A stretch of 33,326 nt of DNA, from the IMG/VR virus record IMGVR_UViG_3300033998_000271, positions 1 to 33,326 of that record. One strand, given 5' to 3'. Position numbers and translations under genes: made by a program. The notes beneath the pieces were generated by a model. It worked only from the letters and a program-made list of their open reading frames with translations. It was not told the DNA's origin and did no database searches. How positions within the stretch are numbered: position 1 is the first letter of the stretch; each line of letters starts with the position of its first letter. This DNA comes from a virus. Positions 1 through 33,326 of the stretch are shown in pieces.

Positions 1-99
1 AAGCCGCACCTCTGTGGCCATGGAGTTAAAAATACTCCATGGAAGGCAGCCTAAAGAGCTGCTAAGAATCCCATCTCCTTCAGGGGATTGGGAGTGTCA
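1..99 (+). mobile_element. Probable right end of an IS200/IS605-type element with omega-RNA-like hairpins
   Basis: Four hairpins follow one another: 3-18 (six pairs with one G-U), 18-42 (nine perfect pairs around TAAAAAT), 46-62 (GCAGC/GCTGC) and 67-88 (AATCCC/GGGATT). The block ends in GGGAGTGTCAA at about 89-99. Stacked hairpins ending in a TCAA-type junction are what I know from right ends of tnpB-bearing IS605-family elements, where this stretch is also the 3' part of the guide-RNA scaffold. The tnpB gene itself would lie left of base 1 and is not visible. The flank that would act as guide starts at about base 100, next to the rsr terminator. It could instead be an unrelated structured RNA. 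Confidence 0.45.
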
Positions 100-112
100 A
101 GTTTCCGTTTCG

Positions 113-145
113 TACAAAAAAGAGGGGAGCTATTTCCCCTCTTAA
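113..145 (-). terminator. Intrinsic terminator of rsr
   Basis: On the minus strand the rsr stop codon runs into an eight-base stem (AAGAGGGG with CCCCTCTT at 120-143) followed by TTTTTT. The same stem and tail, with a different loop, ends the second rsr 3' end at 32972-32998. Confidence 0.85.
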
Positions 146-1695
146 TATTTTTCTTTTATTTCTTGGAGTATATTGAAAGGCTCTTTTTCAGCCATAGCAA
201 TATACTCCAACATTTTTTCACTCCAACCACTGAACAGAAACACTCTCTGTTTCTGAGCAGGTTGAATCGCAGTTCCGTAACCAGCTAAATCGAACGAATA
301 GAAATATGGTCTGCCGTGTCTTTGCAAATATCCGTTTATGCTACCTCTTGCATTGTCACTCCCACTTTGGGAGTAAACTTGCATATCTGAAAACAACAAT
401 ATTCGATTTGGTTCGAAATCTGATTTTTCAAGCAATTCTATGGCTTCTTCAACATATGTGGACATACCTACATCCGTTGATTTGATTGTTTCCATATTTT
501 TGAGGATTCCTCGGTCCAAATCTAACAAAACTTTTTTTGCCGATGAAGCAAAAGCTATAACCAAAGAATTGTCTGAAATATAATTTGCTATAGCTCCCAT
601 TAGGGATGCTATATCTACATACGACACTGACGAATATTGCGATATATAGTTTGTCATTGACCCGCTTGTATCAACAATTACTGTAGTTTTTCCAGGAAGT
701 TTTGGAATATTTTTCACAGACAAAAACAACGCAACTTCAAGAGCTCTCAAAACCTTTTCTTTGTATTCTCTCGAAACATTTGAGAGGCTCGAAACTTCCC
801 TGTATGCCGAATAAAACCGAAATGGGAACTGTTTCGACTTCAATACGGCTTTTTCATCCTTCAATTTTTCAACGACCGAGTCCAAAGCTTGATATGCCCC
901 CGTTTCAAGCAAGTTTCTAAGATTTCTCAAACCAGCCATGAACGGGATATCAAGAGCATTCCAAACTTCGGTTTTGTTTCCGAAGTGGGATATTGCAAGT
1001 TCCCAAGTTGCATGTGACTCTTGAATGAGCTCGAGAGCTTCGGCATCGAATTCTTTCTTTTGTAGCAATTTCTTCAAAGCTCGTATTTGTTTAAGCTCCT
1101 CTCCCACTTCGTCGTATATCAAATAGCGATATAACTGGTTTCGGTACGAATCTTTCGGTTTCGGATGTGTGAGCCGTAGAACATCTTTTAAGCCAGTTTT
1201 GTATTTATTGAGCTGATACTCATCGAAACTTTCAAAAGTATCAGCCAACCCTTTTTTCAACGATGCTGGTAAAGAGCCTTTCGGAGCTTTGTCACCAATA
1301 TCTCCTACAAGCAAGTTGAAAAGTGCTATAACTTCAGACAATTCATCTGCCCTTTTCACAATTCGTGGGACATACTCTCTGACATATGGCTTTGCACCAT
1401 CGTTCAAAGATGCCAAAACCAAAAGCAATATTGGGACTGAGCGTAAATACATAAAATTTCTCGCATAGTTTGCAAGTTGAAGTACAAACTTCGGGTCACT
1501 GTCTAACACTTTTTGTACAACGTTTTTGAGATTTTCAAGGTCTTCTTTTCCCGAAGTATAGAACTTCTCCTCCCCAACAAGATTCGTCAACACTCTTTCG
1601 TACAACTCCATTTCAGGAGTCATACGATATACACGTTCACCCTCGTAATTTCTAACAAACTCTCTTTCTCTTGCTTGTTTCTGAAACTTTGCCAT
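142..1695 (-). CDS. rsr: Ro60/TROVE-domain RNA-binding protein (Rsr)
   Basis: This 517-residue protein is a bacterial Ro60 orthologue. The family forms a HEAT-like ring (TROVE domain, here about residues 15-330) that holds Y RNA on its outside and threads single-stranded RNA ends through its hole. In bacteria it works with exoribonucleases in rRNA and stress RNA decay. The C-terminal von Willebrand A domain (about 335-517) has a complete MIDAS: DTSGS near residue 341, the Thr of MSTYVEE near 408 and the Asp of FSDMQ near 433. The start follows a strong AGGGAGGTG. Three Y RNAs lie directly upstream on the same strand, behind one promoter, with a weak terminator between them and this gene. Bases 346-472 are identical to the right end of the window, where a second version of the 3' end occurs. 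Confidence 0.93.
   Translation of the reverse strand: MAKFQKQAREREFVRNYEGERVYRMTPEMELYERVLTNLVGEEKFYTSGKEDLENLKNVVQKVLDSDPKFVLQLANYARNFMYLRSVPILLLVLASLNDGAKPYVREYVPRIVKRADELSEVIALFNLLVGDIGDKAPKGSLPASLKKGLADTFESFDEYQLNKYKTGLKDVLRLTHPKPKDSYRNQLYRYLIYDEVGEELKQIRALKKLLQKKEFDAEALELIQESHATWELAISHFGNKTEVWNALDIPFMAGLRNLRNLLETGAYQALDSVVEKLKDEKAVLKSKQFPFRFYSAYREVSSLSNVSREYKEKVLRALEVALFLSVKNIPKLPGKTTVIVDTSGSMTNYISQYSSVSYVDIASLMGAIANYISDNSLVIAFASSAKKVLLDLDRGILKNMETIKSTDVGMSTYVEEAIELLEKSDFEPNRILLFSDMQVYSQSGSDNARGSINGYLQRHGRPYFYSFDLAGYGTAIQPAQKQRVFLFSGWSEKMLEYIAMAEKEPFNILQEIKEKY
346..472. repeat. 127-bp direct repeat, copy inside rsr
   Basis: These 127 bases are identical to 33200-33326. They cover rsr codons from the VWA Thr loop to just past the FSDMQ Asp. 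Outside the repeat on the low-coordinate side the two copies fall at once to a diverged but homologous sequence. Confidence 0.95.
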
Positions 1696-1716
1696 TTTCT
1701 ACACCTCCCTAAAATA

Positions 1717-1752
1717 ATAAAAGCCCGTGGTATCTCTCCACAGGCTTTTTTT
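1717..1752 (-). terminator. Terminator between Y RNA 1 and rsr
   Basis: The minus strand reads AAAGCCTGTGG, a seven-base loop, then CCACGGGCTTTT and a T-rich run. It would end the Y RNA transcript and let only part of transcription into rsr. That could keep the RNAs in excess over the protein; this is inference. Confidence 0.75.
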
Positions 1753-1759
1753 GTAATGA

Positions 1760-1896
1760 GCTCGGAGTAACTATTGAAACGGTACATAAACGCGCTCTAC
1801 CGATTGAGCTACGGTAGGGTTTCCCCATACCGGTAGGATTCGAACCCACAACCTCGCGCTTAACAGGCGAAGTAACCGTTTCTTACACTTCCGAGC
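1760..1896 (-). ncRNA. Y RNA 1, YrlA-like with permuted tRNA-like domain
   Basis: The RNA closes on itself with GCTCGGA/TCCGAGC and GAAACGGT/ACCGTTTC, separated by a conserved internal loop (AGTGTAA opposite AATAGTTAC). Beyond the stem comes a tRNA body in permuted order: anticodon-side strand AAGCGCG, T arm (GTGGG, loop TTCGAAT, CCTAC), acceptor 3' strand CGGTATGG, a closing GAAA-type loop, acceptor 5' strand CCTACCG, T8-A9, D arm GCTC/GAGC, and the other anticodon-side strand CGCGTTT. This is the layout known for YrlA-class bacterial Y RNAs, which bind Ro proteins through the outer stem and mimic tRNA. It is the Y RNA closest to rsr. Confidence 0.88.
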
Positions 1897-1900
1897 AAAT

Positions 1901-2046
1901 CTTTTTTTTGAAGAAACTGTTTGAAGTGGTCTAAAATGCGCTCTCCCTATTGAGCTACGGTAGGATTACTCCGTACCGACAGGATTCGAACCTGTATCAC
2001 ACGCGTTCAATGCGAAGTAACCACTTCTAACACTTTCAAAAAAAAA
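1901..2046 (-). ncRNA. Y RNA 2, YrlA-like with permuted tRNA-like domain
   Basis: It has the same plan as Y RNA 1. The outer stem GAAGTGGT/ACCACTTC and TTGAA/TTCAA is prolonged by a T-run pairing with an A-run. The internal loop has AGTGTTA on one side and AACAGTTTC on the other, followed by the shared TTACTTCG. The tRNA-like part has T arm ACAGG/CCTGT with loop TTCGAAT, acceptor strands CGGTACGG and CCTACCG joined by a short loop, T8-A9, and D arm GCTC/GAGC. The acceptor mismatch lies at the same position as in Y RNA 1 (C here, T there). Stem bases differ from copy 1 on both strands while pairing is kept, which argues for a selected RNA fold. Confidence 0.88.
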
Positions 2047-2051
2047 TTATC

Positions 2052-2131
2052 TTCTGTGGAGAAACTGCGATGAGAGCCTTTTCTTTACCCACCTACGCAA
2101 GTACGAAGTATCTCTCACCTACACTTCCATC
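2052..2131 (-). ncRNA. Y RNA 3, short form without tRNA-like domain
   Basis: It starts at the predicted transcription start of the upstream promoter. The stem is TGGA/TCCA plus GTGAGAG/CTCTCAT. The single-stranded signatures match the two larger Y RNAs: GGAAGTGTAGG on the 5' side, TACTTCG just inside the stem, and CAGTTTCTCC on the 3' side. The roughly 35-base loop has no T arm or D arm, so this would be a Ro-binding RNA without the tRNA mimic. A T-run follows at about 2038-2046. It is the first of three tandem RNAs. Confidence 0.75.
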
Positions 2132-2137
2132 ATCTTT

Positions 2138-2166
2138 ATTATATCATTAATCTTTTAAAAAGTCAA
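2138..2166 (-). promoter_or_regulatory. Promoter of the Y RNA-rsr unit
   Basis: TTGACT (2161-2166), a 17-base spacer and TATAAT (2138-2143). The start would fall at about 2131, exactly at the 5' end of Y RNA 3. Confidence 0.85.
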
Positions 2167-2194
2167 CATTTTAAATTACAACTTTATTAACTTT

Positions 2195-2380
2195 TTATAT
2201 GTTTTCTGTTCCACCAAATCTCTTTTCCATATATTCCCTTACCGCTTCACAAATTACATAGCTTTGACTTCGATTTATTTTTTTTGCATATTCTTCCAAG
2301 TTTTCAAAAAAAGCTTGATACTCTTCTGGGACATAAACCGTCTTTGATAAATATTTGTATTTATACTTGTATCTGCTCAT
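2195..2380 (-). CDS. Ribbon-helix-helix DNA-binding protein
   Basis: This 61-residue protein has the pattern of an Arc/CopG-type ribbon-helix-helix regulator. A short basic, strand-forming start (KYKYLSKTVYVPEE) is followed by a helix (FFENLEEYAKKINR), a turn, and a second helix (SYVICEAVREYMEKRF). The family binds DNA as a dimer through the N-terminal strand. The start has GAGGTGAG in front. The gene sits between the Bet gene and the Y RNA promoter, whose -35 box is about 30 bases past its stop, so it is a candidate regulator of that promoter (inference). It is only loosely similar to the other two ribbon-helix-helix proteins at 32385 and 32705. Confidence 0.7.
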   Translation of the reverse strand: MSRYKYKYKYLSKTVYVPEEYQAFFENLEEYAKKINRSQSYVICEAVREYMEKRFGGTENI

Positions 2381-2389
2381 TTTCTCACC

Positions 2390-3340
2390 TCACTCCCCGA
2401 ATTCCGAAAAGGCATCGTCAATTTTCTTTTGCCATTCATCTATTTCTTCGTCAATTTTGTCTGCCACTACAGGTTCTTCTACAACTATTTCAAAGTCTTC
2501 TGGTTTGATTTCTTCTTGCTGTTTTTTCTCTTTTGCCTTTTCTTTCTCTATCAAGCTTTTCAATATTTCTATAGCTTGCTTGATATCGTCAATATCAAAT
2601 TCTTCCATTCTTTTTCCAATCTTTTTCTCGAGATATTTTTCAATATTTTGCTCTTTTTTACCGTATTTTTTAGCAAAAGCTTGAATGTTCGAATGTAACC
2701 TTGTTATATACGCACTTGGTACTGATTTTCGAGTTTCTTTTGTCTCTTCTTCTACAGTTTCTTCAACATTTTCTTCTGGTACTTCATATTGTACATATGA
2801 AGTATCCATTTCTTCTTCAATGTACAATCCGCCTAAATCAAAAGCTCTTCGCAACGCACCCGCCTCTGCTACTTTTTTTATCATTGTTTGCGGCATCGAA
2901 TACCACGGTCCTATATTGCTATTATTCTGCTTGAAATATTCTCGGAACGAAACCGCATGAATCAACGGCTCCTTCCAATCTTTGCGGTAGACATAGCATA
3001 CAGCCCCCGCAATATCTTTTGGGTCATCTACAATCAATTTTTCTTCTCCATCTTTCGTAATTATGAAAGTTTTCATACCTGCCCACTGGTCCGAATTGTG
3101 GGCGATATGAATAAGCCCAGCATGCGAAACCATAATTTTCCCGGGCTCGTTCTGCCGCTTATCTGGCAAGAAAAAAATCTGTCGCTTAAAAGGGTCCAAG
3201 TTATAACGTTTTGCAAGTTCGAGAAACACTGCGAATTCGTCATCGGTAGCCCCTTTCGCAAACATCCTTTTCACAAGTTCTATTTTTTCCTGGCTTTCCA
3301 ATTCCACATTTTCTTGTTTCTTTTCGATTTCTTTACTCAT
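2390..3340 (-). CDS. bet: Bet/RecT-family single-strand annealing protein
   Basis: The protein (316 residues) matches phage recombination protein Bet. The N-terminal motif ATDDEFAVFLELAKRYNLDPF and the following KRQIFFLPDKR are typical, as are the central GLIHIAHNSDQWAGM and the alpha-helical segment MPQTMIKKVAEAGALRRAF. Such proteins coat single-stranded DNA and anneal complementary strands in phage recombination and replication. The C-terminal third is charged, Glu/Lys-rich and probably disordered. It starts inside the end of the upstream 137-residue gene with GGAGGTAG in front. No partner 5'-3' exonuclease was recognised. Confidence 0.88.
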   Translation of the reverse strand: MSKEIEKKQENVELESQEKIELVKRMFAKGATDDEFAVFLELAKRYNLDPFKRQIFFLPDKRQNEPGKIMVSHAGLIHIAHNSDQWAGMKTFIITKDGEEKLIVDDPKDIAGAVCYVYRKDWKEPLIHAVSFREYFKQNNSNIGPWYSMPQTMIKKVAEAGALRRAFDLGGLYIEEEMDTSYVQYEVPEENVEETVEEETKETRKSVPSAYITRLHSNIQAFAKKYGKKEQNIEKYLEKKIGKRMEEFDIDDIKQAIEILKSLIEKEKAKEKKQQEEIKPEDFEIVVEEPVVADKIDEEIDEWQKKIDDAFSEFGE

Positions 3341-3746
3341 CTTTTTCTACCTCCTCATCAATAAATTCTAATCTCGGTTTTTCTTCGATGATAATATCTT
3401 CTTTCAATTTCTCAAAATCTTGCATCCAATTCGGCAATTTCTCATCCATATTTAAAGTTCGTTCTAACTGTGAAATAACCGAAATTTTTGGTTTTACAGT
3501 AATGCTGAATATTCGTTTCGATAACTCTGGGTTCTTCTCAAGCCAAAGTTTTCCTGCTTTTTGTGAAATCTTTGCCTCGTTTCGCCATACAATCTTGGCT
3601 TCATCGCTGAGCCATAAAGGCTTGCCGTCAATAGGTTTATCTACGCTTTCAAAAAGTTTCTTCTCAAGTTCTCGCCTTGCTTCTTTCGCTCGTTGTTCAA
3701 TTTCTTTAATTTCTTTAATCTTTTTTACAATTTCCGTGATTTCCAT
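3333..3746 (-). CDS. Hypothetical protein upstream of bet
   Basis: The family of this 137-residue protein is not recognised. The first 50 residues form a strongly charged helix (EIVKKIKEIKEIEQRAKEAR) that is probably coiled coil. The middle (KPLWLSDEAKIVWRNEAK) and end are acidic and mixed. It overlaps the bet start by eight bases and has its own AAAGGAGGTATT site, so the two are translationally coupled. A role next to the annealing protein, such as a nuclease partner or host exonuclease inhibitor, is possible, but no catalytic motif is visible. Confidence 0.7.
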   Translation of the reverse strand: MEITEIVKKIKEIKEIEQRAKEARRELEKKLFESVDKPIDGKPLWLSDEAKIVWRNEAKISQKAGKLWLEKNPELSKRIFSITVKPKISVISQLERTLNMDEKLPNWMQDFEKLKEDIIIEEKPRLEFIDEEVEKDE

Positions 3747-3785
3747 TCCTAATACCTCCTTTTATTGTTATTCCTTGTAGGTAGG

Positions 3786-3812
3786 ATAAAAAGGGAGGAA
3801 GATATCCTCCCA
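3786..3812 (-). terminator. Intrinsic terminator of the 4502-3817 operon
   Basis: The minus strand has GGGAGGA, a short loop, TCCTCCC and TTTTTA. It separates the accessory pair from the bet operon, which has no clear promoter of its own and may rely on read-through. Confidence 0.8.
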
Positions 3813-3816
3813 ATAT

Positions 3817-4110
3817 TTAAAATTCTCTATATTCTTTCAAAACTTCTAATTTTTCCGTAATATCTTCGGTGTAATCCCAAGTCCATGGTACATCATCACC
3901 TTGCTTTGAAGGCCATTCTGGCAAATAATCTGTGTATTCTCCTTCTACATATATCTTGACTATACCTTCATTTTTCCATTCTTCCATGTATTTCATTACA
4001 ATTATTTCATAATATTTCTCAAACTTTTCAACCAATGTTTCATAAACTTCCGGAAATACTTCCTCAAATTTTTTAATTTCTACCTGATATATCCCTTCGT
4101 ACTTTTTCAT
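3817..4110 (-). CDS. Hypothetical acidic protein
   Basis: This 97-residue protein is not recognised. It is rich in Glu, Tyr and Trp (PEWPSKQGDDVPWTWDYTEDI), with a helical first half and an acidic aromatic second half. No membrane segment or cysteine motif is present. The start follows GGGGAGGTAG. It is the second gene of a two-gene operon and is closed by a terminator. Small acidic phage proteins in early accessory operons often inhibit host enzymes or mimic DNA, but nothing here shows that directly. Confidence 0.65.
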   Translation of the reverse strand: MKKYEGIYQVEIKKFEEVFPEVYETLVEKFEKYYEIIVMKYMEEWKNEGIVKIYVEGEYTDYLPEWPSKQGDDVPWTWDYTEDITEKLEVLKEYREF

Positions 4111-4124
4111 TTCTACTACCTCCC

Positions 4125-4502
4125 CTAAATTTTTTGGTTCTTTATTTTTCTTTCTAAGTTTTGATAAATTTCTTTCTCATATGTATCATATAAATTCTTT
4201 TTTAACCAATTTAAAGCTTCTTCATCTGAAATATATTTCATAAAATTTCTTTCTCCTGCGTCATATCTTTCTAAAACCCATTTGTTTTCTTTTGTTAAAT
4301 ATAATGCTTCTCTTTCAACAGTATCACCAGTAGCTAATGAATAATATCCATTTCCTTTTAAATAATCCCAATAAATAACATTATCAAAAAATTTTACTTC
4401 TTCTTCAAAAAAACTACCTACTACTTCACCAAATTCGTTATAAATTTTTCTTTCTCTTCCAACATATTCTCCTAAATCGTTAAAAAGTTTTCTTTCTGAC
4501 AT
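4125..4502 (-). CDS. Hypothetical protein with an N-terminal tandem motif
   Basis: The family of this 125-residue protein is not known. Residues 4-29 hold a tandem repeat: RKLFNDLGEYVG is followed by RKIYNEFGEVVG, a likely pair of beta hairpins. The rest is charged and aromatic (VIYWDYLKGNGYYSLATGD) and ends in a Lys-rich helix. It begins with AAAGGAGGAAAAAGG before the ATG and is the first gene behind the promoter at 4536-4564. Confidence 0.65.
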   Translation of the reverse strand: MSERKLFNDLGEYVGRERKIYNEFGEVVGSFFEEEVKFFDNVIYWDYLKGNGYYSLATGDTVEREALYLTKENKWVLERYDAGERNFMKYISDEEALNWLKKNLYDTYEKEIYQNLERKIKNQKI

Positions 4503-4535
4503 TTCCTTTTTCCTCCTTTATTGATTGTCAATACT

Positions 4536-4564
4536 ATTATAATATATTATATTATATTTGTCAA
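4536..4564 (-). promoter_or_regulatory. Strong promoter for the 4502-3817 operon
   Basis: TTGACA (4559-4564), 17 bases, TATAAT (4536-4541). A start near 4529 leaves a leader of about 27 bases before the ATG at 4502. Confidence 0.85.
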
Positions 4565-4593
4565 GCGATATTTGTAAAAAGTATGTAAATATT

Positions 4594-5625
4594 TTACCCC
4601 CAAGGATATAAAGTGATATATCCATCCCAATCCTCTTCCTCATATCCTTTGCAGTGACAATCAAAGTGTAAATATCCCGCAACCCTTTCAATCTGTTCGA
4701 TATTTACATAACTCCAACGAGAAGTGTCCAATGCTATGCACCCGAACTCTTCTAATTCCTTTCTGTGTGCGTTTATATAATAATCTAAGACTTCAATCAT
4801 ATCATCATCTGTCATCGGCCCTTGATTGTCGAAATATATCTCCATGAGATTTTGATGAGGCAAAATATACTCTTCAGGTAGTGATATCCAAAAATTCCCG
4901 TCTCCTTCCGCTTTTTCACAATTCAAACCTAAACCCTCTACAACCTCTATGATTTCCTCATCACTAAAGTTTGTTACATCAGATACGTTCAATAAGAAGT
5001 CTCCATCCTCGTCGAATCCTTTATCCATGATTTCTTCTTCGATAAAGTCTATCAAGATTCTTCTCTCTTTTTCGTTCCTCATTTCCTTCTCCTCCTTTTT
5101 ATTTTTTTCTTTTGTTTCTTTTTGTTCTTCTGTTTTGATTGTTTCTGTTTTTTCAACTTCTTCTATTTCTTCTTCTACTTCTTGCTCTTCTTCTGCTTTT
5201 TCTACTTCTTCAGCGGTTTCTTCTTGCTCCTCTGTTCCTTTTTCTAGTTCTTCTGCTGCAATTCTAATGAATTCAATCAATTTTCCTCTTTCTGCTACTG
5301 CTATTTCTTCTTTTCCATTTTCAGAAACTCTATATAATTTAAATTCCTTTCCATCATATCCGCAAAATTCAACAACCAAAGATCCGTTTGGAACTAAATT
5401 TTGACTTGTTACTTGCAACCATTCTCCCTGAAATGCAAAACCATTCGTTTTTGTAGTATCTACACCAGTTATCAATTTTGCCCAATGTTTATATTTCCCT
5501 AAGTGGTAAGAAGCTGCCCCCATACAATCATGCTCATATACTACCATTTTCATTCCATTCCCCTCCTTCTGATTTTGTTTTCCCTTTTTCACCATTTCTA
5601 TTTGACTTCCCATTGTATTTTTCAT
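4594..5625 (-). CDS. Hypothetical two-domain protein with a long acidic linker
   Basis: The protein has about 343 residues and is not recognised. An N-terminal domain (about 27-115, from MKMVVYEHDCMGAASYHLGK) and a C-terminal domain (from about 184, MRNEKERRILIDF) are joined by a Glu/Lys repeat region. The AGGAGG site lies one base from the first ATG of the open frame (5631), so the next ATG at 5625 is preferred. Two internal ATGs have excellent ribosome sites: 5553 (AAGGAGGGG) and 5082 (AAGGAGGAG), so shorter products are likely. The C-terminal part contains GFDEDGDFLLNVSD and is strongly acidic. It is the only gene behind two tandem promoters. Confidence 0.7.
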   Translation of the reverse strand: MKNTMGSQIEMVKKGKQNQKEGNGMKMVVYEHDCMGAASYHLGKYKHWAKLITGVDTTKTNGFAFQGEWLQVTSQNLVPNGSLVVEFCGYDGKEFKLYRVSENGKEEIAVAERGKLIEFIRIAAEELEKGTEEQEETAEEVEKAEEEQEVEEEIEEVEKTETIKTEEQKETKEKNKKEEKEMRNEKERRILIDFIEEEIMDKGFDEDGDFLLNVSDVTNFSDEEIIEVVEGLGLNCEKAEGDGNFWISLPEEYILPHQNLMEIYFDNQGPMTDDDMIEVLDYYINAHRKELEEFGCIALDTSRWSYVNIEQIERVAGYLHFDCHCKGYEEEDWDGYITLYPWG

Positions 5626-5655
5626 TTTCATACCTCCTTTTTTATTTTCTATTAT

Positions 5656-5684
5656 ATTATATCATATTATATTATATATGTCAA
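5656..5684 (-). promoter_or_regulatory. Proximal promoter of the 5625 gene
   Basis: TTGACA (5679-5684), 17 bases, TATAAT (5656-5661). It shares the upstream context ATTAATATAAAA with the second copy at 5774. Confidence 0.85.
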
Positions 5685-5773
5685 CCTTTTTATATTAATT
5701 GTTTCTAAATATTCTATTACATTTTTGCACTCGTTGCTTTCTTTACTTCCTTTTTATTTTTATCTTCTATTAT

Positions 5774-5802
5774 ATTATATCATATATCTTAGAAAAAGTC
5801 AA
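5774..5802 (-). promoter_or_regulatory. Distal promoter of the 5625 gene
   Basis: TTGACT (5797-5802), 17 bases, TATAAT (5774-5779). The bases on both sides match the proximal promoter, so the pair looks like a 118-bp spaced duplication. No open reading frame of note lies between them. Confidence 0.8.
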
Positions 5803-6012
5803 CCCTTTTATATTAATATTTTGTATCTATTCTATTATAATATAATATATATTTGTTTAAATTATTATTAAGGGACAACTTATAGATTTTTTTATATCCT
5901 TTGCATGCGTCTCAGACACGCTACAATCAATTTTATATATGCAAGCAATAAAATCATACAGGAAGAGGGTGTGAATTCATTCTGGAGCGTTTTAGAGGTC
6001 TTCTCGTCGATA
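5803..6012. other. Gap without a recognisable gene
   Basis: This 210-base AT-rich gap lies between the lysis-end terminator and the tandem promoters. I see no convincing reading frame. It holds a short inverted repeat (GCGTCTCAGACACGC at about 5908) and one copy of an 18-base element also found at 7420. A site such as attP could lie here, but no integrase gene is in the window to support it. Confidence 0.5.
5979..5996 (-). repeat. 18-bp element, copy A
   Basis: The minus strand reads TCTAAAACGCTCCAGAAT. It matches 7420-7437 at 16 of 18 positions. Both copies lie in gene-free gaps around the lysis genes. Confidence 0.45.
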
Positions 6013-6046
6013 CCAAAAAAAGTGCCCCTTTTCAGGGGCTAAAAAA
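6013..6046 (-). terminator. Strong terminator at the end of the late operon
   Basis: The minus strand shows GCCCC, loop TGAAAA, GGGGC and TTTTTTT just after the last lysis-cluster gene. It is a convincing end of late transcription. Confidence 0.9.
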
Positions 6047-6067
6047 GGAGGGTACGGGGTATGGAGG

Positions 6068-6247
6068 TTATTTATGCAAGTTTTTCCAACTTTCTTGTAG
6101 TTGTTCAGTCCATTTCTCTATTTGTTTTTTGTCCTTTTCACTCATTGTTACTTCGTTTATCTTTTCTAAAATACTTTCTAACCACTCATGAGCTGGTTTT
6201 GGGATAGCGCCAGGTAGTTTGTAGAAATATATTTTCCCTTTTTCCAC
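6068..6247 (-). CDS. Small hypothetical protein after the holin
   Basis: This short gene codes for about 59 residues from a GTG at 6247, with GAGGAT some 14 bases upstream. The frame stays open further up without a better start. The protein is charged and helical (HEWLESILEKINEV, KKQIEKWTEQLQESWKNL) and has no membrane segment. It follows the holin stop by 26 bases and ends 22 bases before the terminator, so it is the last gene of the late operon. The start is uncertain. Confidence 0.5.
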   Translation of the reverse strand: MEKGKIYFYKLPGAIPKPAHEWLESILEKINEVTMSEKDKKQIEKWTEQLQESWKNLHK

Positions 6248-6273
6248 GTGAAATACAATATCCTCAAAACTGT

Positions 6274-6552
6274 CTACGCTAAAAAAAGTCTGATTTCCTC
6301 TTCTATGATTTTAAGCTGTTTTTCCATCTCATCAATTGCCACTTTGATTTTTTCATTGTCTTCGTTGCTTTTTAACGTGTATATTCCCGTTTCTACAAGT
6401 TTATATCCAAGAGCATTTTCAATCTTGTTTGCATGTTTTGGGAGTTTCTTGTTTAAAAATCCCAACAACCATCCCATAAACCATTCAGGTTTCAACATTT
6501 GAATCACAAATACCACAATCAATGTTACAATTACAGAAATAGCTTCACTCAT
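6274..6552 (-). CDS. Holin-like membrane protein
   Basis: This 92-residue protein has one N-terminal membrane helix (about residues 4-22, VIVTLIVVFVIQML), a short basic stretch (NKKLPKHANK) and a charged C-terminal coiled coil. The size, topology and place beside the endolysin fit a one-helix phage holin that permeabilises the membrane at lysis. GGAGGTGACTACGT precedes the ATG. The XhlA-like protein at 7652 also has a membrane helix, so which of the two sets lysis timing cannot be told from sequence. Confidence 0.65.
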   Translation of the reverse strand: MSEAISVIVTLIVVFVIQMLKPEWFMGWLLGFLNKKLPKHANKIENALGYKLVETGIYTLKSNEDNEKIKVAIDEMEKQLKIIEEEIRLFLA

Positions 6553-6597
6553 ACGTAGTCACCTCCAATTCTTTATTTTTGAATATTGAAAATTTGT

Positions 6598-6813
6598 TTA
6601 ATAAATTCCACCTTTTTTTGATAAATATACAATGACGTATTTACCCGTTGTCGCACTTTCTTTCACTTCATATTCATATTTCAATTCTTCTACAACATTG
6701 ACTATTTCATTCATTGACAAATTGAACATTGCAGGTGAAAGATATATTTTATTATCTTCGATAAACATAAAATCTGATTTTATTGATTCGATATATTCAC
6801 GCAACTCATCCAT
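6598..6813 (-). CDS. Hypothetical protein in the lysis cluster
   Basis: The gene codes for 71 residues. I take the ATG at 6813, which overlaps the endolysin stop (ATGGATGA) and has GGGGAAAG upstream; a longer frame reaches 6843 with no ribosome site. The sequence alternates helix and strand (MDELREYIESIKSDFM, IYLSPAMFNLSMNEI, KYVIVYLSKKGG) and has no membrane segment. The family is unknown. Coupling to the endolysin suggests a lysis-related or passenger role. Confidence 0.6.
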   Translation of the reverse strand: MDELREYIESIKSDFMFIEDNKIYLSPAMFNLSMNEIVNVVEELKYEYEVKESATTGKYVIVYLSKKGGIY

Positions 6814-7336
6814 TCTGTCTTTCCCCTTTTTGCAATTCCTCAACGATTGCTTTTGTCTTCATATACCAAAACGTTACAGATTCGTTGTAATATTGCTTTT
6901 CAGGAGGAATTGCTTCATCGATGAACCTATTATCTGACTTTGTTTTCGTCAACCAATTTATGACCGCCGTAATACCCCAAGAATAGCTCAACAAAGCAAG
7001 TTGCAGTGCAAACGGCTCAATAGCATTCTTTTTCCAATACTCAAAATAGTGTTTAAACAGTAATACCCCACATTCAATATTTGCTTCGGGGTCCAACATA
7101 TCATCAAATATGAATTTTCGATTGTAAACTCGATTCACTTCTTTCACAGCTATTTTTGTGAGTTGCATCAAACCTCGAGCAACTATATTCTTGTTTCCGT
7201 TCTCGTCTGTGAAAAAGCTTTCCGCTTCAGGATTCCCGCTTGATTCTGTGTAGATAATTCCCAAAATCAAAAACGGGTCTACACAGTACAAATCTGCATA
7301 TTTTTTGACAAGATTATAAAGTTCATTAAACGTCAT
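6806..7336 (-). CDS. Lytic transglycosylase-type endolysin
   Basis: The protein (about 176 residues) has the fold signatures of the soluble lytic transglycosylase/goose-lysozyme family. ILGIIYTESSGNPEA carries the likely catalytic Glu near residue 31, followed by ARGLMQLT, DPEANIECGVLLFK and LLSYSWG. These enzymes cut the MurNAc-GlcNAc bond of peptidoglycan. No signal peptide is seen, so export would depend on the holin. The GGAGGT site is one base from the first ATG (7342), so the ATG at 7336 is preferred. A perfect palindrome sits immediately upstream at 7350-7366. Confidence 0.85.
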   Translation of the reverse strand: MTFNELYNLVKKYADLYCVDPFLILGIIYTESSGNPEAESFFTDENGNKNIVARGLMQLTKIAVKEVNRVYNRKFIFDDMLDPEANIECGVLLFKHYFEYWKKNAIEPFALQLALLSYSWGITAVINWLTKTKSDNRFIDEAIPPEKQYYNESVTFWYMKTKAIVEELQKGERQNG

Positions 7337-7349
7337 TTCCATACCTCCT

Positions 7350-7366
7350 TTTTAAAGGCTTTAAAA
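7350..7366. promoter_or_regulatory. Perfect palindrome before the endolysin ribosome site
   Basis: TTTTAAAG and CTTTAAAA flank a single base, directly next to AAGGAGG. The loop is too tight for a good RNA hairpin, so a DNA-binding site is more likely than a translational switch. Confidence 0.4.
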
Positions 7367-7419
7367 TGCTTTTGATTTTTCATCTGAGTATAATTACATA
7401 GGCTAAGTAACTAAAATCG

Positions 7420-7437
7420 ATTCTGGGGCATTTTAGA
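7420..7437 (-). repeat. 18-bp element, copy B
   Basis: The minus strand reads TCTAAAATGCCCCAGAAT, a near copy of 5979-5996. It lies upstream of the endolysin gene in a 130-base gap. Confidence 0.45.
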
Positions 7438-7473
7438 TGCATACAATATGTAGTATTTTTCATATAGTTAACA

Positions 7474-7638
7474 CTAACTATTGCGTCTAAAATATTCTAT
7501 ACGTTTTCTATCTTCATCTGCTTTTTTTCTTGCTCTTTCTCTTGCTTCACTATTCCCACACTCGTAAAAAAACTTTGTACCTCGTGAACCCCATCTCACA
7601 TAACATCTCCCGTTCTCTTTTCTGTATTGAAACGGCAT
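7474..7638 (-). CDS. Small basic hypothetical protein
   Basis: This short gene codes for 54 residues starting MPFQYRKENGRCYVRWGSRG. Its ribosome site is one of the best in the window (ATAGGAGGTGAGAATTT before the ATG). The N-terminal half looks like a small beta sheet with two Cys; the second half is a very basic helix (SEARERARKKADEDRKRIEY). It may bind nucleic acid. The family is not recognised. It lies between the XhlA-like gene and the endolysin. Confidence 0.7.
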   Translation of the reverse strand: MPFQYRKENGRCYVRWGSRGTKFFYECGNSEARERARKKADEDRKRIEYFRRNS

Positions 7639-7651
7639 AAATTCTCACCTC

Positions 7652-8077
7652 CTATAAGAGGAGATTCAAAATTATTGCCACAATTCCACCTGTACCAAAA
7701 ATAGCTAAAATCAATTTGTACCAAAAATCTGCTCGTTTTCGCTCTTTGCTCATCTTTTCTTCCATGACTGTTAACATAAACTCGTAGTTTTTTGCTGTCA
7801 TCTCAGTCACAAACTTTTGCATATCCTCTTTCAAATTGTCTTGCCAACTGTTGTCGAGATGTTTCCAAAGCTGTTCTACTTTGAGTGAAACTTTCTGTAT
7901 TTGATAGTCGGTATCATCGAACTTTCGGATGATTTTGTCTACTTGAACTTTGAGTGCTTCAATCTCTTTGTCTTGCTTATTGTTGCACTCTTGATTTTTT
8001 TCTACTTCCATATTGAGATTGGTCAACTGCTCTTCTATCTTTTTCAACGTGAGTACTAGCTCATCCACTATTTTCAC
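7652..8077 (-). CDS. XhlA-like coiled-coil membrane protein
   Basis: This 141-residue protein has a long N-terminal coiled coil (about residues 5-115) and a C-terminal membrane helix (FWYKLILAIFGTGGIVAIILNLLL region) ending the protein. That architecture is that of the XhlA/haemolysin-type lysis accessory proteins of Bacillus-type phages, which help the holin; those are usually shorter (about 80-90 residues). The start is GTG, overlapping the previous stop (GTGA). It could also be a spanin-like or tail-linked protein. Confidence 0.6.
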   Translation of the reverse strand: MKIVDELVLTLKKIEEQLTNLNMEVEKNQECNNKQDKEIEALKVQVDKIIRKFDDTDYQIQKVSLKVEQLWKHLDNSWQDNLKEDMQKFVTEMTAKNYEFMLTVMEEKMSKERKRADFWYKLILAIFGTGGIVAIILNLLL

Positions 8078-8235
8078 TCCTTGTCAATTAGTTTGGAACC
8101 ACCTTCGTTTTTGAGCTTTGAATAGTTTTCGTCTCGAATACGTTTCAGTATTTCTACGTAGTCACTGTCAATATTTTCCTTCTGTTTAGCGACTTCAATA
8201 CGTAGTTCATTCAATATTTCATTATCATTTTCCAT
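8074..8235 (-). CDS. Small hypothetical protein downstream of the tail-tip gene
   Basis: The gene codes for 53 charged residues (start MENDNEILNELRIEV, end GGSKLIDKE) that are helical throughout. AAAGGTGGC precedes the ATG, and the stop overlaps the GTG of the next gene. Small genes of this kind, sometimes called XkdX-like, often follow tail genes and lead into the lysis cassette. I see no motif that proves membership. Confidence 0.65.
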   Translation of the reverse strand: MENDNEILNELRIEVAKQKENIDSDYVEILKRIRDENYSKLKNEGGSKLIDKE

Positions 8236-8250
8236 GCTTTAGCCACCTTT

Positions 8251-11200
8251 TTAATAGCCTAAAATAACATATTTAATGTCACCATAAAGTGCTTCTGGTG
8301 GACTTTCCGTTGCTTTTTTTATATAGGCAAATTTATCATTTTCACCTAACCAATACCCAGCCCTTGCATAAGTAACACTTTGAATATAATTATCACCCCA
8401 ATCTATTTCAACTGTTCTACCAGCTGCAGAACTACTCTGATAATCTAATTTTGCCCTTAATTTAATTGTATGACTACTTGTTGTATTAAATATATGACGA
8501 GCCAATTCACTAAATGTAGGATCATCCCAATAACCACTATACCAATAGCCAACGGCTGCACCAGTAATATCAGAAGCAGTAGTAGTTAGTGTATACCATG
8601 ATGTCCATGTATTCAATGTCGTAGGATAAGTAATAATAAGTTGAACTGGTGGAATAACATCTGACCAAGTTGCTGCTGAAAGTGAAGAATAAAATAATAT
8701 TCTACAAATAGAATTTGCACTTTTGATATAATCTAAAGTAAGATATCTATTTTCCGTTGCAGCCCAAGAACTTTTCCAAAATTGCGTTTTAATTTGTGTT
8801 AAAATTGCTATATAATCAGTTAAACCAAAAGAAGAGAGATTAATGTCCCTATAAGTACCAGATCCATTAAAATTAACTTCACCACTTGTAACATAACTAT
8901 AAATATTATATGTATTGCTTCCAATCGTTCTAATAAGTCCTTGAGTTCCATCGAGCTTGTAATTTCTGTCTGCCGTTCCAGCTTGAATATATTTGCCTGC
9001 TGTAATTACATTTCCAGCAAGCAAGTCAGCTACTACACTACCTTCCGGTGCATTTTCGGGTGTAAGTGTTATCTTCGACGACAAGTTTATCTCATCATAC
9101 CCAACTGGGGTAATTCCTGAAACATTGTCTACAAGTGAGTCAGTAAAATACGCTATTGCGCCTTCGGGAAGCGAAAAAGCTGGCTTTGCGACAAGTTTGC
9201 TCACAGTGATTGAATTTGCATCTATCCTATCTGCATCTATGTATCCGCTTGTAATCTTTGCTGCGTCCAAATTTGCGATTTTCGCATCGTCTACTGCAAG
9301 GTTGGCTATTTTCGCATTTGTGATTGCCGCATCTTGTATTTTTGCTGTTTGTATAGCTGCATCTTTAATGTGCACTGTGTCAATTATTCCGTTCGCGATG
9401 TTCGCTGAATTTGTGATTATTTGATTAGTTCCGATTTTTTCAGCTGTTATAGCGCTTGCCGCTATCTTTGCTGAGGTAACGGCGTTCGCTAATATTTTGT
9501 CCGATGTGATTGCATTTGCTTGTATTTTTGGAGCTGATATGCTATTGTTTGCGATATGAGTTTCTGTGATTTCATTTGGTAAATCGTCAAGTTTGCTATT
9601 GAGCTCAGTTTGAAGATTTGGCAACGTGACTGTATTCAACTCTTCTAAATTCGCTTGTAACCCGTCTAATATAGTGCTTTCTAAATCTTCATCATATACG
9701 GCTGTAGTTGTCGCACTGACGACTTCGCTGTAGTCGCTTTGATTATTGCTTGTATCAACTGCCAATACTCGGAAGTAGTATGTGGTATTCGTCGTTCCAC
9801 CGTATACGATATAATTCGAGTCAGTATATATAGTATCTTTGAGAGTATCAAAGTTATCAAGTGATACCTCTACCTTGTATTTATCCAAATCGGGTTCAGT
9901 ATTTGGAGTCCACTTCACTATTATTTTCTGGAATAGCGGTTCAACGGTTAGTCCAGTAGGCGCTTCAGGAGGTATAGTGTCTTTCGCTGATACGATATTT
10001 TCTACACTTGTCCATGCTGACTTTTTGCCTTCTGCGTCAAAAGCTCTCACTTTCACGAAATATTCTGTATTTCCAATAACTTGTATATATACACTTGTTT
10101 CTGATACAGTATTGTATTGCCACCAAATACCATCCTGTGAGTATGCTATTTCATATCCGAGCAGGTCCGTTTCAGTATTTGGATTGAATGTCACTTTCAA
10201 AACTGACTCCCTATTGACTACTTCCGTTGTGACTATCAACCCTGTAGGGGTATAGGGAGCTCTACCATCAAGATGGCTTGTGATAGCTTGCTGTTCTTGC
10301 ATATCGGTTTGTAGTTCAGTGATACTTCCTACAATTTCTTCTATCTGGCTTTGGTTTGAGGATTCGGTGATAACTTCAACAGGCGTGCTTTTATAAACTT
10401 CTTTGTTACTTATGTCGAATACAATATCTTTCCATTCACTCAACACAAGTTCGGTATTGTAGCTCAAGTCATCGTTGATAATGTGTTTGATTTGCTCGAT
10501 TATAAACGTTCCTACTGCTATACCTTTTAGGGGTATATTGAAATTAACTAAATTACCTGCGAATATATCAGGATAAAATTCGTTCAAAGTTAGTTTGAAT
10601 ACTATATCTTTGTTTATATTGAACTTCAAAGCGTCGATTATATTGCTCAAAACGCTTGTATCGCTGTAATAAGACTTGATTGAAATTTCATTATCGGGCT
10701 CGTCTGTTATATTTGGTTCTTCAACGGTGTTCAAACTAAGCTTTTTGATTTGCCGTCCTCTAAACCGTACTTGCGATATCGTATAATCCACGCTTGACGC
10801 TAAGTTCGTAATGTTCAAAACAAGTTTGTCGGGATAGGCTGTGAGTTTATTCAGACGTATAAAACCATCACCGTCTCCTTCAGAAAACGCTCCAAGATTG
10901 TCGACGATTGTATCTCCTTGCATAACAGTGATAAACACAGTATTTGCAAAATCTTTTGCAAACTCCGATGTATACTCAAACTCAAAATTCTGTGTTTGCC
11001 CTGCTTTGATTATCGCTGCGTCTCCTGTAAGCGTTGTATCCACAAGCAAGTCTTGATTTGAAGAACTTATCTCATACCCTTCACTTTCAACTTTGAGTTG
11101 ATTATATTTCGCTTTTTGCTCGAGATTATATTTTGAAAAGTTTTCTTGATTGATAGTCAAGGCTATTGCTGGGTCTGTGAAGTTTTCAACTCGTGTTCTA

Positions 11201-11997
11201 TACAATATCTTCCCATCCGGCCCAGTTGAAATAATAGCTGCCGTAGCTTCACAAATTTGCTGTATAACTTGCCAATACGACTTGTCTTGCTCAGCTATGA
11301 ATACGTCAAATGTAGTTGAAAGCGGTTGCAAATCTTGATAAGAACTATCCAACCCACATCTATTGAGCAAATCGGCGATAATATCGCTTGGAGTCATCGA
11401 AGTATACAAAAGCGGATTTTTCAAGCGTTTTTGCGTTGTAATCCACAAAATATCTTTCAGTTCTATTTCTGCTTCTTTGTGTTTTTCGGTTATCGCTTGT
11501 GCAGGTTTCCAACCACGAAACAACGGAATAGCAATATCCATCAACATTTCAGGACTAAGCTCATACCCTACTGGGGTAATACCATTAACAACATCAACTA
11601 ATGTATACCTGAAATAAGCAATAGCTCCATCAGGCATATCTAAACAATCTCTGCCATCAACGTCGTGAATAACGATATAAACTTGTACTTCCCATACCTT
11701 GTTCAAATACCCCTGCTCTACTGTACCGTTGATTTTACCAACATTTGGATTGAATTCATCGTTGAAAACAGTGCTTGTGAAGGCGTTTATATCGTTTTTC
11801 ACCGTTAGTTTTGCGGTATCAATAGCGGGAGTATCAAGCAACTGTATTTTGTTATTCACGGTGATTTTTTTGACAAAATAGCTTATATCGTACCAATTCT
11901 CACCGTCTATTTTTGCGAGTACTTTTATACTCTTGTGCTTCGTAGTATCACGATAAAAAGGCTCGTAACTTCTATCTACACTCAATTTCTCAAACAT
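8251..11997 (-). CDS. Tail-tip / receptor-binding protein with two fibronectin III domains
   Basis: The protein has 1248 residues. Residues 1 to about 560 look like a baseplate or tail-hub region (phage-tail Ig-like strands, then a domain with VIQQICEATAAIISTGPDGK). Two fibronectin type III domains follow (about 580-765, with TPTGL and PEAPTGLTVEP starts and the YFVKVRAFD / YYFRVLAVD strands). Residues 790-940 are short repeats of the AITSDKI / AVTSAKI type, as in beta-helical fibre shafts. The last 250 residues are a Ser/Thr/Tyr/Trp-rich probable receptor-binding part (TWTSWYTLTTT). A 25-residue motif occurs twice, near 120-145 and 940-966. It follows the tape measure, as expected for the tail tip. 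Confidence 0.82.
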   Translation of the reverse strand: MFEKLSVDRSYEPFYRDTTKHKSIKVLAKIDGENWYDISYFVKKITVNNKIQLLDTPAIDTAKLTVKNDINAFTSTVFNDEFNPNVGKINGTVEQGYLNKVWEVQVYIVIHDVDGRDCLDMPDGAIAYFRYTLVDVVNGITPVGYELSPEMLMDIAIPLFRGWKPAQAITEKHKEAEIELKDILWITTQKRLKNPLLYTSMTPSDIIADLLNRCGLDSSYQDLQPLSTTFDVFIAEQDKSYWQVIQQICEATAAIISTGPDGKILYRTRVENFTDPAIALTINQENFSKYNLEQKAKYNQLKVESEGYEISSSNQDLLVDTTLTGDAAIIKAGQTQNFEFEYTSEFAKDFANTVFITVMQGDTIVDNLGAFSEGDGDGFIRLNKLTAYPDKLVLNITNLASSVDYTISQVRFRGRQIKKLSLNTVEEPNITDEPDNEISIKSYYSDTSVLSNIIDALKFNINKDIVFKLTLNEFYPDIFAGNLVNFNIPLKGIAVGTFIIEQIKHIINDDLSYNTELVLSEWKDIVFDISNKEVYKSTPVEVITESSNQSQIEEIVGSITELQTDMQEQQAITSHLDGRAPYTPTGLIVTTEVVNRESVLKVTFNPNTETDLLGYEIAYSQDGIWWQYNTVSETSVYIQVIGNTEYFVKVRAFDAEGKKSAWTSVENIVSAKDTIPPEAPTGLTVEPLFQKIIVKWTPNTEPDLDKYKVEVSLDNFDTLKDTIYTDSNYIVYGGTTNTTYYFRVLAVDTSNNQSDYSEVVSATTTAVYDEDLESTILDGLQANLEELNTVTLPNLQTELNSKLDDLPNEITETHIANNSISAPKIQANAITSDKILANAVTSAKIAASAITAEKIGTNQIITNSANIANGIIDTVHIKDAAIQTAKIQDAAITNAKIANLAVDDAKIANLDAAKITSGYIDADRIDANSITVSKLVAKPAFSLPEGAIAYFTDSLVDNVSGITPVGYDEINLSSKITLTPENAPEGSVVADLLAGNVITAGKYIQAGTADRNYKLDGTQGLIRTIGSNTYNIYSYVTSGEVNFNGSGTYRDINLSSFGLTDYIAILTQIKTQFWKSSWAATENRYLTLDYIKSANSICRILFYSSLSAATWSDVIPPVQLIITYPTTLNTWTSWYTLTTTASDITGAAVGYWYSGYWDDPTFSELARHIFNTTSSHTIKLRAKLDYQSSSAAGRTVEIDWGDNYIQSVTYARAGYWLGENDKFAYIKKATESPPEALYGDIKYVILGY

Positions 11998-12009
11998 ACT
12001 AACACTTCC

Positions 12010-13149
12010 TCAATATATCGATAGCTTGCTTTGAGCAGGAAACGGTATTTTTGCTTCGTACACTTCTCGGATATAATCGTCTGTCCAAATCACAGTGCCG
12101 TTTGGTTTTCGGTATTTGCCAACAAATACATTTGCAATAGTGTTTTGCCAGGGATACGTCCCAAACCACCAAGTCCCCAAATATATATTTTTGTCTTTTG
12201 AACTCACTACATATTTGCGATTGGTATATTTTGCATCATCTATCCAAAAATCTGTATATCCATCGTGAACTGCTATCAAGAAAAAATGCCATCCTTCTGT
12301 TAGTTCAGTATGCCCAATTGTAGCAGTACCTAAATCATAACTATTGATTTGTAGATACACAACACCATCGTACCTACGCCGTATGCTATAGTGATTTGCT
12401 TCATTAGCTAAATTATTATCAGGCGTGAAAATCGTTGTCACAAATTGCCAAACAGGTACTACACTTCTATAATTTGCCCAGCAAGTGAATACAAAATTGT
12501 CATACTCCAACTCTTGCATATCTTCGAACAATATTCTGCCTCCGGGTCTGCTTCCATCGACAAACGATGTAGCAAACGATTTTTTCTCAAGTTGTGGACA
12601 AGCAAGTCTGATATAACTATTGTCAACATCCACACGTGGTTGTATTTGCCCTTCAGCATCAACTGTCCCCGTCAACTCAACTCTAACCCATTTCCCCACA
12701 GGCAAATCAGAAAACCAAATAGTCGGTACTTCTGTAGTATGTCTCAGTTCAATAGAATTTACGTAGGTAGTGGGTACCCCAGGATATCCTGCTTCCAAAA
12801 CGTATACATACACAGAAAAAGTATATACATCCCCTTCTGTTAGTTCGCTAAATGTTTTGTATATATATCTATCAACAATTCCAGTGAAACTTCTATCTTC
12901 TCCCGGTTTTCCAAACTCCGCAACAGGACATCCAAGATATTTTTCTCCCGTCAATCTATAGTACTCGGATGTCATATTCGAATTTTTTGACCAAGTTGTC
13001 AAATCAAAATTATCAAACAAATTCGTCGTAGCTTCTTCCACAGCAAAACTTCTCACACCAGCGAACGGCACATCATCGTCACGATACGTAGTGCACAACC
13101 TCCCGTCTGTATTGTATACAAGCCCATACGGCGTTTTTATCTGAGCCAT
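12010..13149 (-). CDS. LamG/concanavalin-like tail protein
   Basis: The protein has about 379 residues. The middle (about 90-200) resembles a carbohydrate-binding beta sandwich: YTFSVYVYV, then GKWVRVELTGTV, then the closing IRLACPQLEKKSFATSFVDG that is common in phage tail lectins. The C-terminal 170 residues fit a LamG-like domain (HYSIRRRYDG, LTEGWHFFLIAVHDG, FWIDDAKY, NVFVGKYR). I take the ATG at 13149, which overlaps the previous stop; the GTG at 13152 is the alternative. A role in host-surface sugar binding near the tail tip is likely. Confidence 0.75.
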   Translation of the reverse strand: MAQIKTPYGLVYNTDGRLCTTYRDDDVPFAGVRSFAVEEATTNLFDNFDLTTWSKNSNMTSEYYRLTGEKYLGCPVAEFGKPGEDRSFTGIVDRYIYKTFSELTEGDVYTFSVYVYVLEAGYPGVPTTYVNSIELRHTTEVPTIWFSDLPVGKWVRVELTGTVDAEGQIQPRVDVDNSYIRLACPQLEKKSFATSFVDGSRPGGRILFEDMQELEYDNFVFTCWANYRSVVPVWQFVTTIFTPDNNLANEANHYSIRRRYDGVVYLQINSYDLGTATIGHTELTEGWHFFLIAVHDGYTDFWIDDAKYTNRKYVVSSKDKNIYLGTWWFGTYPWQNTIANVFVGKYRKPNGTVIWTDDYIREVYEAKIPFPAQSKLSIY

Positions 13150-13490
13150 CACTCATCACCCTCTATGTCGAATTCTCTCGGCAATTCAATTTCTATGTAA
13201 CTTTGCATTGCCTCTAATTTTGGTACTATTTCTTTATACAAGCTTGCTAGTATATTTGGTATAGCATCTTTCAAGAACAAATCAAACTCTTGTTCTGCGA
13301 TATATTCTTCATATTGCCATACAAAGTCTTGCACCATTTCCCCTTCATCGTTTTTACAATCCATAGTAACCAATTCAATTGCATACCTAAACGCAAATTT
13401 TACAAGCGTTTTGCCTTTCTTTATGTCATCTCGTATATTCAAAATCGCAATTTGTTTTGGTTTCTCAGTACTTATCACCATTTTCATCAC
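13149..13490 (-). CDS. Hypothetical protein between tape measure and tail lectin
   Basis: The family of this 113-residue protein is not recognised. The first half has strands with basic residues (KPKQIAILNIRDDIKKGKTLVKF). The second half is helical and acidic and ends ELPREFDIEGDE. Its start lies just after the tape-measure stop, and its stop overlaps the next start. The position is that of a distal-tail or tail-completion protein, but the length is below that of usual distal tail proteins (about 250). Confidence 0.65.
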   Translation of the reverse strand: MMKMVISTEKPKQIAILNIRDDIKKGKTLVKFAFRYAIELVTMDCKNDEGEMVQDFVWQYEEYIAEQEFDLFLKDAIPNILASLYKEIVPKLEAMQSYIEIELPREFDIEGDE

Positions 13491-13495
13491 TCCTT

Positions 13496-16400
13496 TTATC
13501 CAAATCTAATCTGTCCTTCTTCTACAAGCTCCCTGAATATTTCTGCAAAATATGCTTTGAATTCAGAACGACTATCTTGTATGAAAGCGTCTGTGATAGG
13601 TATATTCACTGTTTGATATACAACTTCGGGTCCTGTACGTTGCACACTGCTTGTGAATTGTGTTTCATACGCACTTGTCCCCGTATCACCAGGTATCACG
13701 TCTATTTTCGGCAACTTCTCTTCTGCTTCTTTCAAGATTTGGTCCATCGATTTTGTAGCTTGTTTTCCTATATTCACTATTCCAAACGTCAACCCTCGCA
13801 CCACGTCTGATACAGTATTGTACAATATCGCAAATGCATTTGCTACTGAAGCAAAAATAACGTAAAGTCCTCTTGCGATCGGTACGAATATTGTATTGTA
13901 CAACCAAGCAAAAACTTGTCCAATCGCTTGAAGTATCATTAGAAATGGCTGCATTATTGGTAATAACAAAGTTCCAATCATTTGACCAAGTGCTGCAAGA
14001 ATGTTAACGAACGGCACTAAAGCACTATTTATCATCGGTCCAATTACATTCATAATGCTTTGTACAATAGCCGATATAGGATGCAAAATTGCTTGTACAT
14101 TTTCAAGCAATCCTATTGCAAGTACAAGCGGTTCTATCAAAACACTTGCAAAGGCTGCAACTACATCAAAAATTTCTCCAAAAACATTTCCGATAACAGG
14201 AATATTTCTTACTCTTTCACCAACTTGCATTTCTGATATACTTTCTTTCAATCCCTCAAACCATCCTGATATTGTATTTGAAAGCTTATTTATTGCATTA
14301 CCAGTTATATCGTTTATGCCGTTTATAATCAACTCAGGAACGATTGTGAATAGCCGCAATAATTCTCCTGGCTTGCCTTCCTTCGTTATAATCGTTCCAA
14401 ATTCAGTATAGAAGCTCAACAATTGTTCCAGCAAGCTTATTTGTTCAGCTTCAGTTCTTTCTGTGATACCAAGCAATTCTTTCATCGTTCGTTCTATTGT
14501 AGCTATCTCTCTTTCAGCCTCGGGGGTAAACTCGGATATAAACCCCAAAGCATCTTCAAGAGTAGAAAAGATGCCTTTGATATCCTTTCCAATTCCACCC
14601 GTTGCGAAATAGCTTCCAATCCTGTTCAAGAGTTGGTTTATGAACGAATTTTCCTCTACAATTCCACCTGCTTGATACCCAACTAATCCACCTTGCTTGT
14701 AGCCTTTTCTCTGACGTTCGAGATACGTTATGATACCCTTGTTCTGTTCAACGAGATTTGCGGGTATCACGTATTCTCCTCCATGAACTACCCCAGCAAT
14801 TGCATTTGTAGGTAGATTGCCTGTATAACCACCTTTCGAAAACTCTATTTCTTCCAGCAATTCCGGGAAAGGAAATCCGGGATAAATAATTGCCATTCCA
14901 TTTCCAGTCTCATCAGATTTCCTAAACCCTAAGAAATTCGCAACCGCATCAAATACTACTCCTACTCCTTCAACAAACCTTGTTGTAGCACTTTTCAAGT
15001 TCTCCCAAATCACTGATACAACATTTGCTACAACGTCAATGGTAAACGTAGTCGCAGTCTGTATTCCATTCACAATAGCTGTGAAGCCTTCTACAACTTT
15101 ACTACCTATCCATTTGAAAAACTCTATTATAGCCGTGAATCCGTCTACTATTTTTTCTACAACCCATTCAACTCCAGTCACTACTGCTTCTATTGCTACT
15201 CGAATCGGTTCTGGCATTATATTTGCTATAGTTTCTGCAATTTCTTCTATCATTGATTTTGGCGCTTCCACCCACGGGTATATTTCACTATATATTGATT
15301 GTAATTGTAATTCCTCCATGTATTCTTTCGGTCGAAATACGATATTCACAGCAAATGTTAGCCCGTTTTCAACCCAGCCTTTTACCGTTTGATACCAATC
15401 CCACATCGTGCCTTTGATAGTCATCACGAGCTCTACAGCAGCTTCTTTGTCCATCCCAAAAAGCCTAAAAAGCCATTCAAGTATATGTGAAACCACATTT
15501 ATAGCAAATTCTACGGTGGTATCTATAATACTTTCTAACCACTTCAATATAGCACTCATCGGGCTCATGTTTCCTTCCTTTAGATTTATGAAAAGGTCAT
15601 GTGTAGCTCCTAAAATTCCAGAAAGCCATTCAAACGCATCTCCAAATAGTTCAAGCACCAATTTTGCCGTAAGTAAAGCACCTTTCAAAATCCCTTTCAT
15701 CCAATCAGGTAGGTTGCTTTCATCAACTTTATCGATAAGTAATTCTATAAATTGTATTCCATTTTGTATCCATTCAGGAATCTTCTCTCCAAGCCATTCT
15801 ACAACTTCTACAGTAAGTCGCACTGTAAAGTCCCAAGCTCTCCCTATAAAATCAAGCAAATCCTTGAAAACCTTTTCGAAAGCCGCTAAAAAGCCTCCTT
15901 CTTGGAATACTTTCACTAATTCAATTATGTAGTTTATCACTGATTTTACACCGTTTATAATTGCGTCAAAAAGCTTCATTCTTTGTTCTTCATCGAGACT
16001 TGCGAATAGAGCGCCCAGTGCAACGAATAACCATGTAAACGGATTTTTCAACGCTTCTAATACTCCGCCCATTTTTGAAAACATATTCAAAAGAAAATTA
16101 AATCCTATAACAATTGATAATAACCTTAAAACAGCGACTGTCAGTTCTACAAGTGCATCTTTGTTTTGTTTTATCCATTCTGTCAAGCCTTGAACCCAAC
16201 GCCCTGCTTTTACGAGCAAATCACCCAACGTACCCGCAAAAGCATCATAAATAGCTTGTTTTAAATCGTTTAAAATAACCATAAATTGTCTAAATCTAAA
16301 AGCAAATGTATTTGACTGTTTTTCGAACATTTCGTTCAATACTGAAATATCATCAGTTGTATTTGCAACTATATCGCTCAACTCATCAAAATTGTTCACC

Positions 16401-17317
16401 AAGTTAGTTATCGCTTTGTTAGCCTCTTCCGTCAATCCAAGGGAGTTTATGAACTGCGCTACTTCTTCGTTTGTTTTGCCCTCCAACTGCTCCGTCAATT
16501 GTTCCAAAACATTCACAAACCCGATAAACTCTCCATCTTCGTACAATCTGATACCCGCTTTCGTAAGCTGGTCTGTTTTTTTCGTGAGTTCTGTATACGC
16601 AGCACGAAGAGCAGTCGCAGCTTGATTTGCAGAAGGCATATATCTTGTGAGAGTAGCGAAAGTAGCAGTTGCAGAAACCCAATCCTCACCTAAAGTTCTA
16701 GCAGCCGCAGCAATTTCAGGAATAGTAGTAGCCAATTCTTCATACGTAAGTAACCCACTTTGTACCGCTTGAAATTGGACCGCCAATACTCTTTCTATAT
16801 CCGCCATTTCAAGCCCAAAGCCCTTAATTTGCCTTATCGCCCCGTTGAAAGCTGTTTCGACATCCACAGCACCAGCAACAGCGGCTTTCGAGACGGTATC
16901 AAGCAAATATGGGACGTGTTCAAGTTCAGCTCCCGCACTTCCAAAAGCATAGATTGCATTCCACATATCCTCCATACTTTGGCCATATTTTTTTGCATAG
17001 TAGGATACATCATCAACGAGGTATTTTTTGAAATCTTCAGAAGTTACTCGAAACATAGTAGACGCATTCGCCATAGCATTCTCTGTCTCTTGCCCAAAAT
17101 AAGCGATTGCAGACACACCAGCAGTTATAGCTCCAGCAGCTACCATTGCATATCTAGAAAGCTGATTGACACCCGTTCTGAATTGCTGAAACTGTCTATT
17201 TAATCTCTGAACATTGCGTTCCAGAGCATTCAAACTGCCGCCGACACTATTCAAAGTATTTGTAGCATAATCTTTTGCAGATATAATCATACTCAACGTT
17301 GCAGTCGTAGCAGCCAT
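13496..17317 (-). CDS. Tail tape measure protein
   Basis: This 1273-residue protein is the longest in the window. The N-terminal region (SMIISAKDYATNTLNSVGG, then a long helical stretch) and the TMP-core segment around residues 80-330 (ATMFRVTSEDFKKYL, GSAGAELEHVPYL, TTIPEIAAAARTLG) are typical of phage tape measures. They are followed by many hydrophobic helices and a Gly-rich patch with GGYTGNLPTNAIAGVVHGGE, a motif common in this family. At about 1.5 angstrom per residue it predicts a tail near 190 nm, which fits a siphovirus. It lies after the two chaperone genes and before the tail-tip genes. Confidence 0.93.
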   Translation of the reverse strand: MAATTATLSMIISAKDYATNTLNSVGGSLNALERNVQRLNRQFQQFRTGVNQLSRYAMVAAGAITAGVSAIAYFGQETENAMANASTMFRVTSEDFKKYLVDDVSYYAKKYGQSMEDMWNAIYAFGSAGAELEHVPYLLDTVSKAAVAGAVDVETAFNGAIRQIKGFGLEMADIERVLAVQFQAVQSGLLTYEELATTIPEIAAAARTLGEDWVSATATFATLTRYMPSANQAATALRAAYTELTKKTDQLTKAGIRLYEDGEFIGFVNVLEQLTEQLEGKTNEEVAQFINSLGLTEEANKAITNLVNNFDELSDIVANTTDDISVLNEMFEKQSNTFAFRFRQFMVILNDLKQAIYDAFAGTLGDLLVKAGRWVQGLTEWIKQNKDALVELTVAVLRLLSIVIGFNFLLNMFSKMGGVLEALKNPFTWLFVALGALFASLDEEQRMKLFDAIINGVKSVINYIIELVKVFQEGGFLAAFEKVFKDLLDFIGRAWDFTVRLTVEVVEWLGEKIPEWIQNGIQFIELLIDKVDESNLPDWMKGILKGALLTAKLVLELFGDAFEWLSGILGATHDLFINLKEGNMSPMSAILKWLESIIDTTVEFAINVVSHILEWLFRLFGMDKEAAVELVMTIKGTMWDWYQTVKGWVENGLTFAVNIVFRPKEYMEELQLQSIYSEIYPWVEAPKSMIEEIAETIANIMPEPIRVAIEAVVTGVEWVVEKIVDGFTAIIEFFKWIGSKVVEGFTAIVNGIQTATTFTIDVVANVVSVIWENLKSATTRFVEGVGVVFDAVANFLGFRKSDETGNGMAIIYPGFPFPELLEEIEFSKGGYTGNLPTNAIAGVVHGGEYVIPANLVEQNKGIITYLERQRKGYKQGGLVGYQAGGIVEENSFINQLLNRIGSYFATGGIGKDIKGIFSTLEDALGFISEFTPEAEREIATIERTMKELLGITERTEAEQISLLEQLLSFYTEFGTIITKEGKPGELLRLFTIVPELIINGINDITGNAINKLSNTISGWFEGLKESISEMQVGERVRNIPVIGNVFGEIFDVVAAFASVLIEPLVLAIGLLENVQAILHPISAIVQSIMNVIGPMINSALVPFVNILAALGQMIGTLLLPIMQPFLMILQAIGQVFAWLYNTIFVPIARGLYVIFASVANAFAILYNTVSDVVRGLTFGIVNIGKQATKSMDQILKEAEEKLPKIDVIPGDTGTSAYETQFTSSVQRTGPEVVYQTVNIPITDAFIQDSRSEFKAYFAEIFRELVEEGQIRFG

Positions 17318-17322
17318 CTATA

Positions 17323-17829
17323 TCACTTCTTTCGTTTATTATTTTTATTTATCTCTTCGATGAGTATACTTCTATATACACTCAATACATGCATAACGCT
17401 TGCAGGTTGTTCTTGAATTCCACCAGAAAAAGGTAAAAATACCATATTCCCTCGATGGTCAAACATATTTTGAGCATATGAAAGAGCAGTATAAATTGTG
17501 TTTTGTACTTCATCTTCAAGCAAAGAGAAATCAACTCTTGACCCCGAAAATGTTGAACGTATGAAATTTTTTAATTTGGCTTGTGAATAGTTTATTATAT
17601 TGGTATACGGAATAATAGCTTGTTTTAATATCTCTCTTATAAAAAAAGGCTTGAGTTTTGCTATATTATTTAGAGTTACTTCTTCAGTTAAACTCCAATC
17701 TTGAATTAGCAATTTTATCACCTCAAGCCTATTTGTTCGTTGCTCCCTTAGTATTATTGTTTGAACTGTATCTTCTTTAAATATAATGAAATCTCCGTCA
17801 TGATATAATATCATTTGGACTGACTTCAT
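17323..17829 (-). CDS. Tail assembly chaperone, second frame
   Basis: The frame codes for 168 residues (from MKSVQMILYHDGDFIIF). It lies directly before the tape measure and overlaps the preceding 122-residue gene by 32 bases in the +1 (or -2) frame. This is the arrangement of phage tail assembly chaperone pairs (lambda G/GT). The ATG at 17829 has only a weak GAAGAG upstream, so it may be made by frameshifting or by coupled re-initiation. The protein is mainly helical and the C-terminus is Lys/Asn-rich. Confidence 0.72.
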   Translation of the reverse strand: MKSVQMILYHDGDFIIFKEDTVQTIILREQRTNRLEVIKLLIQDWSLTEEVTLNNIAKLKPFFIREILKQAIIPYTNIINYSQAKLKNFIRSTFSGSRVDFSLLEDEVQNTIYTALSYAQNMFDHRGNMVFLPFSGGIQEQPASVMHVLSVYRSILIEEINKNNKRKK

Positions 17830-18166
17830 ATCTCTTCAAGATTTCATTCCAAAGATTTCGTATAAATCGAGGATTCCCATTTTTCATCAGGTTTTCTTTC
17901 GGCTCGCTAACAGACCAATTTTTTATCAAGCTTATCAAAAGCTTCATATCTACGTTTGCTATATTCTCTGTATCTACTACAATATCATTGGTCTTGCTAT
18001 TTATCTTTACACTTTTCGGTTGAATTGCTTTTCGTATTTCTTCAATCAACGCAAAGCTTGGCTCTGATTGTATTTCAACCCAAAGATCTGTTTTCTTATT
18101 TGTCACATTCATTTTCTCATCAAAATATATCTTTTCAGTCTTTGTTTCATCTATGAAAAAACCCAT
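17798..18166 (-). CDS. Tail assembly chaperone, first frame
   Basis: This 122-residue protein sits just after the tail tube gene, as the gpG-type chaperone does in siphoviruses. It has an N-terminal beta part (KTEKIYFDEKMNVTNKKTDLWVEI) and a helical C-terminal part (NLMKNGNPRFIRNLWNEILKRYE). These proteins coat the tape measure during tail assembly and are not in the virion. GGAGGTATGACAT precedes the ATG. No classic -1 slippery heptamer is visible in the overlap. Confidence 0.75.
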   Translation of the reverse strand: MGFFIDETKTEKIYFDEKMNVTNKKTDLWVEIQSEPSFALIEEIRKAIQPKSVKINSKTNDIVVDTENIANVDMKLLISLIKNWSVSEPKENLMKNGNPRFIRNLWNEILKRYEVSPNDIIS

Positions 18167-18179
18167 ATGTCATACCTCC

Positions 18180-19133
18180 TCAATAGCTCCCATCTGTAAC
18201 TACAATTGTATAATCTTTAACCTCGATTATTTTCCCTTCGCTGTTTAATACCGCTTCGTAATCTGCGGAAACAGTGATTGTGCCAGGTCCATCGATATCA
18301 TGCGTGAGATTGGTCAACTTCACACGAGGTAGAACTATTGTGAATTTTTCTCCAGAAGCTTTCTCAAACTTTGCACCTATTGCTATATCATTGAATTCTA
18401 CGAAGTCTTTGTATTTTCCAGTTAGGAGATTTGCATCAAATATAATATTCATGCTACCTGTGATTTCCAGCTGCCCTGGCTCAATTGTTTTTCGCTCACC
18501 AGTCCCATCGAGTCTATAGTCGTCTTCGTTCAAGTTATTCGATATATTCAAAGTCAATTCAGACATAGTATCCACAGATATACTCAAGTCTTCGTCATCA
18601 TACAGCAATATTTCTTTGAAGAAAAACGGGTCGTCGTCTATTTCAACCATAGTTGTTTCTTCTGTTCCTGCACCAATTGTAGCTTTCTTTCCGACGAAAT
18701 CAACAGTCAGATTCGCTATACTATCCACATTTGCTGTCAATGACAACGAATTGACTTTTTGTCCAAGGAACAAAAACTTTTCTCCTGCGTGACTAACTTC
18801 GATTGTTGCAGACGGCAAATCTTCTGTAACTCCGATGGGTTCTATAAGAGTATGGTCTACATTTGCTATAGCTTTTCCCAAAGCCAAATAGAACAATACA
18901 CCAATAGACGACGGATACATTTCTAAACTCACACTTCCACTTGCTCCAATTTTCCCTGGAGCTATTGACTTTGTTCCACGTAACCCAAGCAATGCTTCAG
19001 ACCTGATAGTTTCAAGCGTATAGTTCAAACTCTCACTTGTGAATGGTATCTTGTATTTCAGAGAAGCTGCAGTTCCAAATGTATCTTCTATTCCCAATTT
19101 TAGGGACGATTTTGCACCTGTATATAATGCCAT
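18180..19133 (-). CDS. Major tail tube protein
   Basis: The protein has 317 residues. It begins MALYTGAKSSLKLGIEDTFG, a start shared by phage tail tube proteins of the TP901/phi-type fold, and is rich in beta strands (ASGSVSLEMYPSSIGVLFYLALG, ELTLNISNNLN, GQLEITGSMNIIF). It is somewhat longer than minimal tube proteins (about 170-200), so extra surface domains are likely. Its place between tail terminator and chaperones fits exactly. Confidence 0.87.
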   Translation of the reverse strand: MALYTGAKSSLKLGIEDTFGTAASLKYKIPFTSESLNYTLETIRSEALLGLRGTKSIAPGKIGASGSVSLEMYPSSIGVLFYLALGKAIANVDHTLIEPIGVTEDLPSATIEVSHAGEKFLFLGQKVNSLSLTANVDSIANLTVDFVGKKATIGAGTEETTMVEIDDDPFFFKEILLYDDEDLSISVDTMSELTLNISNNLNEDDYRLDGTGERKTIEPGQLEITGSMNIIFDANLLTGKYKDFVEFNDIAIGAKFEKASGEKFTIVLPRVKLTNLTHDIDGPGTITVSADYEAVLNSEGKIIEVKDYTIVVTDGSY

Positions 19134-19150
19134 TATTCATCATTCCTCCT

Positions 19151-19501
19151 TTACCTTGCATTGAATTTAAACTGCACAAACATCAAATTCCTATTTGCTA
19201 CATAACTGAACTTGATTTCCACGTTTAAAACTTGGTCAAATACTGTAAATATCGCTTCAAGCAATTCATCAAGTTTTTCATCTACTTTCGCCAACGCTTC
19301 TTCTGCTGAACTTTTCACGTTGAATATAATTGCAACTTGCTGCTCAATATCTTTGAGATGATATGTTTTGAAACTGATATTGAACCCTTCAACGTAGATA
19401 ACCGCTGTGTTTTCTCGGCTTAAGACTGTATCTGTGTTTATTTCAACTGTATCAAAAAGACCTGATATTGCCGTTTTCAATTCTTCTATTTTCTCAATCA
19501 T
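19151..19501 (-). CDS. Tail terminator / completion protein
   Basis: This 116-residue protein overlaps the end of the HK97-gp10-like gene. Helix EKIEELKTAISGLFDTV is followed by strands (TAVIYVEGFNISFKTYHL, IIFNVKSSAEEA, VEIKFSYVANRNLMFVQFKFNAR), as in the gpU/minor capsid type terminator proteins that cap the tail tube. The position immediately before the tube gene supports this; sequence alone is only suggestive. Confidence 0.7.
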   Translation of the reverse strand: MIEKIEELKTAISGLFDTVEINTDTVLSRENTAVIYVEGFNISFKTYHLKDIEQQVAIIFNVKSSAEEALAKVDEKLDELLEAIFTVFDQVLNVEIKFSYVANRNLMFVQFKFNAR

Positions 19502-19964
19502 CTAACCAACTCCTTTCGAGTCGGTCCAACGTTTTCTTGAAGTCAAACTTTTCATACGCATCTTTGAAATAGTTCCTCGCTTCTGTACCTTTTTTTGCAA
19601 TCTTGTTTACAACTGCCCATGCTACATCACTTTGACTTTTTCCACGTATACCCAATTTCTGCCCAACCCATACGTAAATAGATTGGTAATCCGGAAAATG
19701 AGGCCGCGTTCCGTATTCCACGAAGGGGGCGTATCTAACATCGGTAGCGACCTCATATGTCAAATCATCAATTTTCCTTGAATAAATAGATTGTGCTAAT
19801 CTACCTGTGTTCGTGATTTCGTAGTCGTTGATATTTTCTACAACGTCTGCTTCAAGCTCTGCACTCGCTGCTTCGAGCACTTCTTCTACTTTTGCCCTAA
19901 AAGTTTTACTATCGAACTTTTTACGCAATCTTTCAAGTTCTTCAGGCGGTATAGTAATGTTCAT
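19494..19964 (-). CDS. HK97 gp10-like head-tail protein
   Basis: The protein has 156 residues. It contains the family core TGRLAQSIYSRKI, then DVRYAPFVEYGTRPH, which is diagnostic of HK97-gp10-like proteins (neck or head closure), followed by AWAVVNKIAKKGTEARNYFKDAY. It overlaps its neighbours by a few bases on both sides, so the head-tail genes are translationally coupled. Confidence 0.87.
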   Translation of the reverse strand: MNITIPPEELERLRKKFDSKTFRAKVEEVLEAASAELEADVVENINDYEITNTGRLAQSIYSRKIDDLTYEVATDVRYAPFVEYGTRPHFPDYQSIYVWVGQKLGIRGKSQSDVAWAVVNKIAKKGTEARNYFKDAYEKFDFKKTLDRLERSWLDD

Positions 19965-20422
19965 ATCTGCATTCCCTTCACTGTTCGTTTTGATTTTGCC
20001 ATTCTAAGCAATATAGCCTTCGTATCATCGTAGTTTTGTTGGTTGATAGATGTTGAATACGATGATAGTTTCCGAAAGTCTGCAGCAATAGCTTCATATA
20101 TATCTGCTACCGCTTCATTCCACAAAACAACTTTTGCTTTGACTTTTATCCGATATTGTTCTGTATCAGTGACTACTTCACCAGTTGCCCTATCTATCGT
20201 TGCCGATATAGGAATATTGCTTTCATTGACGACTTCAACGTCAAAACCTTCATCTATCATCTTGTACCCGATATTGAAATGTCTGTTGTCTATCTTTTTC
20301 GGTTCTATGACTCTATATACCGTATTTTGTTTTATCAACGCTTCTAATTCATCGTCTGTGAACAATTGGTCCATAGGGTCTCTATCAGAAATCAGGAATC
20401 GCAGATACTCAATATTAGTCAT
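19961..20422 (-). CDS. Head-tail connector (adaptor) protein
   Basis: The protein has 153 residues. It is helical at the start (NIEYLRFLISDRDPMDQLFTDDEL) and end (VADIYEAIAADFRKLSSYSTS), with strands in the middle. This pattern and position after the capsid gene match gp6/gp15-type adaptors that sit under the portal. The four-base overlap with the gp10-like gene supports co-expression. Confidence 0.72.
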   Translation of the reverse strand: MTNIEYLRFLISDRDPMDQLFTDDELEALIKQNTVYRVIEPKKIDNRHFNIGYKMIDEGFDVEVVNESNIPISATIDRATGEVVTDTEQYRIKVKAKVVLWNEAVADIYEAIAADFRKLSSYSTSINQQNYDDTKAILLRMAKSKRTVKGMQI

Positions 20423-20423
20423 A

Positions 20424-20657
20424 CTATTCGCCTACTTTATTTTTGATTTCCTCAATCAGTTCTTGTTTTGTCTTTCCTTTTGTGTCTATATCATATTTTT
20501 CAGCTATTTCTTTTAACTCTTTGACGGTATATTCGTTCAAATATTTTTCTTCATCAAAAGCTTGTTCTTCAACTTTTTCTTCAGATTTTACTTCTTCTGC
20601 TTTTTGCAATTTATCTACTCTTATCGCTTTGCCATCTTTGATAATATACTTAGGCAT
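20424..20657 (-). CDS. Small protein with a SAP/Rho-N-like helix pair
   Basis: This 77-residue protein has a basic start (MPKYIIKDGKAIRVDKL), an acidic linker and a C-terminal LNEYTVKELKEIAEKYDID / TKGKTKQELIEEIKNKV. The last part is the helix-extended-helix pattern of SAP or Rho-N domains, often found in small proteins between capsid and connector genes. A role in DNA or capsid contact is possible. Confidence 0.75.
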   Translation of the reverse strand: MPKYIIKDGKAIRVDKLQKAEEVKSEEKVEEQAFDEEKYLNEYTVKELKEIAEKYDIDTKGKTKQELIEEIKNKVGE

Positions 20658-20671
20658 TTATATCACTCCTT

Positions 20672-21787
20672 CTAAACGCTTGGTATTACAAGTTTTCCAG
20701 CTAAATCAGGATTATTGAATTCAAGCGTGTATTCACCAATTAATTGACCTTTTGTAGAATCTCCAGTCTTCGCCAACTCTTCGAACTGGAACTGTCTATT
20801 CACGAGTGGTCTTATCTTTATATTCGAAGTATCAACAACATAAATCACATCCGGTGGGATGTCTGGAGACATGTTCAAAGCAGTTTCACCATATTGAGAC
20901 ATATATACTCTCACATTTCTACCTGCTTGCTCAGAGTATTGGTCAATTATCAACGCATCTTCTCCAAGAGCCAAGAAATGTTCCATTGTGACTGGGTTCA
21001 TCCAAGCCTCGTTTACACTACCTCTCACATCGTATATAAGTCTGAGGAATTCTTTGAAAGTCGCTTCAAAATCAGCCATTGTATCAGGAGTAACCACAAT
21101 TCCATCTTCATTTGTTATGAACCAGTCTATACCACCCATGAGTCTTGGAGCATCGTTAACACTTGGTTTTGAACGTATTCCTAACCATGCCGCTCGTTCC
21201 AACATAACTCTAAGCCGTCTCATTTTGCTATCGATTTCTTGTGCTAATAAAGCTCCTCTGACTTTTCTACGTACTGCATCCTGTGTACCAGTTATTTTCA
21301 CATAATCTTTAAAGATTTGTGTGAAGTTAAATCTCTCTATAAGCGGATTGTAATGCCCATCTTCGTAATCCGCTCCTTCTAAAGCAGAATTTGAAACTAT
21401 AGTCACTACAGCTCCGCTATCATGGTCTGCATCCAGTCCAGCAACAGGAGTAACTGCAAGTTCAGTATCACTATTGACCGCTGTTACTCTATACAATACA
21501 TCATCAACTTTTATAACCGAATTTACCATTATTCCTACTGTAGAATCAACAATTAATACTCCATTTGCTGTCGCCGCAACATACGCAGTTTTTACAGCAG
21601 TATTCAAAATCGGAAACGCTTCATCATACCATTGATAGGTTGTAGAGTATACAGGTTCATTCAATATGCCGATTTTGTTCAGCAATGGTGTCGATGGCAT
21701 TTGTTTCTCGTTCAATATATCGCTGAAATCAATTATGTTTTCAACTACGTCGTAACTTGTGATTTGTCCTACTTTTGGTTCTGCCAT
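20672..21787 (-). CDS. Major capsid protein (SU10/DUF5309-like)
   Basis: The protein has 371 residues. It begins with GQITSYDVVENIIDFSDIL and STPLLNKIG, shows QIFKDYVKITGTQDAVRRKVRG, then the long helix with EIDSKMRRLRVMLERAAWLG and the phrase RLMGGIDWFITN, all features of the SU10-type HK97-fold capsid family. The residues 75-140 region (VDSTVGIMVNSVIKVDDVLYRV) looks like an inserted Ig-like or loop domain. It lies between scaffold and connector genes. Confidence 0.9.
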   Translation of the reverse strand: MAEPKVGQITSYDVVENIIDFSDILNEKQMPSTPLLNKIGILNEPVYSTTYQWYDEAFPILNTAVKTAYVAATANGVLIVDSTVGIMVNSVIKVDDVLYRVTAVNSDTELAVTPVAGLDADHDSGAVVTIVSNSALEGADYEDGHYNPLIERFNFTQIFKDYVKITGTQDAVRRKVRGALLAQEIDSKMRRLRVMLERAAWLGIRSKPSVNDAPRLMGGIDWFITNEDGIVVTPDTMADFEATFKEFLRLIYDVRGSVNEAWMNPVTMEHFLALGEDALIIDQYSEQAGRNVRVYMSQYGETALNMSPDIPPDVIYVVDTSNIKIRPLVNRQFQFEELAKTGDSTKGQLIGEYTLEFNNPDLAGKLVIPSV

Positions 21788-21804
21788 TTAAATCACTCCT
21801 TTTT

Positions 21805-22461
21805 TTACAATTTTCCTTCTAATCTTTCTTGTATCTTCGAGAGTTCATCATTTCCCCTCGAACTCTTTTCTTGTGTGACTGGCGCAAAAGTTCCTTTTTC
21901 TTTTTCAGTGAGTTTTTCTTTCACTCTCTTTTCCACTTCTTCGTTGATATATTGACTAATACTCTCAACCATTGAAGTTATCTTTGTTTTGGCTTCTGCT
22001 TTGTCTTCTTCAACCAATGGGTCAAGATTAATGTATTCTTTCAACTCTTTCAAGTTATACGCTTCAAGCTTTGTCTCGAGAAAATCAGCCAAATGTTCTT
22101 TCCTTTCTTGTCTCAAGAGTTTTTCAAACTCACCGTTTTTCTTCATCTCTTCTTCTTTTCTGCGTTGCTCTTCTTTTCTCTTATGAGTTTCTACCGCTTG
22201 CTGCGCTCTTTTGTCGAGTATCATTTGTAACAACTTTTGTTCATCAGCTTTTTGTATCTTCAATGCATCTAAGCCTAAATCCTCCGCCTGCTTTTTTAGA
22301 AACGCAAGTGTAGGATTTTCTGTTTCTTGTTTCTCAACTTCTTGGCCTTCTTCAGGTTCTACAATTTGGCCCTCTTTTATCTCTTCTCCAGATATTTGAG
22401 CGGTTATAACCCTATCACTATCCTGAGTTCCAACTTGTAGCCCCTTTTTCTCTTCTGCCAT
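21805..22461 (-). CDS. Capsid scaffold protein
   Basis: The protein has 218 residues, almost all charged helix (EEQRRKEEEMKKNGEFEKLL, then EVEKRVKEKLTEKEKG), with an acidic N-terminus. Composition, size and place directly before the capsid gene are typical of phage scaffolding proteins (phage minor structural GP20 type), which guide procapsid assembly and then leave. No protease motif is seen. Confidence 0.85.
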   Translation of the reverse strand: MAEEKKGLQVGTQDSDRVITAQISGEEIKEGQIVEPEEGQEVEKQETENPTLAFLKKQAEDLGLDALKIQKADEQKLLQMILDKRAQQAVETHKRKEEQRRKEEEMKKNGEFEKLLRQERKEHLADFLETKLEAYNLKELKEYINLDPLVEEDKAEAKTKITSMVESISQYINEEVEKRVKEKLTEKEKGTFAPVTQEKSSRGNDELSKIQERLEGKL

Positions 22462-22477
22462 TTTTGTATTCCTCCTT

Positions 22478-23182
22478 TTATTTTTCTTTCAATCTTCGAA
22501 CCCATCTATGCCTACATTGTATATGCGGATGTGGATTCAATTCTATCATTTCCTCATACGTATACGGATTTTTTGCTTTCCTTTCTTTACAAATATCCGT
22601 AGTACGCTCATCATCCGGCCCTTCCCAATAGTATTCATACTTCCTTGCATTGTACGCTGCTTTATATCCTTCTTGTATAGCTACTTGTGAAATTCTACTC
22701 ATTTGGTCACGTATCATCACGCTTGGTCTTGCTTTATTATTCCCGTACGGCTGTATCCTTCTATAAGCCTCTTCAAAACTTTCACCATTCATATACGATA
22801 TATATAGTTGGTCTTCCACTAATTGTACCATATCTTGCGTGTAGTTGTCCATGAATTGCAATCCTGCTCGTTTCAACTGTTCTAACCTGCTATACGATAT
22901 CTTGTCAAAGTTTCCCGCAATATTTTCTGTTCGATACAGTGTTCTAACTGTAGTATCAAAGACTTGTTCATGAAAATCCGCATAAACTCTTTTAATATCT
23001 GCATATACTTGATTATTGATTTCTTTTGCTCTCGCTACTTTATCTTGAATTTCTGCAAGGTTCGGTACTTTTTCGCTATCAAGTATACTTTCAAGTTGCC
23101 TTATATACTCCCGCTGACTCCTCATTAGTTTTCGTAAAAACTGTTCACTAAACTTGTTTAAATTCTCCCAGTATATATCCAT
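22478..23182 (-). CDS. Minor head protein (SPP1 gp7 / MuF type)
   Basis: The protein has 234 residues. A helical N-terminal part is followed by the MuF-like core: DQMSRISQVAIQEGYKAAY, then YYWEGPDDERTTDICKERK and NPHPHIQCRHRWV at the C-terminus, with the Cys and His residues in the family pattern. These proteins enter the procapsid with the portal. It starts seven bases after the portal stop. Confidence 0.87.
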   Translation of the reverse strand: MDIYWENLNKFSEQFLRKLMRSQREYIRQLESILDSEKVPNLAEIQDKVARAKEINNQVYADIKRVYADFHEQVFDTTVRTLYRTENIAGNFDKISYSRLEQLKRAGLQFMDNYTQDMVQLVEDQLYISYMNGESFEEAYRRIQPYGNNKARPSVMIRDQMSRISQVAIQEGYKAAYNARKYEYYWEGPDDERTTDICKERKAKNPYTYEEMIELNPHPHIQCRHRWVRRLKEK

Positions 23183-23188
23183 ATTCTA

Positions 23189-24394
23189 TCAACTCGTGAT
23201 TTGCGTATCAGGAGGTATGAACATATCCTCTTCTCTCAAAAGTTCTTGTTCCTCGTCAAAATCATATCCAAGCTCTGTCAAGAGTGTCTTCGAACTAATC
23301 AAGCCCATAGCTCGTAGCGAAGTCAATTTCTTCATCAGTTCCTCTTCATTTGCAGGTATAACTAAATCTGAAGAATAATAAATCGTGTCATAATCTCTCC
23401 CAGTAGCCATTTCATATATTAGTCCGAATATTTCCTCAAATTTTCTAAAATAGGTATTCCTCAATTTCAATATTTTCTTTTCAAGTTTCTGCATTTTCAA
23501 CCTCAATGCATATCCTGAAATATTTCCTAAGTCGTTCAGCATCAGTTCTGGCGCTTTTTGTTTCAAACTATTTTCCAACATTTCAACTTTTCTAAGTATA
23601 GAATCCAAAACATTCCCCTGATATTCAAGAATTTTGATATCTCCCGACTCATTCGGCAAAGCCCAAAGCCTGTCTTCTTTCTTCACCTGAATACTTTGAG
23701 CACCGATAACAAGAAAACGAGGACTTGCATAAATATCCTCTATCGCAGCCATTCTCGAATATGAGGAGTTGATTTCGTCTACGGTTTGTCGATAGTTTTC
23801 CCATTCTCCTATACCGAGGAAGTCATGATTGAGTGAAGGCTTATTCGCTATAATGAAGAGCCAAGGGACATTGTAGTCATTCGAAGTTTCAAATACAAGC
23901 ACATCATCAACTTTGCGCCAGTATCTATCCTTTCCAAAGTATTCTTCAATCATTTTCCCATCTACTCGATGTCTCAATCGCCACGCAAAAGTATCTCCAT
24001 CTTCGTCAAGTTCACGTTCAAGTTCGTGATTAAGCAAATTCACAAATCCTATTCGTATTTTCCCTTGACTATCACGCCCTATCCTAACTCCCGTTGTTCC
24101 GAGCACCAAACCTTGAAAAACAATCAAATCTTTCAACTTATTCCATTCATTTTCGTACAGTATCTCTTCCAAAACATCGCTATGTTCATTGTCTACCAAT
24201 ATTTGCTGATTTTCTCCAAAGATAAAATTCAAATCAGTATCAATGATATCTTCGTGCAACGATATGATTTTTCTTGTCGAATATTCGGGTCTTTGCGTTT
24301 TCTCATCGTAGGTAATAAAAAGATGGTTTTCAAGACAATACCGTTCTGTATATATACCCATATATGATTGCATCAATTCTAAAAGATTCCTCAT
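23189..24394 (-). CDS. Portal protein
   Basis: The protein has 401 residues and is of the SPP1 gp6-like portal type: the start MGIYTERYCLENHLF, the clip/wing region (GLVLGTTGVRIGRDSQGK), and the stem and crown helices (QTVDEINSSYSRMAAIEDIYASPRF, LNDLGNISGYALRLKMQKLEKKI). A dodecamer forms the DNA channel of the head. GAGGGGATAGA precedes the ATG. It follows the large terminase directly. Confidence 0.9.
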   Translation of the reverse strand: MRNLLELMQSYMGIYTERYCLENHLFITYDEKTQRPEYSTRKIISLHEDIIDTDLNFIFGENQQILVDNEHSDVLEEILYENEWNKLKDLIVFQGLVLGTTGVRIGRDSQGKIRIGFVNLLNHELERELDEDGDTFAWRLRHRVDGKMIEEYFGKDRYWRKVDDVLVFETSNDYNVPWLFIIANKPSLNHDFLGIGEWENYRQTVDEINSSYSRMAAIEDIYASPRFLVIGAQSIQVKKEDRLWALPNESGDIKILEYQGNVLDSILRKVEMLENSLKQKAPELMLNDLGNISGYALRLKMQKLEKKILKLRNTYFRKFEEIFGLIYEMATGRDYDTIYYSSDLVIPANEEELMKKLTSLRAMGLISSKTLLTELGYDFDEEQELLREEDMFIPPDTQITS

Positions 24395-24407
24395 TCTATC
24401 CCCTCTT

Positions 24408-25589
24408 TCAATCTATATACAATTTTGTCGATACTAACATCGCTCTGTTCTGGTGAGTGTATACAGCGTATCTCATCGCATCCATTGCATGGTCCAAAAA
24501 TTTCACAGGCTCTTCCAGTATCTCTCCGTCTTTTTTCTCTTTCCATTTATACGACTGAATTTCTTTTATTGTGTTTGTGCAAGTCTCATGAATATAAATC
24601 TTTTTTCTTTTTATATAGTCTATACCATTCTTGATTTCTTTCTTTGCAGGATATACATTGAATCCAGCTCGTGTGATTTCTTCTATTCTCATTGGTTCTG
24701 CACTATCAGCATAAATTTCTGCGTTTTTATTTCTCACAAAGCTTTTCAACTTTCCTATCAGTTCTTCGTTCGTCAAATGCGTTTCGTATAATTCTTTTGT
24801 TATATATATATTATCATCTTTTATTCCAATTTCAAGTACCACTGACGGATTATTATACCCAAAGTCTATTCCATAAACAATCTCGTCAAAACTCCCTGGC
24901 ATCTTTGAAACAATTTGATAATTGCTATATATTTTGTTTCTTAATACCGCATACCTTCCCAGGGTATAAATTTGGTAGTATGCTTCATCTTGCTCTTTAA
25001 GCAATTCTAACATTTTCGTATACTCAATGTCAAGGAACGAATTGTCAACATAGGTAGTATGCAAAATTGCTATATCGTCACTTTCTTGCTCGAAAAATTG
25101 TTTCTGTGTCCAACCTGCGACAGGATTGAACGTCAAAAACATCTGATTTACCGAATTTGTTGCACGCCTCAATCGCAACTTCAACTGCAAATAGTCTTCA
25201 AATTCAAATTCCGTTGCCTCTTCCATCCAAATGTAATTAAATTCAGATGATTTGATTTTTTCTGCGTCATCAAGTCCACGAAAATAGATTTCGTTTCGTC
25301 TTGGCAATTGCAAAACTTGCTCTGTTTTGTTCTCCATATATGGTATTTCAAGCTCATTCAATATTTCATGTATCAATTGCCAAGTCGTAACTCGTAAAGA
25401 CGGATTGTATTTCCTTGTCACAAGAAGCCGTTTGTTTCTGTTACTTAGTAATTTTTCTATAATCAAGAATTGAGCAACTGTATACGATTTCCCACTTCCT
25501 GCTCCACCGTACACAACTATTTCTTTCTGCTTTCTACATTCTTGAAGAAACGCATATATTTTCTTTATTACCTTAACTCTCGCTTCCAT
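24408..25589 (-). CDS. terL: Terminase large subunit
   Basis: The protein has about 393 residues. The ATPase domain has Walker A GGAGSGKS near residue 28-35, and Walker B with catalytic Glu in FNYIWMEEATEF. The RNase-H-like nuclease domain has YGIDFGYNNPS, IYADSAEP and DHAMDAMRYA for the metal-binding acids. It is of the Terminase_3/XtmB type. I choose the ATG at 25589 with AAGGA upstream over the TTG at 25607; both overlap the small subunit end. Confidence 0.95.
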   Translation of the reverse strand: MEARVKVIKKIYAFLQECRKQKEIVVYGGAGSGKSYTVAQFLIIEKLLSNRNKRLLVTRKYNPSLRVTTWQLIHEILNELEIPYMENKTEQVLQLPRRNEIYFRGLDDAEKIKSSEFNYIWMEEATEFEFEDYLQLKLRLRRATNSVNQMFLTFNPVAGWTQKQFFEQESDDIAILHTTYVDNSFLDIEYTKMLELLKEQDEAYYQIYTLGRYAVLRNKIYSNYQIVSKMPGSFDEIVYGIDFGYNNPSVVLEIGIKDDNIYITKELYETHLTNEELIGKLKSFVRNKNAEIYADSAEPMRIEEITRAGFNVYPAKKEIKNGIDYIKRKKIYIHETCTNTIKEIQSYKWKEKKDGEILEEPVKFLDHAMDAMRYAVYTHQNRAMLVSTKLYID

Positions 25590-25971
25590 CTTGCTTTTCC
25601 TTATCAATATATTCTACAACTACCTTGAATCCATCTTTATCGGCTGCAAGGTCAACTCTTTCCTTCCTTCCCCAGTCCTCAAAATACTTTCTTTCAAGCC
25701 ACCACGCTGCTGCTTGCCAATTCCCTTCTTGCGCTGCACGTTGAATCAATGCGACATTTCTTGCGATTGCGTCTTTTTCTGCCTTTTTCACAGTCTCGTA
25801 AAATTCTCTTTTCATGCCGCTTTTAGCTTTCTCACCTTCGTTTAACCAGCGAAACCACGTCGAATCATCTATTCCGAGGATAGGGGGTATATCTTTTATA
25901 TAATTTCCCGCAGAAACCAATCTATACGCTTCTTTTATCAATTCTTCAGTTAATTTCGATTTTCTAGCCAT
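25573..25971 (-). CDS. terS: Terminase small subunit
   Basis: The protein has about 132 residues. The N-terminal helix-turn-helix (KLTEELIKEAYRLVSAGNY, then ILGIDDSTWFRWLNEGEK) and the following ATPase-linked helix region (AIARNVALIQRAAQEGNWQAA, AAWWLERKYFEDW) are typical of small terminase proteins that recognise the packaging site. Several ATGs occur at the start; the one at 25971 (MARKSKL) is chosen, while 25986 is also possible. Confidence 0.88.
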   Translation of the reverse strand: MARKSKLTEELIKEAYRLVSAGNYIKDIPPILGIDDSTWFRWLNEGEKAKSGMKREFYETVKKAEKDAIARNVALIQRAAQEGNWQAAAWWLERKYFEDWGRKERVDLAADKDGFKVVVEYIDKEKQDGSES

Positions 25972-25997
25972 TCTCACCATCTCCATTTTACATTGAG

Positions 25998-26264
25998 TTA
26001 GTTTTCCACTTCCTGATAATGCTCCAATTTCTTCAATTCTTCTTTGTATTCTTCAATAATATCTAAACCTACCCAATATTGTTGAAAACGAGTTTTTTTC
26101 TTTTCAAATCCTTGGCTTCTAAGATAATCTCCCGATTCTTTCGCCATAGCTGGTTTTTCTTTTCTCTTGATACACCACAAAATATAAGCGGAATACAACG
26201 TATTATAATCAACAACAGATTTCGAGTCAATCTTACACACTTCATTCAAGAATTCTTTCATCAT
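25998..26264 (-). CDS. Stand-alone primase-C-type winged-helix protein
   Basis: The protein has about 88 residues from the ATG at 26264, which overlaps the stop of the upstream gene (ATGA). The pattern VDYNTLYSAYILWCIKRKEK, then YLRSQGFEKKKTRFQQYWVGLD, is that of the winged-helix domain at the C-terminus of phage/plasmid D5-type primase-helicases. Here it stands alone, directly before the small terminase, so it could be a DNA-site recognition factor. The function is inference. Confidence 0.65.
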   Translation of the reverse strand: MMKEFLNEVCKIDSKSVVDYNTLYSAYILWCIKRKEKPAMAKESGDYLRSQGFEKKKTRFQQYWVGLDIIEEYKEELKKLEHYQEVEN

Positions 26265-27139
26265 ACCACCTTCTTCTTGTATTTTCCAGAAACAATTTTC
26301 GGAACGCAATGTTCCCAATCGATAACGTGGTGTAAACGATAATACACATTTCCCATCGCATCTATTTTAACACACGAAGGCGCAAGCATAACTGTATAAA
26401 AGCTCTTCACATACGTTCCTAAGTTCTTGTATGCCTCCGTCAAACCACCAGCATTTGTCTGTGTAGGCAACTGTGCAACGGTCACGAACGCAACACTAAA
26501 AATCAATTCTCCACGCATTCCATAAAACACATATGCATTCACATCTTCATTGATCCGTCCCATAAACTCCATTTTTCTATCCGTTCTAAAAAAGAATGAA
26601 TTCATAGCCTTTCTCTTAAACCCTTTTAGCATGAATCCATCAATACCGCCGATGAAATCTCCCGTCTGCGCATATGCAATTGTCAAAGCCCCAGTCTCAT
26701 CTAAGACATCAAATGTTACTTCAAACAATTTATCTAAATTTTTCACCTGACGTCTTTTTCGAATCACAGTTTCACTTTCGCCTACAATAAATAACTTTTC
26801 ATAATTGATACTTTGATAATCATCATCCAAAACAACAAAATGTGTCAATCCTAAATCTTCAGCAATCTTGAAAATATAGTTTCTTGCATATACAACAACA
26901 TTTCTTTCATTCAAGTTGTCCATCATATCAAACATTTCTTTTGCTTCATCTTTTGAAAATACAATCACTTTATTTTTGAATTTCTCTTTGTATTGTTCTA
27001 ACGTCTCATCCTCATCATCACATACTATATACCAGTCACCAGTATATCTCCCTTTTTTCAACATATTGATAGTTTTGACTCTGTCTGGCCTTCCATGCGA
27101 AAGAATAAAAACCGCACTTTTTCTATTCTTCATCTTCAT
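26261..27139 (-). CDS. GT-A-like glycosyltransferase (TET-associated type)
   Basis: The protein has about 292 residues. It starts with a FILSHGRPDRVKTINML strand-helix, then DWYIVCDDEDE and FVVLDDDYQS (near residue 103), the Asp cluster expected of a GT-A metal and sugar-nucleotide site, and later FIGGIDGFMLKGFKR and FMGRINEDVNAYVFYG. This resembles the TET-associated glycosyltransferases (GREB1-like) that Iyer and co-workers described in phages, thought to add sugars to modified bases. No base-oxidising TET enzyme is in the window. The start is taken at the ATG 27139; 27133 is possible and both overlap the ParB gene end. Confidence 0.62.
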   Translation of the reverse strand: MKMKNRKSAVFILSHGRPDRVKTINMLKKGRYTGDWYIVCDDEDETLEQYKEKFKNKVIVFSKDEAKEMFDMMDNLNERNVVVYARNYIFKIAEDLGLTHFVVLDDDYQSINYEKLFIVGESETVIRKRRQVKNLDKLFEVTFDVLDETGALTIAYAQTGDFIGGIDGFMLKGFKRKAMNSFFFRTDRKMEFMGRINEDVNAYVFYGMRGELIFSVAFVTVAQLPTQTNAGGLTEAYKNLGTYVKSFYTVMLAPSCVKIDAMGNVYYRLHHVIDWEHCVPKIVSGKYKKKVV

Positions 27140-27881
27140 AATCTTCACCGTACAACTCAGCAACTCTTTTTGAAAATCTCACAAATCCTTTTGCAATCGC
27201 ATCTTCAAAATCCACAATAACAAGCGCAAGCTCTTCAAACATTCCTTGTATTTCTGGACTTGCAAAAGCGTAGTAATCTGCAATCTTTGCAAAATTAAAC
27301 TTCAAAAATCTACTCGCAGCTAATTTCAAAAATTCTTTGACTTCATCATCACAACTTGAATTCTCTATCTTCTCCAAAAGCTCAAAATATTTTTCTTTCT
27401 CAACAAGTTCTTCAAGCTTCATCCCTTCCTTCGGTTCATATTGAACCGCATCCACTTTATACGTATACGGATTCATCTTTTCTGCGTCTACTCCTACAAG
27501 CATTTTGCTAACTTCATCCATATCAAAACCTGTCAATTCTATTTCTTCCGAGTCCAAATCAAACTCTTTCAACAATTCTTTCAATTTTTCCTCATCCCAC
27601 TCCCCGGTGATTTTGTTCAAAGCAACATTCAAAGCTTTTTCTTTCTTTTCATCCAAATCTACAATCACCGCATCAACTTCTTTTATCCCCAGCTCTTTCA
27701 ACGCTTTTACCCTTTGATTACCGCCGACAACATGATTATTCCTCTTGTTCACAATCACAGGCTCAACATACCCAAACTCTTCTAAGCTTCTTTTAAGCTT
27801 TTCAAATGTTTTTTCATCTATTTTTCTCGGATTGTAATCAGGCAACTTAATTTCATCGATATTCATTTTTTCTATTTTCAC
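27123..27881 (-). CDS. ParB-like (ParB/Srx) domain protein
   Basis: The protein has 252 residues. The N-terminal ParB/Srx fold is clear: IKLPDYNPRKIDEKTFEKL, then SLEEFGYVEPVIVN, VVGGNQRVKALKELG (the GGxQR box) and ALNKITGEWDEEKL. The C-terminal 100 residues are acidic and helical. Such proteins in phages are NTP-binding or nuclease-like factors, often near DNA modification or packaging genes. The start is a GTG behind GGGAGGAG. It leads the packaging operon and follows the terminator-bearing leader. Confidence 0.8.
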   Translation of the reverse strand: MKIEKMNIDEIKLPDYNPRKIDEKTFEKLKRSLEEFGYVEPVIVNKRNNHVVGGNQRVKALKELGIKEVDAVIVDLDEKKEKALNVALNKITGEWDEEKLKELLKEFDLDSEEIELTGFDMDEVSKMLVGVDAEKMNPYTYKVDAVQYEPKEGMKLEELVEKEKYFELLEKIENSSCDDEVKEFLKLAASRFLKFNFAKIADYYAFASPEIQGMFEELALVIVDFEDAIAKGFVRFSKRVAELYGEDYEDEE

Positions 27882-27895
27882 TATTTCTCCTCCCT

Positions 27896-27950
27896 TATAA
27901 AAAGAAAAAAAGACGTTTGCCTTCTTTCAAAAGGTTTTCAACGTCTTTGT
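27896..27950 (-). terminator. Terminator hairpin in the leader of the ParB operon
   Basis: On the minus strand AAAGACGTT (27940-27948) pairs with AACGTCTTT (27909-27917) around an inner CCTT/AAGG. The stem is followed by TTTTTTTC and further T. It lies between the promoter at 27990 and the GTG at 27881, so it is either an attenuator or the 3' end of a short RNA. Confidence 0.7.
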
Positions 27951-27983
27951 ATTTGTAGTTTGATATATGCATTTATATATTCA
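27905..27983 (-). ncRNA. Candidate short leader RNA
   Basis: Transcription from the promoter at 27990-28018 to the terminator at 27909 would give an RNA of about 75-80 bases with no reading frame of note. It may be a free small RNA or the attenuated leader of the packaging operon. Confidence 0.4.
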
Positions 27984-27989
27984 CTTTAC

Positions 27990-28018
27990 ATTATACCATA
28001 TTATACCACACTTGTCAA
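27990..28018 (-). promoter_or_regulatory. Promoter before the ParB-terminase operon
   Basis: TTGACA (28013-28018), 17 bases, TATAAT (27990-27995). A second TATAAT lies inside the spacer. The predicted start is near 27983. Confidence 0.8.
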
Positions 28019-28053
28019 AAAAAAAGCAAGCCCCCTAAAAAAATAGGGAGCTA
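28019..28053 (-). terminator. Terminator of the replication operon
   Basis: AGCTCCCTA, loop of seven T, TAGGGGGCT and then a long T-run on the minus strand, right after the two-helix membrane protein gene. One mismatch is present in the stem. Confidence 0.8.
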
Positions 28054-28057
28054 AAAA

Positions 28058-28297
28058 CTATTCATACTTTTTCGCTTTTACTTCCAAATACTCTGCCCGT
28101 TCTATATCACCTCCCATTCTTGCTTTTGCTGCTTTATATCGTAACTTCCTTGCCTTTTTGGCGTCTTTCCTGTCTTTTCCTTTCCATCCCACTGACAATA
28201 ATATAGCTCCTATGATTATAATCAACAACCCTAAAATCGGCATTAATAGCACACTAAAAATACCAACAATTAAAAACACCCATCCAAAAAATCTCAT
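28058..28297 (-). CDS. Small two-helix membrane protein
   Basis: This 79-residue protein has two hydrophobic segments within residues 3-38 (FFGWVFLIVGIFSVLLMPIL and GLLIIIIGAILLSVG) and a highly basic tail (KDRKDAKKARKLRYKAAKAR). No family is recognised. It is the last gene of the replication operon and overlaps its upstream neighbour by four bases (ATGA). It could be a membrane anchor, an exclusion protein or a second holin-like protein; its place far from the endolysin speaks against the last. Confidence 0.65.
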   Translation of the reverse strand: MRFFGWVFLIVGIFSVLLMPILGLLIIIIGAILLSVGWKGKDRKDAKKARKLRYKAAKARMGGDIERAEYLEVKAKKYE

Positions 28298-28464
28298 TTT
28301 TCCTTCCTTCTTTCTTTCAAAATTTCATTTATTTCTTCATTTAATAACTTTATTTCTAATCTTAATTCTTCATTTTCTTCTACAAGCTTTTTATTGCTCT
28401 CCATAAGCTTTTTATTTTGCTCAATTAAAGCTTGATTGAATTCAAATAAAGTATCTTTCTTCAT
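28294..28464 (-). CDS. Small coiled-coil protein
   Basis: This short gene codes for 56 residues, starting MKKDTLFEFNQALIEQNKKL and continuing as a regular Glu/Leu/Lys heptad helix to the end. It overlaps both neighbours by four bases (ATGA), as expected for a translationally coupled real gene. It probably forms a dimeric coiled coil; the function is unknown. Confidence 0.7.
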   Translation of the reverse strand: MKKDTLFEFNQALIEQNKKLMESNKKLVEENEELRLEIKLLNEEINEILKERRKEK

Positions 28465-28682
28465 TCTACCTCATCTCCCAATATTGTCTTGTTCAAAATA
28501 TACGTTTCTATTTCATCCCTCCACCGTTGGTACATATGAAGTTCTTTTGAAAGTTCAAAATCTAATTGTTTATCAAAAAATCCCAACCGCTCTGCTTCAA
28601 TCAAAGCTTCTTGCTTCTGAATTTTTTCTTCAAGCACTCCTTTAACGAATTCCAAAAACTTCATGTCATCTAAAATATCCAT
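28461..28682 (-). CDS. Hypothetical protein downstream of rusA
   Basis: This 73-residue protein is helical and charged (KFLEFVKGVLEEKIQKQEAL, then DFELSKELHMYQRWRDEIE). Its start touches the stop of the RusA gene and its stop overlaps the next start. The family is not recognised. No membrane or zinc motif is present. Confidence 0.65.
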   Translation of the reverse strand: MDILDDMKFLEFVKGVLEEKIQKQEALIEAERLGFFDKQLDFELSKELHMYQRWRDEIETYILNKTILGDEVE

Positions 28683-29050
28683 TACTCTTCCGCCTCCTTA
28701 ATAATAATTTCCACTCTCGGATTTTTATTGTCAATCTCAAAATAATGAAAAATATTCCTAATCTGCTTCCATCCATCATTTTCAATCACTCCTGCTGCAA
28801 CAAGCCCGTCTATAACAAACTTTTGCCCTGCAATAATATTGTCCTTGTCTCGCTTCCTGTTTTTGCAAAACCAAGTGAAAACCAAGTCTACCATTTGATA
28901 TTTCCCTTTGATTTGATTTTTTGCAAGAAATGCTATCTCTTCCGTCCTAGAATGCTTTTCCTCCGCATACTTTGCCCAGTGTTCCTTCGATATCGCTATA
29001 ATTTCGTTCAATCCCGGGAGTTCCCCAGGAATAATAAGTTTTTCAGTCAT
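28682..29050 (-). CDS. rusA: RusA-family Holliday junction resolvase
   Basis: The protein has about 122 residues. It shows the RusA pattern: PGELPGLNEI at the start, KNRKRDKDNIIAGQKFVIDG with the catalytic acids near residues 67-80, and GVIENDGWKQI with the later Asp near 90. The C-terminal strand is RVEIIIKEAE. RusA is a dimeric nuclease that resolves Holliday junctions in phage recombination and replication. The ATG at 29050 overlaps the SSB stop; 29065 is a less likely start. Confidence 0.88.
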   Translation of the reverse strand: MTEKLIIPGELPGLNEIIAISKEHWAKYAEEKHSRTEEIAFLAKNQIKGKYQMVDLVFTWFCKNRKRDKDNIIAGQKFVIDGLVAAGVIENDGWKQIRNIFHYFEIDNKNPRVEIIIKEAEE

Positions 29051-29480
29051 CTTCGAACCCTTCATTCAAAATCTTGTCAAAGTCATCGTCGGTGAAGGTC
29101 AAATCTTCATAACTTTCTTCTTTTTTTTCTTCAACAATAGTTTCATTCTCTTGCCTACTCTTCTTTGTTTCAAGGAATCTGAAATTGTTCACAATGATTT
29201 TTGCCCTCTCAAACTGTGAATCCGTTTTTTCACCCCACTTAGCTATTTCCAATCTGCCTTCGACGAGTATCAATACGCCTTTCCCAACATACGACGCTAT
29301 AGTATCCGCCGTTTTCCCAAAAGCCACACAATTGAAGAAATCTGTTTCTGAGTCTCTTCCAAATTCTCTATCAACAGCCAACGTAAAATTCACAACTTTT
29401 TGCATTCCTGTCGTCATCTTCACTTCTGGTACCCTAGTCGTCCTACCTACCAAAATTACCTTATTATAACTGATTGACAT
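29043..29480 (-). CDS. ssb: Single-stranded DNA-binding protein
   Basis: The protein has 145 residues. It has the OB fold of bacterial SSB: YNKVILVGRTTRVPEVKMT, VVNFTLAVDREFG, DFFNCVAFGKTADTIASYVGKG, and LVEGRLEIAKW. The C-terminal tail is acidic (TFTDDDFDKILNEGFEDD) but does not end in the usual DDDIPF, so its protein contacts may differ. GGAGGGGGTATAAA precedes the ATG. It lies between dnaB and rusA in the replication operon. Confidence 0.93.
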   Translation of the reverse strand: MSISYNKVILVGRTTRVPEVKMTTGMQKVVNFTLAVDREFGRDSETDFFNCVAFGKTADTIASYVGKGVLILVEGRLEIAKWGEKTDSQFERAKIIVNNFRFLETKKSRQENETIVEEKKEESYEDLTFTDDDFDKILNEGFEDD

Positions 29481-29481
29481 T

Positions 29482-30777
29482 TTATACCCCCTCCTCGTAT
29501 TCGATAAATTCTAAAGTTTCTTTTTCAAAATATAACTTTATGCTTCCCGTTGGCCCATTTCTATGCTTTGCAATAATTATTTCTGTCTCTTCTGTTTCAA
29601 TCTCTTGTCCAATTTCAGTATAATAATCAGGTCTATACAAGAATAAAACTATATCTGCATTCTGCTCAATTTCTCCTGAATCTCTAAGATCTGATAAAAC
29701 AGGCTTTTTATTCGTCCTTCTTTCCACTTCACGTGAAAGCTGCGCAAGCATAACAACCGCAACTTTCAATTCTCTAGCCATAACTTTTGCAATTCTTGAA
29801 ACCTCTCCTACCTCCACATTCTTGTTATTATACTCGCTTGAAGAATTTATCAATTGGAGATAATCAATATAAACAACATCTACCTTGTGTTTCCTAATCT
29901 CAAGCTTTATCTCATTTATTGTCATGTTACTATTGTCTAATATTATTAAATTATCTTCAACACTTTTCAAAAAATCAAAAGCTTCTACAACTTTATCAAA
30001 TTCTCTATTCGTGAGGTCTCCACCTCTTATTTTTTGCAAACTTACTCCTGATATTTCTGCAACCATTCTTTCAACAAGTAATTCCATTGCCATTTCAAGT
30101 GAAAATATCATAACTTTTTCACCATTTCTAACCTGTTTAATTGCCATATTCAGCATTAAAGCTGTCTTTCCCATTCCAGGCCTTGCTGCAAGAATAATCA
30201 AGTCTCCTCTATGAAACCCTTTTGTGAATTTATTCAGTAAAGAATACCCAGTATCAATCTCAATCAGCGGTTTGCCTTCTTCTCGCCTTTTTTTCCTTTC
30301 TACAACGGCATCCAAAATATCCATAATATTTTTACTTTCTTCTATTTCTTCCTGAATGTTTCTTTCAAGACTTTTTTGATACACTTTTTCCAAATCATCT
30401 ACTTTTAAATCTCCAGGATTTTTCAATATACTTTCAATCTCTTTGTTCATTTTCAATAGATTCTGTTTTTTTGATATCTCTCTCACTTTTTGACATGAAA
30501 CCAGGAAGTCAATATAATCATATGTTCCTTCAATTATATTAATTATTATCTCGTGTATATTATCTATATCCAAAAGTTGTGATATAATATTATCAGGTGT
30601 TATATTCCTACCCTCCTTATAGAGATTTTCGCATACAGAGAATATACTGCGATAAATATAGTCTGAAAAATCTTCGCTTCGCAGTATATTTCTTGCTTCA
30701 TTGAAGTTCTCTGGTTTTAACAAAATTCCAGCAATAACATTCCTTTCACTCTTTTGTTTTAACTCTTGTTCGTTCAT
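29482..30777 (-). CDS. dnaB: Replicative DNA helicase (DnaB type)
   Basis: The protein has about 431 residues. The N-terminal DnaB domain begins SERNVIAGILLKPENFNEA. The RecA-like core has TGYSLLNKFTKGFHRGDLI, Walker A ARPGMGKT near 199-206, MIFSLEMAMELLVERM, Walker B VVYIDYLQLI, and LSREVERRTNKKPVLSDLRDSGEIEQNADIV near the end. It unwinds DNA at the fork as a hexamer. The ATG at 30777 has AGGTGG at ideal distance and overlaps the initiator gene. No separate helicase loader was recognised. Confidence 0.95.
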   Translation of the reverse strand: MNEQELKQKSERNVIAGILLKPENFNEARNILRSEDFSDYIYRSIFSVCENLYKEGRNITPDNIISQLLDIDNIHEIIINIIEGTYDYIDFLVSCQKVREISKKQNLLKMNKEIESILKNPGDLKVDDLEKVYQKSLERNIQEEIEESKNIMDILDAVVERKKRREEGKPLIEIDTGYSLLNKFTKGFHRGDLIILAARPGMGKTALMLNMAIKQVRNGEKVMIFSLEMAMELLVERMVAEISGVSLQKIRGGDLTNREFDKVVEAFDFLKSVEDNLIILDNSNMTINEIKLEIRKHKVDVVYIDYLQLINSSSEYNNKNVEVGEVSRIAKVMARELKVAVVMLAQLSREVERRTNKKPVLSDLRDSGEIEQNADIVLFLYRPDYYTEIGQEIETEETEIIIAKHRNGPTGSIKLYFEKETLEFIEYEEGV

Positions 30778-31906
30778 CTGTTTCCACCTCACTCTCTTTT
30801 TTTATTTTTTCAGTAAATTTCTTATTCCATTCTTTAATCTTCATTTTATACCACTCTTCAAGCTTTTTAAAATCATTTTCATCTAAAATATTAATTTTAT
30901 TTTCTTCTTTAAAAACTTTCAAAGCTTGTTTTGGTGATAAATTCGGCGGAGTAATGCCTATACTAAACTTTTCAATAAACTCTTGCTCTTTTGCTATCAC
31001 TACTTTCTCCCTCGTACTCAAAACATCGTTGTAGTATGCTTCAAACTTCGATGGTCGAAACAACGTTGAAGGTCTCAAATATTCGTTCATTTTTTCATCA
31101 TTCAACCATTTTTCAACCCTATTATCAATCACCGCTTTGAGATCTGATATGCTGTAACCTTCACTAAGTCTACCATTAATGAGTTTTATAGCTTCCTTGT
31201 TTGTAGCTCTAAAATGTTTATTAGCTTTTTTGTTTAAGTAAGATATAACTTCTTCAATAATAGCTTTATTTTTAATCTCTTTTGCTTTAGGAGATTTCTT
31301 CTTTGTAGGTTTTTCTTTTGAATATTCTTTAAAAGTTTCTTGTTTTTTCGAAGTTTCTGACAAAGAGGGAGTGTTCTTCGAAGAAGAACGAATACTTTCT
31401 TTTTCTTTTATATTTTCTTTTTCTTTTATATTATTATTATATATATTATTATATATATTATTATTGTTTCTAATTTCCGTCAAACTGGTTTCTAATTTCC
31501 AATCAACTGGTTTCTGTTTTTCGTCCATCAAGTTTTCTAATTTCCGACCAACTGGTATAGTAACCTCTAACTCTTTCTTTAAAGAAGTTAGTTTCGCTAA
31601 TTTTTCATAATCTATTCGTATATATCTTTTTGCAGGCATACCCATTAATTTTCTTTCTATAATTCCTAATTCTTCTGCTTTTTTTAAATACTTTTCTTGT
31701 TTCCATTTTTTTAGGCCTGTTCTTTCCTCCATTTCTTCGATAGTTTGGAAGAACCATGGGCCACTTCCATTGTGGCTAAAAAACTTATCGGCACTTATTA
31801 AATAACCTATAAAGGCTGCAAATTCGAGTCCATATTTTCTTACTAAATTTTCATTCACATAAAAATTATTCCCTTGTAAACAATTAAATATATTTTCAGG
31901 ATACAT
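30746..31906 (-). CDS. Replication initiator with winged-helix and Phg_2220_C-like domain
   Basis: The protein has 386 residues. The N-terminal winged-helix region (QGNNFYVNENLVRKYG, then GPWFFQTIEEMEERTGLKKW) is shared with the upstream gene. An Asn/Ile/Lys low-complexity linker follows (about 150-210). Residues 215-295 match the phage C-terminal replication domain Phg_2220_C: IIEEVISYLNKKANKHFRAT, INGRLSEGYSISDLKAVID, YLRPSTLFRPSKFEAYYND. Such proteins open the phage origin and load helicase. Iteron-like DNA repeats with an AT-rich stretch lie inside the gene at 31405-31554. It precedes dnaB, as expected. Confidence 0.85.
   Translation of the reverse strand: MYPENIFNCLQGNNFYVNENLVRKYGLEFAAFIGYLISADKFFSHNGSGPWFFQTIEEMEERTGLKKWKQEKYLKKAEELGIIERKLMGMPAKRYIRIDYEKLAKLTSLKKELEVTIPVGRKLENLMDEKQKPVDWKLETSLTEIRNNNNIYNNIYNNNIKEKENIKEKESIRSSSKNTPSLSETSKKQETFKEYSKEKPTKKKSPKAKEIKNKAIIEEVISYLNKKANKHFRATNKEAIKLINGRLSEGYSISDLKAVIDNRVEKWLNDEKMNEYLRPSTLFRPSKFEAYYNDVLSTREKVVIAKEQEFIEKFSIGITPPNLSPKQALKVFKEENKINILDENDFKKLEEWYKMKIKEWNKKFTEKIKKESEVETDERTRVKTKE
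31405..31554. other. Probable replication origin: four 22-bp iterons with AT-rich flank
   Basis: Iterons on the plus strand: 31466-31487, 31488-31509, 31510-31531 (diverged) and 31532-31554 (one extra base). Each starts GTTTCT, has AATTTCC in the middle and ends in ACTG or a variant. Directly beside them, 31405-31465 is almost pure A/T with TATTATTATATATATTATTA. The unit of 22 is not a multiple of three, so it was not made by protein repeats. Origins inside the initiator gene are known from lambda O and lactococcal phages. Confidence 0.75.
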
Positions 31907-31910
31907 TTCT

Positions 31911-32369
31911 TCACTCCCTTTCTTTCTCTTGTATATTCAATACTACTTCATTTGCTTTTTCATAATTTATCTTGAAATACCGTTTTGCAGGTATACCCAT
32001 CACCTTTTTCTCTATTATTCCCAATTTTTCCAAAATTTTTAATGCCTTTTCTTGCTTTCTTCTTTTCATTCCAATTCTTTTCTCAATTTCTTCTAAAGTT
32101 TGGCAAAACCACAGTTTATCATCAATATGTTCAGATGTTTTATCTACAAACATTAGATAACCAAGTAATACAGCAACATCTAACCCATATTTCGATGATA
32201 TATTTTCATTCGCATAAAAATTATTTCCTGGTAAATTATGCTTTATACCATTATTTGCTTCGTCAACAGACATCAAATAGCCAAGAAAAGCTGACAATTC
32301 ATATCCATATTTCCTTGCTAAGTTTTCATTCACAACAAAATTATTCCCAGGTAAAAGAATTATTTCCAT
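31911..32369 (-). CDS. Short initiator paralogue with a duplicated N-terminal module
   Basis: The protein has about 152 residues. It carries the module LPGNNFVVNENLARKYG...FLGYLM twice (about residues 5-32 and 45-72) and the winged-helix part KLWFCQTLEEIEKRIGMKRR / KILEKLGIIEKKVMGIPAKRY that the next gene also has. It lacks the C-terminal Phg_2220_C domain. It may regulate or compete with the full initiator at the origin (inference). The ATG at 32369 has AGGAG at good distance; 32378 is a worse start. Confidence 0.75.
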   Translation of the reverse strand: MEIILLPGNNFVVNENLARKYGYELSAFLGYLMSVDEANNGIKHNLPGNNFYANENISSKYGLDVAVLLGYLMFVDKTSEHIDDKLWFCQTLEEIEKRIGMKRRKQEKALKILEKLGIIEKKVMGIPAKRYFKINYEKANEVVLNIQEKERE

Positions 32370-32384
32370 ACCTTTCATCTCCTT

Positions 32385-32567
32385 TCATGCTGTTTTTATT
32401 AAATCTTCTATTTGTTCATCATCCTTTACGGGATGATTTTCTATATATTCTTTTATAGCCTCACTAGCTACTTTATAAATTTTCATGCCTGTTACTTCCG
32501 AATAAAGTTTTATTTTATCATGAATATCTTTCTCAACTAAAACATATTTATATTTATCTCTAGACAT
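32385..32567 (-). CDS. Ribbon-helix-helix regulator A
   Basis: The protein has 60 residues. It has the ribbon-helix-helix pattern: a strand-forming start (KYKYVLVEKDIHDKIKLY), a turn, and a second helix (IYKVASEAIKEYIENHP). It is a close paralogue of the gene at 32705. AAGGAGGTGAAAAA precedes the ATG. The promoter in front overlaps two GTTTTA(A/T)AACAA sites, which would suit autoregulation by this protein; that is inference. Confidence 0.8.
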   Translation of the reverse strand: MSRDKYKYVLVEKDIHDKIKLYSEVTGMKIYKVASEAIKEYIENHPVKDDEQIEDLIKTA

Positions 32568-32588
32568 TTTTTCACCTCCTTACACAAT

Positions 32589-32634
32589 ATTATACAATAT
32601 TTTTTTGTTTTAAAACAATACAGTTTTATAACAA
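32589..32634 (-). promoter_or_regulatory. Early promoter with paired operators
   Basis: TATAAT (32589-32594), an 18-base spacer, and a -35 box (TTGTTT) inside the perfect palindrome TTGTTTTAAAACAA (32605-32618). A near copy, GTTTTATAACAA (32623-32634), lies 16 bases further. Two half-turn-spaced sites fit binding by ribbon-helix-helix dimers. Confidence 0.7.
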
Positions 32635-32673
32635 TTCAAATAATATTATATTAAAATAGTACTTATTCAAGAA

Positions 32674-32706
32674 TTCGTACAAAAAAAGGGGCAAAAGTCC
32701 CCTTTT
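32674..32706 (-). terminator. Terminator of the 32705 gene
   Basis: AAAAGGGG, loop, CCCCTTTT and TTT on the minus strand, followed by TTGTACGAA, the same tail as at the two rsr terminators. Confidence 0.85.
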
Positions 32707-32893
32707 ATTTTTGTGTTAACCACTTTTCAAAAATCTTTTGTTTTTCTTCGTTGAAAGGATTTTCTTCGATGTACTTGTCTATTGCTTTGCTTGCCAACTC
32801 GTGCATTGGTATTCCTGAAAGCTGCGAATAGATTTTAAGCTTTTTATGAGTAAGTTTTTCAACTGCAACGTGTTTCAACCTTTCTTTAGCCAT
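32705..32893 (-). CDS. Ribbon-helix-helix regulator B
   Basis: The protein has 62 residues, similar to regulator A: strand (LKHVAVEKLTHKKLKIY), then the helix HELASKAIDKYIEENPF. AAGGAGGTGAAAAA precedes the ATG. It stands alone between two terminators, next to the second rsr 3' end, and two TTCGTACAA sites lie upstream of it. It may control its own promoter; no clear -35/-10 pair was found there. Confidence 0.8.
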   Translation of the reverse strand: MAKERLKHVAVEKLTHKKLKIYSQLSGIPMHELASKAIDKYIEENPFNEEKQKIFEKWLTQK

Positions 32894-32948
32894 TTTTTCA
32901 CCTCCTTATATATGTTAAGATTTTATTACTTTTGAACGTTTTTAAATG

Positions 32949-32974
32949 TTCGTACAATTTTATCTTTCGTACAA
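32949..32974. repeat. Tandem TTCGTACAA sites
   Basis: TTCGTACAA occurs at 32949-32957 and 32966-32974; further copies are at 109-117 and 32674-32682. Three of the four touch the A-run of a terminator. Confidence 0.55.
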
Positions 32975-32998
32975 AAAAGAGGGGCAAAACCCCTCTTA
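32972..32998 (-). terminator. Terminator after the second rsr 3' end
   Basis: AAGAGGGG, loop TTTTG, CCCCTCTT and TTTT on the minus strand. Stem and tail are the same as at 113-145; the loop differs. Confidence 0.88.
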
Positions 32999-33326
32999 GT
33001 AATTATGTTTGATTTCTTCTATAATATTAAGCCCTTCCTTCTCAGAAAGAGCTATATAATTCAACATCTTCTCACTCCACCCGCTAAACAAGGTAACTCC
33101 TTTCTTCCAAAGTGGTTGCACCGATGAGCCGTATCCTGCAAGGTCGAAGGAGTAAAAATGCGGATGGTTATGAGTTTCTAAATAGTGTGATATGCTTCGT
33201 CTTGCATTGTCACTCCCACTTTGGGAGTAAACTTGCATATCTGAAAACAACAATATTCGATTTGGTTCGAAATCTGATTTTTCAAGCAATTCTATGGCTT
33301 CTTCAACATATGTGGACATACCTACA
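32996..33326 (-). CDS. rsr: Ro60/TROVE protein, C-terminal end only (second rsr version)
   Basis: The frame is open to the right edge. Only the last part of the VWA domain is present: MSTYVEEAIELLEKSD with the MIDAS Thr, FSDMQV with the Asp, then a C-terminus that matches the first rsr at about 42 of 67 residues. The diverged tail is 204 bases long in both versions (142-345 and 32996-33199), so joining it to codons 1-450 of the first gene gives again exactly 517 residues. This can be the true end of rsr in a circular genome or a second rsr gene cut off by the window. Confidence 0.88.
   Translation of the reverse strand, partial: VGMSTYVEEAIELLEKSDFEPNRILLFSDMQVYSQSGSDNARRSISHYLETHNHPHFYSFDLAGYGSSVQPLWKKGVTLFSGWSEKMLNYIALSEKEGLNIIEEIKHNY
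33200..33326. repeat. 127-bp direct repeat, copy at the right edge
   Basis: These bases are identical to 346-472 and end exactly at the window edge. A length of 127 is also a common largest k in de Bruijn assemblers, so the edge may mark an assembly-graph branch rather than a biological end. Confidence 0.95.

Follow-up and report, generated by a model that had tools for sequence, protein, structure and literature searches.

A phage-borne Ro60–Y RNA operon with three tandem Y RNAs, two of which resemble circularly permuted tRNAs and carry an anticodon-like hairpin

Why viruses carry a Ro60 gene together with a set of Y RNAs is the question raised by the locus described here. The window—the whole stretch of 33,326 nucleotides that was analysed—features on its minus strand, in this order, a promoter, the RNAs Y3, Y2, and Y1, a terminator, a ribosome-binding site, and the gene rsr, which starts at position 1695. 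The remaining genes encode a terminase, a portal protein, an SU10-type capsid protein, a tape measure protein, RecT, DnaB, and others. The record is hence that of a phage, as a preliminary description of this DNA had held, and of a tailed one. Among the proteins searched, none beside the unit was recognised as an RNA enzyme such as PNPase or RNA ligase.

The gene rsr (142–1695, minus strand) encodes a Ro60-family protein of 517 residues with a TROVE domain, the HEAT-repeat ring, and a C-terminal vWA domain. The former is matched by Pfam PF05731 with 123 bits (cut-off 23, E 2e-35) and the latter by Pfam VWA_2 with 27.9 bits (cut-off 27, E 4e-6). In addition, Rsr matches PHROG 850, a family of RNA-binding proteins (E 7e-58), as well as the sequences of solved Ro/Rsr chains of phage and Deinococcus origin; the earlier assignment of the gene behind the terminator to the Ro60 family is therefore sound. 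The five residues of the vWA metal-site pattern (DxSxS...T...D) are conserved: D342, S344, S346, and D437 are invariant among 16 phage Rsr proteins, and T413 is nearly so. This 16-phage alignment is too diverse to serve as a scan profile; a genome scan with the single Rsr protein gave no matches, and an alignment is needed as the query. A structure of a phage Ro protein appears to exist already, since the TROVE protein solved in PDB entries 9KOP and 9L5Y has, as judged by its sequence, apparently the origin Thermus phage phiLo (L128).

The printed C-terminus of Rsr needs a correction that arises from the assembly. Positions 33200–33326 at the contig end are identical to positions 346–472 inside rsr over 127 bp, and an exact overlap of 127 bases is the junction signature of a de Bruijn assembly at k = 127. 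The true genome is probably circular or circularly permuted with a length of about 32,854 bp, and positions 1–345, where the printed C-terminus is encoded, belong to an alternative branch of the assembly. An alternative C-terminus of 109 residues, 77% identical, is encoded at 32996–33325 (minus strand) and is joined to rsr via the overlap, the two versions differing in 142–345 versus 32996–33199. The presence of two rsr genes in the phage was considered and rejected, because the second fragment joins rsr through the exact overlap at the contig end. Neither the Y RNAs nor the first 408 or so residues of Rsr are affected, since the duplicated and alternative stretches do not reach them.

The promoter (2138–2166, minus strand) is a strong one of the sigma-70 type, TTGACT-N17-TATAAT with a TG before the −10 element, and matches 11 of 12 consensus bases. 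It has a counterpart at the equivalent place in a sister phage (IMGVR_UViG_3300034685_000271, 32,615 bp), the rsr of which is 79% identical; there, a promoter TTGGCT-N17-TATTAT precedes two Y RNAs, a short one and a tRNA-like one, and these are followed by a matching terminator and rsr. The intrinsic terminator between Y1 and rsr (1719–1749, minus strand) consists of a 12-bp stem followed by T-rich DNA. The single promoter ahead of three RNAs and the terminator behind them had both been proposed before, and both withstood the analysis, the terminator stem being placed at 1749–1719. Because the terminator lies between Y1 and rsr, the Y RNAs are expected to be more abundant than the rsr message.

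The window has three exact TTGACT-N16-18-TATAAT sites, each of them on the minus strand, versus 0.08 expected. The two further sites lie at 5774–5802 and 26202–26230, and the DNA around the former is 71% identical to the promoter region of the rsr unit. Three small genes for Arc-like or Omega-like repressors flank the unit on both sides (2195–2380, 32385–32567, and 32705–32893, minus strand). The motif TTTTTTGTACGAA is found after terminators three times in the window (104–124, 32674–32690, and 32966–32982, minus strand); the same arrangement of a terminator and then this motif recurs 3′ of rsr in the sister phage and at another rsr locus (L003), and the motif is possibly a binding or exchange site. 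Hairpin-rich stretches follow the rsr terminator and a GTACGAA motif in the window (1–110, minus strand) and in the sister phage (5050–5120), with differing sequences; we take them to resemble the ends of IS200/IS605-type elements.

All three RNAs are closed by the same rigid clamp, the Ro clamp. Its 5′ strand reads GUGUNN-N7-(U/A)UACUUCG, and the N7 bases are paired to the 3′ strand, behind which come a conserved sequence rich in pyrimidines and an outer stem. Y1 (approximately 1751–1902, minus strand) and Y2 (approximately 1903–2045, minus strand) are tRNA-like. Inside their clamp follow a hairpin of 3 bp with a 7-nt loop (CGC-CUGUUAA-GCG in Y1, CGC-AUUGAAC-GCG in Y2), a variable stretch like that of tRNA, a T arm whose loop is UUCGAAU, an acceptor-like hairpin closed off by a short loop, and a D arm. 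This amounts to a circularly permuted tRNA fold with the ends placed between the D arm and the anticodon arm, the acceptor closed, and no CCA. Every helix of the wider class of tRNA-like Y RNAs described in PMC8394870—permuted T, acceptor-like, and D arms and an end-closing stem—is present in both. Y3 (approximately 2056–2131, minus strand) consists of the clamp and a small loop; it lacks the tRNA-like domain and is classed as a short Y RNA. The division into two classes made earlier is thereby upheld, and so is the number of RNAs, with the extents of Y1 and Y2 corrected to about 145–150 nt each. Since Y1, Y2, and Y3 all close with the Ro clamp, each is predicted to be able to bind Rsr.

The clamp goes with rsr well beyond this phage. 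Upstream of 76 related viral rsr genes, its signature, GYG-N3-N7-NTNCWTC, is found in 153 units, versus 3.8 in shuffled sequences and 8 on the opposite strand; the expression misses some units visible by eye (in Streptomyces phage LuckySocke and a Brevundimonas phage), and such counts are lower bounds. The short Y RNAs of the window and the sister phage share the clamp and differ in the effector part.

The RNAs themselves were recognised by covariance models built without window sequences. R1 comprises 18 tRNA-like units from the sister phage, another viral contig, and Clostridia; it matches Y1 with 101.4 bits (E 9e-24) and, with filters off, Y2 with 80.0 bits and the clamp of Y3 with 24.8 bits. 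R2, made from 18 short units, matches Y3 with 37.4 bits (E 4e-6) at 2138–2046. In the R1 alignment of nonwindow relatives, 93.8% of the cells are paired and 22 of 32 pairs are changed on both sides; no shuffle equals this pairing, and sliding the partners by one column leaves about 40% paired. The clamp pairs of the nonwindow short class covary in 8 of 8 cases. The folds of Y1, Y2, and Y3 have z-scores of −4.4, −5.3, and about −2.9 relative to shuffled sequences. Matches and covariation were thus found, where the preliminary description had named their absence for every RNA, together with a lack of transcripts, as the outcome that would speak against it. The Rfam YrlA model (RF02553), which it had suggested for this check, serves in part: Y1 is matched with 34.1 bits (E 1e-5) and the core of Y2 with 25.5 bits (E 0.003), both below the curated gathering score of 69 bits, and Y3 is left unmatched in the scan of the window. 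Units adjoining rsr in known isolated phages fail this cut-off as well, with 25.8–52.1 bits, and the cut-off is therefore too strict for phage units.

The unit has relatives in phages and bacteria. Among the 76 viral rsr loci, at least 23 have three or more clamp units and at least 31 have both classes. Isolated phages have three to seven clamp units by rsr, often of both classes; examples are Caulobacter phage CcrPW with seven clamp units, Xanthomonas phage Fontebon with five including a short one, and Rhizobium phage TM40 with six. The arrays of these three phages and of LuckySocke resemble that of the window in being tandem, having the same clamp, and lying directly upstream of a phage TROVE gene; they differ from it in having up to seven units and in belonging to unrelated phages with an Rsr that is less than 35% identical. 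A viral contig of 70 kb (IMGVR_UViG_3300049138_000182, L176) carries at least six tandem Y RNAs within 1.3 kb. The order of the window—a short Y RNA, two tRNA-like Y RNAs, and rsr—is also that of Acetivibrio mesophilus and A. straminisolvens. These loci differ in being on bacterial contigs and in having WCX-domain regulators upstream, and that of A. mesophilus has a gene for a T4-type RNA ligase downstream. A gene with an RtcB domain lies just upstream of the rsr locus in two Clostridium species. YrlA (RF02553), phage YrlA included, likewise lies beside rsr and agrees with Y1 and Y2 in its closing stem and in the permuted succession of T arm, capped acceptor-like hairpin, and D arm. The rsr-yrlBA-rtcBA operon of Salmonella (PMC7790460) likewise encodes rsr with more than one Y RNA, whereas the window has three Y RNAs, no RNA ligase or cyclase recognised alongside, and a sigma-70-type promoter in place of the RtcR/sigma-54 control of that operon.

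Listeria phages present a further variant. Three highly transcribed regions upstream of the Ro-like gene of the P100-like phage CKA15 were proposed as possible Y RNAs (PMC12282133, 2025). In phage P100 (L354), the clamp expression finds no match upstream of the Ro-like gene; directly before gp165, at 11180–11430 on the minus strand, are three tandem short stem-loops with CNAACAGCAATTACTA-like motifs, which are possibly the RNAs seen in CKA15. They differ from those of the window in sequence and, by eye, in the lack of a tRNA-like domain. For at least two tRNAs that are annotated on the plus strand of P100 (tRNA-Pro and tRNA-Met), it is the minus strand that reads as a tRNA, and the R1 matches at the tRNA positions of this phage are on the minus strand only. 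In other phages, an annotated tRNA overlaps a Y RNA unit: tRNA-Ser of LuckySocke (L126, 2274–2347), tRNA-Leu of Gordonia phage BlueNGold (L141, 4484–4572), and tRNA-Asn of Microbacterium phage SM23 (L355, 2484–2550). These tRNAs, which lie near genes for Ro-like or RNA-binding proteins, are probably misannotated. A plain search of viral contigs for a T arm followed by a D arm was discarded, as nearly all of its 119 stretches are ordinary tandem tRNAs.

Taken by its parts, the locus is best read as a phage-borne Ro60 (Rsr)–Y RNA operon that acts through Rsr RNPs on RNA decay, sorting, or protection—a reading to which we give a probability of roughly 0.6. The one host-type promoter would drive a transcript that includes all three Y RNAs; transcription would mostly end at the terminator, and read-through or a processed transcript would provide Rsr in smaller amounts. 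Y1, Y2, and Y3 may form RNPs by docking onto Rsr with their common clamp. Y3, having nothing but the clamp and a small loop, would probably do no more than stabilise or gate the Rsr ring. Y1 and Y2, as tRNA mimics without an aminoacyl end, may be handles that bring tRNA-binding or RNA-decay proteins to Rsr. By analogy with Deinococcus, the partner of the handle could be PNPase; tRNA-processing or tRNA-cutting enzymes are possible as well. Bacterial Rsr is known to bind Y RNA, and in Deinococcus a Y RNA tethers Rsr to PNPase in the complex RYPER (PMC7790460, PMC8394870). As the outcome, RNA of the infected cell would be degraded, sorted, or protected. The redirected RNA decay and the hiding of RNAs put forward in the preliminary description are likewise conjectural.

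The hairpin that follows the clamp core in Y1 and Y2 resembles an anticodon arm. A stem of 3 bp with a 7-nt loop at this fixed place is present in 43 of the 109 tRNA-like units that are long enough for the comparison, versus 6.8 units (maximum 15) upon shuffling of the segment and 2–10 units for other loop sizes; the units are related by descent, and such counts do not represent independent events. The loop bases are those of tRNA, with U33 in 38, a purine at 37 in 42, and A38 in 38 of the 43, and the triplet varies, corresponding to Asn, Thr, Lys, Gln, Arg, Ser, Ile, Pro, Glu, and others. Given the outer two pairs, the third pair of the stem forms in 43 of 47 units, versus 20.5 (maximum 32) with shuffled partners, and in 31 of 35 distinct 13-mers. 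ARAGORN reads nine of the 109 units as tRNAs, and R1 positions 34–70, from the hairpin to the T arm, also match several annotated phage tRNAs. The D arm is within 0–2 edits of real tRNAs in 35 of the 38 hairpin-bearing units with U33. A copy of one particular tRNA was rejected as the origin of a unit: the species of the D arm agrees with the anticodon in 7 of 38 units versus 9.1 upon permutation, and the units are therefore generic tRNA mimics. RF02553 has a longer closing helix where Y1 and Y2 carry the hairpin, and the accessible text of a review gives D, T, and acceptor as the only mimicked parts of YrlA (PMC8394870). No description of an anticodon-like loop in Y RNAs was found in the open-access literature, a coverage outside of which the primary YrlA papers fall. 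As far as checked, and with priority uncertain, Y RNAs of this group are a previously undescribed variant by virtue of the hairpin.

What the hairpin does can be read in several ways. It may have no role of its own, being a remnant of an ancestral tRNA or a docking site for tRNA-modification enzymes in units that are otherwise much like ordinary YrlA, an alternative that we regard as possible but rather unlikely. The variable region, T arm, and D arm have been kept as well, the D arms being as close to real tRNAs as stated above, and YrlA is a substrate of tRNA-modifying enzymes (PMC8394870). However, the stem covaries, and the loop stays conserved at positions 33, 37, and 38, but not in the triplet, between phages and Clostridia that are far apart; this pattern suggests that selection has persisted or that the hairpin arose more than once. 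Conversely, many Y RNAs of phages and Clostridia, Y1 and Y2 included, might mimic nearly a whole permuted, CCA-less tRNA with a working anticodon loop. The arrays would then confront enzymes that read tRNAs with a range of anticodon loops; protected by Rsr, these could, for instance, act as decoys for anticodon nucleases or as sensors of them. This extension is offered tentatively and is, in our judgement, unlikely as it stands. A narrower version, in which Rsr-protected tRNA-like Y RNAs serve counter-defence as decoys or inhibitors of host anticodon-loop nucleases during infection, is attractive because of the anticodon-like loop and the tRNA-repair genes beside cellular relatives (RtcB at the two Clostridium loci and the T4-type RNA ligase of A. 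mesophilus). It also fits the varied triplets, the covarying third pair, and the units taken for tRNAs by ARAGORN, and YrlA was suggested as a competitive inhibitor of anticodon nuclease in PMC7790460. Yet 66 of the 109 units lack the hairpin at the fixed place, its stem has 3 bp rather than 5, the D arms and anticodons do not mark the units as copies of particular tRNAs, and no host nuclease is known, and we consider this version unlikely. That the RNAs are degenerate phage tRNA genes accidentally linked to rsr, as their T and D arms and the ARAGORN readings of some such units could suggest, is refuted to near certainty by the rsr-linked clamp that closes every unit, the permuted order of the arms, and the loop-capped acceptor-like stem, and ARAGORN finds no tRNA in the window.

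As a phage rsr–Y RNA operon, the unit of the window is one more of many. The preliminary description took three RNAs of two classes in one phage unit to be undescribed; the loci with at least three units or with both classes, and the Acetivibrio order, show otherwise. In 2014, Chen reportedly placed probable Y RNAs close to Ro60 in over 250 species of bacteria and phages. The presence of YrlA RNAs in phages is stated in PMC12282133, citing Chen 2014, and in PMC7765460, citing Sim & Wolin 2018.

For the biology of these phages, tandem two-class Y RNA arrays emerge as common neighbours of rsr genes. The rigid clamp signature and the covariance models find RNAs that are missed by the Rfam cut-off, and the Y RNAs of such arrays have in some cases been annotated as tRNAs. 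Should the anticodon-like hairpin prove functional, it would make the reason for viral Ro60 genes directly testable, the candidate answer being interference with enzymes by which tRNA anticodons are cut or modified.

Follow-up and report, generated by a model that had tools for sequence, protein, structure and literature searches.

A 127-base repeat at the end of a phage contig as the probable closure point of a circular 32.9-kb genome and its junction with a second rsr variant

We analyzed a 33,326-nt IMG/VR virus record (IMGVR_UViG_3300033998_000271, the whole of which is called the window here) and conclude, with a probability of about 0.9, that the 127-base repeat joining its right end to an internal site is a fork where the assembly of a circular 32.9-kb phage closed on itself and ran into a second variant of rsr. 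The repeat would then be no biological feature in itself, and the case is ordinary overall. Judging from sequence alone, the window would be a metagenome contig read from a de Bruijn graph with k = 127, and the real object behind it a circular or circularly permuted siphophage genome of 32,854 bp (346–33199). The rsr gene would cross the artificial ends of the contig, from its trunk (1695–473) through 472–346 into a tail at 33199–32996 (tail B). The same assembly would also contain a second variant, which has no less than 127 bp of rsr trunk in common with the first before it continues into a different tail (tail A) and terminator; adjoining that terminator would be the right end of a non-autonomous IS200/IS605-type element of 228 bp. 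The assembler path would have started in the variant branch (1–345), passed into the shared k-mer, made one circuit, and stopped on meeting that k-mer again.

Repeat lengths and probable closure of the circle

The last 127 bases of the window (33200–33326) are an exact copy of 346–472, as the first-pass annotation had reported, and the match extends not one base more leftwards, since the base left of each copy differs. Chance alone would not come close to producing an exact repeat of 127 bases. Neither copy is assigned a strand. The copy at 346–472 would be the graph vertex that both closes the circle and forms the junction with branch 1–345, and the copy at the right contig end is redundant with it once the circle is closed. 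Exact matches of the same length were observed at other contig ends. L003, a 6,994-bp IMG/VR contig, opens with 127 bases identical to window 889–763 and then falls to 63% identity, which would place a second k = 127 vertex (763–889, no strand) inside rsr. The opening 127 bases of L005 exactly match 3001–3127 of L062/L063. In the 34,478-bp related phage L012, whose TerL is 64% identical to that of the window, the first 127 bases equal the last 127, giving a cleanly closed circle. Positions 1–127 of the window itself consist of 100 nt of element end and 27 nt common to L003.

Because the length of 127 recurs at independent contig ends, the repeat is best read as a graph junction and not a conversion tract, and the start and end of the window would both be graph vertices. 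The usual SPAdes k list is 21, 33, 55, 77, 99, and 127, with 127 the largest, and when forks break metaSPAdes or MEGAHIT contigs, the resulting ends overlap by maxK (COBRA; PMC10914622). The overlap in the window is exactly this maxK, 127 bp without extension. We infer the assembler and k = 127 from the repeat lengths, and L003 probably belonged to the same assembly graph as the window. Like the fork-broken and self-circular contigs treated by COBRA (PMC10914622), the window has an overlap of exactly maxK, a break where a strain variant joins, and a circle that is recoverable once the branch is set aside. It differs from them in that the overlap lies between one end and an internal site and the variant branch was taken in first. 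IMG/VR classes the record as linear, and an end-repeat test would give this call because the path took in side branch 1–345 before circling. The other contig predicted to share 1–127 was not found in viral_contigs, where exact patterns from the 127-mer also had no match, in a collection from which records close to the window may be missing.

Joining 33199 to 346 yields a circle of 32,854 bp and an intact rsr of 517 codons. The genes of the circle are all on the minus strand and comprise TerS, TerL, portal, major head protein, minor tail protein, tape measure, tail fibre, and lysin, together with RecT, DnaB, SSB, a RusA-like nuclease, a replication initiator, and Arc- and omega-like repressors. 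This closure, proposed earlier as a gene-complete phage with an intact rsr, therefore gives a co-oriented siphophage circle, and it is also syntenic with relatives. In one unbroken contig, L044, we observed the order RecT, YrlA, rsr, a 52-aa RHH-like ORF (3221–3379), Phg_2220-like proteins, DnaB, SSB, TerS, and TerL. The counterparts in the window are, in the same order, RecT (2390–3340), the Y RNAs, rsr, an Arc-like gene (32705–32893), and then 30746–31906, 29482–30792, 29043–29480, 25573–25986, and 24408–25607. The Arc-like gene (minus strand) encodes a 62-aa Arc/RHH-like repressor (phrog_3180, 7.8e-7); closure of the circle puts it immediately downstream of rsr, so rsr is followed by an RHH-like gene in both genomes. 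The gene order of L044 is the one predicted by closure with tail B, which supports the junction in a relative. The k = 127 signature, the gene-complete co-oriented circle, and the unbroken order in L044 all favor the earlier reading of a circle with 1–345 as an alternative branch.

The first-pass annotation had also offered tandem rsr genes with a shared segment that was recently converted; in that case a linear genome would have copy A at its left, and copy B would come in from its right. Both tails do complete 517-aa frames and each has its own terminator, as tandem genes would. However, the two copies share exactly as many bases as the assembly k, and the B path ends on the last shared k-mer base as if 473 onward were the sole continuation, while a second rsr with a different 5′ part should normally open a further exit. 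An rsr query matches L044 and L012 at one place each, and rsr in L044 is followed by the RHH-like ORF and replication genes, as tail B is, with no second rsr behind them. To the left of tail A, moreover, lies a mobile-element end and not phage genes. With the repeat an assembly constant and a single rsr match in each relative, we regard tandem genes as very improbable. Branch A, under the reading of a closed circle with a side branch, probably derives from a variant strain or a separate replicon rather than from a second locus in this genome.

The rsr gene, its 3′ ends and the adjacent Y RNAs

The rsr trunk (473–1695, minus strand, start codon at 1695) encodes a TROVE domain (PF05731, 2e-35) and most of a VWA domain (PF13519, 3.9e-6, only just above its cut-off), the two domains of Ro60/Rsr, and forms one gene with either tail. 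Tail A lies on the alternative branch (142–345, minus strand) and completes a 517-aa ORF at 142–1695; tail B lies on the circle (32996–33199, minus strand) and gives a joined ORF of 517 codons. Each consists of 67 codons and a stop, so the equal length of 204 bases noted previously holds with the stop codon included. The tails are identical at 128/204 nt and 42/67 amino acids with no indel. Tail A has a GC content of 37%, near the 36% of the window, and its reading frame continues that of the trunk. Differences between the tails fall 25/9/42 at first, second, and third codon positions, with a pN of 0.24 and saturated pS. Since the differences are mainly at third positions and pN is low against saturated pS, the tails are old homologues under purifying selection and not products of targeted diversification. 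Their probable origin is homologous exchange between rsr alleles that had diverged.

Both tails are followed by AAGAGGGG-loop-CCCCTCTTTTTTGTACGAAA. The terminator stem that the first-pass annotation described as the same after each tail is indeed identical, but the loops differ. The terminator after tail B (32965–32995, minus strand) reads AGAGGGG-TTTTG-CCCCTCT-TTTTT and carries a TTGTACGAA motif. On branch A, the terminator and the right flank of the element together occupy 101–141 (minus strand), of which 101–127 is the 27-nt part common to L003, with divergence exactly at 128. Rfam matches to sraA, SraG, and similar families were rejected as terminators and chance. The motif TTCGTACAA has six copies in the window, with those at 109, 32674, 32949, and 32966 listed; three of them come immediately after terminator stems near rsr and the Arc-like gene, and the copy at 32949 is 17 bp from one of these three. 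The motif might serve as an operator or as a site of exchange.

Comparison with L003 indicated that the boundary between trunk and tail has no special status. L003 contains the 3′ half of rsr at 1–787, with 40% GC versus 46% for the rest of the contig (800–6994), and it shares only rsr with the window, with no detectable similarity elsewhere. Along rsr, the two sequences are identical in the shared 127 bp, 63% identical onward into the tail, identical again in a 95-bp block, and then divergent once more. The block is found in tail A (209–303, equal to L003 587–681) but is not identical in tail B; the expected count of a 95-bp identical run at the background identity is ~2e-17. Because of this identical block amid a 63% background, rsr is mosaic in this phage set, in keeping with patchwork exchange. 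The earlier claim of a varying C-terminal stretch of 67 residues in an otherwise conserved protein is not supported by this comparison, as the L003 difference begins ~140 codons earlier and much of the L003 tail is identical to allele A. The 67-residue limit would be only where branches A and B happen to part. With 127 as the assembler k, the window sequence sets no upper bound on the identity of the two versions right of 472, and conservation of the rest cannot be read from it.

One rsr trunk sequence thus has three 3′ continuations, found in the circle, in branch A with its element end, and in L003, an otherwise unrelated phage. A programmed device (an invertase, a shufflon-like system, or a retroelement) that swaps rsr 3′ ends, giving several Rsr proteins per lineage, would also produce such a set. 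Yet no inverted repeats bracket the switch point, the differences span all substitution types with the third-position bias of old divergence, and L003 splits from the window at a codon other than the one where A and B part. Neither an invertase nor a reverse transcriptase was seen among the scanned window genes, which were part of the ORFs. We therefore give programmed swapping hardly any credence, and exchange between diverged alleles remains our preferred account of the tails. A further, tentative suggestion, on balance rather unlikely, is that rsr is a recurrent crossover border between a conserved module (RecT, Y RNAs, and the 5′ part of rsr) and exchangeable downstream early regions.

Upstream of rsr and after RecT, three Y RNAs lie in tandem on the minus strand (1764–2130; approximately 1764–1890, 1910–2037, and 2055–2130), with fold z scores of -2.95, -4.76, and -3.47. 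By alignment, two of the three have the tRNA-like YrlA module. The third is short and keeps the GUGU...UACUUCG / CAGUUUCUCC stem with the tRNA-like module absent. Matches to RF02553 had E values of 6.6e-4 and 0.19, both under the gathering score (34.1 bits vs 69). Because the score is below gathering while the structure and the tRNA-like module are present, we call these RNAs YrlA-like only. As in the YrlA-Rsr modules of bacteria and phages, a TROVE and VWA protein has YrlA-like RNAs just upstream, and the RecT-YrlA-rsr order of phage modules also occurs in L044 and L012. The window differs in having three tandem Y RNAs, the third without the tRNA-like module, and in its rsr, for which identity to the best phage records reaches only about 32%. 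At 1643–1822 of L044, likewise upstream of rsr, a YrlA-like RNA has a genuine tRNA gene immediately behind it (Rfam tRNA, 70.5 bits).

A short mobile element at the start of the window

Positions 1–100 (plus strand) are the right end of a non-autonomous IS200/IS605-type element 228 bp long, with the arrangement GAAT-hairpin-GGGAGTG-TCAA, which the first-pass annotation had missed. These 100 bases are 100% identical in L004 (12626–12726) and L005, and the three flanks differ immediately past ...GTGTCAA. The complete copy is L005:128–355 (228 bp), and L062/L063 have the corresponding empty site. Comparison of the empty AATGAC|AAAGCC with the filled AATGAC|AGAAAAACAGCC...GTGTCAA|AAAGCC delimits a 228-bp insertion without target duplication. 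L003 has the right flank of the window element with the element absent (TTTTTGAC|GTTTCCGTTTCGTAC) and looks like the empty site of the window insertion. Insertion was thus found 3′ of a short fixed target without duplication, at the L063/L005 site and in L003 (TTTTTGAC|GTTTCC), a result that covers two sites only, with a filled copy and both of its sides observed at one.

The right end of IS608 has the guide GAAT (G_R) and the cleavage site TCAA (C_R) (PMC5934647), and window 66–100 (GAATCCCATCTCCTTCAGGGGATTGGGAGTGTCAA) likewise contains GAAT, a hairpin, and TCAA. In bacterial and archaeal genomes the same right-end signature was often located just behind TnpB. Among right ends with at least 1.2 kb upstream, a long ORF ended no more than 600 nt away in 23/39; overall, 14 adjacent ORFs formed one homologous family, and the two tested were OrfB_IS605/TNB. 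The IS608-like right end, together with the frequent position of the same signature just after TnpB, leads us to classify the 228-bp sequence as a probable ends-only IS200/IS605-type element. It resembles the Halanaerobium PATE, an ends-only IS200/IS605 element of ~271 nt (PMC7290912), in being short and ORF-less with subterminal hairpins, and differs in its length of 228 bp and its target TGAC.

The element has no ORF, was seen at three sites in phage contigs (L005, the window, and L004), and has a strong predicted RNA fold (-100 kcal/mol, z -5.1). It matched no Rfam family, no near-identical copy was found in genome_contigs, plasmids, or phages, and no autonomous partner able to move it was located. 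Three other assignments were rejected. L005 1–168 is not a TnpB C-terminus, as it has no Pfam match and L062/L063 identify it as the phage's own pre-insertion sequence. A HEARO/IscB RNA was dismissed for want of an Rfam match and for poor alignment to the true HEARO of L012, and a group I intron for want of an Rfam match. The HEARO RNA of L012 (4364–4586; RF02033, 137 bits) is followed by a 431-aa IscB-like HNH protein (4614–5909), and this unit is inserted between DnaB and SSB of that closed related phage.

The element also bears on the origin of branch 1–345, which could belong to a different replicon or prophage (a second phage or the chromosome of the host) with part of rsr in common. Its 1–100 part has 50% GC against 36% for the window and occurs in phages of 47–49% GC, and L003, similar to the window only in rsr, has 46% GC outside that gene. 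Against this stand the window-like GC content of tail A and its in-frame join to the trunk. We consider a different replicon possible, with the odds somewhat against it.

Implications for the phage genome and for rsr

This analysis keeps an assembly constant from being read as biology. The phage genome is best given as the 32,854-bp circle (346–33199), with 1–345 reported apart as a variant. A contig end identical to an internal site over exactly 127 bp is a warning sign of a fork, even where an end-repeat test returns "linear". We found no support for tandem rsr genes, for programmed variation of the tail, or for a variable end of 67 residues. The biology left over is modest, comprising mosaicism of phage rsr, which lies next to a Y RNA cluster, and the movement of a small element among phages.
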